A stretch of 53,766 bases of DNA from Candidatus Halobeggiatoa sp. HSG11. Lineage in GTDB: Bacteria > Pseudomonadota > Gammaproteobacteria > Beggiatoales > Beggiatoaceae. Positions within the stretch are counted from its first letter, which is position 1. Every line of letters begins with the position of its first letter. Below are positions 1 through 53,766 of this stretch, in pieces. The position numbers and the translations under genes are program-made. Below the pieces are notes generated by a model, which made no database searches, had not been told where the DNA came from, and was given only the letters and a program-made list of their open reading frames with translations. Location: the NCBI GenBank assembly GCA_030378105.1, contig JAUCGL010000012.1:1-53766 (forward strand), written 5' to 3'.

Positions 1-389
1 GAAAAGCTATAGTCTGATATTTTTATAGATTTTAATTAAGAATTAAGCATTCATAATTAAGAATTGCTATACCAGCAGATGCTTCTTCTTAAAACAAACG
101 TAGAAATGAATAATTCAAAACCATTTCAGCGTATCCGCCAATCTTTAAGTTGTTTCTTGATTACCAACAACAACAATATTTCTGCTTTTTTATGTTATTG
201 ATTTTTCCTTATTATATTTTTTAATGGGAATTGTTGTTAAACTATTTAAGGCTATCACTATAATTTTGTCCAAACCATTATTACAATGGTATAATGATTA
301 ATACTTAAAAATTCTGATGACTAAATATATAACCGACTGCACGATTAATTGTAATAGTCCTTATTCAAACAACTTAAAAAGGTAATAAT
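1..389. other. Gene-free leader upstream of bamC
   Basis: No credible coding region is seen on either strand. Positions 28-70 carry the right half of the AT-rich repeat family (TTAATTAAGAATTAAG, then TAATTAAGAATT) that recurs near 9.8, 10.25, 16.7, 17.4 and 27.8 kb. A promoter-like pair lies at 266-295. The usual upstream neighbour of bamC in gammaproteobacteria, dapA, is absent, so bamC seems to be transcribed on its own here. Confidence 0.6.
266..295 (+). promoter_or_regulatory. Candidate sigma-70 promoter for bamC
   Basis: A perfect TATAAT at 290-295 is preceded by TG one base upstream (extended -10, TGGTATAAT). TTGTCC at 266-271 lies 18 bases upstream as a -35 with four of six consensus bases. 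It sits about 95 bases before the bamC start. The match is by eye in AT-rich DNA, so it is only a candidate. Confidence 0.4.
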
Positions 390-1535
390 ATGAAACTATT
401 TATTGGATGTCTACTTATCAGTATCACATGGGGTTGCAGTACCATTGACAAAGCTCTGCCAGACTATCGTACTGATTATAAAGAAAGCAAAATAACTCAA
501 CCGTTAGAAGTACCGCCGAATTTACTTGAATCAACTCTAACTGAAGAGCAGATGACTTTGCCAGCAGATATTCCAGAAACTACCTTTTCTGACTATGATA
601 AAGATGCTGATAAAACCAATATAGCTAAAGTTAATGTGGAACAGGTTTTATCAACTTCAGAAACTGTCCAAATAAAACGTAAAGACAATGTGCGTTGGTT
701 AGTATTCAATGATAAACCAACTGTTATATGGTCTAAAATTAAACAATTTTGGTTACAAAGTGGTTTTGAGCTTAAAATTGATGACCCAACCATAGGCATA
801 ATGGAAACTGAATGGAAAGAAAATCGAGCCGATATTCCGCAAGATATTATTCGTAAATATTTTGGCAAATATATTGATAATTTTTATTCAGCTTCTAGTC
901 GTGATAAATTTAGAATTCGCTTAGAACAAGTTGATGATACAACTGAACTTTATTTGACTCATAAAGGAGTGGAAGAAGTTGTTCAAGGGGAAGCTTTAAC
1001 TTGGCAAAGTCGCCCTTCTGATTCAGAACTTGAAATTGAAATGCTTAAACGTATTTTAGTATTCACTGGTGTTGAGCAGAAACCAACCGAAACTTTAATA
1101 GTTGCCGAAGAGAAAGGTATAGAAGTAGTAGAAGCGGTAGTGGAAACAACAGCTAAACCAACTAAGTTTGCTGAACTAGTAACTAAAGATTCTGAACAGT
1201 TTAGTATGATAATTCAAGAAAACTTTGCTCAAGCATGGCGGCGAGTTGGATTGGCATTAGATCGACTTGGATTTACTGTTGAAGACCGTGATCGTACAAG
1301 TGGTGTATATTTCATTCGTTATATTGTCACCGAAATTGATGATGGCTTTTTTAGCGGCTGGTTTGGAGACGAGAAAACTGAAAATGAAATGGAATATCTG
1401 ATTAATTTATTGGATGAATCAACAAAAACCCGAGTTATTATATTAGATAACAATAACAAGCCGGTATCCGATGCAACCAGTAAACGGATTTTGACGTTAT
1501 TACATGAATCAATTGTTGAGCATCATGCTATCTAA
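390..1535 (+). CDS. bamC: Outer membrane assembly lipoprotein BamC (NlpB)
   Basis: Recognised as the BamC/NlpB lipoprotein of the BAM complex, which inserts beta-barrel proteins into the outer membrane. The 381-residue product starts with a short hydrophobic segment ending at Cys16 (ITWGC), a weak lipobox with Trp at -2. It continues with the family's unstructured N-terminal segment (DYRTDYKESK, then PLEVPPNLL), which in E. coli contacts BamD. Two helix-grip domains follow at roughly residues 100-225 and 265-381. The length is slightly above the E. coli protein (344). An AAAAGG-type ribosome site precedes the ATG. The gene stands apart from dapA, its common partner elsewhere. Family assignment is firm; lipidation at Cys16 is inferred. 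Confidence 0.88.
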   Translation: MKLFIGCLLISITWGCSTIDKALPDYRTDYKESKITQPLEVPPNLLESTLTEEQMTLPADIPETTFSDYDKDADKTNIAKVNVEQVLSTSETVQIKRKDNVRWLVFNDKPTVIWSKIKQFWLQSGFELKIDDPTIGIMETEWKENRADIPQDIIRKYFGKYIDNFYSASSRDKFRIRLEQVDDTTELYLTHKGVEEVVQGEALTWQSRPSDSELEIEMLKRILVFTGVEQKPTETLIVAEEKGIEVVEAVVETTAKPTKFAELVTKDSEQFSMIIQENFAQAWRRVGLALDRLGFTVEDRDRTSGVYFIRYIVTEIDDGFFSGWFGDEKTENEMEYLINLLDESTKTRVIILDNNNKPVSDATSKRILTLLHESIVEHHAI

Positions 1536-1573
1536 ACCAGAACTAGAACTTCTATAATTTTAAGCAATTTTAA

Positions 1574-1647
1574 TGTAGGGTGTATAAGTGATAACGTCAT
1601 ACACCAAAACGATGAAGGTGGATGACACTTCGTTTATCCACCCTACA
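1574..1647. repeat. Repeat family E, solo copy
   Basis: A 74-bp element with inverted ends TGTAGGGTG and CACCCTACA, and an internal stretch GTATAAGTGATAACGTCAT that recurs at 42.8 kb. It lies between bamC and pdxB. Elements with this end sequence are widespread in gammaproteobacteria. No coding capacity is seen. Confidence 0.7.
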
Positions 1648-1695
1648 TTATAGAAATTATTTTATGCACATCCTTTAAACTTCCAAAATGAGATA

Positions 1696-2799
1696 ATGGA
1701 AATAATACTTGCAGATGAAAATATTCCATTGGTACAGGAAGCTTTCAGCAGTTTTGGCAAAGTCAACACTGTTAATGGCCGCAATCTGACCAATGCTGAC
1801 TTAACAGATGTAACAACTTTATTGGTACGTTCTGTTACAAAAATAAATGCTAAATTATTAGCGAATAGTTCTGTTAGTTTTGTTGGCACAGCAACTATAG
1901 GTTTTGATCATATTGATTTAGATTATTTAACGGAAAATAACATTGCTTTTGCTTGTGCTCCCGGCAGTAATGCAACTGCTGCTGCTGAATATGTGATAAG
2001 TGCATTGTTGGTGCTTGCCGAAAGACAAAATTTTCAACTCAAAGAAAAAACAGTTGGGATTATCGGTTGTGGCAATGTTGGCTCAAGAGTATTAAAAAAG
2101 TTAGAAGCATTGGGAATACAATGTCTTGTCCATGATCCATTGTTACAAAATGCTAACTATGTTGATTTGGAAACTATACTGACAGCAGACATCATTACTT
2201 TACATGTTCCGTTAGAAAAAGACGGAGACTACCCAACTTATCACCTAGTTAATAATGATTTTTTGGCTGAACTAAATGATGATGTTATTTTAATCAATAC
2301 CTCACGAGGTACGGTAATAGATGAGTCTGCTTTATCATTAACTTTGTTAGCTCGTCCGAATATAACTGTTGTATTAGATGTATGGAAAAATGAGCCAAAT
2401 ATTAATAAGTTACTATTACAACAAGTGACTTTAGCAACTCCACATATTGCCGGTTATAGTTTAGATGGTAAGGTAAGAGGTACTGAAATGTTGTATGCCA
2501 AAATATGTGAGCATTTTCAACAAGAAAAAAATTGGCAACCACAGCTTCCACCACCGCCGGTCACTCAATTGTCATTTTCCAATACAATAGATGATGATGT
2601 TGCTATAAACATAGCTGTTATGGCTTGTTATGATATACGGAAAGATGATGCTGTTTTACGTCAAATGAGTTCTAGTTTTGATAAATTAAGAAAAAATTAT
2701 CCATTGCGTAGAGAGTTTAACCAATTAACTATCCAATTACCGCCAGAAAAATCAACATTAGCAAAACGTATGCAGGGTTTGGGATTTAAAGTTGTTTGA
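1696..2799 (+). CDS. pdxB: Erythronate-4-phosphate dehydrogenase PdxB
   Basis: D-isomer-specific 2-hydroxyacid dehydrogenase of the PdxB type. It oxidises 4-phospho-D-erythronate in the DXP-dependent pyridoxal phosphate pathway in the cytoplasm. The start MEIILADENIP aligns with the family's MKILVDENMP opening. The Rossmann dinucleotide loop is visible at about residue 116 (GIIGCGNVGSR), followed by the catalytic Arg region (INTSRGTVIDE) and the His of the TPHIAGYS motif. The C-terminal tail of about 80 residues matches the PdxB dimerisation domain, which separates it from SerA. The 367-residue length is typical (E. coli 378). No strong ribosome site precedes the ATG, but the start fits the family. 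Confidence 0.93.
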   Translation: MEIILADENIPLVQEAFSSFGKVNTVNGRNLTNADLTDVTTLLVRSVTKINAKLLANSSVSFVGTATIGFDHIDLDYLTENNIAFACAPGSNATAAAEYVISALLVLAERQNFQLKEKTVGIIGCGNVGSRVLKKLEALGIQCLVHDPLLQNANYVDLETILTADIITLHVPLEKDGDYPTYHLVNNDFLAELNDDVILINTSRGTVIDESALSLTLLARPNITVVLDVWKNEPNINKLLLQQVTLATPHIAGYSLDGKVRGTEMLYAKICEHFQQEKNWQPQLPPPPVTQLSFSNTIDDDVAINIAVMACYDIRKDDAVLRQMSSSFDKLRKNYPLRREFNQLTIQLPPEKSTLAKRMQGLGFKVV

Positions 2800-2835
2800 A
2801 ATAATAAGGACTTAAAAAACTATTAAGCAATTCTT

Positions 2836-2927
2836 AATTGTGAATGGTTAACTGTGAATAATTAATTGTTAATTAAAGTCAAAATCATTAATAATTAACC
2901 ATTTTTAATTCACTTATTCACAATTAA
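2836..2927. repeat. Family H core copy (AT-rich inverted repeat)
   Basis: An imperfect inverted repeat: TTAATTGTGAATGG on the left mirrors TTATTCACAATTAA on the right, around GTTAATTAAAGTCAAAATCA. Near-identical cores occur at about 38.88-38.97 kb and, in inverted orientation, at 13.92-14.02 kb. This copy lacks clear AGGTGTTCG ends. It separates pdxB from acnB. Confidence 0.65.
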
Positions 2928-3026
2928 ATATTTCTGAAAAATTCCAAATACCTATAAAATCCTTAAACATTTTAATTCACTGCATATTTAAAAAAACTAC
3001 CAAATTAACCAACGAGATATTTAAGA

Positions 3027-5510
3027 ATGTTAAATACTTATAAACAACATTGTACAGAACGTGCTACCCAAGATTTACCACCTTTACCATTGGACGTTGA
3101 ACAAGTAACTGATTTGGTAGAATTACTTAAAAGTTCAGATGACCAAGAATTATTGGGTTTATTAGTTAATCGAGTACCACCTGGAGTTGACGAAGCTGCT
3201 GAAATTAAAGCTAATTTTTTGGCTAACCTTGCTAAAGGTAATGAAACTTGTCCTTTGATAACTCCTAATCATGCAACGGAATTGCTTGGCACAATGCGTG
3301 GTGGTTATAACTTGCAACCTTTAGTGGATTTACTGGACAATGAAACTCTAGCTCCAATTGCTGCTAAAGCTTTATCCCATACCTTATTGATTTTTGATGC
3401 TTTTGAGAAAATAGTTGCCAGACAAGATAAATGGTCAACTCAAATTTTAAATTCTTGGGCGGAAGCAGAATGGTTTACTTCAAAACCAAAATTACCAGAA
3501 TCCATAACTGTCACCATATTTAAAGTAGACGGCGAAACCAATACCGATGATTTATCTCCAGCATCAGAGGCTTGGAGTCGGCCAGATATTCCATTACATG
3601 CTAAAGCTATGCTTATCAATAAAATGCCAGATGCTTTACAAGTCATGGCAGATTTGCAGAAACCAATAGCTTATTGTGGTGATGTGGTTGGTACTGGTTC
3701 TTCTCGTAAATCAGCAATTAATTCATTGATTTGGTATATTGGTGATGATATTCCTCACATTCCTAATAAACGTCAAGGTGGGGTGATTTTAGGCGGTAAA
3801 ATAGCTCCAATTTTTTTCAATACTGCTGAAGATTCAGGAGCATTGCCGATAGAATGTGACGTAAGTAAGATTAAGCATGGTGATGTGGTTACGATTTATC
3901 CATATCAAGGTCGGATTGTGAATCAAGCTGGCGAAGAGATAAGCACCTTTAAACTTTATCCAGTTACTTTACCAGATGAAATCCAAGCTGGTGGACGAAT
4001 TCCATTGATTATTGGCCGGACTTTAACTAATAAAGCTCGGAAAACTCTGGGACAAGAACCAACTCAAATATTTATCAGTCCTGAAGCCAGCAAAACTTAT
4101 ACTACTGGTTTTACCTTAGCTCAAAAAATTGTTGGTAAAGCCTGTGATGTGGCTGGAATAAGGCCGGGTACTTATTGCGAACCGAAGATAACAACTGTTG
4201 GCTCTCAAGATACAACTGGAGCTATGACTCGTGATGAATTGAAGGAATTGGCTTGTTTGCATTTTTCAGCCGATTTAGTCATGCAAAGCTTTTGTCATAC
4301 TGCTGCTTATCCTAAATCAATTGATATTCAGTTACAAAATAATTTGCCAACTTTTATGGGGCAACGTGGTGGAGTTTCATTACGGCCCGGTGATGGCATA
4401 ATTCATTCATGGATCAATCGGATGATTTTACCGGATACAGTTGGTACTGGTGGTGATTCTCATACTCGGTTTCCAATGGGGATAAGTTTTCCGGCTGGTT
4501 CAGGTCTAGTAGCATTCGCTTCAGCATTGGGCATTATGCCTTTAGATATGCCAGAATCAGTTTTAGTACGTTTTAAAGGTGAAATACAGCCCGGAATAAC
4601 TCTGCGTGATTTGGTTAACGCTATTCCTTATATTGCTATTCAAGAAGGGTTGCTAACAGTCGCTAAAGCTGGTAAAAAGAATATTTTTTCTGGTAAAATT
4701 TTAGAAATTGAAGGTTTGCCTAAGTTAAAAGTTGAACAAGCTTTTGAATTTGCTGATGCTTCCGCAGAACGTTCTGCTAATGGTTGTACTGTTAGATTGG
4801 ATAAGGAACCTATTATTGAATATTTGACTTCCAATATTGCGTTGTTACGTCAAATGATAGCTGATAATTATGGTGATAAAGATACAATAGCCCGCAGAAT
4901 TTCGGCGATGGAAGATTGGTTAAATAATCCAGTATTGTTGGAACCTGACAGTGATGCAGAATATGCTGCCACAATTGAAATTGACTTGAATGAGATAAGA
5001 GAACCGTTACTGGCTTGTCCTAACGATCCTGATGATGTCAGGCTTTTGTCACAGGTTGCCGAACAGAAAATTGATGAAGTATTTATTGGTTCGTGTATGA
5101 CTAATATTGGCCATTATCGGGCAGCAAGTAAGGTATTAAAAGACGATGTACCAGTTCGCTTATGGATAACTCCGCCAACTCGTATGGATGAGCATCAATT
5201 AGTGCAGGAAGGTGTGTATTCTATCTTTGGTAAAGCTGGGGCAAGGACTGAAACACCTGGTTGTTCTTTATGTATGGGAAATCAAGCGAGGGTTAAGGAA
5301 AATGCCACTGTTGTTTCCACTTCAACTCGTAATTTTCCTAATCGTTTGGGAAAAAATGCTGATGTTTATTTAGCCTCGGCTGAATTGGCTGCTATAACTG
5401 CTAAATTAGGTAAAATACCAACTGTAGCCGAGTATATGCAAAATTTTGAAGCTATCAGTTCCGCATCAGATGAAGTATATCAATATTTGAATTTTTCTGA
5501 AGCATCGTAA
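3027..5510 (+). CDS. acnB: Aconitate hydratase B AcnB
   Basis: Bifunctional aconitase B, catalysing citrate-isocitrate interconversion in the TCA cycle with a [4Fe-4S] cluster. The 827-residue product has the AcnB-specific order: an N-terminal HEAT-like domain (residues 1-160), the swivel domain (about 165-375, with [18 protein letters not shown]) and the three catalytic domains. Cluster ligands are visible as Cys690 (GSCMTN) and Cys746/Cys749 (CSLCMGN). The substrate-site run [10 protein letters not shown] follows. It is slightly shorter than E. coli AcnB (865), the difference lying at the ends. In other bacteria AcnB can also bind mRNA when it loses its cluster; nothing here tests that. It lies between two intergenic repeats and seems monocistronic. 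Confidence 0.95.
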
Positions 5511-5523
5511 TTTGTTTTTTTGT

Positions 5524-5547
5524 AGAGACAAGGCATGCCTTGTCTCT
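5524..5547. repeat. 24-bp perfect palindrome after acnB
   Basis: A perfect palindrome whose arm reads AGAGACAAGGCA, centred between 5535 and 5536, 14 bases after the acnB stop. As RNA it would fold into a strong hairpin followed shortly by TTTTTT, so it may act as a terminator. Similar GAGACAAGGC palindromes are common dispersed repeats in other bacteria. Confidence 0.6.
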
Positions 5548-5591
5548 TCATTTTTTAAATAATCCTCCAATCAAAAAATTCCATCGTATTC

Positions 5592-7151
5592 ATGTTTACC
5601 TTCATAAAATCAGTATATCTTTCAATTCTTAAATACCCAAAATTAGGTGATATTTTAGCCCTCCTCAGTGGTGCTATTTTACCATTGGCCTACGCTCCTT
5701 ATTCTATGTCTTCAATCGCAATATTGTCATTAATGATGTTATTTGTACTATGGCAAAACATCACTCCCAAACAAGCTTGGTGGCGAGGTTTTTTATATGG
5801 GATAGGTATGTTTGGAATGGGAGTATCGTGGGTACATATCAGCTTTTATCAATTTGGTGGTTTGCCAATGGTAGGAGCCATTTTATTAACTCTGGTTTTT
5901 GTGTTAATCATGGCTATGTATCCAGCATTTTTAGGTTGGTTACTTATTCGTTATTTCCCTGATCCTAAACATAATTTGCTTTTATTACCAGCAGCTTGGA
6001 CTTTAATGGAATGGTTACGAGGTTGGTTATTTACTGGTTTTCCTTGGTTAAGCATTGGTTATGGCCAAATTGATTCACCATTTAATAGTTTTGCACCATT
6101 ATTGGGAGTTTATGGAGTTAGCTTTTTTACTGTATTAGCAGCAGTGTTACTTATTATTTATGTTCTTAATTCCAAGTCATTAACTAGACCAATTAATACC
6201 ACTTTTTTTATATTGATTGCATTAGTTATTGTTACAGAATTAGTAAAAAATATAGAATGGACTAAACCAATAGATAAACCGGTTAAAGTAGCTCTTATGC
6301 AAGGTAATGTACCGCAGGAATTCAAATGGTTATCAGGTTTTCAACTACCAAGTATGCAGCGTTATTTGGAATTAAGTCAATCTCATCGTGATGCCGATCT
6401 TATTATCTGGCCTGAAACAGCTATTCCATTGTTTTATCATGAAATACCTAGTTATGCTCCCGGTTTTTTAGAGGAGTTAAGACGAGAATATTTGGAACAT
6501 AAAACTGATTTTTTAATTGGGGTTCCAATAATGCACTCAGATGGAACTTATTATAATGCAGTGATGACTTTTACCGATAAATCAGAGTTTTATTATAAAA
6601 ATCATCTAGTTCCTTTCGGAGAATATATTCCTTTACAATTTATTTCTGGCAATTTATTTAAACTACTTAACATTCCAATGTCAGAATTTTCATCTGGTGC
6701 TAAAAAACAAGCTCCTTTAACAAGTGTTGGACATTCTGTTGGAGTATCAATCTGTTATGAAGATGCTTTTGGGGATTTAATCCGCAATAGTTTACCAGCA
6801 GCAGAATTATTGGTCAATGTCAGTAATGACGCTTGGTTTGGTGATTCAATTGCTCCCCATCAACATTTAGAAATAGCCCGTATGCGAGCTTTGGAGACTG
6901 GTCGTTATTTGTTGCGTGCAACTAACACTGGTATTTCTGCCGTGATAGATAACAAAGGTAAAATAATTGCCCAATCTCCACAGTTTAAAATAACTGCCTT
7001 ACGTGCAGAAGTGCAACCGTATCAAGGAATAACTCCTTATGTTCGATTTGGCGATAATTTAATAATATTTATATCATTGTTCATATTAGGTTTAGCATAT
7101 TTTTTAAGAATTATTCGCTTTTCAATGGTTCGGGCAGTTTTTGACAAGTAA
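5592..7151 (+). CDS. lnt: Apolipoprotein N-acyltransferase Lnt
   Basis: Integral inner-membrane enzyme that adds the third acyl chain to outer-membrane lipoproteins such as BamC. The N-terminal half (residues 20-220) holds about six to seven hydrophobic segments. A periplasmic nitrilase-like domain follows at about 230-480, and a final membrane segment at 487-508. The Glu-Lys-Cys triad is visible as Glu275 (WPETAIP), Lys336 (YYKNHLVPFGEY) and Cys388 (VSICYED). The 519-residue length fits the family (E. coli 512). The ATG follows the acnB palindrome by 44 bases with no good ribosome site. Its usual neighbour ybeX/corC is absent. Family assignment is firm. Confidence 0.95.
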   Translation: MFTFIKSVYLSILKYPKLGDILALLSGAILPLAYAPYSMSSIAILSLMMLFVLWQNITPKQAWWRGFLYGIGMFGMGVSWVHISFYQFGGLPMVGAILLTLVFVLIMAMYPAFLGWLLIRYFPDPKHNLLLLPAAWTLMEWLRGWLFTGFPWLSIGYGQIDSPFNSFAPLLGVYGVSFFTVLAAVLLIIYVLNSKSLTRPINTTFFILIALVIVTELVKNIEWTKPIDKPVKVALMQGNVPQEFKWLSGFQLPSMQRYLELSQSHRDADLIIWPETAIPLFYHEIPSYAPGFLEELRREYLEHKTDFLIGVPIMHSDGTYYNAVMTFTDKSEFYYKNHLVPFGEYIPLQFISGNLFKLLNIPMSEFSSGAKKQAPLTSVGHSVGVSICYEDAFGDLIRNSLPAAELLVNVSNDAWFGDSIAPHQHLEIARMRALETGRYLLRATNTGISAVIDNKGKIIAQSPQFKITALRAEVQPYQGITPYVRFGDNLIIFISLFILGLAYFLRIIRFSMVRAVFDK

Positions 7152-7152
7152 A

Positions 7153-7568
7153 TGAGTTTCACAGAAATTTCATGATGTCCACAGAACGTCCATATTCCGT
7201 GGACTAATCAATTAGACATCTTTCCTAAATAAGTATATATACTTAATTTAACTAAGCTTGCCGCAGATAAGCTTTTATATTCCACCGATTTCATCGGAGG
7301 CTATTCACATTCAATCCTTTCAGGATAGTTAAAACAACCCCAACGGGGTTCACACTTGAATAGCCATAGGTGAAACCTATGGAATCAAATCAATTAAAAT
7401 GCTCTCTGCGTCAACCATCAGTTATTTAGGAAAGATGTCTATTTTTCAGTGAAATCGGTTATAATTGCCTTGATACGTCCGGTCTCATTGGGCGACCTCA
7501 CACTGAAGTAGCTCCATCCCACCAACTTTCCCATGACGTTACACGGTGAGCTTGTTCAAAATTTCAAG
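7153..7568 (+). repeat. Repeat family D, full copy split by element B
   Basis: The copy starts one base after the lnt stop with TGAGTTTCACAGAAATTTC and runs to CTTGTTCAAAATTTCAAG. It is interrupted at 7214-7443 by element B. The uninterrupted copy at 42205-42391 shows the same sequence without the insertion. Near its left end is a hairpin, TCCACAGAA/TTCCGTGGA around CGTCCATA. Other copies lie at 37089-37232 (inverted), 45618-45680 and 32096-32153 (partial). Confidence 0.75.
7214..7440. mobile_element. MITE-like element B, intact copy
   Basis: A 227-bp non-coding element with perfect 19-bp terminal inverted repeats, AGACATCTTTCCTAAATAA at 7214-7232 and its complement at 7422-7440. It is flanked by ATT on both sides (7211-7213 and 7441-7443). 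The flanks rejoin to the empty site seen at 42.25 kb. Inside are four consecutive short hairpins with three-base loops: CCACCGAT-TTC, ATCCT-TTC, AACCCC-AAC and CCATAGGT-GAA. The first has one mismatch in this copy. No transposase is encoded. Partial copies lie at 42581-42759 and 52332-52604. Confidence 0.75.
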
Positions 7569-7941
7569 TAATATACGGATATCCTTCGATTTTTAAGAGT
7601 AAATTTACATTCATTGCAAAATAAATTTTGTACCCTTATTTGAAAATTTTCTGCATAATATCAGTTAATTAATTTCTCCATCAAGTTATAATCAAAGTCT
7701 ATTACTTGACCTTAAACAAGGTAAAAATAACTCTAAAGAAGCATATTTAAACAATCTATATTTTTAAAGAATCTTTTTTCGTAAAGGATATTTTTTAAGT
7801 TATAAAAACCATAACCCAAGATTTATTTTGGGTATTTTTATATTAATATAAATATATTCTATTAAATGTTATTAAATATTCACTTGAAATAGATATTTTC
7901 GTTTTTAAAATCTATCAGATCTAAAATAAAAGGTAAAAATC
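7569..7941. other. Gene-free leader of the redox operon
   Basis: AT-rich DNA without a credible ORF. A small ACCTT-AAAC-AAGGT hairpin lies near 7708-7721. A stronger terminator-like hairpin is listed separately at 7814-7839. No clear FNR, ArcA or sigma-54 site was recognised. A weak AAAGGT ribosome site precedes the ATG at 7942. Confidence 0.5.
7814..7839 (+). terminator. Terminator-like hairpin ahead of the redox operon
   Basis: ACCCAA at 7814-7819 pairs with TTGGGT at 7828-7833 and is followed by ATTTTTA. Since no gene lies between lnt and here, it could end read-through from lnt or act as an attenuator in the leader of the operon starting at 7942. The stem is only six pairs, so strength is uncertain. 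Confidence 0.4.
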
Positions 7942-8808
7942 ATGCCTGATTCGCATGAAAAAACACGTCGTTCTTATGGATTACAAACTGCTGGTACCAA
8001 AGGTGTAGCCGGAACCAAACGCTATGCAATGATCATTGACCTAAGAAAATGTATAGGTTGTAGGTCTTGTATGGTTGCTTGCAAAGCTGAATTTGGAATT
8101 CCTTTAGGAGTCTGGCGAACTTGGGTAAAAGAAGGCGATAAAGGTAGATATCCAAATACTAAACGGATATTTATGCCACGCCTGTGTAATCACTGCGATT
8201 ATCCAGTTTGTGTTCGCAACTGTCCAACTCAAGCAACTTTTAAACATAAAGATGGCTTTGTATTGCAACGTTATAATCGTTGTATCGGCTGTCGAACTTG
8301 TATGGTTGCTTGTCCTTATAATGCTAGGCATCTTATTCCAGCCAAGCGGACTGATGGAAACTTACCTACAATGGTAGTTGACAAATGTACTTTTTGTATT
8401 CATCGGGTGAAAAAAGGTATAGTTCCTTCTTGTGTTCAAGCCTGTGTTGGTGGAGCAAGAATTTTTGGGGATATGAATGATCCCAATAGTGAAGTAGCCA
8501 AATTAGCTTCCAAAGAAACTTTAACCGTATTAAAACCTGAATTAGGCACAAGCCCATCGGTTTCTTATATTGGTGGAGATTGGGAGTTGATGGATGAGCC
8601 ACATAGCTATACTAATCGTTCTACCGGTCTTAAAGAAGAATTCAATGATTTCAAACGGAATCATAAAGGTGATGCGTTTGGTGATATTATTGAAGGTGGC
8701 GACTCAACTATGAAACAAGTTGGTCAAAATATGAACGGTTTTTTACACACTATTCCACACAAAGCGAAAAATGTATTTGACGCATTTGTGAATTTTCTTT
8801 TTAAATAG
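7942..8808 (+). CDS. Four-cluster Fe-S subunit of an NrfD-linked redox complex
   Basis: DmsB/PsrB/NrfC-type ferredoxin subunit that would carry electrons between the catalytic subunit and the membrane anchor. All sixteen cysteines of four [4Fe-4S] clusters are present: 37/40/43/47, 82/85/90/94, 114/117/120/124 and 149/152/164/168. The 288-residue length exceeds the usual 190-240 because of an extra C-terminal tail of about 80 residues rich in charged residues. No Tat or Sec signal is obvious, so export would depend on the partner at 10305. It is the first gene of the cluster; an NrfD gene follows after nine bases with a strong ribosome site. The substrate of the complex cannot be told from this subunit. 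Confidence 0.85.
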   Translation: MPDSHEKTRRSYGLQTAGTKGVAGTKRYAMIIDLRKCIGCRSCMVACKAEFGIPLGVWRTWVKEGDKGRYPNTKRIFMPRLCNHCDYPVCVRNCPTQATFKHKDGFVLQRYNRCIGCRTCMVACPYNARHLIPAKRTDGNLPTMVVDKCTFCIHRVKKGIVPSCVQACVGGARIFGDMNDPNSEVAKLASKETLTVLKPELGTSPSVSYIGGDWELMDEPHSYTNRSTGLKEEFNDFKRNHKGDAFGDIIEGGDSTMKQVGQNMNGFLHTIPHKAKNVFDAFVNFLFK

Positions 8809-8817
8809 GAGGTCAAC

Positions 8818-9726
8818 ATGAACGAAAGTGTCATTACTTATAATGTGTTCCATCATGTTGCGTGGGGAACCACTATCTCTGTTTATTTCTGGCTAGTTGG
8901 AGCAAGTGCTGGCTCATTTGTTATTTCCAGCTTTGGCTGGGTATTCGGTATTAAACGCTATAAACCATTAGCTTTGACAGCATCTGTAACAGCAATCGCT
9001 ATGTTGCTTATTGTCCCAATATTATTAATCTGGGATTTGGGTAGACCATTACGGTTTTTGTATCTTATGCTACCCGGTTACTGGCACGCTACCGGGCCGA
9101 TGTCATGGGGTACTGCATTAATTTTTTCCTACCCTATCGCAATGCTTATTTATACTTATTTTGTAGTCAAAAATAATCCGTTATGGGCTAAAATAGTCGG
9201 CATTGTTTCTATTGTTTTGGCTTTATCCACTCACTGGTACACTGGTGTAGTGATGGAACTTAACCCGGGCCGTTTTCTTAATCACACTGCCCTTGCGCCG
9301 TTGTTATTTTTAACTGGAGCTTTCATTTCTGGAATTGGCTTATTAATTCTGATTTTATGGATACAAAATATGTTTGTTGCCATCAAAAATCGAATTGAAT
9401 GGGCGTTGATAGAAGAAATGGCTCAGTACATGATGTATGGCTTAGTCTTCGATGCTTTTCTACTCTTTTTAGATTTTATGCAGACTTTATATGGTAGCCA
9501 TAGTGAAGTTATGGGACATGAAATCGTATTGATGGGAGTATTTAGATTCCCCTATTTGTGGCTAGAAATGGTTATTGGTTTAATCATTCCATTCTTTATT
9601 CTTGTATCGCCTATTAAGAAATTTAAGGCAGGGATTATATTAGCCGCATTATTAGTAGCAGTCGGAGTTTACGGAATGAGAGTTTGGTGGGTTATGGGTG
9701 GCCAGTATCTACAAACGTTTTATTAA
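8818..9726 (+). CDS. NrfD/PsrC-type quinone-interacting membrane subunit
   Basis: Polytopic protein of 302 residues in the NrfD (PsrC) superfamily, which passes electrons between the quinone pool and an Fe-S partner. About eight hydrophobic helices are visible. Family landmarks are the GASAGSF run in helix 1-2 and IWDLGRPLRFLYLMLPGYW followed by GPMSWGT. A strong AGGAGGTCAAC site precedes the ATG, which fixes the start. It belongs to the operon beginning at 7942. Its stop runs straight into an AT-rich repeat, after which a foreign-looking S23 gene interrupts the cluster. Assignment to NrfD is firm; the direction of electron flow is unknown. Confidence 0.88.
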   Translation: MNESVITYNVFHHVAWGTTISVYFWLVGASAGSFVISSFGWVFGIKRYKPLALTASVTAIAMLLIVPILLIWDLGRPLRFLYLMLPGYWHATGPMSWGTALIFSYPIAMLIYTYFVVKNNPLWAKIVGIVSIVLALSTHWYTGVVMELNPGRFLNHTALAPLLFLTGAFISGIGLLILILWIQNMFVAIKNRIEWALIEEMAQYMMYGLVFDAFLLFLDFMQTLYGSHSEVMGHEIVLMGVFRFPYLWLEMVIGLIIPFFILVSPIKKFKAGIILAALLVAVGVYGMRVWWVMGGQYLQTFY

Positions 9727-9727
9727 T

Positions 9728-9840
9728 TCTTAATGCTATAATTCTTAATTCTTAATTAAAACCTAACAATCAACATCTATACTTTTCAAAGGTTTTGAAG
9801 TTAATTAAGCATTAAGAATTCATAATTAAGAATTAATATA
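9728..9840. repeat. AT-rich repeat, left of the S23 gene
   Basis: About 113 bp, beginning just after the NrfD stop. It shares with the copy at 10192-10304 the left part ATTCTTAAT...CTTAATTAAAA and the right part TTTTGAAGTTAATTAAG followed by ATTAAGAATT. Each copy is itself an imperfect inverted repeat. It ends three bases before the ATG of the S23 gene. Confidence 0.65.
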
Positions 9841-9843
9841 ATC

Positions 9844-10197
9844 ATGAAAGAGAATATTGTTAAAGATAAGAGTTTTAGGTTTGCTGTTAGGATTGTGAAT
9901 TTGCGTAAATTTCTTGTTGAGGAAAATAAAGAATTTATTTTAAGTAAACAACTTTTACGTTCGGGAACATCTGTTGGTGCTATGGTAAGAGAAGCAGAAC
10001 GAGGTGAAAGTAAAGCAGATTTCGTCCATAAACTAGCAATCGCTCAGAAAGAATGTAATGAAACATTATATTGGCTTGAACTTTTATATAAAACCGATTT
10101 TTTATCGCAAAAACAATTTGATAGTATCAATAGTGATGCGATAGAATTAATCAAACTAATAACAAGTATCATCAAAACTACTAAAGGCAATTCTTAA
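9844..10197 (+). CDS. Four-helix-bundle protein (S23 / 23S rRNA intervening-sequence family)
   Basis: A 117-residue helical protein with the family signature QLLRSGTSVGAMVREAE, then KADFVHKLAIAQKECNETLYWLELL. Relatives are encoded in intervening sequences of some 23S rRNA genes and as free-standing genes; the related Avd protein assists diversity-generating retroelements. The biochemical role of free-standing copies is not known. Here it sits between two subunits of one redox complex and is bounded on both sides by direct copies of the same AT-rich repeat, so it looks inserted. No ribosome site is visible; the start follows the repeat by three bases. No 23S rRNA or reverse transcriptase gene is in the window. 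Confidence 0.85.
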   Translation: MKENIVKDKSFRFAVRIVNLRKFLVEENKEFILSKQLLRSGTSVGAMVREAERGESKADFVHKLAIAQKECNETLYWLELLYKTDFLSQKQFDSINSDAIELIKLITSIIKTTKGNS

Positions 10198-10304
10198 TTA
10201 TGAATTCTTAATGCTTAATTAAAATCTTAATAGTCAATAACTTAATAAATTGAATTTAAAGATTTTGAAGTTAATTAAGAATTAAGAATTAAGAATTAAA
10301 AATT
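10192..10304. repeat. AT-rich repeat, right of the S23 gene
   Basis: About 113 bp, a direct repeat of the element at 9728-9840. It overlaps the last codons and stop of the S23 gene and ends directly against the ATG at 10305 (AAGAATTAAAAATT then ATG). It supplies the entire upstream context of the molybdopterin-subunit start, which has no Shine-Dalgarno sequence. Confidence 0.65.
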
Positions 10305-12653
10305 ATGATCGACAGACGTGATTTTCTGAAGATAGGGGCAGCGACGACGGCGACTGCGGCTTGTCCGGCGTTTATAGATGCTATGGAATTGCAGCTTGGT
10401 GGACAAGATTTTCACCAAATAAGAACTTACCATGCTCGCCAAAGAAAACCCTATTTATGTACCATGTGTTCTTACTTTGATGGTGGCTTCACCTATGCGG
10501 AAGCTGGGGAAGTTATGAAAACTGAGGGCAACCCAGATCATATCGCTACTCGAGGTAAGTTTTGTAGTAAAGGATTGGCATCTTTTTTCGGAGCCTCTGA
10601 TCCAGATCGAATATTGAATCCATTGAAACGAGTTGGAGAGCGTGGAGCTGGTAAATGGAAAGAAATAACTTGGGAAGAAGCAATTAAAGAAGTTTCTGAA
10701 AAAGTAAGTGTTAATTTAGACGATGCAGATAGTATCTATCTGAATGAAGGTGGTTTTAAAGATGGTGGTGCAATTAGATTTATGCACACTATTGGTTCGC
10801 ATTCCATTATTCGCAGTCGTTTACAAGGTATTGGCACTGCTCCTAAACAAATGGCTTTAAAGCAAATGACTGGAGTTAATTTTATCCTGCCAGATTTAGA
10901 ACATACCAAATATGTGTTAAATTTTGGGGCTAATATTATGGAAACTGCTTTACCATTAGCCCAACGTTTAACTGATGGTATTGTTAATAATCGTTTAAAA
11001 TTAGTGACTTTTGATGTAAGAATGTCTAACACAGCCGGGCGTAGTGATGAATGGTTGCCAGTCTTTCCGGGCAGTGATGGAATAATTGCATTGGCGATGG
11101 CTAACGTTATTTTACAAAATGGTTTAGCAAATACCGACTTTATTTCTTACTGGACAAATTATTCACTGGAAGAATTAACTAAAGATTTGGCAAAATTCAC
11201 TCCAGAAATGGCAGAAGAAGCAAGTGGAGTTCCAGCTAAAACTATAGTTAATATTGCAATTGAGTTTGCTAAATCTAAACCAGCAGCAGTATTTAGTCAT
11301 AATGGTTTGAGTTGGCATAAAGATGGTATTGATAGCGAAAAAGCTTGCTTATTATTAGCAGCAATTACCGGTAATATTGACAATGAAGGTGGAAATTGTT
11401 TGCCACGTCAGTTTAATATTGCCGAACCACAACCAGCTCCTGAGTCAACTGAAAATGCAACAAAAACTATGCACTATAGCTTTCCATTTGAAGTAAAAGA
11501 TGGTAAACGTAATGTACAAGTATTGTTCAATCATATGAGTAATCCTGCTTATTCTGCTCCAGCCGCTAGTCTATGGCGAGAAATGTTAAAAGATGAGAAG
11601 AAGATTCCATATATAGTTGATTTTAGTCCATTTATGAGTGAAACTGCTGAATTGGCTGACATTATTCTGCCTGATGTAGTGGATGTGGAACGAGATAATA
11701 TTGCTAGTAGTCCAACCGCTTTATGGCCTTGGATGACTATGACAATTCCTAATATAGAGCCATTGGGTAAAGCTCAAGATGTTCGTATGACTATGAAAAA
11801 GATAGTGGAAGCTATTGACCCAACTGGTGATAAAGGTATGAAACAATATTGGGCTTTTTCCAATACCAAGCAATGGGTTAAAGACGAAATAAAAGCCACT
11901 GAAGGTACAGATAAAAAGACTTATAAGCGATTGAAGTCAAAAGGTGTATGGCCTAACTACGGCAAAATTGATCCGGCGGATCGCAAAATTTTGGATAAGA
12001 AAGGTAATCCTGTATTAGCTAAATACGCTACCTATAAGGAAGAAGGTTTTGCTACTTCATCTGGTAAAATGGAATTTGATTCACTTTCTTGGACTAAAAA
12101 TCCACGTCATCAAGATTTAAAAGAGTCTGAATTTGTATTAACAACTTTTAAAGTAGCTTATCAAACTTTGTCTTTGACTTCCAATCTTAAATATATATCG
12201 GAAATGTATCACTCTAATCCACTGTGGCTTAATGGAAATGTGGCTAAGAAATTAGGAATAAGAGATGATAGTTTAGTAAGAGTCACTAGCGAAGTTGGTT
12301 TTCTTGTTACTAAAGCTTTCTTAACTCAAGGTATTCATCCGCAAGTGGTTGGTATTTCTACATCAGTTGGTCGTTCCGCTTATGGTCGAGTTGCTCAGGC
12401 TGATCCACATGCTCATATGCCATTTGCTAAGAAAGAGCAAGAAGACCCTGATATTGATGATAATTTATGGTGGCGAGATGCTGGCACTAATCCAAATGAT
12501 ATTATTCCATTAGCTATTGATCCAGCAAGTGGAGTACAAACTTGGAATGATACAGTGGTGACAATTTCTCCGGCCGAGGCGGGCGATAAATATGGCGATA
12601 TTAAAGTTGATAACGCTAAACATTTCGCTATTTACAAGCAATCACTGACTTAA
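10305..12653 (+). CDS. Molybdopterin-fold (DMSO reductase family) subunit with altered metal ligands
   Basis: Large subunit of the complex, 782 residues, with an N-terminal Tat motif RRDFLK (residues 4-9) and hydrophobic h-region, so it is probably periplasmic. The fold is clear: the cluster-binding N-terminus, a pterin-binding loop (about FDVRMSNTAGRSDEWLPVFP, 234-253), the PGSDG run, and MSETAELADIILPD near 443-456. The cluster motif reads Cys52-x2-Cys55-x3-Asp59-x27-Cys87: spacing is canonical but Asp replaces the third Cys. In the segment where the Mo-coordinating Cys, SeCys, Ser or Asp normally lies (about 164-190, GSHSIIRSRLQGIGTAPKQ) none of the usual ligands aligns. Loss of the Mo ligand would parallel electron-transfer members such as QrcB and ActB. 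Polysulfide, thiosulfate, sulfite or arsenic activity cannot be assumed. Confidence 0.8.
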   Translation: MIDRRDFLKIGAATTATAACPAFIDAMELQLGGQDFHQIRTYHARQRKPYLCTMCSYFDGGFTYAEAGEVMKTEGNPDHIATRGKFCSKGLASFFGASDPDRILNPLKRVGERGAGKWKEITWEEAIKEVSEKVSVNLDDADSIYLNEGGFKDGGAIRFMHTIGSHSIIRSRLQGIGTAPKQMALKQMTGVNFILPDLEHTKYVLNFGANIMETALPLAQRLTDGIVNNRLKLVTFDVRMSNTAGRSDEWLPVFPGSDGIIALAMANVILQNGLANTDFISYWTNYSLEELTKDLAKFTPEMAEEASGVPAKTIVNIAIEFAKSKPAAVFSHNGLSWHKDGIDSEKACLLLAAITGNIDNEGGNCLPRQFNIAEPQPAPESTENATKTMHYSFPFEVKDGKRNVQVLFNHMSNPAYSAPAASLWREMLKDEKKIPYIVDFSPFMSETAELADIILPDVVDVERDNIASSPTALWPWMTMTIPNIEPLGKAQDVRMTMKKIVEAIDPTGDKGMKQYWAFSNTKQWVKDEIKATEGTDKKTYKRLKSKGVWPNYGKIDPADRKILDKKGNPVLAKYATYKEEGFATSSGKMEFDSLSWTKNPRHQDLKESEFVLTTFKVAYQTLSLTSNLKYISEMYHSNPLWLNGNVAKKLGIRDDSLVRVTSEVGFLVTKAFLTQGIHPQVVGISTSVGRSAYGRVAQADPHAHMPFAKKEQEDPDIDDNLWWRDAGTNPNDIIPLAIDPASGVQTWNDTVVTISPAEAGDKYGDIKVDNAKHFAIYKQSLT

Positions 12654-12671
12654 AAGTTAAGGAGAGAAATT

Positions 12672-13322
12672 ATGAAACTTCCGAAAACTAAAGTCGGAAT
12701 TATTTTAACTGGTATTGCTGTTTTTGGTCTAATCATGGTTGTTGCAGTTGCTGGCTGGAGTAGTACTCGCTTTAATAGGGTAGATGTTTGTGTTACCTGT
12801 CACGAGATATTTGTTGATTATGATGAATATAAACAGACTGCTCCTTTAAGTACTTCAGTGGAGGACTTTAAGCCAACTAAAGAGTATGATCCGGGTTTCT
12901 TTAATGTAACTGTTGGTTGTGCTGAATGTCATGCTTATCCATATGAAGAATATAGGGAATCACCACATTATGATAATGAACGTGGTGTTAAAGCTGGCTG
13001 TGTTGGTTGTCATGAACCACATAGCGTTAGGGAAGTGTTAGCTTGGAAGTTCTTCTACGTTAATTCTGGAGGTACGGGCGATAGTCCATTCCATGCTGTT
13101 TCAAATAGCTTACGTGATATTCCTGAATGGGAAAAATTGCGAGTTAAACTAGCTACTAAAGTGCGTAAACAGATGATGGAAGAAAATAGTGCCAAATGTA
13201 AAGTCTGTCACAAAACTGAAGGTAAATGGTTTGCTAAGAAAAAACAGCACCAGACAACTGAAAAAACTTGTGTACAATGTCATTACAACCTAGTACATAA
13301 AGAAGTTAAGTGGCACAAGTAA
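12672..13322 (+). CDS. Membrane-anchored pentahaem cytochrome c (NapC/NirT/NrfH-like)
   Basis: A 216-residue protein with one N-terminal membrane anchor (residues 8-29) and a periplasmic domain with five CxxCH sites at 40-44, 83-87, 110-114, 176-180 and 200-204. The NapC/NrfH quinol dehydrogenases usually bind four haems in about 200 residues, so five in this length is unusual. AGGAGAGAAATT precedes the ATG, 18 bases after the stop of the molybdopterin-fold gene, making it the last gene of the operon. It likely relays electrons between the complex and periplasmic carriers. A terminator follows. Confidence 0.85.
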   Translation: MKLPKTKVGIILTGIAVFGLIMVVAVAGWSSTRFNRVDVCVTCHEIFVDYDEYKQTAPLSTSVEDFKPTKEYDPGFFNVTVGCAECHAYPYEEYRESPHYDNERGVKAGCVGCHEPHSVREVLAWKFFYVNSGGTGDSPFHAVSNSLRDIPEWEKLRVKLATKVRKQMMEENSAKCKVCHKTEGKWFAKKKQHQTTEKTCVQCHYNLVHKEVKWHK

Positions 13323-13347
13323 GTTAAACTTGTTGAGAAGACATTGA

Positions 13348-13381
13348 GGCCTGCCGGTTTTTTTATCCGGTAGGTCTTTTA
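13348..13381 (+). terminator. Terminator of the redox operon
   Basis: GGCCTGCCGG at 13348-13357 pairs with CCGGTAGGTC at 13367-13376 (ten pairs, two of them G-U), followed by TTTTAT. It lies 26 bases after the cytochrome stop codon, in the right place to end the transcript starting before 7942. Confidence 0.75.
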
Positions 13382-13486
13382 TGGTAAGGGGGTATACAAA
13401 CAGGAAATGTTATACTTACAATTCATATGTCAAAAGAATTAAATTTTCTCTAACAAAAGTAAGCGAATAATATCTCGTTCCCAACG

Positions 13487-13625
13487 TCTCGTTGGGAATG
13501 CCTATCATATACCGCTCTGCGGTATTCATTTTAAGTATTAAGATAGAACCTTAACATACTTAATTTAAGTGACTCTGTACCAAAATGAATACCGCAGAGC
13601 GGTATGGTAGGTATTCCCAACGAGA
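13487..13625. repeat. Long inverted repeat G
   Basis: Arms of about 45 bases (13487-13532 and 13582-13625) read TCTCGTTGGGAAT... and ...ATTCCCAACGAGA, with TACCGC-TCT-GCGGTA inside each. The loop region has further pairing (TTAAGTATTAAG against CTTAACATACTTAA). A small hairpin, GTTCCCAACG-TCT-CGTTGGGAA, adjoins on the left. Non-coding; it would form a very stable cruciform or RNA hairpin. Confidence 0.7.
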
Positions 13626-13704
13626 TAAATAGATAAAAATTATGTTATAATTTACTAAAGATAAATTACTGTTTTGTATATATCAATTTTATTTATCAAT
13701 AGGG

Positions 13705-13860
13705 CCCTTTATAATCAGAAATTTTCTTCTTGCTTTGAGTTTTCCACTTTTAACACCTATCTTAATATTAATCTTTTTAGCTTTGATTAAATTCAATACA
13801 GTGTGGCGAATGATTAACCATATTGACATCTCCACAACCTTCTTTATATTCACTCTTTAA
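13705..13860 (-). pseudogene. Remnant of a transposase C-terminus (ISAs1-like)
   Basis: Read on the minus strand from about 13845, a short open stretch gives MSIWLIIRHTVLNLIKAKK, then KIGVKSGKLKARRKFL. This resembles the extreme C-terminus of ISAs1-type DDE transposases (typically a run like IRHIALNLLK followed by a lysine-rich G-I-K segment). Stops and frame changes lie just upstream. No catalytic residues or IS ends remain. Recognised by eye only. Confidence 0.4.
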
Positions 13861-13893
13861 AATTCAAGTGGACAAATCATTATATAATCAATT

Positions 13894-14064
13894 TATAGGT
13901 GTTCGTGATTTGATAGAAATGTATTTTTAATTGTGAAGTAAGTTGAATTAAAAATGGTTAATAACTTAATGGTTTTGATTTTAATTAATCATTATTAATT
14001 CACAGTTAACCATTCACAATTAATTATACGTATCAACTAGTTAAAGTTATCTCGAACACCTATG
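13894..14064. mobile_element. MITE-like element H with both ends
   Basis: A 171-bp AT-rich element with inverted ends ATAGGTGTTCGTGAT (13895-13909) and ATCTCGAACACCTAT (14049-14063). Its core is the TTAATTGTGAA...TTCACAATTAA inverted repeat shared with 2.8 and 38.9 kb. The ten bases ATAATCAATT occur on both flanks (13884-13893 and 14065-14074), consistent with a target-site duplication. It encodes nothing. Confidence 0.65.
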
Positions 14065-14237
14065 ATAATCAATTATTGGGTTTAAGCGTGTTAATAATGT
14101 ATAATTATTGTGCCTACTGTTTTTGGTTACTTAAAAAATAAATTACAAAGGACAAGGCAAAATCGAAAATATAAAAAATTTATAAATTAACAATCCGACA
14201 CACAATTAAACTTAAATCTTTCACTAAAAGGTAATTT

Positions 14238-15491
14238 ATGTTTTCAAACCAATTGAATATTGCAGATTTTGATTCTGAACTATGGCAAGCGATGCAAAAT
14301 GAAGTAACTCGTCAAGAAGAACATTTAGAGTTAATTGCTTCAGAGAACTATGCCAGCCCAAGAGTATTGCAAGCTCAAGGTTCAGTATTGACCAATAAAT
14401 ATGCAGAAGGTTATCCATATAAACGCTACTATGGTGGTTGCGAATACGTTGATGCTGCTGAACAGTTAGCAATTGATCGAGCCAAACAATTATTTAACGC
14501 TGACTATGCCAATGTTCAACCTCATTCAGGTTCTCAAGCTAATACTGCGGTTTACATGGCTTTACTTGAACCGGGCGATACTGTATTAGGTATGAAATTA
14601 TCTGATGGTGGTCATTTAACTCATGGTTCCAAGGTTAATTTTTCTGGTAAAATATACAATGCAGTTCAATATGGTTTAAATCCAAAGACTGGTGAAATTG
14701 ATTACGAACAGGTTGAAGCTTTGGCACAAGAACATAAACCCAAAATGCTTATGAGTGGTTTTAGTGCTTATTCACGGGTGGTTGATTGGCAAAGATTGCG
14801 TGAGATTGCTGATAAAGTTAATGCCTATTTAGTATCTGACATAGCTCATGTTGCTGGTTTAGTTGCGGTTGATTTGTATCCAAGTCCTATGCCATTTGCT
14901 GATGTTGTCACCACCACAACTCATAAAACTTTGCGTGGACCAAGAGGCGGTTTAATTCTTGCTAGAAGTAATCCAGAGATTGAGAAAAAACTTAACTCAG
15001 TAGTATTTCCCGGTATTCAAGGTGGGCCTTTAATGCACATAATAGCAGCTAAAGCAGTTGCTTTTAAAGAAGCTCAACAGCCAGAGTTTAAAGCCTACCA
15101 AACTGAAGTTATAGCAAATGCAAGAGCAATGGTGGCAGTTATGTTAGAGCGTGGTTATAAGATTGTATCTAATGGTACGGATAATCATCTGTTTTTATTA
15201 GATTTAATTGATAAAAATATCACTGGTAAAGTTGCTGATGCAGCGTTGGGAAAAGCAAATATTACTGTTAATAAAAACACTGTTCCTAACGATCCAAAAT
15301 CACCATTTGTAACAAGTGGTTTAAGAATTGGTACACCTGCTATAACTACTCGTGGGTTAGGTATAGAAGAATCTCGTCAAATTGCTGGTTGGATCTGTGA
15401 TGTAATTGATGATGTAGAAAATACCTCTTTACAAGCAGAAATTAAAACTAAGGTACTCGAATTATGCTCTCGTTTTCCGGTTTATAATTAA
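14238..15491 (+). CDS. glyA: Serine hydroxymethyltransferase GlyA
   Basis: PLP-dependent enzyme making glycine and 5,10-methylene-tetrahydrofolate from serine. The 417-residue length equals that of the E. coli enzyme. The PLP lysine is Lys230 in [16 protein letters not shown]. Other landmarks are LIASENYAS (32-40), [13 protein letters not shown] (55-67) and the His of SDIAHVAGL (200-208). AAAAGGTAATTT gives a reasonable ribosome site. ribD follows after three bases, so they are co-transcribed. In many gammaproteobacteria nrdR sits between glyA and ribD; it is absent here. Confidence 0.97.
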
Positions 15492-15494
15492 AGT

Positions 15495-16655
15495 ATGACA
15501 AATACTATAGAAAATTCGTCTCTACCAAAATCTTCTGTAGAGAATGATCAATATTATATGGCTCGTGCCTTACGACTGGCTCGAAAAGGACTGTGGACTA
15601 CTGACCCTAATCCAAGAGTTGGTTGTGTTATTGTGCATGATAGCAAGATAGTTGGTGAAGGTTGGCATCAAGAAGCCGGTAAATCTCATGCTGAAATCAA
15701 TGCTTTAGAACAAGCTAAAGGTGAAGCCAAAGGTGCAACTTGTTATGTTACTTTAGAACCTTGTTGTCATCATGGTCGTACTCCACCTTGTACTGATGCT
15801 TTGATTAAAGCTGGAGTAGCAAGGGTTGTTGTAGCGATGACTGACCCAAATCCATTGGTATCTAGTAAAGGAATTGAACAATTATTAGAAGCTGGTATTA
15901 TCGTAGATACTGGTATTTTAGCCAAAGATGCTGAAGAATTAAATCCCGGTTTTTTAACTCGGATGCGGTATAATCGGCCTTATATTCGTTGTAAATTAGG
16001 TATGAGCCTAGATGGTCGTACCGCAATGGCTTCTACTGAAAGTCAATGGATAACATCTAAAGATGCTCGGCGTGAAGTTCAATGTTTGCGAGCTAGAAGT
16101 TCAGCGATTATGACTGGGGCTGGTACAGTACTGGCAGATAACCCAAGATTAACAGTCCGTGATGAAGAATTAACTTGTCAAATGCAACCTGAAATTGAGG
16201 TTAAGCAGCCACTGCGAGTAGTGATTGATACTCATTTAAGTATGCAACCAGATGCCACTATGCTTAGTCTTCCGGGGCAAACTGTTATCTTTACTGCTTC
16301 TAAAAGTGAATCAGTTAAATCAATCTTAAAGAAAACTGGAGTTCGTATTATTCAATTAGCAGAACGAGGTGTTGTTGATTTACCAGCAGCTTGTCAGTTA
16401 TTAGCTGAACAGTATGAAGTCAATGAATTACAAGTAGAAGCAGGAGCAACTTTAAGTGGTGCAATGTTACGAGCTGGATTGATTGATGAATTAATAATTT
16501 ATATGGCTCCTATGTTAATGGGCAATAAGGCCAGAGGTTTATTTAACCTACCTGAAATTGAACGTTTAAATCAACATGTTTCAATCAATATAACGGATAT
16601 ACGTGCAATCGGGCGAGATTGGCGAATAACAGCCTATCCGGTTAACAATTCTTAA
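15495..16655 (+). CDS. ribD: Bifunctional riboflavin deaminase/reductase RibD
   Basis: Catalyses the second and third steps of riboflavin synthesis: deamination of the pyrimidinone and reduction of the ribosyl side chain. The deaminase domain (about 20-165) has the zinc site His65-Ala-Glu67 and Cys90/Cys99 (EPCCHHGRTPPC). The reductase domain follows (about 165-386, with KLGMSLDGRTA and the GAGTVLADNPRL run). The 386-residue length is typical. The start codon lies three bases after the glyA stop, and an N-terminal extension of about 18 residues precedes the conserved YYMARAL run, so an internal start cannot be ruled out. ribE follows after one AT-rich repeat. Confidence 0.95.
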   Translation: MTNTIENSSLPKSSVENDQYYMARALRLARKGLWTTDPNPRVGCVIVHDSKIVGEGWHQEAGKSHAEINALEQAKGEAKGATCYVTLEPCCHHGRTPPCTDALIKAGVARVVVAMTDPNPLVSSKGIEQLLEAGIIVDTGILAKDAEELNPGFLTRMRYNRPYIRCKLGMSLDGRTAMASTESQWITSKDARREVQCLRARSSAIMTGAGTVLADNPRLTVRDEELTCQMQPEIEVKQPLRVVIDTHLSMQPDATMLSLPGQTVIFTASKSESVKSILKKTGVRIIQLAERGVVDLPAACQLLAEQYEVNELQVEAGATLSGAMLRAGLIDELIIYMAPMLMGNKARGLFNLPEIERLNQHVSINITDIRAIGRDWRITAYPVNNS

Positions 16656-16735
16656 TGCTTAACTAAAATCTTAAAGAGTTAAAAGACTTTGATTTTCATT
16701 AATAATTAACCATTTATAATTAATAATTAAATAAA
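16648..16735. repeat. AT-rich repeat between ribD and ribE
   Basis: About 88 bp related to the 9.8 and 10.2 kb copies (AACAATTCTTAATGCTTAA, then AATTAACCATTTATAATTAA). It overlaps the last codons of ribD and ends against the ribE ATG, so ribE has no Shine-Dalgarno sequence other than repeat DNA. Confidence 0.55.
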
Positions 16736-17374
16736 ATGTTTACAGGTATCATTCAAGCTGTAGGAAAAATAGCTCAAAGACAGACCACTGGCACCGATGC
16801 TCGTCTATATATTAAAGCAACTCAATTGGATTGGAGCAATGTTCAATTAGGTGATAGCATCGCTGTCAACGGTGTATGTTTAACAGCTGTGGTTTTACCC
16901 GGTGATGGTTTCTGGGCTGATGTTTCCAATGAAACTCTACTACATACTACTTTAGGTAAATTAACCATTGGTAGTACAATCAATTTAGAAAAAGCCTTAA
17001 CTCCACAAATGCACTTAGGCGGCCATATTGTCAGTGGTCATGTTGATGGTGTGGGAATAATAACTAGCTGTTACGAAGAAGGTCGTTCAATCCGCCTTAA
17101 TATAAAAGCTCCAACTGAACTAGCCAAATATATTGCTCCCAAAGGTTCAATTTGTGTTGATGGTATCAGTTTAACAGTTAACACAGTGCAACAATCTGAA
17201 TTTAGTCTTAACATTGTGCCACATACTCAAGAACGAACTACTTTAGCCGAGATAAAAGTTGGTCAACAAGTTAATTTAGAAGTTGATATCATTGCTCGCT
17301 ATTTGGAAAGATTATTGCTTGATAAACAGGAATCAGTTGATAAATCTTTTTTACAACAACACGGTTTTGCATAA
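16736..17374 (+). CDS. ribE: Riboflavin synthase alpha chain RibE
   Basis: Converts two molecules of 6,7-dimethyl-8-ribityllumazine to riboflavin plus the pyrimidine precursor. It has the diagnostic opening MFTGIIQAVG and two tandem lumazine-binding barrels (about 1-97 and 98-195), the second starting with GGHIVSGHVDGVG. At 212 residues it is the usual size. It lies downstream of ribD, but ribBA and ribH, which commonly follow, are not in the window. A flippase gene comes next after another AT-rich repeat. Confidence 0.96.
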   Translation: MFTGIIQAVGKIAQRQTTGTDARLYIKATQLDWSNVQLGDSIAVNGVCLTAVVLPGDGFWADVSNETLLHTTLGKLTIGSTINLEKALTPQMHLGGHIVSGHVDGVGIITSCYEEGRSIRLNIKAPTELAKYIAPKGSICVDGISLTVNTVQQSEFSLNIVPHTQERTTLAEIKVGQQVNLEVDIIARYLERLLLDKQESVDKSFLQQHGFA

Positions 17375-17375
17375 T

Positions 17376-17462
17376 ATTTAATTAAAAATGCTTATTGTAA
17401 CTAACTTGAATATAATGGTTTTAATTAAGAATTTATTATTCATAATTTAAGCATTAATTAAG
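17376..17462. repeat. AT-rich repeat between ribE and the flippase gene
   Basis: A diverged copy of the AT-rich family (TTTAATTAAAAATGCTTA, then GGTTTTAATTAAGAA and TAAGCATTAATTAAGGA). Its right edge supplies the AAGGA that serves as ribosome site for the TTG start at 17474. Confidence 0.5.
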
Positions 17463-17473
17463 GATATTTTATC

Positions 17474-18811
17474 TTGACATCTAACAATTCCAATAAACAA
17501 AACGCTTCTTTAGCTATACTTAAACGATTAGCAATACGAGGTTCTATTTGGGTAATTATAGGCTTCGGAATATCGCAAATTATGCGTTTTGGTGGCAACG
17601 TTGTATTAACCAGATTATTATCTCCAGAAGCATTTGGTATCATTGGTACTGTAACTGCGGTATTAATTGGGTTAGAAATGTTCTCTGACGTTGGTTTAAG
17701 ACCTAACATAATTCAAAGTCAACGTGGTGAAGAACCAGCATTTATACGTACAGCTTGGACAATTCAGATAATTAGAGGTATTATTTTAACAATAGCGGCT
17801 ACAGCTTTTGCTTGGCCATTGGCTGCTATTAATAATGAACCAAGTTTAACTACTATAATTCCAGTAGCTGGTTTAACGGCAATTATAGCTGGTTTTAACT
17901 CAACTTGGTTATTAGTCTATTCCCGTCGTATGGTATTGGGTAAGTTAGTTATTCTTGATTTAGTATCCCACTCTTGTAGTTTGATTACAATGATGATATG
18001 GGCTTGGTATTATCCATCTGTATGGGCATTAGTTGCTGGTATTTTCGCCAATCGAATAGTTAAAGTTGCTGCTAGTCATACTGTATTGGCTGGTACTACA
18101 ATGAAAATGCAATGGGAACCACAAGCGGCAAGTGAATTAATTCGGTTTGGAAAATGGATATTTATAAGCACTGCTTTAGGATTTTTAGTAGCTAGATTGG
18201 ATATTTTCGTATTTGGTAGTATTGCTGGTATGGGCATGTTGGGTATTTATTTATTGGCAAAAAATTTGTCTCGTCTAACTTTAGAGCCATTAATACGATT
18301 GTCTTCCACAGTTTTATTGCCAATGTATTCTAAAATAATTGAGCAAGAACCGGCAGTCCTTCGTAGTCAAACCTTTAAAAGCCGAGCGATGTTATTGATT
18401 TTATTTTTACCACCATTATGGGCAATGGTATTATGGGGAGAACAAATAATAGAGTTTATTTATGATGACCGCTATCATGAAGCAGGATGGATATTAAAAG
18501 TTTTATCTGCTGGTATACTTTCTAGTTCAATTATCAGTACTATAACTCCCGTATTATTAGCTATGGGAGATTCTTTTAGGAATTTAATCAGTACAACCAA
18601 TCGTTTTGTTTTACAAATATTAGGGATGGTAATTGGAACTTATTATGCGGGGGCAACCGGATTTATAATTGGCGTTTCTATGGCGGAATTTCTATGTTAT
18701 CCACTGCTAGTTTATTTAATTTATCCTTATAAAGTATGGTTGCCTCTATTAGATGGAGTTGCTTTTGGCAGTTCTTTTATTGTCATTTGGATAGCTTTTG
18801 GAATAAATTAA
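17474..18811 (+). CDS. Polysaccharide flippase (Wzx/MVF-type, oligosaccharide flippase family)
   Basis: A 445-residue integral membrane protein with about 12 hydrophobic helices. The N-terminal signature RFGGNVVLTRLLSPEAFG and FSDVGLRPNIIQ is typical of flippases that move lipid-linked glycans across the inner membrane (capsule, O-antigen or exopolysaccharide export). The start is a TTG with AAGGA about ten bases upstream. No glycosyltransferase or Wzy gene is nearby, so the substrate is unknown and the gene is separated from any polysaccharide locus. It may be co-transcribed with ribDE by position only. Confidence 0.85.
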   Translation: MTSNNSNKQNASLAILKRLAIRGSIWVIIGFGISQIMRFGGNVVLTRLLSPEAFGIIGTVTAVLIGLEMFSDVGLRPNIIQSQRGEEPAFIRTAWTIQIIRGIILTIAATAFAWPLAAINNEPSLTTIIPVAGLTAIIAGFNSTWLLVYSRRMVLGKLVILDLVSHSCSLITMMIWAWYYPSVWALVAGIFANRIVKVAASHTVLAGTTMKMQWEPQAASELIRFGKWIFISTALGFLVARLDIFVFGSIAGMGMLGIYLLAKNLSRLTLEPLIRLSSTVLLPMYSKIIEQEPAVLRSQTFKSRAMLLILFLPPLWAMVLWGEQIIEFIYDDRYHEAGWILKVLSAGILSSSIISTITPVLLAMGDSFRNLISTTNRFVLQILGMVIGTYYAGATGFIIGVSMAEFLCYPLLVYLIYPYKVWLPLLDGVAFGSSFIVIWIAFGIN

Positions 18812-19050
18812 ATATTTGGTAGTTCTGAACAATGTAGTTATCAGTTTGTCTTGAAAACCAAAAAAACATCTTTCTGAAATAAAAACAGATTTAATTGATA
18901 AATTTGCTAGAAAAAATCTCACATTATATGCTTCCATTCTTTAATTCTATATATTAATATTTCGTTCAGGACTACCATATTTGGTAATTCTTTATCCTTT
19001 TGTGATATTATCTTTGCCATTTCTGAAAATTTATTAACAAATTATAAATA

Positions 19051-20040
19051 ATGAAGTCACAAGACCCAAAATTAATAGTCCAAGCTGCTCCGTTTCTACA
19101 GCAAGGTTTAACCACTCCTCAAGCCATGCTGGATGTCATTTATGTTTTAATTCCAATTACTTTATTATCAGTATATTTTTTTGGTATTGGAGTGTTATTA
19201 ATCTTAATTGCAACAATTTTAGGAGCAGTGTTAACCGAATGGATATTTTCAGAAAAACATGCTCTATTAGATGGTAGTGCCATATTAACTGGATTGTTGC
19301 TTGGATTAACTTTACCTCCGAATTTACCGTTATGGATGGCTTTTGTTGGTAGCGTAGTTGGGGTTGGATTAGGTAAAACTATTTGGGGAGGATTAGGCAA
19401 TAATCTATTTAACCCAGCTTTGGTTGGACGAGCTTTTCTATTGGCTAATTTTCCGGTTGCCATGACCACTTGGGTTGCACAGACAGACAGTTTATTCACC
19501 ATATCTGCCAGCAATCTTGCTATGCCGTTTATGCAATCCCCAGATGCGATCAGCACAGCAACTCCATTAGGAATGATGAAATTTGAACAACAAGCAACTC
19601 CTTTATTAAACCTTATGTTTGGTAACTCATCTGGTTCTTTTGGTGAGACTTGTGGATTATTAATTATTTTAGCTGGACTTTATTTAATTTTACGGCGTAG
19701 CATTGACTGGCGGATTCCAGTAGCTATTTTAGGTTCAGTTGCAATATTTACTGGTATATTATTTATATATAATTCAGATATTTATCCAAGCCCATTATTT
19801 ACCATATTTTCTGGTGGTTTATTATTTGGATGCTTTTTTATGGCTACCGATCCGGTTACTTCGCCATTGACACCAAAAGGAGCTTGGATATTTGGGATTG
19901 GAATTGGAATTATCGTGGTATTAATTCGAGTATTTGGAGGTTTTCCAGAAGGAGTTATGTATGCCATTTTGTTGATGAACGCAACTGTACCATTAATTGA
20001 ACGATATACTCAACCCAGAGCATTTGGGCATAAATCCTAA
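19051..20040 (+). CDS. rnfD: Rnf electron transport complex subunit RnfD
   Basis: Membrane subunit of the Rnf complex, which couples electron flow between ferredoxin and NAD to ion transport. The 329-residue product has about nine hydrophobic helices. The covalent FMN site is Thr171 in the ISTATPL run. LLDGSAILTGLLLGLTLPP and the TDPVTSP run are strongly conserved; the C-terminus PRAFGHKS matches E. coli PRVYGHRKG. RnfD belongs to the NqrB/RnfD family; the short N-terminus favours RnfD. It stands alone, unlike the usual rnfABCDGE order; rnfE and rnfA lie 24 kb away and rnfB, rnfC and rnfG are not in the window. No clear ribosome site. Confidence 0.92.
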   Translation: MKSQDPKLIVQAAPFLQQGLTTPQAMLDVIYVLIPITLLSVYFFGIGVLLILIATILGAVLTEWIFSEKHALLDGSAILTGLLLGLTLPPNLPLWMAFVGSVVGVGLGKTIWGGLGNNLFNPALVGRAFLLANFPVAMTTWVAQTDSLFTISASNLAMPFMQSPDAISTATPLGMMKFEQQATPLLNLMFGNSSGSFGETCGLLIILAGLYLILRRSIDWRIPVAILGSVAIFTGILFIYNSDIYPSPLFTIFSGGLLFGCFFMATDPVTSPLTPKGAWIFGIGIGIIVVLIRVFGGFPEGVMYAILLMNATVPLIERYTQPRAFGHKS

Positions 20041-20052
20041 TTCTTATAAACA

Positions 20053-20183
20053 ATACCTTCGTCAATCTCAAAAATTGTTGTTTTGGGAATGAGGTACGAT
20101 TTCCCGAAACTCCTATATAACCTTGGTTTTGGGAAATATGCTTCGCTCCATTTCCGAAATAACTATCAAATTGGCGAAGGTAT
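20053..20183. repeat. MITE-like element C, copy 1
   Basis: A 131-bp element with inverted ends ATACCTTCGTCAAT and ATTGGCGAAGGTAT. It contains CCGAAACTCCTATATAACC, paralleled at 42.95 kb, and lies 12 bases after the rnfD stop. A second copy at 42900-43030 is nested in repeat E. No clear target duplication. Non-coding. Confidence 0.65.
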
Positions 20184-20387
20184 TGATAAATCAAATTAGT
20201 TACGTTAAATCTGACAAAGTAGAACTAAGTTTTCTACTTAAAAAAGCAAAAATAACAAGAACATCCTGTTTATACTAACAAATTGCACTCAACAACCATA
20301 TCACGAATACACCAACTAATATAAGCACTTAAGTACTAAAAAATAAGTTTTAAAAAATAGAAGTTAAATTTATTCTCGTGCTTTAAG
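20184..20387. other. AT-rich spacer without recognised features
   Basis: Together with elements C and A this makes up the 772-base gap between rnfD and ahcY. No ORF, RNA gene or repeat was recognised in this part. Confidence 0.5.
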
Positions 20388-20392
20388 TATAT

Positions 20393-20653
20393 TAGGACTT
20401 ACGCATTGACAAAGCAATTATTTTATGAATTTATTAAAATACAAATAGTTATAAAAAATACATTAATTATTAATTTACATATAAACTATATTTATGAAAT
20501 TTTGTCATTCTCGTGAAAACGGGAATCTATAACTTTTTTTAGAACACTGGATTCCCACTTTCGTGAGAATGACAGTTAATTAGTTTATATTTAATAAATG
20601 TATGATTTTAATATAATTAACATTTTTTAGCTTTTGTCAATGCGTAAGTCCTA
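20393..20653. mobile_element. MITE-like element A, copy 1
   Basis: A 261-bp non-coding element with 20-bp-scale inverted ends TAGGACTTACGCATTGACAA and the mirrored TTGTCAATGCGTAAGTCCTA. It is flanked by the five-base direct repeat TATAT (20388-20392 and 20654-20658). The centre holds two dRS3-like motifs of the type ATTCCC-N8-GGGAAT, here with one mismatch each. The copy at 45689-45934 shares ends and core. Ends of this type belong to known IS families, so a full-length IS elsewhere probably mobilises it. Confidence 0.8.
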
Positions 20654-20742
20654 TATATACAGAAAATAAATTATTTTTTTGTTAAAATATCAAATATGTT
20701 TAAATATAAATTATTTTTAGTGATAACAACTATTATATTAAT

Positions 20743-20772
20743 TAACATAAAACAGTATATTTCTGATATAAT
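20743..20772 (+). promoter_or_regulatory. Candidate promoter of ahcY
   Basis: A perfect extended -10, TGATATAAT, ends at 20772; a TTAACA -35 candidate lies about 19 bases upstream. It is 40 bases before the ahcY ATG. No SAH riboswitch-like pairing was recognised in the leader. Confidence 0.4.
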
Positions 20773-20812
20773 GCAAGATTAGATATCCAAATTTAATTAA
20801 ATAGGAGTAAAA

Positions 20813-22129
20813 ATGAGTACCCAACCACCAATCGTTAATTTAACCCCAGATTATAAAATTGCTGATATAAAATTAGCAGAATGGGGCCATAAAGAAATTG
20901 CGATTGCAGAAACTGAAATGCCCGGTTTAATGCAATTACGAAAAGAATATGGAGATGAAAAGCCATTAAAAGGAACTCGTATTGCCGGTTGTTTACATAT
21001 GACAGTACAAACGGCAGTTTTAATTGAAACCTTGGTGGAATTGGGAGCAGAAGTACGTTGGTCATCATGTAATATTTTTTCTACTCAAGATCATGCTGCC
21101 GCCGCTATTGCTAATCAGAATGTCCCTGTTTTTGCTTGGAAAGAAGAATCAGAAGAAGAATTTTGGTGGTGTATAGAGCAAACTATTTTTGGTCCAAATG
21201 GCTGGCGACCTAATATGATTTTGGATGATGGTGGTGATTTAACCAAACTTATGCACGACAAATATTCAGACCTACTCAAAGATGTTAAAGGAATATCTGA
21301 AGAAACGACAACTGGTGTGCATCGTTTATATGAAATGATGGGTGATGGTTCTTTACAAGTTCCGGCCATTAATGTCAACGACTCTGTTACCAAGTCCAAG
21401 TTTGACAATTTATATGGTTGTCGTGAATCATTGATGGATGGTATTAAACGTGCTACTGATGTGATGATAGCTGGTAAAACTTGTGTAGTTTTAGGTTATG
21501 GTGATGTTGGTAAAGGCTGTGCTCAAGCATTTCGTGGCTTAGGAGCAACTGTTTGTGTAACTGAAATAGACCCAATCTGTGCTTTACAAGCAGCCATGGA
21601 AGGTTATCGAGTTGTTACGATGGAACAAGCAGCTCCATTAGCTGATATTTTTGTGACTACCACTGGTAACATTGGTGTGGTTACTCACGAACATATGAAA
21701 AAAATGAAAGATCAAGTAATAGTTTGTAATATTGGTCATTTTGATTCAGAAATTGAAGTTGCAGCAATTCGTCAATACAAATGGGAGAATATCAAACCAC
21801 AAGTTGATCATGTTATTTTTCCAGATGGTAAGCGTTTAATTTTATTAGCAGAAGGTCGATTGGTTAATTTGGGTTGTGCTACTGGTCATCCAAGTTTTGT
21901 TATGTCTAATTCTTTTACTAATCAAGTATTAGCTCAAATCGAATTATGGCAACATTACGAACGTTATGAAAAGAAAGTCTATGTATTACCTAAAAATTTA
22001 GACGAAAAAGTAGCTAGAATGCATCTTCAACGTTTAGGAGCTAATTTAACTGAATTAACTCCAGCCCAAGCTAATTATCTTAACATATCTGTAGATGGGC
22101 CTTACAAACCAGAACATTATAGATACTAA
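20813..22129 (+). CDS. ahcY: Adenosylhomocysteinase AhcY
   Basis: Hydrolyses S-adenosylhomocysteine to adenosine and homocysteine, relieving product inhibition of methyltransferases. The 438-residue protein shows the substrate-site run [13 protein letters not shown], the [11 protein letters not shown] segment, the NAD-binding loop [13 protein letters not shown] and the NCATGHPS-type run ([14 protein letters not shown]). The C-terminus PYKPEHYRY is the family ending. An AGGAG ribosome site six bases upstream fixes the start. Many enteric bacteria use Pfs/LuxS instead; this organism has the one-step route. Length is typical of the shorter bacterial forms. Confidence 0.97.
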
Positions 22130-22214
22130 TCGCCTAATCTTAAGATTATGATTAATTTACTAACGCTATCACTTTGTGTCATCTATATTAATAAATTTAG
22201 CAACTAAAAATAAG

Positions 22215-22622
22215 ATGAGTGTAGGTATCTTAATAATTACCCATGATGATATAGGCTCTGCTTTAGTAGAGAGTTTAGAAAAGATGCTGGGTACTTTACC
22301 ATTACAAGTCAAGGTATTACCTATTCGTCATGAAAACGAATTTTATGAATTCTGTTATCATGCAAAAAATATCTGTAATACTCTTAATAAAGAACATGGA
22401 GTCTTAGTGCTAACTGATTTATTTGCAGCTACACCTTGCAATATAGCTAGGAAGTTGATTCCAGATTGTCGGGTACGAGTGGTAGCAGGAGTAAATTTTC
22501 CCATGTTAGTCAGAATCATGAATTATTCTTCATCCGATTTAGATACACTAGTTAGTATAGCTGTATCTGGAGGTTGTCAGGGAATATTGGACGTTAATTC
22601 TGCAGAATTGGAAGAGGAATAA
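22215..22622 (+). CDS. PTS EIIA component, mannose family (EIIA-Man-like)
   Basis: A 135-residue EIIA-Man-family phosphocarrier. The phosphorylated His is expected at His10 in MSVGILIITHDDIG, counting from the ATG at 22215; an upstream ATG at 22176 would add 13 residues that do not fit the family, so the downstream start is preferred. TDLFAATPCNIA and VVAGVNFPMLVRIMN are conserved. It is followed by HPr (17 bases) and EI (overlapping), but no membrane EIIB/C/D genes are near. This arrangement in proteobacteria usually serves regulation (PTS-Ntr or HprK networks) rather than sugar uptake. Confidence 0.85.
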   Translation: MSVGILIITHDDIGSALVESLEKMLGTLPLQVKVLPIRHENEFYEFCYHAKNICNTLNKEHGVLVLTDLFAATPCNIARKLIPDCRVRVVAGVNFPMLVRIMNYSSSDLDTLVSIAVSGGCQGILDVNSAELEEE

Positions 22623-22638
22623 AGCTGTTAAGTATATC

Positions 22639-22908
22639 ATGTTAAAACAAACTCTTACTATTGTTAATAAATTAGGCTTACATGCACGAGCAGCAACTAA
22701 ATTGGTTAAATTAGCTTCACAGTTTGACAGTGCAATCTTGTTAAAACGCAAACAACGAGAAGTCAACGGTAAAAGTATTATGGGAGTAATGCTATTAGCT
22801 GCCAGTAAAGGTTGTGAAGTAGAATTAACCGTTGATGGAACTGACGAAGACACAGCTATGTCACAATTAAGTAATCTCATCAAAGATGGCTTTGGAGAGG
22901 AAGAGTGA
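22639..22908 (+). CDS. Phosphocarrier HPr
   Basis: An 89-residue HPr/NPr protein. His15 in NKLGLHARAATKLV is the PEP/EI phosphorylation site. Ser46 in GKSIMGVMLLAAS matches the regulatory serine phosphorylated by HprK in organisms that have it; hprK is not in the window. The stop overlaps the GTG start of ptsI by four bases, indicating translational coupling. Whether it is HPr or the nitrogen-type NPr cannot be settled by eye. Confidence 0.93.
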   Translation: MLKQTLTIVNKLGLHARAATKLVKLASQFDSAILLKRKQREVNGKSIMGVMLLAASKGCEVELTVDGTDEDTAMSQLSNLIKDGFGEEE

Positions 22909-24620
22909 GCTTAACGTTGCATGGCATAGGAGTATCAAAAGGCATAGCAATTGGTAAAGTACATGTTATCCATCGTGATACTTTAGAAATAAGTCGTAAA
23001 ACTTTAACCAAAGTTGATGCAGAAGTTACACGTTTTAAAAATGCTGTTGATTTAGCTCGCCAACAACTTGAAAATATTAAAGAGCAAATTCCTCAAAATG
23101 CTGATGTAATCACATTCATTGATTCCCATTTATTAATGCTTGATGACAGCCTTTTAACCAAAGTTCCGGTTGATTTAATTTACGAGCATAGTTGTAATGC
23201 TGAATGGGCTTTACAAATGCAATGCGATGAAATAACGCAAATTTTTGATAATATGGAAGACCCATATTTAAGTGCTCGTAAAAATGATGTTGAGCAGGTA
23301 GTTATTCGTATTCAACGGATTTTACATGGTCATACTGATGTTGAATCTGAAACTACAATGGCTGGTTTAGCAAACACCATTATTTTAGCCGATGATTTGA
23401 GTCCAGCTGACACTGTATTAATGCAGCATCAAGGTATTTTGGCATTTGCTACCGAATTTGGTGGAACTACCTCTCATACCGCTATTTTAGCTCGTAGTTT
23501 AGGTATTCCAGCAATTGTTGGATTACGGAGAGCGACCCCTTATATAAAAGTTGATGACACTCTTATTATTGATGGTGAACAAGGAATAATATTTGTATCA
23601 CCAGATGAACATTGTTTGCATCATTATCAAAATCGACAAAATGAACAAAAACATTTTCGAGCTGTTTTAAGCAAAATAAAATCCTCTCCAACTGTCACTC
23701 GTGATGGAGTACCAATTACTTTACATGCCAATATTGAGTTTCCAGAAGATATGGATGCCGTTAAACGAGTTGGTGGCAAAGGAGTTGGTTTGTATCGTAC
23801 TGAATTTTTATTTATGAATCGGCATAGTCCACCTGAAGAAGATGAGCATTTTGAGGCTTATCTTAAAGTTATTAATGCTCTACAAGGTGGTCCAGTTACA
23901 ATACGTACTCTTGATCTCGGAGCAGATAAACAAGTATCAGATAGTCATGTCACAAATTGTAATTCTGCTTTAGGTTTACGTGCCATTCGGTTGTGTTTAA
24001 ACAATTCCCAACTATTTAAACCTCAATTACGAGCAATTTTACGAGCTTCAGCACTTGGTCAAGTACGAATGATGATTCCTATGGTAACTGGATTTCAGGA
24101 ATTAGAACAAGTATTAAGCATAATTAGTGAAATAAGAAAAGAATTACAAAAAAAATCCTTAGATTTTAACCCTAATATGCCTTTTGGGATTATGTTAGAA
24201 GTTCCGGCTATGGCAATTTGTACTGACTTGATAGCACCTAATGTTGATTTTTTATCAGTTGGTACTAATGACTTGATTCAGTATACTTTAGCAATAGATA
24301 GAGGTGATGAAGCAGTTAATTATCTATATGACCCTCTACATCCGGCGGTATTACGTTTAATAAAAATGAGTATTGATGCTGCTAAAATAGCTGATAAACC
24401 AATAAGTATGTGTGGTGAAATGGCAAGTGATAGTCATTATGTTAAATTATTACTTGGTTTAGGTCTACGATCTTTTAGTGTTAATCCAGAGTTATTTTTA
24501 GAAGTTAAACAAATAATTAATAATAGTAATTTAAAAAATTTGACCAAATTGACTAACCAAATAATGGCAACAACTTCTTCAGCAAAAATTACCAAATTAA
24601 TTAAAAATCTCAATCTTTAA
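22905..24620 (+). CDS. ptsI: PTS Enzyme I (PEP-protein phosphotransferase)
   Basis: Takes phosphate from PEP and passes it to HPr. The 571-residue product has the phospho-His domain with His191 in FGGTTSHTAILARSLG, the PEP-binding TIM barrel with GLYRTEFLFM, the Arg of TIRTLDLGADK, and Cys in MCGEMASD near the C-terminus. There is no N-terminal GAF domain, so it is EI rather than PtsP (EI-Ntr). The GTG start overlaps the HPr stop (GTGA). A 165-base gap without recognised features precedes holB. Confidence 0.95.
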   Translation: MSLTLHGIGVSKGIAIGKVHVIHRDTLEISRKTLTKVDAEVTRFKNAVDLARQQLENIKEQIPQNADVITFIDSHLLMLDDSLLTKVPVDLIYEHSCNAEWALQMQCDEITQIFDNMEDPYLSARKNDVEQVVIRIQRILHGHTDVESETTMAGLANTIILADDLSPADTVLMQHQGILAFATEFGGTTSHTAILARSLGIPAIVGLRRATPYIKVDDTLIIDGEQGIIFVSPDEHCLHHYQNRQNEQKHFRAVLSKIKSSPTVTRDGVPITLHANIEFPEDMDAVKRVGGKGVGLYRTEFLFMNRHSPPEEDEHFEAYLKVINALQGGPVTIRTLDLGADKQVSDSHVTNCNSALGLRAIRLCLNNSQLFKPQLRAILRASALGQVRMMIPMVTGFQELEQVLSIISEIRKELQKKSLDFNPNMPFGIMLEVPAMAICTDLIAPNVDFLSVGTNDLIQYTLAIDRGDEAVNYLYDPLHPAVLRLIKMSIDAAKIADKPISMCGEMASDSHYVKLLLGLGLRSFSVNPELFLEVKQIINNSNLKNLTKLTNQIMATTSSAKITKLIKNLNL

Positions 24621-24785
24621 TTCATAATTGCCCACTTCCCCAAATTAAGAAAAAAGATTTCAAAGGATGGATAGTTCCTATAAATCAATACCTAACATAT
24701 TTTTGGTAATTAAAGGCATTTTTTATCTGAACATAAAAGTCATACTTATGTATTAATTTTTTCGCACTTATATTCATATATTTTT

Positions 24786-25742
24786 ATGAACAATATTTTA
24801 CCTTGGCATGAGTCATTATGGCAACAGACATTATCACGTAACTTACCACATGCCTTACTATTATCTGGACCACAAGGTATGGGTAAAGGTTTATTTGCTC
24901 GAAATTTAGCTGAAACATTGCTTTGTGAGCAAAAACAGGCTTGTGGAGATTGTAAACCTTGTTACTTACTTAAGGCCAATACACATCCAGATTTATTGTT
25001 AGTACAGCCGGCTGATATTGGTAAACAAATTGCAGTTGATCAAATTCGTAGTATGATTAAGTTCTGTGCTTTAACTGCTAAATATGAAAGTTATCAAATC
25101 GTGATTATTGAGCCAGCCGAAGCGATGAATCGTAATGCTGCAAACAGTCTGCTTAAATTATTAGAAGAACCACCAGCTTATACATTAATTATGTTGGTTA
25201 GTAATAACCCTATGGTTTTAGCTGCAACTATTCGTAGTCGTTGTCAAAAATTAGATTTTAGTTGGCCGGATAAAAACTTAACTCATAATTGGTTAAATGA
25301 ACAGTTAAGTAATAAAAATCACACTGACTTATTGCTCAATTTATCTTCTCAAGCTCCTTTAGCAGCCAAAGATTTAGCTGATAGTATGTCAAAACGTCAA
25401 GAATTATTTGATAGTTTAATGACATTGTCAACTAACGATCCAGTTAAGATTGCAGCTAATTGGGCTAAAATGGAAGTTGTGTCGGTATTAAAATGGCTAT
25501 TAAGTTGGACTGCGGATGTTATTCGTTATTCTGCTACTGGTCAAACTCAACATTTAGTTAACCAAGATCAACTTGGCTCTTTACAAAATTTTGCTAACCA
25601 TTTAAACTTACAACGTCTATTTAAAGTATTAGACTTACAGCAAGAAGCCTATCAACTATTAACAGGTAATACTAATATCAAACCTCAAGGATTGTTAGAA
25701 ACGATAGCTATTGCTTGGGTTGATCTTAAACGGAGAATCTGA
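24786..25742 (+). CDS. holB: DNA polymerase III subunit delta prime HolB
   Basis: Clamp-loader subunit. The 318-residue product has the altered P-loop GPQGMGKG (28-35), a four-cysteine zinc module (Cys47, 53, 56, 59) and the SRC motif (TIRSRCQKLDF) that supplies the arginine finger to the neighbouring ATPase. The C-terminal helical domain is present. pilZ starts at the last base of its stop codon (TGATG), the holB-pilZ order seen in Pseudomonas and other gammaproteobacteria. tmk, which often precedes it, is missing. Confidence 0.94.
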   Translation: MNNILPWHESLWQQTLSRNLPHALLLSGPQGMGKGLFARNLAETLLCEQKQACGDCKPCYLLKANTHPDLLLVQPADIGKQIAVDQIRSMIKFCALTAKYESYQIVIIEPAEAMNRNAANSLLKLLEEPPAYTLIMLVSNNPMVLAATIRSRCQKLDFSWPDKNLTHNWLNEQLSNKNHTDLLLNLSSQAPLAAKDLADSMSKRQELFDSLMTLSTNDPVKIAANWAKMEVVSVLKWLLSWTADVIRYSATGQTQHLVNQDQLGSLQNFANHLNLQRLFKVLDLQQEAYQLLTGNTNIKPQGLLETIAIAWVDLKRRI

Positions 25743-26104
25743 TGATAAAGAAGAAAAAACGTACTCGTGGCATGAAGCATAATATGCTGACGTTGAATAT
25801 TCCAGATGAAATGAAATTGTATAACTCATTTTTACCATTTTTAAAACGTGGTGGATTGTTTTATCCTACGGAAAAATCTTATAAATTAGGGGATGAGGTA
25901 TTTTTATTGTTGACCTTATTGGATGATGGTGAAAAAACTCCAGTAGCCGGTGAAATTGCATGGATTAATCCTAAAGGAGCTCAAGGCCAACGTCCGGCTG
26001 GTATTGGAGTGCATTTTGGTGAATTAGATAACGGACAAACTCGAAGCAAGATCGAAAATTTGTTAGTGAAAATACCTAAAGATAAACGAACTTTCACTAT
26101 GTAG
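25742..26104 (+). CDS. pilZ: Type IV pilus assembly protein PilZ
   Basis: A 120-residue protein closely resembling Pseudomonas PilZ over its length (FYPTEKSYKLGDEVFLLLTL, PVAGEIAWINPKGAQG, GIGVHF). It is the founding but non-canonical PilZ domain: the RxxxR c-di-GMP-binding motif is absent, as in the Pseudomonas protein, which acts through the PilB ATPase and FimX. It is translationally coupled to holB. A bidirectional terminator follows. A lysine-rich N-terminal extension (IKKKKRTRGMKHN) precedes the conserved part; Met11 or Met15 could also be the start. Confidence 0.92.
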   Translation: MIKKKKRTRGMKHNMLTLNIPDEMKLYNSFLPFLKRGGLFYPTEKSYKLGDEVFLLLTLLDDGEKTPVAGEIAWINPKGAQGQRPAGIGVHFGELDNGQTRSKIENLLVKIPKDKRTFTM

Positions 26105-26111
26105 AATCATC

Positions 26112-26144
26112 AAACCTACTAGGTTTTCAAAACCTAGTAGGTTT
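26112..26144. terminator. Bidirectional terminator between pilZ and the cytochrome gene
   Basis: A perfect 16-bp stem with a single-base centre: the arm AAACCTACTAGGTTTT at 26112-26127 mirrors 26129-26144. It lies between two convergent genes, 8 bases after the pilZ stop. Related AACCT-CGAGG hairpins occur at about 52395-52425 (inside element B) and as a half copy at 51322-51337. Confidence 0.75.
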
Positions 26145-26156
26145 AGTTGTCAACTA

Positions 26157-26579
26157 TTATTTGGTAAACTCATGTCGTATATAAGTTACAAGTTCCCAAA
26201 GTTTTTCTTCAGAAAGACCAACATCAGAATCAGGTCCTACTGGAACCATTTCAGTACCTTCACTACCATTCAGCATAATCCAAAATAACTGGCCATCTTT
26301 TCTACTTATCATATAACCATGATTACTAAATGCTGCTGGTTTTATTTCTATAGATTCAGCATGATAGCCTTTGCCATCTCCTTTTTTACCATGACATTTG
26401 CTACATTTTCTTTTATAAAGCCGACCTACTCTTTTCAAAAATTGTTCATCAATTTCAGATTGTTGAATAGGATTTTGCATATCTAAATATTCTTGTGGAG
26501 CAGTCGGAATTTGATGTTCTTCTGCATTAACAACAGAAGTTAAAATACTTAAAATAATTATTGTACCTATTGCCTTCAT
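26157..26579 (-). CDS. Small periplasmic c-type cytochrome
   Basis: About 140 residues with a Sec signal peptide (MKAIGTIIILSILTSVVNA, cleaved near Ala19) and a single haem site CSKCH followed by GKKGDGKG, typical of class I cytochrome c. A distal Met ligand is likely in TEMVPVGP. The start is the ATG at 26579, because AGGAGGT lies just upstream; a longer reading from GTG at 26594 would put the ribosome site inside the gene. It converges on pilZ. Partner and pathway are unknown; a general electron-carrier role is inferred. Confidence 0.83.
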   Translation of the reverse strand: MKAIGTIIILSILTSVVNAEEHQIPTAPQEYLDMQNPIQQSEIDEQFLKRVGRLYKRKCSKCHGKKGDGKGYHAESIEIKPAAFSNHGYMISRKDGQLFWIMLNGSEGTEMVPVGPDSDVGLSEEKLWELVTYIRHEFTK

Positions 26580-26634
26580 ATAATACCTCCTCACAATATA
26601 CTTACAATGTAAATAGCTTTCTGCGTAACATCAG

Positions 26635-27594
26635 TTATAACTTATTTTCACGATTTGCAACTAGTTTATTTTCTAAACTTTCTCGGAATTTTTGTTCTCG
26701 TTCTAAGCCTGCTTCGGCAGTTATCATGCGTTTTCTTATACCAGCTACTTCGCTACGAGTCATACTTAAATCATGCTCCAACTTAGATAACATTTCTTTA
26801 TAAGCCCACTCTTGAGAATCGGCATGAGCAGTTAAAGTAGCTATTTTTTTCTCCAATTCCATTCGAGCTTTATTTTCAGTAGTCAAACTAGAACGAATGT
26901 CTTGTTTTTCTTCATTAACTAACTTGATGGTTTTCTCGTGTTTTTTCACCGTTTCTCGCATTTCTTGTACTAACGCTTCGGCTATAGCGGAATGTCTTTC
27001 TTCTTGTTTAAGTTTTTGCCACGCTTCTTCAGCTTCATCAATTGAATTCCTTAGTTCTTTATCTAACCGTTCACGATTATTAGTAGTAATAATTAATTCT
27101 TCTCCAGTTTCTTTGAGAGTACTATCATTTTGTTCAGCAATACGAGTTGATTCATACAAACGTCTTTGCATATTATCATTGCTTTCTCGCAGACGACCCA
27201 TTTCTTCACTTAGATGTTGATTTTCTTGTTCTACTACCTCAATTTTTTCTCTTAAAATAACTACTTGATCATCAGCACTTTTTAAGTCAGCAATTTTGCT
27301 ATCAAGATCAACTTTTAATGATTTATTTTCTCGTTTAATAATTCCAATAAGTTTATTGGAACTAGCTAACTCTTCGTTAACCACTTCGATTTTATTCAAA
27401 GTTTCTTGCCGTTGGTACACTATTTCGTTTTTGTACTGGTGATAACGGGCTGTGATTAATTCTATTTCTTGTTGAGCAATATCTTGTGATGCTTCCCAGA
27501 TAATTTGTAGAGTTTCTCTATTAATCCGTTCAATTTCTTCAGGTACTTGTTGAGGATTATCTTCGACTAAGGATAAGTTAACTTGTATAGACAT
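26635..27594 (-). CDS. Coiled-coil protein of unknown function
   Basis: A 319-residue, highly charged protein with no signal peptide or membrane segment. Heptad-like spacing of Leu, Ile and Val runs from about residue 60 to 300, broken by few Gly or Pro, so it is almost entirely coiled coil. The first 60 residues (with EIERINRETLQIIWEASQDIA) may form a short helical head. It is divergently placed from the 1399-residue envelope gene and shares its direction with the cytochrome gene 55 bases on. Similar to no family I can name; resemblance to KfrA or SMC-like proteins would be only compositional. Confidence 0.7.
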   Translation of the reverse strand: MSIQVNLSLVEDNPQQVPEEIERINRETLQIIWEASQDIAQQEIELITARYHQYKNEIVYQRQETLNKIEVVNEELASSNKLIGIIKRENKSLKVDLDSKIADLKSADDQVVILREKIEVVEQENQHLSEEMGRLRESNDNMQRRLYESTRIAEQNDSTLKETGEELIITTNNRERLDKELRNSIDEAEEAWQKLKQEERHSAIAEALVQEMRETVKKHEKTIKLVNEEKQDIRSSLTTENKARMELEKKIATLTAHADSQEWAYKEMLSKLEHDLSMTRSEVAGIRKRMITAEAGLEREQKFRESLENKLVANRENKL

Positions 27595-27881
27595 GTTTTT
27601 TTGGGTTCTTAAATTTTTAATTTTTATGCTTATTGAAACCTAACAATATATAGATAGTTAAGTTTTTAAGATTTGGAAGTATAATTTTAAAATTTGCCAT
27701 AAGGAATAGCTTTTGCAATACATTACCAACCAGACCTGACAGGTCTTATTTAAATATAAATTCAGAAATAATGTTTAATTAACAAGCCTTTGACTTTAAT
27801 TAAAAATTAAGCATTAATAATTAAGAATTAATATGTTATATTTGTAGTAAGTGAAATTTATATCACAACGGAGCTTTAAAT
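27595..27881. repeat. Intergenic AT-rich repeat remnants
   Basis: 27608-27680 carries a diverged left half of the AT-rich family (GAAACCTAACAATA, then AAGATTTGGAAG), and 27775-27833 a right half (TTTAATTAAAAATTAAGC, then TAATTAAGAATTAAT). A short palindrome AGACCTGACAGGTCT lies near 27735-27749. AACGGAG before the next ATG is a plausible ribosome site. Confidence 0.5.
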
Positions 27882-30800
27882 ATGTTAAAAAATATTTTAA
27901 AAAATAGCTTATTAGTATTAGTTAGCTTATCTGCTTGGGCTTCACAACCTCAAGATATACCATTATCTTTGCAATCATGGGTTGATTGGGTGACAACAGA
28001 TATATCAGATTGTCCCGTCCACTATAATCAATCGAATGATGTACAAACTTGTTATTGGCCATCAAATTTGGTTTTAGATATTAAACCAAATCAAGCCAAA
28101 TTCAGTCAACAATGGCACATCTATAAAGATGGCTGGATAGAATTACCCGGTAATGCTAAACATTGGCCTCAAAATGTAAAAATCAATGATGAAGATGCTG
28201 TAGTGGCAGATCGTAATAATGTTCCTAGTTTGTTTGTATCAAAAGGCAAACTCAATATTCAAGGCGAATTCAACTGGCAGCGTAGACCAGATTATTTACC
28301 AATCCCAATTAATACAGGTTTAATAAGTTTAACTATTAATAATTCTCCTATAACTATACCACAATTTGATACAAAAGGGCGTTTATGGTTAACTAAAACT
28401 GGGGCTTATGCAGGTAAAAGTTCTGAAGAAAATCGTTTAGACATAAGAGTTTATAGACATATTGTTGATGATATTCCTTTGAAAATTAATACTCGCATAG
28501 AATTAGATGTATCAGGTCGTCATCGTGAAGTTGTATTAGGAACAGTTATGTTAGCACATCAAAAAGCTATGTTTTTAAACAGTTCTTTACCAACTAGATT
28601 AGAAACTGATGGCCATTTAAGAATTCAAGTACGTCCCGGTTCATGGGTATTAAATTTACAAACCCGTCAACTTGGCAAAGTAGATAAAATCACCAAAAAT
28701 TCCGCTAAAGCTCAATGGGTTGATACGGAAATATGGACTTTTGAATCAAAAAGAGATTTACGTTTAGTTGAAATAACCGATGTTACAGCAATTGATCCAC
28801 AACAAACTTTATTACCTAAAGAATGGCGTAAATTTCCAGCTTATCAAGTACGAAATGGCGAAACTTTACAATTTATAGAAAAACGCCGTGGCAATCCAGA
28901 CCCAATTCCAGATCAATTAACTTTAAAACGTCATTTTTGGTTAGATTTTGATGGTGAAGGTTATAGTGTTCAAGATCATATAACTGGAACAATGACTCGT
29001 GGCTGGCGATTGGAAATGGAAGAACCAGCTATATTAGGACGAGTGGCTGTCAATGGTAAAGACCAATTTATCACTCGTTTGGAAGAAAATTCCAATACTG
29101 GCGTTGAAGTACGACGTGGCCAAATTGATTTGATTGCGGATAGTCGATTAGAAAATGAATTAAGTCAACTGCCGGCTATTGGTTGGGACCATGATTTCAA
29201 AAAAGTAAGTGCTGTTTTACATTTACCACCCGGTTGGCGATTATGGGGAGCTACAGGAGTTGATTATATCCCAAGTACTTGGTTAAAACGCTGGACTTTG
29301 TTGGATTTATTTATCGTATTGATCATGGCAGTGGCAGTGAGCAAATTATGGCATTGGCGATGGGGAGTTTTGACTCTTGTAACCATGATATTAATTTACC
29401 ATGAAACTAAAGCTCCACATTGGGTTTGGTTACATATAATTGTTTCTTTAGCTTTATTAAAAGTTTTACCAAGTTTAGGTAATTTCACTCGTTTTATTCG
29501 TCTTTATCGTGATATAAGTTTAATCGGTTTATTAATTATCGTATTGCCATTTATGATGCAGCAAGTGCGGCAAAGTATTTATCCACAGTTAGAACGAGCT
29601 CATACAAACTTAGAACAAAACCAATCCTATCCTCAAGCTCCAGTTGCTAAATCAGCTCGTGAAGAGGTTCAAATGGCATCTAAAGGAGCCATGTTAAAAG
29701 ATAATCTTGAGCTTTCTTCAAGTTCATATTACCAACAAAAATCACGTAAAAAATTATTACAAATCGATCCTAATGCTCAGGTTCAAACTGGACCGGGATT
29801 ACCAAAATGGAAATGGCGAGATATAAATATGCGTTGGAGTGGGCCGGTACAACAAAATCAATCGGTACAATTATGGTTATTATCGCCAACAACAAACAGC
29901 ATTTTAGGAGTTATACGGGTTATGTTATTAACTATATTAACTATTTTCTTCCTATGGATAGCATGGGGAGCTAAAACTAAATTTAAGTTTAATTTCAGAA
30001 GATTCGGTAGTATGGCAGTTTTAATATTAATGGCTGGTTTATTGTTGCCAATGACAAGCCAAGCTGAAGATTATACTGATGAAGTTGGTAATTTATTAAC
30101 TGGTATGGAAGAAGATATATCGGAAGAGCAGGAAGAGGAAGAAATGACTGAAATTTTTGATAAATCTAATTCCGTTTCAGGTGACTCCAATAAATCAGAT
30201 AAAGTCAAAGGTGTAGTTATAAATGATTTTCCTCCCCAATTTATTTTAGATGAATTACGAAAACGTCTGTCTAAACCACCAGAATGTTTACCATATTGTG
30301 CTAGTTTGCCACGTTTATCATTAGAATTGCAACCAGCTCAATTAAATATTCGAATGGAAATACACAGCTTAACAAATACTGCCATTCCATTGCCGGGTAC
30401 GGCTAAACAGTGGTTGCCAGAACAAGTGTGGATAAATGGTAAATCAGCTAAGGGACTACTAAGGGATAATCAGGGGCAATTATGGTTAGATGTTGAGCAA
30501 GGTATTCACCAAATTCAAATAACTGGTACTTTACCAAAACGTAACACAATTCAATTATCTTTGCCATTAAAACCCCGTTCTGTCACTGTTACAACAAATA
30601 ATGGCTGGAAAATTGAAGGTTTGCACGAAAATGGTGTTGTTGATAAACAATTACAATTTACTCGTGAACAGGATGACAATTTAGCTGAATTAGAAATGGG
30701 AGAGTTACCACCGTTTATTCAGATTGAACGGACCTTATTGTTAGGTTTGGAATGGCAAATATTAACTAGAATTGTACGTAAAACATTAGGTAGTGCAATT

Positions 30801-32081
30801 GTATTAGAAGTCCCGTTATTAAAAGGTGAGTCTGTAACCAGCGAAGGAATCAGATTAGCTAATGGTAAAGCTAAAATAAATTTATCTCCTAATCAACGAG
30901 AAATAAGTTGGAATTCTATATTTGATAAGCAGGAAGAGATAACTTTGATTGCTGCTGATAATGATTTTAGTAATGAAGTATGGCGGTTGGATGCAAGTGC
31001 AATATGGCATGTTGAAATTGAAGGTATTCCAGTTATTCATCATCAAAATGAAGGGCGTTGGTTACCTGAATGGCGACCTTGGCCAAATGAAAAAATCACT
31101 TTACATTTAAGTCGCCCAGAAGGTGTTGGCGGACAGGTGATGACTATTGATCGTAGTGAATTGATTATTAATCCCGGTCAACGTACTACTGATAATCTTT
31201 TATCGTTGGATTTACGCAGTAGTCGTGGAATGCAGCATAAATTAACCTTGCCAGAAGATAGCATTTTACAATTGGTTAAAATAAATGATGTGGTTCAACC
31301 AGTTAGACAGGATGGAAATTCAGTTACTTTGCCAATTAATCCGGGTAGTCAAAAAATTGAGTTACGTTATCAACAATCGATTGGTATGGCTAATAATTTC
31401 AAAACTTCTCAGGTTGATTTAGGTATAGATAGTGTCAACACTAATATTAAAATCAACATGCCTAGTGAAAGATGGATATTGTTTACTGGTGGTGGTTTAG
31501 TGGGACCGGCAGTCATGGTTTGGGGATTTTTAATTGTTATTGCTTTAGCAGCAGTCGGTTTGGGTAGAGTCACTTTAACGCCATTAAATACTTTGCATTG
31601 GTTACTGTTGGGAGTGGTATTGAGTCAAGTGCATGTTGTAGCATTATTAACTGTAGTTGGTTGGTTTATGGCCTTGGGTTTACGACAGAAAATGACTCAG
31701 GAAAATGCTTCAATATGGAAATTTAACCTAACTCAAATAAGTTTGATTTTATTAACTTTAATTACTGTAGGTATTATGTTAGCGGCTATTGAACAAGGTT
31801 TATTAGGTCATCCAGATATGCATATCGCCGGTAATGGTTCTAGTGCCGATTATTTAAAATGGTATGAAGATCGTACTGAGGGAATTTTGCCACAAGTATG
31901 GGTATTTTCATTATCTATGTGGGTGTATAGAATAGCTATGTTATTATGGGCTTTATGGTTATCTTTTGCTTTAGTGCGTTGGTTCCGTTGGGGATGGGAA
32001 TGTTTTAGCAGTGATGGTTTATGGAAAGAATCTAGCAAGAAAATTCGCTTTAGAGAATCGGCTCCGATAAAAAATCAGTGA
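27882..32081 (+). CDS. Large envelope protein with duplicated beta domains and membrane segments
   Basis: A 1399-residue protein with a Sec signal peptide (cleaved near WAS|QP, residue 21). Two similar beta-rich segments, about residues 42-150 and 799-905, share the order Cys-rich start, L-x-L/D-x-x-P, (I/E)LPG-x-AK-x-W, V-x-ING/IND, then a Q/L-W or F-V strand, so it looks like an internal duplication. Hydrophobic helices cluster at about 465-565, 670-730 and 1200-1375. A strongly acidic stretch (EEDISEEQEEEE, near 745) follows the middle cluster. I cannot assign it to a named family. The overall plan suggests an inner-membrane protein with large periplasmic domains. It ends just before a partial repeat D hairpin. 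Confidence 0.65.
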   Translation: MLKNILKNSLLVLVSLSAWASQPQDIPLSLQSWVDWVTTDISDCPVHYNQSNDVQTCYWPSNLVLDIKPNQAKFSQQWHIYKDGWIELPGNAKHWPQNVKINDEDAVVADRNNVPSLFVSKGKLNIQGEFNWQRRPDYLPIPINTGLISLTINNSPITIPQFDTKGRLWLTKTGAYAGKSSEENRLDIRVYRHIVDDIPLKINTRIELDVSGRHREVVLGTVMLAHQKAMFLNSSLPTRLETDGHLRIQVRPGSWVLNLQTRQLGKVDKITKNSAKAQWVDTEIWTFESKRDLRLVEITDVTAIDPQQTLLPKEWRKFPAYQVRNGETLQFIEKRRGNPDPIPDQLTLKRHFWLDFDGEGYSVQDHITGTMTRGWRLEMEEPAILGRVAVNGKDQFITRLEENSNTGVEVRRGQIDLIADSRLENELSQLPAIGWDHDFKKVSAVLHLPPGWRLWGATGVDYIPSTWLKRWTLLDLFIVLIMAVAVSKLWHWRWGVLTLVTMILIYHETKAPHWVWLHIIVSLALLKVLPSLGNFTRFIRLYRDISLIGLLIIVLPFMMQQVRQSIYPQLERAHTNLEQNQSYPQAPVAKSAREEVQMASKGAMLKDNLELSSSSYYQQKSRKKLLQIDPNAQVQTGPGLPKWKWRDINMRWSGPVQQNQSVQLWLLSPTTNSILGVIRVMLLTILTIFFLWIAWGAKTKFKFNFRRFGSMAVLILMAGLLLPMTSQAEDYTDEVGNLLTGMEEDISEEQEEEEMTEIFDKSNSVSGDSNKSDKVKGVVINDFPPQFILDELRKRLSKPPECLPYCASLPRLSLELQPAQLNIRMEIHSLTNTAIPLPGTAKQWLPEQVWINGKSAKGLLRDNQGQLWLDVEQGIHQIQITGTLPKRNTIQLSLPLKPRSVTVTTNNGWKIEGLHENGVVDKQLQFTREQDDNLAELEMGELPPFIQIERTLLLGLEWQILTRIVRKTLGSAIVLEVPLLKGESVTSEGIRLANGKAKINLSPNQREISWNSIFDKQEEITLIAADNDFSNEVWRLDASAIWHVEIEGIPVIHHQNEGRWLPEWRPWPNEKITLHLSRPEGVGGQVMTIDRSELIINPGQRTTDNLLSLDLRSSRGMQHKLTLPEDSILQLVKINDVVQPVRQDGNSVTLPINPGSQKIELRYQQSIGMANNFKTSQVDLGIDSVNTNIKINMPSERWILFTGGGLVGPAVMVWGFLIVIALAAVGLGRVTLTPLNTLHWLLLGVVLSQVHVVALLTVVGWFMALGLRQKMTQENASIWKFNLTQISLILLTLITVGIMLAAIEQGLLGHPDMHIAGNGSSADYLKWYEDRTEGILPQVWVFSLSMWVYRIAMLLWALWLSFALVRWFRWGWECFSSDGLWKESSKKIRFRESAPIKNQ

Positions 32082-32095
32082 TTTTAAGAAATTGA

Positions 32096-32153
32096 TTAGT
32101 TCACGGAATATGGATGTTCCGTGAATATCATGAAATTTCTGCGAAATTCCTTC
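32096..32153 (-). repeat. Repeat family D, partial copy with hairpin
   Basis: TTCACGGAA-TATGGATG-TTCCGTGAA followed by ATCATGAAATTTCTGCGAAA, the inverted left end of family D. It sits 15 bases after the stop of the 1399-residue gene and 9 before the end of the convergent TpsA gene. The stem differs from the lnt copy at paired positions yet still pairs. Confidence 0.65.
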
Positions 32154-32161
32154 GCACAATA

Positions 32162-34984
32162 TTAGTTCCTAATTGGTTTGCATCCACCTGACATATTAGC
32201 TTTTGGAACATTTTTGATATTTGTCAAAGATATAACTGGCTTAGGTTTGGATAAAAGTAACCCACTTGGTAACAAGTCTCCTACTTCATTTGCAGAACCT
32301 TCACTTGCGATCAGATTAAAACTACTTGTGTTTTCAGAAAGTCGGGAACTGCACGGTGATTTTAATTCATTATCGGCACTAACAAATTCTTTGGGTAAAA
32401 TCATGAATTTGTCACTGACATCTGTGTCTGGAGAGCTAATTGTTATTTTGCCATCGGTTCCTTTCTTTGAAGAGGCATCTATATTACTTTTATTTTCACG
32501 AATAATGGAATCATAAACGCTAGTCGTGATGATATTTATTTCTCCACCATCTCCTCCGTAAGCTGTAGCCGATATTTTTCCGTTGTGATCTAATAAGACA
32601 AATTTAGAATTAAAAGACATATTTCCAGCATCACCGTCTTTTTTAGACACTTTAGTAGCAATTTCACTATCTTTATCTACATAAAGTAAATCACCAGTAT
32701 TAATTGTCATTCCACCACCACCGGATATTTTGGAATCAGTGGTAATTTTTGCGTCATTAGTTAAAAAAATACCATCTTTTACTTTAATATCAATACTTCC
32801 AGCTTCCCCTCCACCAGAACTAGCAGTTGAAATAGTACCTTTGTCATCCATAACTAACTTTTGAGTATTCAGAGTTATACTACCACTTGCCCCGGATGAA
32901 TCGCTTTCACTGGTTGAACTGGCGTAGATTCCGCTGGTTGATTGATTATAATTAGTTGGGATTAAACCTTTATCAAATTCTTCTAAATATGCAGATTGAC
33001 TTGATGATTGTTTTTTTAATTGTATATGTGATGAATCACCAATAATTGTAGTGATACCATTTATATTTATTTCAATATCACCACTTTTAGCATTATTATT
33101 GGTATTATTCTCAATGACACCACCATCTTTAATAATTAAATCATTAGCATTTAAAATAATCTTACCTGCATGACCAGCATTGTTATTCACACCATGACTA
33201 CGAGCATAAATTCCTGAACCAAATCCATCTTCATCTTCTCCGTAAGGATTTACCCCTGAAATTTCCACTTTACCTTTAACATCAATATTAATTGTACCAG
33301 CATCATCACTTTTCATTTTCTCAGGTGCAATGGAGCTTACAGCAATGCTAGCTCCATCTTTGATTAGGAGTTGACCTGTTTCTATGCTGATATTACCACC
33401 TTTACCACCAGTAAAATTTTTGTTTTTGGGGTTAGAAGCAGAAATTATTGTGGTTCTCCAACCATATTTTTCAGTACCAATCATAGTAATTTTCCCTCTA
33501 GCTGTAATCTTTATATTTCCTGCATTACCTGAAACTTTAGATGAGTTACTTAATTTAGCACCACTAGTCAATAATAGGTCTTTGGTTTCTAATAAAATAT
33601 TACCAGAATTACCTTTACTTGTATTTGAAGAAATTATAATTTTACTATTTTCAATTTCTATTTTATTATCAACATAAATTTTTATATCACCTCCATTATT
33701 TCCATAAGTATAGGCATCAATGATAACCCCATTTTGTAAAAAAAATTGTTCTCCATTAATTATAATGTCATCACCATTACCACCATAGTTTCTATTAGAA
33801 ATTTGAAGTTTATCTTTAAGTAATATATTTTTAGCTTTTAGTAAAATCTTACCACTATCACCTAAATTTGTTAAATTTACATCATTCTTGCTATTACCAG
33901 AACGAGAATAAATATAACTATTTCCTTCTAATTTTCCTCTATTTCCACCAATAATATTAATAGATTCTTTAGCTTGTAAATAAATATTTGTACTTTTACC
34001 ATTACTTATAGTACCTCCATTTATAACGGGTTTGTCTAATGTTAAATTATTAGAATATATGTCAACAATTCCACCATTTTTATTACCTAAAGTTTTAGAT
34101 TCAATCGTACTATTATCAATGATAAATTTTTCACTACGGATAAAAACATTACCACCACCATCGCCACTGGTTCGCAGTAATGATTTTTCTTTAATATATA
34201 TATTAGCTAATTGATCAAATAATGACACATCTACAAAATTTTTATCTAATTTCACTTCACCTTGAGAATCAACACTAACCAAATTAATCTGTCCATAAGG
34301 GGCAAAAAGTACTGGTAAGTTATGGAATTCTGAGTCTGATTTAAAGAATGTGCCATTTTTTATTTCAATATTCCCACCAATTAATGATAAAGCTTTTCCC
34401 TCTTGTACCATCAATCCAGTTGTTTTATTTTCCCAGCTTTGATCAACTTCACCATATCCTTGAATTGAAATAGGTGCTACTTGGCTATCAAAAAAACCAA
34501 ATGCTTCAACCGGTGCAATGGTTAGAATAGTATTATCAGGATTTATAGCATTAAATTGTCCTTGTTCACCTAAACTTAAATAATGAGCAGTGCTGGCATG
34601 GAAAGAACCTTTCACATCCAATTGTGCATTAGGTCCAAATACAATTCCATTTGGATTAAGAAAATACATATCAGCATTAGGGATTTTTGAACGAATCATT
34701 CCATCAATATTGGAAGAGTTGCCACCGGTAACACGACTAATGATATTTTGAATATTATTTGGTCCAGAAAAAATAGCACTTTCATGTTTATTTAAATTAA
34801 AGTATCTAAAACTATGAAATAAATTATTTCCATGTTGTTGTCCAAAATCAGCCCTTATAAGATAATTTGGGCCTGATAATACATTATTATTTCCTAAACT
34901 ACCGTCTAAAGTAACTTCTGCTGAAGCATACATACCAATAGTTAATATATATATGTGTATAATGAATAATAAAATTTTGTACAT
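32162..34984 (-). CDS. TpsA-type filamentous secreted protein (two-partner secretion)
   Basis: A 940-residue exoprotein with a signal peptide (residues 1-22) and a filamentous haemagglutinin-type TPS domain (about 23-160), whose NPNGIVFG motif lies at 110-117. The TPS domain is recognised by an outer-membrane TpsB transporter. The rest is built of about 20-30-residue beta-helix turns rich in Gly, Asn, Ser and Asp (runs such as AGNIKITARGKI, AGTINIDVKGKV). The C-terminus carries two cysteines (PCSSRLSENTSS and SGGCKPIRN). No tpsB is in the window. Relatives with this TPS subtype are common in cyanobacteria and filamentous sulfur bacteria. Adhesion is the likely role. Confidence 0.87.
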   Translation of the reverse strand: MYKILLFIIHIYILTIGMYASAEVTLDGSLGNNNVLSGPNYLIRADFGQQHGNNLFHSFRYFNLNKHESAIFSGPNNIQNIISRVTGGNSSNIDGMIRSKIPNADMYFLNPNGIVFGPNAQLDVKGSFHASTAHYLSLGEQGQFNAINPDNTILTIAPVEAFGFFDSQVAPISIQGYGEVDQSWENKTTGLMVQEGKALSLIGGNIEIKNGTFFKSDSEFHNLPVLFAPYGQINLVSVDSQGEVKLDKNFVDVSLFDQLANIYIKEKSLLRTSGDGGGNVFIRSEKFIIDNSTIESKTLGNKNGGIVDIYSNNLTLDKPVINGGTISNGKSTNIYLQAKESINIIGGNRGKLEGNSYIYSRSGNSKNDVNLTNLGDSGKILLKAKNILLKDKLQISNRNYGGNGDDIIINGEQFFLQNGVIIDAYTYGNNGGDIKIYVDNKIEIENSKIIISSNTSKGNSGNILLETKDLLLTSGAKLSNSSKVSGNAGNIKITARGKITMIGTEKYGWRTTIISASNPKNKNFTGGKGGNISIETGQLLIKDGASIAVSSIAPEKMKSDDAGTINIDVKGKVEISGVNPYGEDEDGFGSGIYARSHGVNNNAGHAGKIILNANDLIIKDGGVIENNTNNNAKSGDIEININGITTIIGDSSHIQLKKQSSSQSAYLEEFDKGLIPTNYNQSTSGIYASSTSESDSSGASGSITLNTQKLVMDDKGTISTASSGGGEAGSIDIKVKDGIFLTNDAKITTDSKISGGGGMTINTGDLLYVDKDSEIATKVSKKDGDAGNMSFNSKFVLLDHNGKISATAYGGDGGEINIITTSVYDSIIRENKSNIDASSKKGTDGKITISSPDTDVSDKFMILPKEFVSADNELKSPCSSRLSENTSSFNLIASEGSANEVGDLLPSGLLLSKPKPVISLTNIKNVPKANMSGGCKPIRN

Positions 34985-35310
34985 GTTATTTCTCCGTTAA
35001 GAATATCCTACAATAAATCATTTTTATATTTTATCTAACTATTAATATAAATCCAATATTTATTTAATTTTAAAAATTAAGATTGTATACTGGCACAATT
35101 AGAACTTTTTTGAAGTCCAAAGCTTTAGCTTTGATATTAATAAACCTAAAGGTTTGAACTCAATTTTTATTTGAAAATTAAAATCTCATATTCTGCCGTA
35201 GTAATGATTTATTAAGATTTTATTCTGAAAATTCTATAATTCTGTTAATCCTGATTCTGACAATTAAAATTAATAAAAATATCTCATACAAAATTAAGAT
35301 TTAAAAAATA
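34985..35310. other. Gene-free divergent region with small hairpins
   Basis: Between the divergent TpsA and small-peptide genes. Two short hairpins are visible, CAAAGC-TTTA-GCTTTG near 35113-35128 and AAACCT-AA-AGGTTT near 35142-35155. Otherwise AT-rich without recognised sites until the promoter at 35311. Confidence 0.5.
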
Positions 35311-35340
35311 TTGACAAATTATTTTGATTTTGACTATAAT
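35311..35340 (+). promoter_or_regulatory. Near-consensus sigma-70 promoter of the small secreted peptide gene
   Basis: Perfect TTGACA (35311-35316) and perfect TATAAT (35335-35340), separated by 18 bases, with the ATG 50 bases downstream of the -10. It is the best promoter match seen in the window. Confidence 0.65.
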
Positions 35341-35389
35341 TAATGTAAGATGAATTTTATTTTAAATAATATAGCGTAGGAATAAGTTT

Positions 35390-35671
35390 ATGAACAGTTT
35401 TAGAAAATGTATTAGTATATTAGTTGGGCTTGGACTATTTTTAGGTATGTCACTTGTTCAAGCAAATGATGCGAAACAATCGAATGTGCAGTATCTAAAT
35501 ATTACAGATTGTGGTTTTTCCAATTTAGATGTATTAGATTTTTCTTCATCAACCAAATCAAAAAAACTTATTGGTAATATTTTTAAACCGCCAGTAATAA
35601 TAAATGGTAGTTGTGATGATAATGATGATTGTACCTCCCCTCAAACGTGTAGTGGTGGTACATGTAGTTGA
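35390..35671 (+). CDS. Small secreted cysteine-rich peptide, unknown function
   Basis: A 93-residue product with a clear Sec signal peptide (MNSFRKCISILVGLGLFLGMSLVQA, cleaved near residue 25). The middle is Ser/Asn-rich with one Cys. The last 20 residues form a compact cysteine cluster, CDDNDDCTSPQTCSGGTCS, spaced C-x5-C-x5-C-x4-C. A TAGGAA ribosome site and a near-consensus promoter support real, strong expression. It lies between a TpsA protein and a probable outer-membrane barrel, and a perfect 8-bp hairpin follows. I do not recognise a family. It could be a secreted structural peptide, a bacteriocin-like peptide or a lone remnant of a larger modular protein. Confidence 0.7.
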   Translation: MNSFRKCISILVGLGLFLGMSLVQANDAKQSNVQYLNITDCGFSNLDVLDFSSSTKSKKLIGNIFKPPVIINGSCDDNDDCTSPQTCSGGTCS

Positions 35672-35684
35672 ATGAGCAAAATTA

Positions 35685-35703
35685 CGTGACACCCTGTGTC
35701 ACG
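35685..35703. terminator. Hairpin between the peptide gene and the barrel gene
   Basis: CGTGACAC at 35685-35692 pairs perfectly with GTGTCACG at 35696-35703 around a three-base loop. It lies 13 bases after one stop codon and 8 before the other, between converging genes. There is no long U-tract, so termination is inferred from position. Confidence 0.5.
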
Positions 35704-35711
35704 GTCACACC

Positions 35712-36881
35712 TCACTTCAACCGATAAGTAATCCCCATAAACAAAGCCTTCTCCAGCTCATCATTCCCATTCCCATCAACCCCATCCTTAACCTGAGTCA
35801 ATTTAACCGTAAAATCCACACTAGTTCCATTAGAAAGATAATAATGAAATATCGAACTAAGTTGATTAGCCAAGATTTCACCATCAACATATTCAATTAC
35901 ACTATTATTAAAAGACTGCGACATAGTATAATTCGAAAAATAATCAAAGTTCCAAGTATTTTCCCAATCAAATCGATGCGATACCTCATAAATAAAAGAT
36001 AATTCATTTTTTAACTGATGACCAATATTATCATCAATAATAGCTGAATATTTAACTAAATTATTGAATTGAAATTTATGACTCATTGGCAAAGCATATT
36101 CAAAAGAAAAATCTAAAGAAGAAATATTCTCACTGCCATCATAATTAGAAGCAACGTACCCAATACCAGTTTTAACCAACCAGCCATATTCACGAACAGT
36201 TATACGTTTTTTGGCCAAAATTTCGTTTATTTTAATGATACTTATGGCACTTAGACTAGTTTTTATTATCTCAGCCTCTTGCAATACAGTTTCTATCCGT
36301 TTTATATCTCCTCCCTCTCGAACTATTTCTGCTAATTCCAAATAGGTATTATCATTTACCTTTTTAGAAATAACACCAAGTTCTTTCAATTTTGATATAA
36401 AACGCGTAACATTAACCAAAGGAGTTGCATTAGTTATTCGACCATAACCAACACCAACACCCATTTTTGCATATGGGTCATCAGTTTCTTTAGCTAATAA
36501 TTTACGATAACCTAAATCAATAGAACCATATCTCAAAAAATTAGTATTAGTAAAATATTTATTAACATCAGTATTAATAGTAGAATCATGATTTTTTTCA
36601 GTAGATGAACCTTCAGTGCCTTCTCGTTTAATATAAACCTTACCATTAAAATCGAAATTCCAAACAAACGGTAAAGTTCTATAATGAGTCTCATATTTAC
36701 CGGAGGCATTTCCTCTAAAACTAGTCTGAGCTTCATTTCCAGAGCTTAAATCAAAATCTCCTTTGATGTATGCCTCATCATAAAAACTGTCAGGATTTTT
36801 GTAATCAGAAAATTCAATTGCTTCAATTGCAACTGGTATTGTTAATAAATATAATAAACCAATTTTAGTCAATGCATTCAT
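35712..36881 (-). CDS. Probable outer-membrane beta-barrel protein, unknown function
   Basis: A 389-residue protein with a signal peptide (MNALTKIGLLYLLTIPVAIEA, about 21 residues). The rest alternates hydrophobic and polar residues with many aromatics in short strands (YGSIDLGYRKLL, GVGVGYGRI, LDFSFEYALPM, SFIYEVSHRFDWENTWNFDYF), as in 12-16-strand barrels. A helical insert at about 160-235 separates the two strand regions. The C-terminus (FMGITYRLK) ends with an aromatic-containing strand, though not on Phe. It resembles DUF481-type salt-induced barrels in style, but I cannot confirm a family. Confidence 0.55.
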   Translation of the reverse strand: MNALTKIGLLYLLTIPVAIEAIEFSDYKNPDSFYDEAYIKGDFDLSSGNEAQTSFRGNASGKYETHYRTLPFVWNFDFNGKVYIKREGTEGSSTEKNHDSTINTDVNKYFTNTNFLRYGSIDLGYRKLLAKETDDPYAKMGVGVGYGRITNATPLVNVTRFISKLKELGVISKKVNDNTYLELAEIVREGGDIKRIETVLQEAEIIKTSLSAISIIKINEILAKKRITVREYGWLVKTGIGYVASNYDGSENISSLDFSFEYALPMSHKFQFNNLVKYSAIIDDNIGHQLKNELSFIYEVSHRFDWENTWNFDYFSNYTMSQSFNNSVIEYVDGEILANQLSSIFHYYLSNGTSVDFTVKLTQVKDGVDGNGNDELEKALFMGITYRLK

Positions 36882-37288
36882 AAATTAATTATTTGCTTTT
36901 TAAATAAGGTATTTATAATTGGAAAATGAAGGTAATTATTATGATAATTTGGTTAAATTAACACAAGTTATAAAAAGACAAATAGTTACCATGAATGAGA
37001 TTAACATACTCAATAAATTAAGACAACATTTTACAAGCTGCTGTCAGATTCGCTCGCAACTTTGATTAGTATGGGGAAGATGAAGCGGCATTTCTTGAAA
37101 TTTTGAACAAGTTCAGAGTTAAGTCATGGTAGGCGGAATAGCTTTGTGCAGAATTGCCTGATGAGACCGGACGTGCCGGCAACTTAAATATGGACGGTTC
37201 CGTGAACATCATGAAATCTCTGCGAAACTCCTTTTTAGAACGTTCAATAATTTGTTTCAGGATTACCGTTATTTCATGCACATCATCC
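36882..37288. other. Gene-free stretch containing a family D copy
   Basis: AT-rich at 36882-37060 with no recognised site, then repeat D at 37089-37232. Apparent ORFs here lie inside the repeat and have no ribosome site. Confidence 0.5.
37089..37232 (-). repeat. Repeat family D, inverted copy
   Basis: On the minus strand it reads GAGTTTCGCAGAGATTTCAT, then ATGTTCACGGAACCGTCCAT, GGCACGTCCGGTCTCATCAGG and finally TTGTTCAAAATTTCAAGAAA, the full family D order. The right arm of the hairpin has decayed in this copy. Confidence 0.65.
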
Positions 37289-38809
37289 CTAACTTAAAAA
37301 TAAATGATAAGCAGAATTATCATTTTCATTCCAATGTTGATAGCCAATATTATCTAAAAAATCTTGAAATTCATCTAATTGAGAATCTGGAACCTGAATA
37401 CCTATCAATACTCGTCCATAAGCGGAACCATGATTGCGATAATGAAATAAACTGATATTCCAACGTTCGCCAATATTAGTCAAAAAATGTAACAATGCCC
37501 CCGGTCGCTCAGGAAATTCAAACCGATACAAACGCTCATCTGTCAATAACGGAGCATGTCCACCAACCAAATGTCTAATATGAGTTTTAACCATCTCATT
37601 ATCAGTCATATCAACTACAGAATAGCCTTTATCACGTAACTTGACGACTAATTTATCCTTCTCCTCAAAACCTTTAGATAAACGTAATCCAGCAAAAACA
37701 TGAGCTTCTTTATTATTATCATAACGATAACTAAACTCAGTAATAAAATGTTGCCCAATAGTGTGACAAAATTTCCGAAAACTACCCGGCTGCTCAGGAA
37801 TTGCGACAGCTATCAAAGCCTCACGTTGCTCTCCAATTTCTGCTCGTTCCACCACATATCCTAAACGGTCAAGATTCATATTGGCACCGCTAGTTATAGT
37901 TACCAGATTACAACCACTGCATTTTTCTCTAGCAATATACTGTTTTAAACCAGCTAATCCCAAAGCTCCAGCCGGTTCAGTCACAACACGAGTTTCATCA
38001 AAAATATCTCTTATCGCTGCACAAATCTCATCAGTACTGGCCAATAACACTTCATCAACATATAATTTTGCCAACTCAAACGGCAATTTCCCCACTTGTC
38101 GCACCGCCACACCGTCAGCAAAGATACCTACTTGGTCAAGAGTCACTCTTTCACCAGCTTGCATAGCAGAATATAAGCAAGCAGCATCTTCTGGTTCAAC
38201 TCCTATGATTTTGACTTCGGGACGTAAATATTTGATATATGCAGCTATACCAGCAATCAGACCACCACCACCAACCGGAATAAAAATGGCTCCTATTTCT
38301 CCAGTATGCTGTTGCAAAATTTCCATACCAATGGTTCCCTGACCAGCAATAACTTCCATATCATCATAGGGATGCACATAAGTTAAACATCTCTGTTTAA
38401 CTAGCTGTTGAGCATATTTACTTGCATCATCGTAAGTTGTGCCATGCAAAATAACTTCAGCCTTTCGGTCTTGGACTGCTAACACCTTGATTTCTGGTGT
38501 AGTTTTTGGCATTACGATAGTTGCTGGGATTCCTAATTTCATTGCCGACAATGCTACTCCTTGAGCATGATTACCAGCCGATGCAGCTATCACTCCTTTT
38601 GCCAACACGTCTTTAGGTAAACTAGAAATTTTGTTATAAGCACCACGTAATTTAAATGAAAATACTGGCTGCATATCTTCCCGTTTAATCCAAATATTAT
38701 TATCAAAACGTTTGGAAAGATTAGTTGCATAGTCAAGCCGAGTTTTTTTCGCAACGTCATAAACACGAGCTTGGAGGATTTTTTTTATATAGGTGCTTTC
38801 CATATTCAT
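37289..38809 (-). CDS. ilvA: Biosynthetic threonine ammonia-lyase IlvA
   Basis: PLP enzyme converting threonine to 2-oxobutyrate, the first step of isoleucine synthesis. The 506-residue protein has the catalytic domain (1-325) with the PLP lysine Lys53 in FSFKLRGAYNK and the phosphate-binding glycine loop PVGGGGLIAG, and two C-terminal ACT-like regulatory domains (about 330-500; RFEFPERPGALLHFL is diagnostic) that sense isoleucine and valine. The catabolic TdcB type lacks these. ATG codons at residues 1 and 3 are both possible. No ilv neighbours are present. Confidence 0.95.
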   Translation of the reverse strand: MNMESTYIKKILQARVYDVAKKTRLDYATNLSKRFDNNIWIKREDMQPVFSFKLRGAYNKISSLPKDVLAKGVIAASAGNHAQGVALSAMKLGIPATIVMPKTTPEIKVLAVQDRKAEVILHGTTYDDASKYAQQLVKQRCLTYVHPYDDMEVIAGQGTIGMEILQQHTGEIGAIFIPVGGGGLIAGIAAYIKYLRPEVKIIGVEPEDAACLYSAMQAGERVTLDQVGIFADGVAVRQVGKLPFELAKLYVDEVLLASTDEICAAIRDIFDETRVVTEPAGALGLAGLKQYIAREKCSGCNLVTITSGANMNLDRLGYVVERAEIGEQREALIAVAIPEQPGSFRKFCHTIGQHFITEFSYRYDNNKEAHVFAGLRLSKGFEEKDKLVVKLRDKGYSVVDMTDNEMVKTHIRHLVGGHAPLLTDERLYRFEFPERPGALLHFLTNIGERWNISLFHYRNHGSAYGRVLIGIQVPDSQLDEFQDFLDNIGYQHWNENDNSAYHLFLS

Positions 38810-38876
38810 ATTATTTTAATAAGGATTTTTTTTAAGTCACAGATTTCATACAATTTAATAACTGATATGATATGCA

Positions 38877-39006
38877 TGATTAATTGTGAATGGTTAACTG
38901 TAAATTATTAATTGTTAATTAAAGTCAAAATCATTAATAATTAACCATTTTTCATTCACCAATTCACAATTAAATAGTATATTTCTGGTAAATCACGAAC
39001 ACCTAT
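38877..39006. repeat. Family H copy overlapping the end of the aminopeptidase gene
   Basis: The TTAATTGTGAATGG...CAATTCACAATTAA core is followed by AAATCACGAACACCTAT at 38990-39006, one terminus of element H. The other terminus is missing near 38875. On the minus strand the end AGGTGTTCGTGA encodes the last three residues (Arg-Cys-Ser) and the stop of the aminopeptidase P gene. Confidence 0.65.
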
Positions 39007-40729
39007 GGAGGTATTGATTTATTCTAAGAGTTTTTTGCAGCCAGTTTCTCACTGTCAAATTTAATTTTGGTCCAATAACTTCCAAAACTTTGCTATGATA
39101 TTTTTGCAACCAATCAATTTCAAATTCAGTTAGTAGATCGAAATTTACTAATTTAAGGTCAATAGGTACTAATGTCAGAGTTTCAAAACCTAATTGCTCC
39201 CCTTTTTCAACAACTAATAGCAAATTTTCAATCCGAATTCCAAAACTACCTTCTTTATAATAACCCGGCTCATTAGATAAAATCATACCCGGTTGTAAAG
39301 CAGTTTTATTTGGTCGGGTGGATATGTTTTGTGGACCTTCGTGAACAGAAAGAAAACTACCTACTCCATGTCCAGTTCCATGATCATAGTCTAATCCGGC
39401 TTGCCACAAGGCATGTCTTGCTAATATGTCTAATTGAGAGCCAGTGGTTCCAGGCGGAAAACGGCAAGTTGCAACATTAATATGACCTTTTAAAACCAGA
39501 GTAAAACATTGTTTTTGTTCAGCAGTTGGAGGATCAATAGCAATAGTTCTAGTTACATCGGTAGTTCCATGCAAATATTGTCCGCCAGAATCTACCAAAT
39601 ATAATGAATGTAATTGCTTATTACTTTGTTCAGTGGCTTGATAATGGACAATAGCAGCATTAGAACCAGTTGCAGAAATGGTATCAAAACTCAAATCATG
39701 TAATTTACTGTCTTCTCTACGAAATTGCTCTAAACGTTGTGCTGCTTGAATTTCATCAGTATCGTTGGTATCTAACCAATGTAAAAATTTAGTAACTGCA
39801 ATTCCATCCAATATGTGAGCCTGTTTGGAACCAAAAATTTCAGTTTTATTTTTACAAGCCTTGGATAAAACACATGGATCAGTTCCTTCTACTATTGTGT
39901 TAAGTTGATTAACAATCCAAGTTGCAGTCCGTTTTGGATCAACTAATATCAATTGTTTCGTTAGTTTTTTTAATGCTGGACCGAAATCAGTTAGAGAGTT
40001 AATATTAATTTCCGTCCCTAAATGTTCCAATAACTCAGCATCTATTTCACGAGGAATAATGAATAAATCAGTTGTACCAGTAGCATAAAGAATTGCAAAA
40101 CTAAGTGGAACTGGAACTCTAGGTATATCACCACCACGAATGTTTAACAGCCATGCTATTGAGTCAGAAGCTGTTAATATAGCTGCAAAAATTTTCCTAT
40201 TAGCTAGGTCTTTAGCTATGTGATGACGTTTAGATTGGCTAGTCTCTCCGCTATAACAAATAGAATGAGCTACAATGAGTTCCGCTGGAGGAGAAGGACG
40301 TTTATCTTGCCAAATTTTATCAATTGGATTATTTTCACAAGCGATTAATTGGCTACCAACTATTTCGGCAGAACGTTGTAATGGCTTTAATTCTGCTGGA
40401 GTATGTAACCAAGGATCATAGCCAATTTTACTAACTGGTTGCTTTAATAACCATTTTTTAGGTGGACAATGTTTTGAATTATAAGGTTTAAAATGTTTGG
40501 TTTGTTTTTGTACTGCTAATGTATAACGTCCATCTACAAATATTGCTGATTCACTATGATTAACAATAGCTAAACCGGCACTACCAGTAAAACCGGTTAA
40601 CCATTCTAATCTACGTGCATAAGGAGGTATATATTCACCTTGATATTCGTCAGTATGGGGGATTAAAAAACCATCTAAATCAAGTTTTTTTAACTCAATT
40701 TGTAAAGTTTGTAAACGAGTTAAACTCAT
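38993..40729 (-). CDS. Xaa-Pro aminopeptidase, long form (peptidase M24B)
   Basis: Removes N-terminal residues linked to proline. The 578-residue protein has two creatinase-like N-terminal domains (about 1-290) and the pita-bread catalytic domain (about 295-540). Metal ligands are visible: Asp in VDSGGQYLHGTTDVTRT (two Asp), His in GHGVGSFLSVHEGPQ, Glu in SNEPGYY and Glu in IRIENLL. This three-domain form resembles eukaryotic cytosolic APP1 and differs from short PepP (about 440). The last residues (HRCS) and the stop come from repeat H, so the native C-terminus was probably replaced, outside the catalytic core. The response regulator gene lies upstream by 12 bases. Confidence 0.9.
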   Translation of the reverse strand: MSLTRLQTLQIELKKLDLDGFLIPHTDEYQGEYIPPYARRLEWLTGFTGSAGLAIVNHSESAIFVDGRYTLAVQKQTKHFKPYNSKHCPPKKWLLKQPVSKIGYDPWLHTPAELKPLQRSAEIVGSQLIACENNPIDKIWQDKRPSPPAELIVAHSICYSGETSQSKRHHIAKDLANRKIFAAILTASDSIAWLLNIRGGDIPRVPVPLSFAILYATGTTDLFIIPREIDAELLEHLGTEININSLTDFGPALKKLTKQLILVDPKRTATWIVNQLNTIVEGTDPCVLSKACKNKTEIFGSKQAHILDGIAVTKFLHWLDTNDTDEIQAAQRLEQFRREDSKLHDLSFDTISATGSNAAIVHYQATEQSNKQLHSLYLVDSGGQYLHGTTDVTRTIAIDPPTAEQKQCFTLVLKGHINVATCRFPPGTTGSQLDILARHALWQAGLDYDHGTGHGVGSFLSVHEGPQNISTRPNKTALQPGMILSNEPGYYKEGSFGIRIENLLLVVEKGEQLGFETLTLVPIDLKLVNFDLLTEFEIDWLQKYHSKVLEVIGPKLNLTVRNWLQKTLRINQYLHRCS

Positions 40730-40741
40730 AAATTAAATATC

Positions 40742-41950
40742 TTAAAAATCCTCATTCTTAAAGCTATCTCGCTTTAATTTAATAGTAAATGAAATGCCGT
40801 CTGAATCTCGATTTTCTACATTTACCGAACCACCTAATAATGTAATGATATGTTTAGCATTTGCAGCAGCAGTACCGGGATATCTACCGGGAATAACTTT
40901 ATGTTCTAAAGTGGGTATTGCAAAAAAATCTGGTAGTTCTTCTTCTGGAATAATACGACCAGTGGCGTGGATACCTACAACAATTTCATCTTTTAACGGT
41001 TCACAAGAGAATTCTACAAAATTACCCGAGGAAAATTTAACTGCAATTTTTAAAATATCTGTTAGTGCATTAGTACAAAACTCTTTTTGCTTCAAAGTAT
41101 TTTCATCATCAACATTCAAATTAGCTGGAACAATTGGTAGTTCTATGTCATCACCTACAATAGTTATTGGTTCCAACATTTCAGAATCTAAATTTTTAGG
41201 CAATGGACCTATCTTAACATTTCTTGAGTCAGCAAATTCTTTATTCAAATTAATTGCGTTTTTTAAAATTTCCTGCACAGATTTAATTTCAAACGCTCGC
41301 ATAACTGTATTTGAGTCAATCTTTGTAGATTGTTTGAATAAATCATTGACTTCGTCTAATGGATTTTTGACCGTTTTTTTAAATAAATCTTGTATAGAAT
41401 TGTGAAATCCGTAATAGATTAGTTTGAGTGCTTCTCCTTTTGCTTTAACAAGCATTTCTAATTTTTCATTAGTCTCAGCAAGCTCTCTGGTTTTTTCTTG
41501 TACTTGTTTTTCTAACTGCGATTTAGCTTCCTCAATTTGTCGTCGATAATCTTCTTCCTTATCATGCCAGAATTTTTTCTCTAAACATGAAGTTATTTTA
41601 GCCCGTAACAATATTGGTTTAAAAGGCTTAGTTAGGTAATCTTGAGCTCCCATTTTAATACAATTGACAGCACTGTCTACATCATCTAATGCCGTGATCA
41701 TAATGACCGGAATATGTCGTAGAGAAACAGTATCTTCAATATGACTTAATACTTCATAGCCATCTACGTTTGGCATCATTATATCTAGCAAAACCAAGTC
41801 AACTTGATGTTCTTTAAGTTTTTCAAAAGCAATTAAACCATCTTCAGCTAGTATAAACGTATGCCCAAGCCTTTTTACTAAGCGAGACAGAACGATACGA
41901 TTATCTTCTATATCATCAACAATTAAAATATTAGCAGGATTTTGGATCAT
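40742..41950 (-). CDS. Response regulator with coiled coil and histidine-kinase-like ATPase tail
   Basis: A 402-residue protein. The REC domain (residues 5-125) has acidic residues Asp12/Asp13, phospho-acceptor Asp56 (LVLLDIMMPNVDGY), the Thr of MITALDD and the Lys of LTKPF. A charged coiled coil (about 130-175) follows. The C-terminal third (about 290-397) resembles a HATPase_c fold, with a GRYPGTAAANAKHIITLLGG run and the final beta strands GISFTIKLKR. A clear phospho-His H-box is not visible and the ATP-binding N-box looks degenerate. It may be an output or scaffold protein rather than an active kinase. It precedes the aminopeptidase gene in the same direction. Confidence 0.8.
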   Translation of the reverse strand: MIQNPANILIVDDIEDNRIVLSRLVKRLGHTFILAEDGLIAFEKLKEHQVDLVLLDIMMPNVDGYEVLSHIEDTVSLRHIPVIMITALDDVDSAVNCIKMGAQDYLTKPFKPILLRAKITSCLEKKFWHDKEEDYRRQIEEAKSQLEKQVQEKTRELAETNEKLEMLVKAKGEALKLIYYGFHNSIQDLFKKTVKNPLDEVNDLFKQSTKIDSNTVMRAFEIKSVQEILKNAINLNKEFADSRNVKIGPLPKNLDSEMLEPITIVGDDIELPIVPANLNVDDENTLKQKEFCTNALTDILKIAVKFSSGNFVEFSCEPLKDEIVVGIHATGRIIPEEELPDFFAIPTLEHKVIPGRYPGTAAANAKHIITLLGGSVNVENRDSDGISFTIKLKRDSFKNEDF

Positions 41951-42204
41951 TTTTTAGCTCACTTTCAGTAATAAATTATATAGAAGTGATTCTCATAAGA
42001 TATTTTTGACATTTATTTATATTATAAAGCATTTTTTCTGATTTGTTAATAGCTCAAAATATTTTGTTATTTTTTTCGTTCCCAACCTCCGAGTCTCATC
42101 GTTATACATAAATCAAAAATATCGAATGTAGATACCCTGTTGCTTATCAAGCTAAATGGTTAAAAAAACTAAAAATAGTTTGACAATAAAAAAACATATA
42201 TTGA
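41951..42204. other. AT-rich spacer left of the repeat cluster
   Basis: No ORF or RNA gene. A partial TTCGTTCCCAAC(C) run near 42078 recalls the left edge of inverted repeat G. Begins the gene-free stretch 41951-43207, which is mostly stacked repeat copies. Confidence 0.45.
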
Positions 42205-42391
42205 TGAGTTTCGCAGAAATTTCATGATGTCCCCGGAACGTCCATGTCCCGTTGACTAATCAATTTTTCAGCGAAACCGGTTATAATTGCCCCGACACGT
42301 CCGGTCTCATCGGGCGATTCCGCACTGAAGCAGCTCCATCCCACCGACTCCCCCATGACTTAACGGTGAGCTTGTTCAAAATTTCAAGAAA
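42205..42391 (+). repeat. Repeat family D, uninterrupted copy
   Basis: TGAGTTTCGCAGAAATTTC through TTGTTCAAAATTTCAAGAAA without interruption. It shows the empty site GACTAATCAATTTTTCAG, into which element B inserted in the copy at 7.2 kb. An apparent 88-residue ORF here is repeat DNA. Confidence 0.7.
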
Positions 42392-42407
42392 TGCACTCCC
42401 GCTTAAC

Positions 42408-42487
42408 TATTTCTTCAAATTTAAGAACTCTCACCTAGTCGCGGACTACTCGACTTCGGCTTCGCCTCTCCATGTCTCGCAGCGTTG
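42408..42487 (+). repeat. Repeat family F, copy 1
   Basis: TTCAAATTTAAGAACTCTCA, then GTCGCGGACTACTCGACTTC and CGCCTCTCCATGTCTCGCAG. An inverted copy is at 52241-52321 and a right-end fragment at 51384-51404. GC-richer than the surroundings. Confidence 0.65.
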
Positions 42488-42580
42488 GAAAAAAATCCAA
42501 GTATTTCTGAATTGGTAAAATAAATTACCTTCACTAAAAAAACCTGAAAACCATGTAATAATAGGAATGTTACTATATAA

Positions 42581-42759
42581 TGATAAGTTGACGCAGAGAG
42601 CATTTTAATTAATTTGATTCCATAGGTTCCACCTATGGGTATCCAAGTGTGAACCCCGTTGAGGTTGTTTTAACTATCATGAAAGGATTGAATGTGAATA
42701 GCCACCGATGAAATCGGTGGAATATAAAAGCTTTCGGCATTAGCTCAGTTAACAAGTAT
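42581..42759 (-). repeat. Element B, truncated copy
   Basis: It has the four-hairpin chain (CCATAGGT-TCC-ACCTATGG, AACCCC-GTT-GAGGTT, ATCAT-GAA-AGGAT, CCACCGAT-GAA-ATCGGTGG) but lacks both 19-bp ends. It is followed directly by ATAGGTGTTCG, a family H terminus at 42760-42770. Confidence 0.7.
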
Positions 42760-42807
42760 CATAGGTGTTCGGGATAATTTTAAATACTTGATTTAACATA
42801 TATTTGA

Positions 42808-43079
42808 TGTAGGGTATATAAGTGATAACGTCATACACCAAAATTATGAAGGTGGATAGAAGTTAAAGTGGAAATCCACCAAATGCCACCCAACCCACAA
42901 TACCTTCACCAAATAGATAGTTATTTCGGGAATGGAGCAAAGCGGATTCCCCGAAACTCTTATATTACTTGGGTTTCAGGAAATCGTTCCTCATTCCAGA
43001 AACAACGAATTCTGACATTGGCAAAGGTATTTGTTAATGGATTATTGTTGGTTGTGGTGGATTTACGCTTCACCCTACA
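42808..43079 (+). repeat. Repeat family E interrupted by element C
   Basis: TGTAGGGTATATAAGTGATAACGTCATACACC at the left (read in two parts) and CACCCTACA at the right match the solo copy at 1574-1647. The interior is enlarged by element C at 42900-43030 and extra sequence. Confidence 0.65.
42900..43030. repeat. MITE-like element C, copy 2, nested in repeat E
   Basis: Ends ATACCTTCACCAA and TTGGCAAAGGTAT. It shares CCGAAACTC(C/T)TATAT and TTCCTCATTCC-type runs with the copy after rnfD. A fragment of its arm (CTTCGCTCCATTCCCGAAAC) recurs at 43142-43161. Confidence 0.65.
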
Positions 43080-43207
43080 TAAAATCAAGTACTTAAATAC
43101 TTGTGTATAACGATGAGATATGTTAATTTTAGGAAATCCTCTTCGCTCCATTCCCGAAACAAATATCCAATTTGTTTATACACGTTGTTAAATGTACAAT
43201 AACCTTT

Positions 43208-44044
43208 ATGCAACCTCCAAAAATAAACAAAATTCAACGTGGTGAGTTATTAGTAGCCATCATAAACACTCCAATTGATTTAGCTATTGCCCGTGAACAA
43301 CATTGGTATCGTATTCCAATCAGCAGCGTAACAAAATTGCTAAAAAACCGTTGGCCTCCGCGTTGGTTGGCTTTTTATCAACCCAAAATTTTTGGACCAG
43401 AAGCCTATGCTATTAACTATTATGCCAAAATTACTGATATTCGCACGGCTGAACGATGGCAATTATTCCCTAATCAACCACCTGACAAAAAAAGTAATCA
43501 ACGTTATTATCAAATATTTATTAGTACCTTACAAAAATTACCAAAGCCTATTTTAAGCCGTCGCTTGCGTAGAATGGTTTTTATTCCAACTACTTGGGAA
43601 AAATTCATTAAAGCTGTTGAAATAAATGACCTTTATGATGATAGCCCCCTTGAAGATCGTTTATGGGCTGAGTTCAAGCATCAACAAATCCAAGCAGAGC
43701 GACAGGAATTAGTTAAAGTTGATCGGAAAAATTTTTTTTTAGACTTTGCTATTTACTGTGCCAAAGGTAAAATAGATGTAGAAGTGAACGGTGACACATA
43801 TCATGCAAATCCACCCAAAGCTGCTCAAGATAATCGCAGAAACAATGCTTTAACATCAAAAGGTTGGCATGTTTTACGTCTTAGCACACCTCAAGTTCAA
43901 GAGGAAATGGCCGAATATAGTATACCAACTATTATTAATACAATTAATCAGTTTGGTGGTATTGAAGAAGGAAAACTTCTACCTCATAAAATTGATTTAG
44001 ATGAATCTGGTGGTTCTCAAATAGGGTTATTTGATTCAAAATAA
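43208..44044 (+). CDS. DUF559-like PD-(D/E)XK nuclease-fold protein
   Basis: A protein of 278 residues from the ATG at 43208; a longer reading from a TTG at 43172 would start inside repeat DNA and is rejected. The C-terminal third has the motif L-D-F-A-I-Y-C-x4-K-I-D-V-E-V-N-G-D-x-Y-H, then a run of Asp/Arg/Asn (AQDNRRNNAL) and KGWHVLRLS. This is the core of DUF559/Vsr-like endonuclease folds, with Asp and Glu-x-Asn as likely metal ligands. The N-terminal 150 residues (QRGELLVAIINTPIDLAIA, HWYRIPISSV) are not recognised. It stands alone between a repeat cluster and rnfE. A role in DNA cleavage or repair is inferred only from the fold. Confidence 0.7.
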   Translation: MQPPKINKIQRGELLVAIINTPIDLAIAREQHWYRIPISSVTKLLKNRWPPRWLAFYQPKIFGPEAYAINYYAKITDIRTAERWQLFPNQPPDKKSNQRYYQIFISTLQKLPKPILSRRLRRMVFIPTTWEKFIKAVEINDLYDDSPLEDRLWAEFKHQQIQAERQELVKVDRKNFFLDFAIYCAKGKIDVEVNGDTYHANPPKAAQDNRRNNALTSKGWHVLRLSTPQVQEEMAEYSIPTIINTINQFGGIEEGKLLPHKIDLDESGGSQIGLFDSK

Positions 44045-44207
44045 GCTTGCCTCAAAACAAAGCCTAACTAATAGAAAAATGGCTAAGAAAGAGTTATGAA
44101 GACTAAATGATTACTATGATTATCAATCCATTTTTGTTACAATAAAAAATATAAATAGATTTAACTCAATCACAGCTTAATTAATTAACAGCAATAGAGG
44201 AACCAAT

Positions 44208-44852
44208 ATGGTCGGTGAGTTACGAAAACCAACTCCAATAACATTGGATACATTTTTACGTGGCATTTGGCATGAAAATCCAGTATTTGTCATGTTGTTA
44301 GGTATGTGTCCAGTATTAGCAGTTACCAACTCTGTAATTAACGCTTTAGCTATGGGTTTGGCTACTACATTTGTATTACTATGTTCAAGTGCTTTAGTTG
44401 CAATGCTACGTAATTTCATCCCCAAACAAGTTCGAATTGCTACTTACATTGTGATTATCGCAACCTTTGTTACAATGGTTGATTATATTATTCAAGCTAT
44501 TAGCTTAGAACTTTATCATGCTTTAGGAGCTTTTATTCAACTTATTGTGGCTAATTGTATTATTTTAGGGCGAGCTGAAGCTTATGCATCTAGGCATACT
44601 ATTTTAAAAACTTTAATTAACTCAATTGGTATGGGTATTGGTTTTACTATCGCTTTATTATGTTTAGGTGGAGTTCGAGAATTATTAGGTAATGGAACCT
44701 TTTTAGGTTTTGTTGTATTCGGAGAGAGTTTTCAACCTTGGGCAATAATGATTTTACCACCGGGTGGTTTTTTTGTATTAGGAGCTTGGCTATTATTATT
44801 TTCATGGCTTAAACAACTTAAAGAGCGTAGGAGAAATTTAAATGCAAGCTGA
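44208..44852 (+). CDS. rnfE: Rnf complex subunit RnfE
   Basis: A 214-residue membrane protein with about six hydrophobic helices. The half-site cysteines that bind the intramembrane [2Fe-2S] cluster with RnfA are Cys34 (LLGMCPVLAVT) and Cys117 (IVANCIILGRAEA). The LGMCP and MGLATTFVL runs are closer to RnfE than to NqrD. AGAGGAACC precedes the ATG. rnfA overlaps its end by 11 bases. The rest of the complex is not adjacent: rnfD is 24 kb away and rnfB, rnfC and rnfG are outside the window. Confidence 0.9.
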   Translation: MVGELRKPTPITLDTFLRGIWHENPVFVMLLGMCPVLAVTNSVINALAMGLATTFVLLCSSALVAMLRNFIPKQVRIATYIVIIATFVTMVDYIIQAISLELYHALGAFIQLIVANCIILGRAEAYASRHTILKTLINSIGMGIGFTIALLCLGGVRELLGNGTFLGFVVFGESFQPWAIMILPPGGFFVLGAWLLLFSWLKQLKERRRNLNAS

Positions 44853-45426
44853 TTCAGTTTATTTTATATTTTTAAATGCTTGTATTGTAAATAATTTTGT
44901 ACTGGCATTATTTTTAGGAATCTGTCCATTTTTAGGTGTTTCCGGTAAATTACATACAGCATGGAATATGGGATTAGCAACTATGTTTGTGATGCTGGTC
45001 AGTTCTATCTGTGCATTTGTGATTAATCATTTTTTAGTTGAGTTTCAGTTAGAATTTTTACGATTAATTTGCTATATTGCAGTTATTGCTTCTGCGGTAC
45101 AATTGGTAGAAATGACTATCAAAAAACTTAGCCCAAGTTTATTTAGAACTTTAGGGATATTTTTGCCATTAATAACAACTAATTGTGCTATTTTAGGTTT
45201 GGCTTTATTTCAAACTCTGAAAGAATACAGCTTTGTTCAGTGTCTAGCTTACAGTTTAGGTGCTGGAACTGGTTTTACTTTAGCTATTATGCTGATGGCT
45301 GGTTTACGAGAAAAATTAGATTTAGCTTATGTACCTAGCGTTAGCCAAGGTGCTGCTTTGAGTTTAATGTTGGCGGGTTTATTATCGCTGACTTTTATGG
45401 GATTTGCTGGTTTAGGAGGAGGTTAA
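44842..45426 (+). CDS. rnfA: Rnf complex subunit RnfA
   Basis: A 194-residue membrane protein, RnfA/NqrE family. Cluster cysteines are Cys28 (LFLGICPFLGVS) and Cys115 (PLITTNCAILGLAL), which pair with those of RnfE in inverted topology. The ending LSLTFMGFAGL matches the E. coli LMSLAFMGFSGL ending. A GTAGGAGAAATT ribosome site lies inside the rnfE end, and nqrM overlaps its stop by one base, so the three genes are translationally coupled. Confidence 0.92.
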   Translation: MQADSVYFIFLNACIVNNFVLALFLGICPFLGVSGKLHTAWNMGLATMFVMLVSSICAFVINHFLVEFQLEFLRLICYIAVIASAVQLVEMTIKKLSPSLFRTLGIFLPLITTNCAILGLALFQTLKEYSFVQCLAYSLGAGTGFTLAIMLMAGLREKLDLAYVPSVSQGAALSLMLAGLLSLTFMGFAGLGGG

Positions 45427-45617
45427 TGGTTACTACTTATTTAATAACTATAGGAATTATTTTAGTAATGCTATTTGGTTGGGTAGCGGTACAACATTTA
45501 GCTCGTAAATTTGCGGCTAAACACCCTGAGTTTGGTCCAGTACGTGATGAAGGTGGTGGTTGTGGTAGTTTTTGTGGTTGTATCGGAACTCGTTGTGCAA
45601 AAGAAGAAAAAAACTGA
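45426..45617 (+). CDS. nqrM: NqrM-like iron-delivery/maturation protein (DUF539)
   Basis: A 63-residue protein with one N-terminal membrane helix (about 4-22) and a cysteine-rich tail with Cys46, Cys50, Cys52 and Cys57 (GGGCGSFCGCIGTRC). NqrM is required for maturation of the Na+-NQR complex, probably delivering iron to the NqrD/NqrE cysteines. Here it is coupled to rnfE-rnfA, which carry the equivalent cluster site, so a matching role for Rnf is likely. The ATG overlaps the rnfA stop (TAATG) behind an AGGAGG-rich site. Confidence 0.87.
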   Translation: MVTTYLITIGIILVMLFGWVAVQHLARKFAAKHPEFGPVRDEGGGCGSFCGCIGTRCAKEEKN

Positions 45618-45680
45618 TTGAGTTTCACAGAGATTTTATAGTGTTAACGAAACGTCCATGTTCCGTTAGCTATTCAATTT
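45618..45680 (+). repeat. Repeat family D, left-end copy after nqrM
   Basis: TTGAGTTTCACAGAGATTTTA, then GTTAACGAAACGTCCATGTT and CCGTTAGCTATTCAATT. It starts directly at the nqrM stop. The hairpin arms differ from other copies (TTAAC/GTTAG in place of TCCAC/GTGGA) but still mostly pair. Only the left end is present. Confidence 0.65.
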
Positions 45681-45688
45681 AAGTAGGT

Positions 45689-45934
45689 TAGGACTTACGC
45701 ATTGACAAAATAATTATTTTATGAATTTATTAAAATACAAATAGTTACAAAAAATTACACCACTTGTATAATTTATATGGTTCTGTCATTCCCGTGAAAA
45801 CGGGAATCTAGGAATTTTTGAGATCACTAGATTCCCACTTTCGTGGGAATGACAATTAATTGGTTTGTATTGTAATAAATATATGATTTTAATACAATTC
45901 ACACTTTGTTATGTTTGTCAATGCGTAAGTCCTA
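45689..45934. mobile_element. MITE-like element A, copy 2
   Basis: A 246-bp element with the same ends as the 20.4 kb copy (TAGGACTTACGCATTGACAA at the left). It is flanked by TAGGT on both sides (45684-45688 and 45935-45939). Both internal dRS3-like motifs are exact here: ATTCCC-GTGAAAAC-GGGAAT and ATTCCC-ACTTTCGT-GGGAAT. Non-coding. Confidence 0.82.
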
Positions 45935-45943
45935 TAGGTTATC

Positions 45944-46000
45944 AAGGAACCTTGTACTCCAGAAAATAGAATATCCGGAGTTGCAAGGTCTCCTTGCTAT
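45944..46000. terminator. Hairpin near the end of the large secreted-protein gene
   Basis: CAAGGAACCTTGTACTCC pairs, with small bulges, with GGAGTTGCAAGGTCTCCTTG across an AT-rich loop. It lies just past the stop of the minus-strand gene ending at 46005, so it may end that transcript. Confidence 0.45.
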
Positions 46001-46004
46001 TATT

Positions 46005-49000
46005 TTAAAAATCACATTCCAACTCACCTGGCATTATTTCAATACACAAATCATTCGGAGCTAGTTCAAAGAATAAGTCAAAAAATAGAATTTCATACAC
46101 ATCAGTACTGCGAGTTTTGCTCTTGGTTTCAATTGTAATCCCATATTTGATACTGCCATCTTCATTGAAATCTATATTTGGTTCAACTGGTTCAGAAACA
46201 CGTTCATTTTTTATCGTAAAGTTGGGATGTACAAAATGTGGTTTACCTTGATATAATACAGAAAAAGTTCCATCAGAATTATAGACTGCTTGATCAATAT
46301 TTTCAAATTTAAGAATTTCTTCAATAAATATATCTGGAGATAAAACTGTTGGTCTGATAGTTTGAGCTGTTCCATCGGAATATAAAATCTTCCTTGTTTT
46401 AACACGTACACCTCTACGCAATCCTTCATTATCACATTCCAACTCACCTGGCCTTATTTCTATACATAAATCATCTGGAAAAAATTCCTCTATAAATGGA
46501 TCAAAAATAGCTACCAAATAGACATCAGTGCTGCGAGTTCGGTTAAAGGATTTCATCATAACATCACCACGTTTACCAATTTTTATCTTACTGCCCGTTG
46601 CTTCTGATAGTGCAATTGGACTTTTCGGAGCTGGAATAAATGGAATTTGGATCGCATTTGGTGTAGTGAGCTGATAAAATCCTCCAGTTCCAATTGATAA
46701 TCCAACTGGTTCCTCTTGCAAATTGGCTTTACTTATATCATCAACATCAGGAATAAAACTGTAATTCATTTCTGGACTGTTAACTTGAAAAATTCCAGTC
46801 TCAGTTTGAGTTGGAGTAAAGGTACTTAAATTAGCTGTTATAAGTGTATCTGCTAGTTCATCTACCATTGGTGTTCCAGCTCCACCTAAACCAAATCCAG
46901 CATTTAAATCAACCATATCCTCTGGTAATTCGATTGCTGGTAAATCTGGAGTTGGTAAAGCACGTAAAGCTAATTTAGCCTTATCAGGAGCTGTTATAAC
47001 TCCAGTTTCTAAATCAACTTGCCAGTCAGCCGGTACAAGTGATTCTACATCTGCCGGTGTTATTTTTTCACCATCAAAATTAGTAAATAACTTAGAAACA
47101 TCTTGACTCTTCATATTTTGAAATTGTTCAGTATCAAGTGCATTCAAATTAGGTAGGGCGAATTGGTCAATCACTTCTGGAGAAAAACCAGCCATATTTT
47201 TTGATGTTAAGCCAGTTAATGAATTCACCAGCAGATAACTAAACTGTTCTTTTGTTATACCAGATAAACCATTTTTAGTAAATTCAGAAAGTTGGGATGA
47301 TAATATAGCATTAACAGCTTCCATCGGAATATTGGCAGTATATTTTGCATCAAAAGTATTAAATGCTTTATCTTCTACTCCAATAACATCTCCACTATTC
47401 CAACGTAAAATTTGATTTAGAGAGATACAAAAATCTTGTGGTGTTGGATTGTCAAAGTTAGTTGGTGTTATTACTCCATCACCTAACGTCACTGTATTTG
47501 GGTCGTATTGTACAGTTGGAGTTAGACAAACGTGAGAAAGAATTGTACCCGACTCAATTTTACCATTACCAATTTTGGCTTGGCCATTTTCAGTACCATC
47601 AATTTCTCCTACTAAATCACAACCAATAATACTAGTACCATCAGTTAGTTGTACATTTTGAGTAACTCCATCAACAAGACATTTGATATGACCACCAACT
47701 TTGCCGCCAGTAATACTTGTATCATCAGCTAAATGAACATTAGAAATGATGCCATCCACTTGACTGTTATTGTTGATAATACCAGCTAATATACCACCAT
47801 TGAGTTCGGTTCCAACAAAATCTACATCAGCAATAGTTCCTTCATTAGTTATATTACCGGTTAATTTACCACCGCTTAATGTTGTATTAGAAGCAATCGT
47901 TGAATTGGAGATAAGCCCTTTGTTTTCAACATTACCTTCAAATATAACATTACTTACACTTGCATTTTTTCCAATAACAGTATCATCGGTGAAAGTTTGT
48001 CCTCCAATGTTGAAAGAACCGGATATATTGCCGCCAGTAGGTAAGGGTGCAATAAAAATTTCTGAAGAGCTAGGGTCGATTGCAATATCACCATCATCAG
48101 TACAGGTGCTGGTTATCGTACTTGCTGTTACTACTGTTGAATCACCAGTTGCATTGCTTGCTTTCACAGAATAATTGTAAGTAGTACCACAGGTTAAACC
48201 AGTATCATTATAACTAGTTATATTTGCTTCAGTTGTTTGAATAACAACACCGTCACGCTCAATTTTAAAACCAGTTTCATCGTTGCTGTTATCAGTCCAA
48301 GAGAGATTTATTTGAGTTTGGGAAATAGCTGTTGCATTAAAATCAGTTGGTGGAATTGGAGATGTGGCACATGCCATAGTTGTCGTACTTGCTGAATTAT
48401 CAGTAGAATCACCAGTTGCATTAGTTGCTTTCACAGAATAATTATAAGTAGTATCACAGGTTAAGTCGATATCATTATAACTTGTTGCATTTGCTTCAGT
48501 TGTTTGAATAACAACACCATCACGTTCAACCTTAAAACCAGTTTCATCGTTGCTGTTGTCAGTCCAAGAAAGATTTATTTGGGTTTGAGAAATAGCTGTT
48601 GCATTCAAAACGGTTGGTGGAATTAGAGCATTATTTGGCAGTGACTCATTTACGGTTATCGTAAAACTTTGGTCAACATTCACTGTACCATCACTCACTT
48701 GCAAAGTTAAATTATGGATTCCAGATTCAGTTGCCGTACCAGTTAAAGTAGCTGTATCATCACCGTTATCAGTTAAACTTAACCAAGTTGGTAACGTTGG
48801 TGCAGTGATTGTTAGAGTATCATCTGTATCAGCATCATTAGTAATAATATCATAGGTGTAAAGGGTATCCTTATCAACGGAAGTTATAGCTGTGCTGGTA
48901 AAAGTTGGAGAACTATCATCTGAGGCATAGAATGTCCCGTTGGTGAAACCTGAAGTAGACCATTTACACGAATAATACCCAGCACCATCAGTATTTTTGA

Positions 49001-50588
49001 AATAATACGTAGTCCCAGCAACCATAGAAGATGGGATGTTATCATCACATATTTTGTCGTTGGCATCTTGACATTGAGTTACATGAGCTTGATTTTTTAG
49101 TGAAGACGTAGCAATAACATACTCAACTTCTGATATAACAATAGTATTATAATCTGTGTTTTGAGAGTCATCTGTACATATACAAACCGCAGAAATCTCA
49201 CCAGTACTGTCCTCATTCGTAATATCATTTAATGTTACCACATCATTACAGTCATGTCCTTCACCAAGAACAGTGATAGTAAAACTTTGGTCAACATTCA
49301 CTGTACCATCACTCACTTGCAAAGTTACATTATGGGTTCCAGATTCAGTTGCCGTACCAGTTAAAGTGGCTGTACCATCGCTATTATCAGTTAAACTTAA
49401 CCAAGTTGGTAGCGTTAGAGCGGTTATTGTTAGAGTATCATCTGTATCAGCATCATTAGTGGTAATATCATAAGTGTAAAGGGTATCTTGATTGATAGAA
49501 GTTATAGCCGTGCTGGTAAACGTTGGGGCATTATTAATATCAAATTGTTGCTGGATATTTGTTGCAGCTTCGTAACATGTATTACCACTTTGAGATGCAG
49601 TAATAATACAACTTCCACCTCCAGTGAGAGTAACAGAAGTATCTGATATTGTACAGTTTCCACTTGCATTGAAACTGACACTTAATCCTGAAGAAGCGGT
49701 TGCACTAATGGAAAATGGAGGATCACTTTCATTTTTATTTGATAGTGAGTTGAAAGTAATTGTTTGATTACCTTTGTTGATAGTAAAAGCTTGTGATTCA
49801 CTTGCGGCTACATAATCACTTGTTCCAGATTGCGAAGCAGTTATAGTACAACTACCAGTATCAGTAGTGGTAACTTCATTGCTAGAGACTGTACAACTAC
49901 CACTAGAACTGTAACTTACATCTAATCCTCTATTTGAACTGGCATTTACATCAAAGGATTCTCCACAAGTTTGATCTACCAATGCATCAAAGTTAATTGT
50001 TTGGCTGGCATCGTTAATTGTGATACTTTCAAGCCCGGCACTACCGTCATTTGGAGCATCTACAGCACTATATACGTGGACAATTGTATCAGTATCTGCT
50101 GGCACAATAATTTGATTGCCAAATATGTGGGAGACATTATCATTACTACCACTGGCAAAAGTATTATTTGTTGAAGTACCTATATCAATAAAACTTTCAT
50201 CACCATCATCCCATGAATCCGTTACGTAACTTATTAATTTAACGGGAGAACTGAACTTCAATTTGTATTCATCAATAGACGTAAAGCCACCATCACAACC
50301 ATAAGTAGTTTCGTCGGGTTCCATCCATAAACCATCAGACAAATCATCACGAAAATCTCTACTTATTCCTCCACATTTGGGAGAAGAAATGGTCATAGTT
50401 ATATCATCATTAGTCACACTCCAGCTAGTACCAAATACATCGCCAAAAGTGAAAGTAGTAGCAAAAACAGGTAAAGAAAATGCCAATAATATCATCGTAG
50501 CCAAGTAATGGGATACATTATGTAAAATTATCTTGATTTTCATTTTTAACCGAAGTTTGTATTTAAACAATAGCATGATCGTCCTCAT
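46005..50588 (-). CDS. Giant modular secreted protein with cadherin-like and fibronectin III repeats
   Basis: A 1527-residue protein. The signal peptide lies within residues 16-44 (from MKIKIILHN to LPVFA); Met16 at 50543 may be the true start. In order: an N-terminal beta domain with Cys pairs (45-190), two Ig-like MBG-type repeats with paired Cys (195-345), a cadherin/dystroglycan-like repeat (about 350-440), a short Cys-containing domain (445-550), a second near-identical cadherin-like repeat (560-645), two near-identical fibronectin III domains (about 655-830), and a Gly/Ile/Asn-rich parallel-beta region (860-1010). The C-terminal part (1010-1527) ends with two copies of RSTDVY...DLCIEI-x-PGELECD. 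No LPXTG, PEP-CTERM or autotransporter barrel is seen. Adhesion or matrix function is inferred. Confidence 0.75.
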   Translation of the reverse strand: MRTIMLLFKYKLRLKMKIKIILHNVSHYLATMILLAFSLPVFATTFTFGDVFGTSWSVTNDDITMTISSPKCGGISRDFRDDLSDGLWMEPDETTYGCDGGFTSIDEYKLKFSSPVKLISYVTDSWDDGDESFIDIGTSTNNTFASGSNDNVSHIFGNQIIVPADTDTIVHVYSAVDAPNDGSAGLESITINDASQTINFDALVDQTCGESFDVNASSNRGLDVSYSSSGSCTVSSNEVTTTDTGSCTITASQSGTSDYVAASESQAFTINKGNQTITFNSLSNKNESDPPFSISATASSGLSVSFNASGNCTISDTSVTLTGGGSCIITASQSGNTCYEAATNIQQQFDINNAPTFTSTAITSINQDTLYTYDITTNDADTDDTLTITALTLPTWLSLTDNSDGTATLTGTATESGTHNVTLQVSDGTVNVDQSFTITVLGEGHDCNDVVTLNDITNEDSTGEISAVCICTDDSQNTDYNTIVISEVEYVIATSSLKNQAHVTQCQDANDKICDDNIPSSMVAGTTYYFKNTDGAGYYSCKWSTSGFTNGTFYASDDSSPTFTSTAITSVDKDTLYTYDIITNDADTDDTLTITAPTLPTWLSLTDNGDDTATLTGTATESGIHNLTLQVSDGTVNVDQSFTITVNESLPNNALIPPTVLNATAISQTQINLSWTDNSNDETGFKVERDGVVIQTTEANATSYNDIDLTCDTTYNYSVKATNATGDSTDNSASTTTMACATSPIPPTDFNATAISQTQINLSWTDNSNDETGFKIERDGVVIQTTEANITSYNDTGLTCGTTYNYSVKASNATGDSTVVTASTITSTCTDDGDIAIDPSSSEIFIAPLPTGGNISGSFNIGGQTFTDDTVIGKNASVSNVIFEGNVENKGLISNSTIASNTTLSGGKLTGNITNEGTIADVDFVGTELNGGILAGIINNNSQVDGIISNVHLADDTSITGGKVGGHIKCLVDGVTQNVQLTDGTSIIGCDLVGEIDGTENGQAKIGNGKIESGTILSHVCLTPTVQYDPNTVTLGDGVITPTNFDNPTPQDFCISLNQILRWNSGDVIGVEDKAFNTFDAKYTANIPMEAVNAILSSQLSEFTKNGLSGITKEQFSYLLVNSLTGLTSKNMAGFSPEVIDQFALPNLNALDTEQFQNMKSQDVSKLFTNFDGEKITPADVESLVPADWQVDLETGVITAPDKAKLALRALPTPDLPAIELPEDMVDLNAGFGLGGAGTPMVDELADTLITANLSTFTPTQTETGIFQVNSPEMNYSFIPDVDDISKANLQEEPVGLSIGTGGFYQLTTPNAIQIPFIPAPKSPIALSEATGSKIKIGKRGDVMMKSFNRTRSTDVYLVAIFDPFIEEFFPDDLCIEIRPGELECDNEGLRRGVRVKTRKILYSDGTAQTIRPTVLSPDIFIEEILKFENIDQAVYNSDGTFSVLYQGKPHFVHPNFTIKNERVSEPVEPNIDFNEDGSIKYGITIETKSKTRSTDVYEILFFDLFFELAPNDLCIEIMPGELECDF
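46014..46560 (-). repeat. Duplicated C-terminal module of the giant secreted protein
   Basis: Two copies, about 46014-46115 and 46434-46540, encode RSTDVY, then a Phe/Asp/Leu-rich run, then DLCIEI-x-PGELECD. The nucleotide runs CACATTCCAACTCACCTGGC and TCAGTRCTGCGAGTT recur almost exactly. Confidence 0.65.
48110..49520 (-). repeat. Near-identical coding duplications (FN3 and cadherin-like modules)
   Basis: The fibronectin III module at about 48110-48355 recurs at 48365-48610. The cadherin-like module at about 48655-48910 recurs at 49265-49520. Long stretches are identical at nucleotide level, including synonymous sites, which suggests recent duplication or conversion. Confidence 0.7.
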
Positions 50589-50608
50589 TATTATGATTTA
50601 AGTATCTG

Positions 50609-50955
50609 TTAAATAAAGCTTAGTAAACTAGTTAAATTGCCAATTTCTGTTGGTATTGAACCGTTTATTCCATCAGAGTTTAAATTCAATCCTGTAACAT
50701 TTGAACCACTGCAACTAACTCCACTCTAAACAAGGTGTATTAGTTACATTCCAATTAACCCCATCCGTACTATTATACAAAGCCACTTAAAGCCTCGCAT
50801 TGTGTTTGAGAAGTATCTCCTTGAACAACACAATCCGTAGCTGCATAAGCCGGTGTATAACCAAATATCAGCAAAAAACATAAATATTTAATAGTTTTAT
50901 TCTCTTTATTAAAGGTCTGCTTACAAATAAAAAATTTACACATTATAATTGTCAA
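50609..50955 (-). pseudogene. Broken leucine-rich-repeat secreted protein gene
   Basis: On the minus strand a signal peptide (ending TPAYA) is followed by ATDCVVQGDTSQTQCEAL. A frame change near 50785 leads into ALYNSTDGVNWNVTNTPC, and a second near 50721 into GVSCSGSNVTGLNLNSDGINGSIPTEIGNLTSLLSFI and a stop (each run quoted in parts from a different frame). Together they spell the N-terminal cap and first repeat of a plant-type bacterial LRR protein. Two frameshifts and a truncated repeat array mark it as decayed. Confidence 0.65.
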
Positions 50956-51404
50956 TATAATACTTGATTTTTAGTATACAATTATTTTATCAAAAAAAAT
51001 ATGATTATAATACTCGAAACTTAACTTAATATAACACACTACGAGTTTGTCGAACTTGAAAATATTTGATAATTAATGGTTTTATACTTGGCAAATTATA
51101 TACCATACTATGCAATGAAGAATTAAATATCTTAATTTTTTCTCGTTTCCACTCGCCTGAGCAAGCATAGCAAGCGTTGGACGTGCTGAACGAAGGGAAC
51201 ACCAATCATTTATAAACCAAAGATATGCTTCGTTGCCATTAAATTAAGGATAAGTTATTGTGTGATATAATTAATATTATAATATAAAAAACTGGTAGTC
51301 CTGCAATATGTAGTGTTAAACCTACTAGGTTTTTTAAGGCTATCACTACTTTCTATAGGGTTACCAAATTATTACCGTTAAAACCTCTCCATGTCTCGCA
51401 GCGT
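50956..51404. other. Gene-free stretch with repeat fragments
   Basis: AT-rich spacer. Half of the AAACCTACTAGGTTT hairpin lies at 51322-51337. The right end of repeat F (CCTCTCCATGTCTCGCAGCG) at 51384-51404 runs directly into the ATG at 51405. No ORF of note. Confidence 0.5.
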
Positions 51405-52223
51405 ATGTTTAAAAATATATTGAAAATCCTGATTATTATCACAATAGTTCTTTTTTTGACATATCAATATGCAATTAAAATTGAGCCAAAATGGTTAACC
51501 ACAGAGCATGTTAAAATTCCCATTAAAAATTTGCCAAGTGGTTTAAAAGGCTTCAAAATTGTGCAATTGAGTGATTTACATTATTATCCTCATACTCCCC
51601 TCTCTCTGATACAAAAAGCGGTTAAACGGGTTAATAATTTAAAACCAGATATCATAGCGTTAACTGGTGATTATATTGATAGGGAAGCTGAACCAATTTT
51701 AAGATTAATGCCGATATTGGCTAAACTTAAAGCCAAATATGGTGTGTTTGCTATACAAGGAAATCATGATAATTCAAAGATAGTTAAAACAGCTTTATCA
51801 GAAACAAGCAATATTTCCTTATTGCTCAATCAAGGAGTCAATTTAAATGTTGGACAAGCAAATATATTTTTAGCTGGATTAACACCTAATTCAAGTGGCA
51901 ATTTATCTCTAGCTCTTAAAAATCACTCGCCAAATATACCAGTAGTATTATTAGTCCATGAACCTGATTTAGCTGATGATTATGCCAAAGATAAACGAAT
52001 CACATTGCAACTATCTGGACATACACACGGTGGACAAGTACGAATTCCATTCATTGGTGCTTTGGTATTACCTTATTTGGGTCACAAATATGATCACGGA
52101 TTATATAAGATCAAGCAAATGTGGTTATATACAACACGAGGAATAGGAGTTATTGGTCCACCGTTTGGACCACCAGTACGTTTTAATTGTCCGCCGGAAA
52201 TAACGGAAATAACATTTTATTAA
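51405..52223 (+). CDS. Membrane-anchored metallophosphoesterase (YaeI/YkuE/LpxG-like)
   Basis: A 272-residue calcineurin-like phosphoesterase with one N-terminal membrane helix (about 4-22). Metal ligands are visible: Asp57 and His59 (LSDLHYYP), Asp89 (GDYID), Asn120/His121 (GNHDN), a later His in LLVHEPD, and the pair in SGHTHGGQV. The anchor and the ending RFNCPPEITEITF fit the YkuE/YaeI group; some members (LpxG) cleave UDP-diacylglucosamine in lipid A synthesis, but many do not. The upstream sequence is a repeat F end with no Shine-Dalgarno, so expression may be altered. Cytoplasmic or periplasmic orientation is not settled. Confidence 0.85.
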   Translation: MFKNILKILIIITIVLFLTYQYAIKIEPKWLTTEHVKIPIKNLPSGLKGFKIVQLSDLHYYPHTPLSLIQKAVKRVNNLKPDIIALTGDYIDREAEPILRLMPILAKLKAKYGVFAIQGNHDNSKIVKTALSETSNISLLLNQGVNLNVGQANIFLAGLTPNSSGNLSLALKNHSPNIPVVLLVHEPDLADDYAKDKRITLQLSGHTHGGQVRIPFIGALVLPYLGHKYDHGLYKIKQMWLYTTRGIGVIGPPFGPPVRFNCPPEITEITFY

Positions 52224-52240
52224 TTTCCAACATTCCATTA

Positions 52241-52321
52241 ACTCTCGCTGTGAGACAAAGAGAGGCGAAGCTGAGGTCGAGTAGTCTGCGACTTGCATGA
52301 GAGTTCTTAAATTTGAAGAAA
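52241..52321 (-). repeat. Repeat family F, inverted copy
   Basis: CTCGCTGTGAGACAAAGAGA, then GGCGAAGCTGAGGTCGAGTA and GAGAGTTCTTAAATTTGAAG, the reverse of 42408-42487 with scattered differences. Starts 18 bases after the metallophosphoesterase stop. Confidence 0.65.
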
Positions 52322-52331
52322 TATCAGATCA

Positions 52332-52604
52332 TAATTAATTTGATTCCATAGGTTTTCACCTATAGACATTCATTAAGATACATTTGTGTGCAACCTGCGA
52401 GGTTTTGGAAACCTCGTAGGTTTTAAGTGAAATTATTTATCTGAAAAACTATATGGCTATTCGAGTGTGAACCTCGTTGGGATTGTTTTAACTATCCTGA
52501 AAGGATTGAATGTGAATAGCCACTGATGAAATCGGTGGAATATAAGAGCTTTCTGCGGCAAGCTCAGTTAATTAAGTATATATACTTATTTAGGAAAGAT
52601 GTCT
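52332..52604 (+). repeat. Element B, copy with one end and an internal insertion
   Basis: It keeps the right 19-bp end (52586-52604) and the ATCCT-GAA-AGGAT and CCACTGAT-GAA-ATCGGTGG hairpins. About 85 bases near 52367-52450, including an AACCTGCGAGG/CCTCGTAGGTT hairpin, split the first hairpin from the rest. The left end is lost. Confidence 0.65.
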
Positions 52605-52702
52605 ATTTTGAACAATCTAACACCTTATCAAAATTCCAGACATCAGCATATATGCCATAAAAATATTTTCGTTCATTACACACTACATATTTTTCCTTCT
52701 TC

Positions 52703-52850
52703 AACCGCTTTCCATGAAAATAATTCCATTATATTTAGTAATTTTTGCCCAATGTTTCCAATCATGAGCAGCCACATAAATATTATCTGATGTTTTAAGA
52801 ATGTCCAATTCAAATAAGCGATAGCCTTTTTTATAATTAAAATCAAGTAC
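52703..52850 (-). pseudogene. GDPD-like remnant downstream of a nonsense codon
   Basis: In the same frame as the upstream CDS, after its TAA, the minus strand reads VLDFNYKKGYRLFELDILKT, then SDNIYVAAHDWKHWAKITKY and a stop at 52703. The E-x-D and HDW parts match the start of a glycerophosphodiester phosphodiesterase domain. The remaining two thirds of such a domain are missing. The TAA occupies the position of a conserved Glu in the usual NSLEA run. Confidence 0.65.
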
Positions 52851-53766
52851 TTATAAAGAATTAATATATTTATGTTTATTAATTTGACCACCTGCATGTG
52901 CAATAAATCTTTTAGTATCTTTTCTGTATAAGTTTGCTTCAATATTATTTTTCAATATTTTATCAAGCTGTACTTTATCTTGTTTTTTGGGTATATCTAT
53001 AATTGCATCAATTGATTCAGTTATTAACTTAATATCTTTCTTGGCAAAACTAACTTTCACACCTTTTTTATATAGACCTAAACTTTGTTTGTTTCCAAGA
53101 TAAACTCTATTAATTTTTTTATTTTTTAAATTAACTATTAAATGTAATTGATTATGTTGTTTATCATATTTACTAAGAGTAAATACATTTTTTAGGCTAC
53201 GTTTAGCATACGAAATTAATACCATTTCAGAATTAAAAGTAACATCAAAAGTAAGATTGTTAAACTTTTCATTTAATAAAATTTTTATGTTATCTTCCTT
53301 AGAACTTATTGTTAAATAATTATCAATTAGACTAATATCAATACCACTTTTATAATCTTTTTTAGCTATTGAAGCAGTGTTAAGTGTCGTCAGTTTAACT
53401 CTGTTCTTTTTTAAGTAATCAATAACATTATCAGTAGGTATAAAATCTGTTAAGAATTTAGCATTCGTTTTAATTTCAGCACCACTAATAATCATTTTTG
53501 GCAAATCTATTTGATAAAGTGTATCAGTTGTTTTTTTAGGTAATATATCTTCACTTACATTAGTTATTAAATAAAGTTGTCTTTTAGATGTTTTGAGTTT
53601 ATTTATTATTGTTCCACTATTTCCCATCAAAGTATGATCAGGAAAAATAAAAATTGCTGTATTCTCAAAAAGATTTTCTTTTTTTAAATAAGTAATAAAA
53701 TTATTCAATAAATAATCAACTGCTGAAATTGAAAACTTTAAATTGTTTTTTCTTTTTGATACAAAT
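52851..53766 (-). CDS. Sulfatase/phosphoethanolamine-transferase-like protein, partial and truncated
   Basis: The reading frame is open to the window edge (FVSKRKNNLKFSISAVDYLL precedes the first ATG), so the N-terminus lies outside. The visible part begins with the end of an alkaline-phosphatase-fold domain (ENTAIFIFPDHTLMGNS, with the Asp-His metal pair), followed by a beta-rich linker of about 200 residues. It ends with FIAHAGGQINKHKYINSL, the start of a GDPD barrel, where a TAA stops it. The fused arrangement suggests an envelope lipid- or glycan-modifying enzyme with phosphodiesterase activity; the nonsense codon removes the second activity. Coding is AT-rich like its surroundings. Confidence 0.65.
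   Translation of the reverse strand, partial: FVSKRKNNLKFSISAVDYLLNNFITYLKKENLFENTAIFIFPDHTLMGNSGTIINKLKTSKRQLYLITNVSEDILPKKTTDTLYQIDLPKMIISGAEIKTNAKFLTDFIPTDNVIDYLKKNRVKLTTLNTASIAKKDYKSGIDISLIDNYLTISSKEDNIKILLNEKFNNLTFDVTFNSEMVLISYAKRSLKNVFTLSKYDKQHNQLHLIVNLKNKKINRVYLGNKQSLGLYKKGVKVSFAKKDIKLITESIDAIIDIPKKQDKVQLDKILKNNIEANLYRKDTKRFIAHAGGQINKHKYINSL

Follow-up and report, generated by a model that had tools for sequence, protein, structure and literature searches.

The window, the whole 53,766-nucleotide stretch of contig JAUCGL010000012.1 from Candidatus Halobeggiatoa sp. HSG11 that we analyzed, carries a four-gene operon in the order FeS-NrfD-MopB-cytochrome and, farther along, the gene of a small cytochrome c. 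The features are as follows.

7942..8808 (+): FeS subunit, TtrB/DsrO-like, with 16 Cys for four [4Fe-4S] clusters (Pfam Fer4_11, NCBIfam)
8818..9726 (+): NrfD/PsrC-type membrane subunit with a presumed quinone site (Pfam NrfD, 1.3e-28)
9844..10197 (+): ORF of the 23S rRNA-intervening-sequence four-helix-bundle type, between nrfD and mopB (Pfam PF05635, 5.3e-28)
10305..12653 (+): mopB, MopB subunit without Mo ligand, 782-residue ORF (Pfam; PsrA and family alignments)
10458..10565 (+): cluster motif C52-x2-C55-x3-D59-x27-C87 (codons C52 to C87)
10833..10835 (+): Gly177 codon GGC, the Mo-ligand place (alignments to PsrA and to Cys-bearing rows)
12672..13322 (+): NapC/NirT-family pentahaem cytochrome c, fourth operon gene (Pfam Cytochrom_NNT, 4.8e-29)
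26157..26594 (-): mono-haem cytochrome c of 145 residues, nirS-adjoining family, candidate electron carrier (Pfam Cytochrome_CBB3, Cytochrom_C)

The MopB subunit and its Mo-ligand place

The product of 10305-12653 is a PsrA/Ttr-like MopB protein with Pfam matches to Molybdopterin (5.8e-26), Molydop_binding and Tat-signal; its Fe4S4 domain falls slightly below the cut-off (22.6 vs 22.7 bits). The motif C52/C55/D59/C87 described in the initial annotation, with its spacing, is exact in the translated ORF. The same annotation saw no Mo ligand, and our alignments agree. In the alignment to PsrA (2vpw, E 1.2e-34), "slCtap" stands opposite "giGtap", which puts Gly177 where Mo-enzymes have Cys, and 82 Cys-bearing rows give the same place. 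These reference rows (68 of the Asp type plus 10 and 4 others) were picked for keeping the ligand Cys, so that Cys in 82/82 is by choice; L134 was omitted from this alignment, as was L021, a canonical-Cys group row with Gly in the ligand column. The window protein belongs to a clade, X, that we found in 17 distinct genomes (18 rows, 17 distinct proteins; L030, L112 and L174 are one contig). Across the 18 X rows the ligand column holds Gly in 13 and Ser in 5, flanked by conserved G164 and K181, and a two-residue insertion (172-173) lies in the ligand loop of every row. Anchoring from the N-terminal side places residue 175 at the ligand position instead, which is Gly in the window protein and Ser in 10/18 X rows; under neither anchoring does the window protein have a Cys, Ser or Asp there. 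Ser171 is invariant across X. All four reference-conserved loop positions (H171, T174, C177 and E178) are lost in X, as are R150, Y332 and R333 outside the loop, and the losses are enriched in the active-site loop (Fisher p 0.0016).

The rest of the fold is better preserved. In line with the earlier statement that pterin-binding loops remain, 84/124 reference-conserved columns are kept at ≥90% in X, where the assignment of pterin-contacting columns among the 124 is presumptive; X also retains the FS0 ligands and many motifs found across the fold. The predicted MopB model (pLDDT 85.4 overall, ∼78 in block 171-180) has PsrA as its best structural match (VIA Z 32.9, a fold-level score). Among the 25 NCBIfam families listed, the window MopB (P0001) lies under every cut-off, the best model being PhsA (NF012032, 266.9 bits vs a cut-off of 694); a scan of 37 relatives gave tallies only, cut-offs being absent. 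The change at the ligand place is not a sequencing fluke, because three sister genomes share D59 and IGTAPK and because dN/dS is low. Among the Thioploca loci it is 0.09-0.13 for mopB and 0.04-0.16 over all four operon genes, and the value of about 0.1 in Gly-bearing Thioploca genes rules out a pseudogene.

Descent of clade X and the exchange of TorD for NapC/NirT

In our trees, all of the "quick" kind, X groups with a sister clade, Y, in a single branch (SH-aLRT 100) nested within a Cys-ligand family, and the nesting holds with the trait columns removed (trait-free tree without L002, L009, L135 and L154). Y alone has a support of 61 in the full tree and is not one branch in the trait-free tree; it has additionally lost the FS0 Cys set. 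Kinship with a further ligand-less group, Z, was rejected (p 0.0007). The closest relatives, at 39-47% identity, are an Asp-FS0, Cys-ligand family (most of L034-L105) for which we found no name. Partial X rows (L117, L011) and broken or partial rows (L053, L093, L098, L103) were omitted from alignments and counts, with L053 and L093 nevertheless within the TorD count.

The initial annotation had taken Asp in place of the third cluster Cys as a pointer to a relay, and this argument fails. All 68 non-X, non-Y rows that score 580-900 bits against the window protein (chosen by score alone; L134 and L141 are identical) pair Asp59 with the ligand Cys, and the Asp recurs in another group with the Cys ligand (L019, L023, L024). 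Because the two residues coexist in 68/68 next-closest rows, Asp59 is uninformative on catalysis and is excluded as the mark of a dead enzyme; the relatives with Asp and ligand Cys are presumed to be catalytic. As read from these alignments and trees, Asp59 is inherited and the ligand loss is derived, so that the two oddities differ in age.

By comparison of loci, ligand loss is accompanied by the absence of a TorD gene and the gain of a gene for a NapC/NirT-type pentahaem cytochrome. A TorD-like gene is present at 60/64 Cys-ligand family loci vs 0/18 X and 0/7 Y loci, and the contigs of the remaining four Cys-family loci stop 0-0.2 kb past mopB. The TorD model was grown from two Pfam-confirmed proteins, and L106-L119 entered the count with ∼1.5 kb of flank, longer regions being added later; no TorD-like gene occurs in another ten X regions, each 12-20 kb long. 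Genome-wide, PF02613 (TorD/NarJ) has no match in 10 of the 12 genomes searched (G439 and G782 probably represent the same genome), four matches in G779 and two in G784. G779 also carries a Cys-type relative (L153), and the PF02613 genes of G784 lie off its X contig. Since no TorD-like gene was found near narG of G000 either, the genome-wide search may miss some, and we base TorD absence on the locus comparison. Wherever the sequence of an X locus continues past mopB, the next gene is of the NapC/NirT type, and no homologue at E 1e-8 was found in the 15 Cys-type loci checked. At L031 and L033 the neighbors are different multihaem or Dsr-like genes.

The operon partners and the link to NirS

The FeS subunit scores 217.6 bits on TtrB (cut-off 416) and 202.1 bits on DsrO, 2 bits above the cut-off of 200, and its 16 Cys are conserved in 17/17 X rows (16 distinct). 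We counted this slight excess over the DsrO cut-off against the reading of the complex as a relay to NirS. In the NrfD subunit, Y23, D73, Y141 and T142 are conserved in X and Cys-type rows and resemble, by order only, TtrC quinone-site residues tabulated in the accessible part of PMC8076601. The fourth gene belongs to the NapC/NirT family by its Cytochrom_NNT score (101.7 bits vs a cut-off of 24.1), with five CxxCH motifs in 17/17 X rows (16 distinct). Homologues of the four-helix-bundle ORF are absent from L026-L028 and from all other scanned regions, and we do not think the ORF is part of the complex.

A link to nitrite reductase had gone unseen in the initial annotation. In 9/17 X genomes a cd1-domain gene lies 1.3-3.6 kb from mopB on the same contig, usually within a nirS cluster, vs an expected count of ∼0.35 by rough estimate; the linkage includes G128 and G568, which have Ser at 177. 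The cd1-domain protein of L178 is a genuine NirS, scoring 522 bits against P. aeruginosa NirS and 151 against NirN; among the other nine regions read, seven have a homologue at 70-77%, L170 has one at 45%, and L177 has none. The X contigs of the four Thioploca genomes, G480, G779, G783 and G784, some of them short, carry no cd1-domain gene. The window's 145-residue cytochrome matches that of L171 at 47%. A nirS-adjoining cytochrome (E 1e-25 or better) occurs in 17/17 X genomes vs 0/23 non-X genomes of the same family, with one weak match and kinship uncorrected (G008, G016, G021 and G031-G035 were left out of this search); in 16/17 X genomes it is ≤310 bp from a cd1-domain gene. This cytochrome may track NirS instead of X. 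In four Y genomes the four-gene operon occurs without a close cytochrome or NirS-level match.

NirS is usually viewed as being fed by cytochrome bc1 or NirT. Cytochrome b (PF00033) was found in 17/18 genomes, the one miss, G004, being 87% complete, so the idea that the complex substitutes for a missing bc1 is unsupported. Because the match is strong (E under 1e-66) in 15 of the 18, a second, bc1-type donor to NirS probably also exists. In Stutzerimonas ZoBell, NirT, a NapC/NirT cytochrome, is required for nitrite reduction by NirS according to the accessible text of PMC13086519. Clusters of nirS with a NirC-like cytochrome are reported in a magnetotactic coccus, the complex being absent from the text consulted (PMC6783814). 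The open PMC literature, with subscription papers mostly outside it, contains no description of the four-gene complex in the portions consulted (PMC6303296, PMC8076601, PMC10100899, PMC5276818, PMC4643136, PMC2500031, PMC13059093, PMC3603346, PMC10732223, PMC6783814, PMC13086519, PMC3764938).

A putative quinol-to-NirS relay

We consider it likely that the four subunits make up a relay without Mo that oxidizes quinol and supplies NirS with electrons, with MopB as a scaffold and wire and not an enzyme. The MopB protein, FeS subunit, membrane protein and five-haem cytochrome would thus probably be an undescribed respiratory complex from the quinone pool to the nitrite reductase of denitrifiers. 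Quinol would be oxidized at the NrfD subunit; electrons would then cross the FeS subunit by its four clusters, probably pass the Asp-containing cluster in MopB as well, and reach the membrane-anchored NapC/NirT-type pentahaem cytochrome and, through the small c-type cytochrome, the cd1 enzyme. The MopB subunit appears to have descended from a Ttr/Psr-type molybdenum enzyme by loss of the ligand Cys and other conserved loop residues. We infer the quinol donor, the direction of flow, the absence of Mo and the path through the cluster from sequence. The initial annotation's quinone-linked relay in place of a sulfur-compound reductase, shorn of its Asp argument, gains from the NapC/NirT gene, the absence of TorD, the decayed ligand loop and the link to nirS. 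Retention in X of the FS0 ligands and many motifs, beyond what a scaffold needs, speaks against a pure scaffold. Against a relay to NirS speak the Ser at 177 in 5/18 X rows, which could bind Mo, and the invariant Ser171, along with the X contigs that lack a cd1-domain gene, the probable bc1-type donor, the different neighbors at L031 and L033, and the Y operons that have neither the cytochrome nor NirS close at hand in their genomes. Our opinion is evenly balanced on a broader proposal, that these genes define a new class of quinol:cytochrome c oxidoreductase serving cd1 NirS specifically, derived from a Mo complex through loss of the active site and the chaperone and acquisition of a NirT-like cytochrome, with an origin separate from Qrc and group Z, an Asp-ligated cluster reused in the wire and, possibly, energy conserved at NrfD.

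The retained FS0 ligands and conserved columns would also suit an active Mo-bisPGD enzyme with an unknown substrate and the NapC cytochrome as donor or acceptor, given that AioA and IdrA hold Mo-bisPGD without a protein ligand (accessible text of PMC10100899). We regard this as unlikely: H171, E178, R150 and R333 were lost alongside the ligand, Y lost its FS0 Cys set too, the arsenite-oxidase model TIGR02693 gives 44.4 bits vs a cut-off of 359, and X loci lack TorD. The last argument is weakened by arsenite oxidase, which is not known to need TorD for its maturation either. Ser at 177 or 175 in some members could instead mean a Ser-ligated Mo enzyme; members with Gly, among them Thioploca and Magnetococcales, would then be inactive or in decay. 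That is very improbable, as the operon, the linkage to nirS and the missing TorD gene are common to members of both kinds, and the dN/dS of Gly-bearing Thioploca genes indicates no decay.

Electrons might also flow in reverse, from cytochrome c through NapC to quinone at NrfD, as in Qrc. The module set is that of QrcABCD, and Qrc reduces quinone while Act oxidizes quinol, so such modules run both ways (PMC6303296, accessible text); the linked nitrite reductase is, however, a terminal acceptor, the QrcB cut-off is missed and a QrcB clade is rejected, all of which makes reverse flow improbable. A reductase of polysulfide, thiosulfate or tetrathionate is what simple best-hit annotation would give, from PhsA as the best NCBIfam model and PsrA as the best structure. 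Since the protein stays below the cut-offs of all 25 families listed, has lost the Mo ligand and loop and lies in a nitrite-reductase context, we give it hardly any credence.

If the relay to NirS is true, large sulfur bacteria and Magnetococcales would have, in an NrfD-containing, nitrite-dedicated complex, a new branch of denitrification, and the energy yield of the nitrite step would become testable. The family would then offer a series from molybdoenzyme to structural relay: Cys with TorD, next Ser or Gly with NapC, and finally loss of the cluster too. It is also a warning that polysulfide or thiosulfate reductase can be the wrong label for proteins of this kind.

Among known systems, the likeness to QrcB and ActB proposed initially holds in architecture and, for QrcB, the one of the two in our trees, fails in descent. 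QrcABCD, the menaquinone reductase of sulfate reducers, likewise combines a MopB-like protein, Mo-less as predicted here, with a four-cluster FeS subunit, NrfD and a multihaem cytochrome c anchored in the membrane (PMC6303296, in part). However, the window MopB scores 167.3 bits on the QrcB model NF041783 (cut-off 440), a cut-off unreached in 8/8 X, Y and related genomes and in its own genome and attained in 19/118 genomes of the phylum of G780. QrcB loci have the order cytochrome-MopB-FeS vs FeS-NrfD-MopB-cytochrome here, and common descent of X+Y with QrcB is rejected (AU test p 0.00016, on a quick tree with long branches and with one of six Qrc rows, L126, under the QrcB cut-off). Alternative complex III (ActABCDEF), a quinol:cytochrome c oxidoreductase, likewise has a MopB fold, Mo-free as predicted here, and a pentahaem cytochrome (PMC8076601, in part), and the ActB-type chain 6lod_B matches the predicted MopB model at Z 26.6. 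ActB differs in fusing MopB and FeS parts, which are separate ORFs here (7942-8808 and 10305-12653), a weak criterion, as the parts are split in some ACIII-like clusters as well (PMC4643136, in part). By the ORF list, as distinct from a profile search, no ORF of at least 100 residues is left between 7151 and 14238 for ActD, ActE or ActF. Other NrfD clusters with a molybdopterin part and ACIII-like make-up are described in the accessible text of PMC10732223.

AioA and IdrA share the lack of an amino-acid ligand at the Mo place (Gly177 here) and are set apart by the missed TIGR02693 cut-off. The catalytic Psr/Phs/Ttr/Srd CISM enzymes agree in fold and in their four-cluster FeS and NrfD partners, and differ in the Cys, Sec, Ser or Asp ligand to Mo and in the PhsA cut-off. 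The Asp-FS0, Cys-ligand family among them has the same FeS-NrfD-MopB order and the same Asp, whereas it keeps the ligand Cys and the TorD gene and lacks the NapC gene. NirT of the Stutzerimonas nirSTB cluster is likewise a NapC/NirT cytochrome adjoining nirS; it is tetrahaem (PMC13086519, in part), whereas the cytochrome described here is pentahaem and is accompanied by NrfD, FeS and MopB subunits.

The operon and the place of the molybdenum ligand

MopB is encoded in a conserved operon of four genes (iron-sulfur, NrfD, MopB and NapC/NirT cytochrome), which in this genome carries an inserted ORF. The relevant features are as follows.

Features of the window
7942-8808, +, iron-sulfur subunit, operon member
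8818-9726, +, NrfD-type membrane subunit, operon member
9844-10197, +, four-helix-bundle ORF of the 23S-rRNA-intervening-sequence type, inserted between nrfD and mopB
10305-12653, +, MopB subunit, 782 aa, Tat signal, molybdopterin oxidoreductase fold (ORF and Pfam)
12672-13322, +, NapC/NirT-family pentahaem cytochrome, operon member
26157-26594, -, copy of a mono-haem cytochrome c, 145 aa, of the nirS-adjoining family, 13.5 kb from mopB

The scanned sister loci, three of which have an nrfD-mopB gap of <100 bp, gave no homologue of the inserted ORF. The nearest named loci among the matches listed are from Thioploca sp. MAGs (85-86% identity to MopB), and among the Thioploca loci dN/dS is 0.04-0.16 for all four operon genes.

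The cluster motif C52-x2-C55-x3-D59-x27-C87 is present exactly as the initial annotation gave it, and its remark that no Mo ligand is visible holds in the alignment with PsrA, where Gly177 faces the ligand Cys. The structure prediction suggested there yielded an AlphaFold2 model (mean pLDDT 85.4, pTM 0.86) whose top match is PsrA (VIA Z 32.9, rmsd 2.5, 650 residues); residues 171-178 lie between a strand and a helix beginning at 179. In clade X, which unites this protein with relatives without the ligand Cys, residue 177 is Gly in 13 and Ser in 5 of 18 rows (17 distinct). When compared with 82 reference rows, selected because they keep the ligand Cys, clade X has lost that Cys together with H171, T174 and E178; 4/4 reference-conserved columns are lost in the loop versus 22/120 elsewhere (Fisher p 0.0016). 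R150, Y332 and R333 are likewise replaced; going by work on PsrA, this Arg may have a part in turnover. Retention is at least 90% for C52, C55, C87 and K89, and for 84 of 124 conserved columns overall. The 16 Cys of the iron-sulfur subunit are kept in 17/17 clade-X rows, and NrfD retains Y23, D73, Y141 and T142, which resemble the TtrC quinone-site residues tabulated in the accessible part of PMC8076601.

Descent of the ligand-less proteins and age of Asp59

Relatives were drawn from 57 near genomes, 369 of the class, 398 of the phylum and 247 of the phylum of a deltaproteobacterial genome (G779), with more from a named genome collection (the best 80 among the matches listed), an incomplete sample. 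The sister clade Y (L015, L074, L115, L118, L119, L139 and L140) has lost the cluster set as well, with at most one cluster Cys per row (n=7). X and Y group together on a single branch (SH-aLRT 100) inside the Asp/Cys-ligand family, the next-closest relatives, which have the Asp and keep the ligand Cys, and this holds with the trait columns removed; the ligand would therefore most simply have been lost once, before the X/Y split. Y on its own has weak branch support, and the trees are of a quick kind with long outgroup branches.

The Asp in place of the third cluster Cys is real, as the initial annotation had it, but fails as a hint of lost catalysis, since Cys-ligand relatives share it. Because C-C-D-C is paired with a ligand Cys in 68/68 rows outside X and Y at 580-900 bits, chosen by score only among the matches listed, the Asp, judged from sequence, predates clade X and is neutral with respect to catalysis. 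An aligned subset of these relatives shares 39-47% identity with the window protein; the family has members in Thiobacillus, Sulfuricella, Thauera, Aromatoleum, Allochromatium, Sedimenticola and others among the matches listed. More distant rows (300-420 bits) are mixed: 11 C-C-C-C and 4 C-C-D-C with a Cys ligand, and 3 without one. The Asp-bearing L019, L023 and L024 fall in a separate group of the tree, which implies either more than one origin of the Asp or its loss in between. These three Cys-ligand proteins read CWQCVTRD or CWGCVTRD and have a trihaem ORF upstream. Most of L034-L105 make up a large FeS-NrfD-MopB-TorD operon family of sulfur oxidisers and denitrifiers, with the Asp cluster and a Cys ligand, for which neither a name nor a substrate turned up.

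Another set of ligand-less proteins, group Z (L142-L152, from the phylum of G779), has Glu, Asn, Leu, Ile, Ser, Pro or His where the ligand is expected, four cluster Cys in 10/11 rows and an adjoining hexahaem gene in 6/11. Joining X and Y with Z was rejected (p 0.0007), as was joining them with QrcB (p 0.00016); Z may be a Qrc-like complex too, with an origin of its own. In the canonical-Cys group (C-C-C-C), L021 has Gly in the ligand column and, downstream, a dihaem ORF weakly like NapC; it may possibly be one more independent ligand loss.

Exchanged neighbours and the nitrite reductase link

TorD-type chaperones serve the maturation of molybdoenzymes. A TorD-like gene, searched with a model built up from two proteins verified as PF02613, is found in 60/64 Asp/Cys-ligand loci (in the other four the contig stops at mopB or ~0.2 kb beyond), in 0/18 X, 0/7 Y and 0/11 Z loci, and in none of ten longer X regions; a PF02613 search of the Halobeggiatoa genome itself gave no TorD/NarJ-type gene. 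Where TorD is missing, X has the NapC/NirT pentahaem gene, with 5 CxxCH in 17/17 rows (16 distinct), and no homologue of it occurs in 15/15 Cys-type loci checked. The same genome has a narG-type gene (L162, 5142-8807, G000:C84) followed by an ATPase-like ORF rather than narHJI.

PF02239, the cytochrome d1 domain, was found in 19/22 genomes searched, and in 9/17 distinct X genomes a gene with this domain lies 1.3-3.6 kb from mopB, where a rough estimate with genes taken as scattered would predict ~0.35. Nine of ten regions read contain a NirS homologue: seven at 70-77% identity to the protein of L178, L170 at 45%, and L178 itself, which scores 522 bits with P. aeruginosa NirS and 151 with NirN. 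None was found in the L177 region, where X is at the contig start. Eight of the ten have nirF and six of the ten have nirDLGH-type genes (Pfam check for L171 only); the clade-Y locus L074 has a cluster of the same kind.

A mono-haem cytochrome c of ~144 aa adjoins nirS, lying within 310 bp of a cd1-domain gene in 16/17 X genomes. Its relatives (E 1e-25 or better) occur in 17/17 X genomes versus 0/23 same-family genomes without X, where the single match is weak (G029, E 2e-9); the p value (Fisher, 1.1e-11) ignores kinship, and the cytochrome could track X or NirS alone. Linkage of nirS to the X operon was not seen in Thioploca, G480, G779, G783 or G784; in Thioploca nirS sits on other contigs, and in the two Thioploca genomes read it shares 75-76% identity with L178 NirS and is adjoined by the cytochrome. 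The Y genomes G091, G476, G479 and G584 have no strong PF02239 match and no close cytochrome relative (one weak match in G584, E 4e-11), and therefore Y in part must serve another acceptor.

Other genes were observed near X operons. A formylglycine-generating-enzyme-like protein (PF03781) stands beside the small cytochrome in the nir cluster (L171 14069-15019, L174 5150-6100). A 504-aa protein (L171 17991-19502, -) that fuses the N-terminal part of a cytochrome b with ferredoxin and FlpD/MvhD domains has relatives in L169, L172, L173, L174 and L177. In one Thioploca genome (L027, 6358-9951, -) two multihaem proteins are encoded after the operon on the opposite strand: a cytochrome of nine haems that includes a formate-dehydrogenase-gamma-like part, and an octahaem protein with a weak likeness to hydrazine dehydrogenase. 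A deltaproteobacterial X locus (L033, 4835-8129) continues with DsrO-like (192/200 bits), DsrP-like (327/350 bits) and tetrahaem genes.

A possible electron route and known systems

We propose that quinol would be oxidised at NrfD, with electrons passing via the iron-sulfur subunit, and then probably the Asp-containing MopB cluster, to the NapC/NirT-type cytochrome, and from there through the small cytochrome to NirS. In Stutzerimonas ZoBell, nitrite reduction by NirS requires NirT, of the same cytochrome family, according to the accessible part of PMC13086519. PF00033 cytochrome b is present in 17/18 genomes (strong in 15), and the complex would therefore be an extra, dedicated route. Since the cluster is lost in Y, it is dispensable for a scaffold role in some members. 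Several observations count against such a relay: the genomes named above show no linkage of X to nirS, much of the cofactor-binding fold persists in X, and the iron-sulfur subunit exceeds the DsrO cut-off by 2 bits. By analogy with AioA/IdrA, where Mo is compatible with a missing protein ligand (PMC10100899, in the part available), the missing ligand in X would not exclude Mo, and given Ser177 in five members and an invariant Ser171, a Ser ligand in some of them is conceivable.

We found no published description of the four-gene complex in the open-access literature. Qrc and alternative complex III are alike to it in architecture, and by descent it belongs with the Ttr/Psr-type complexes; it agrees in full with none of the three.
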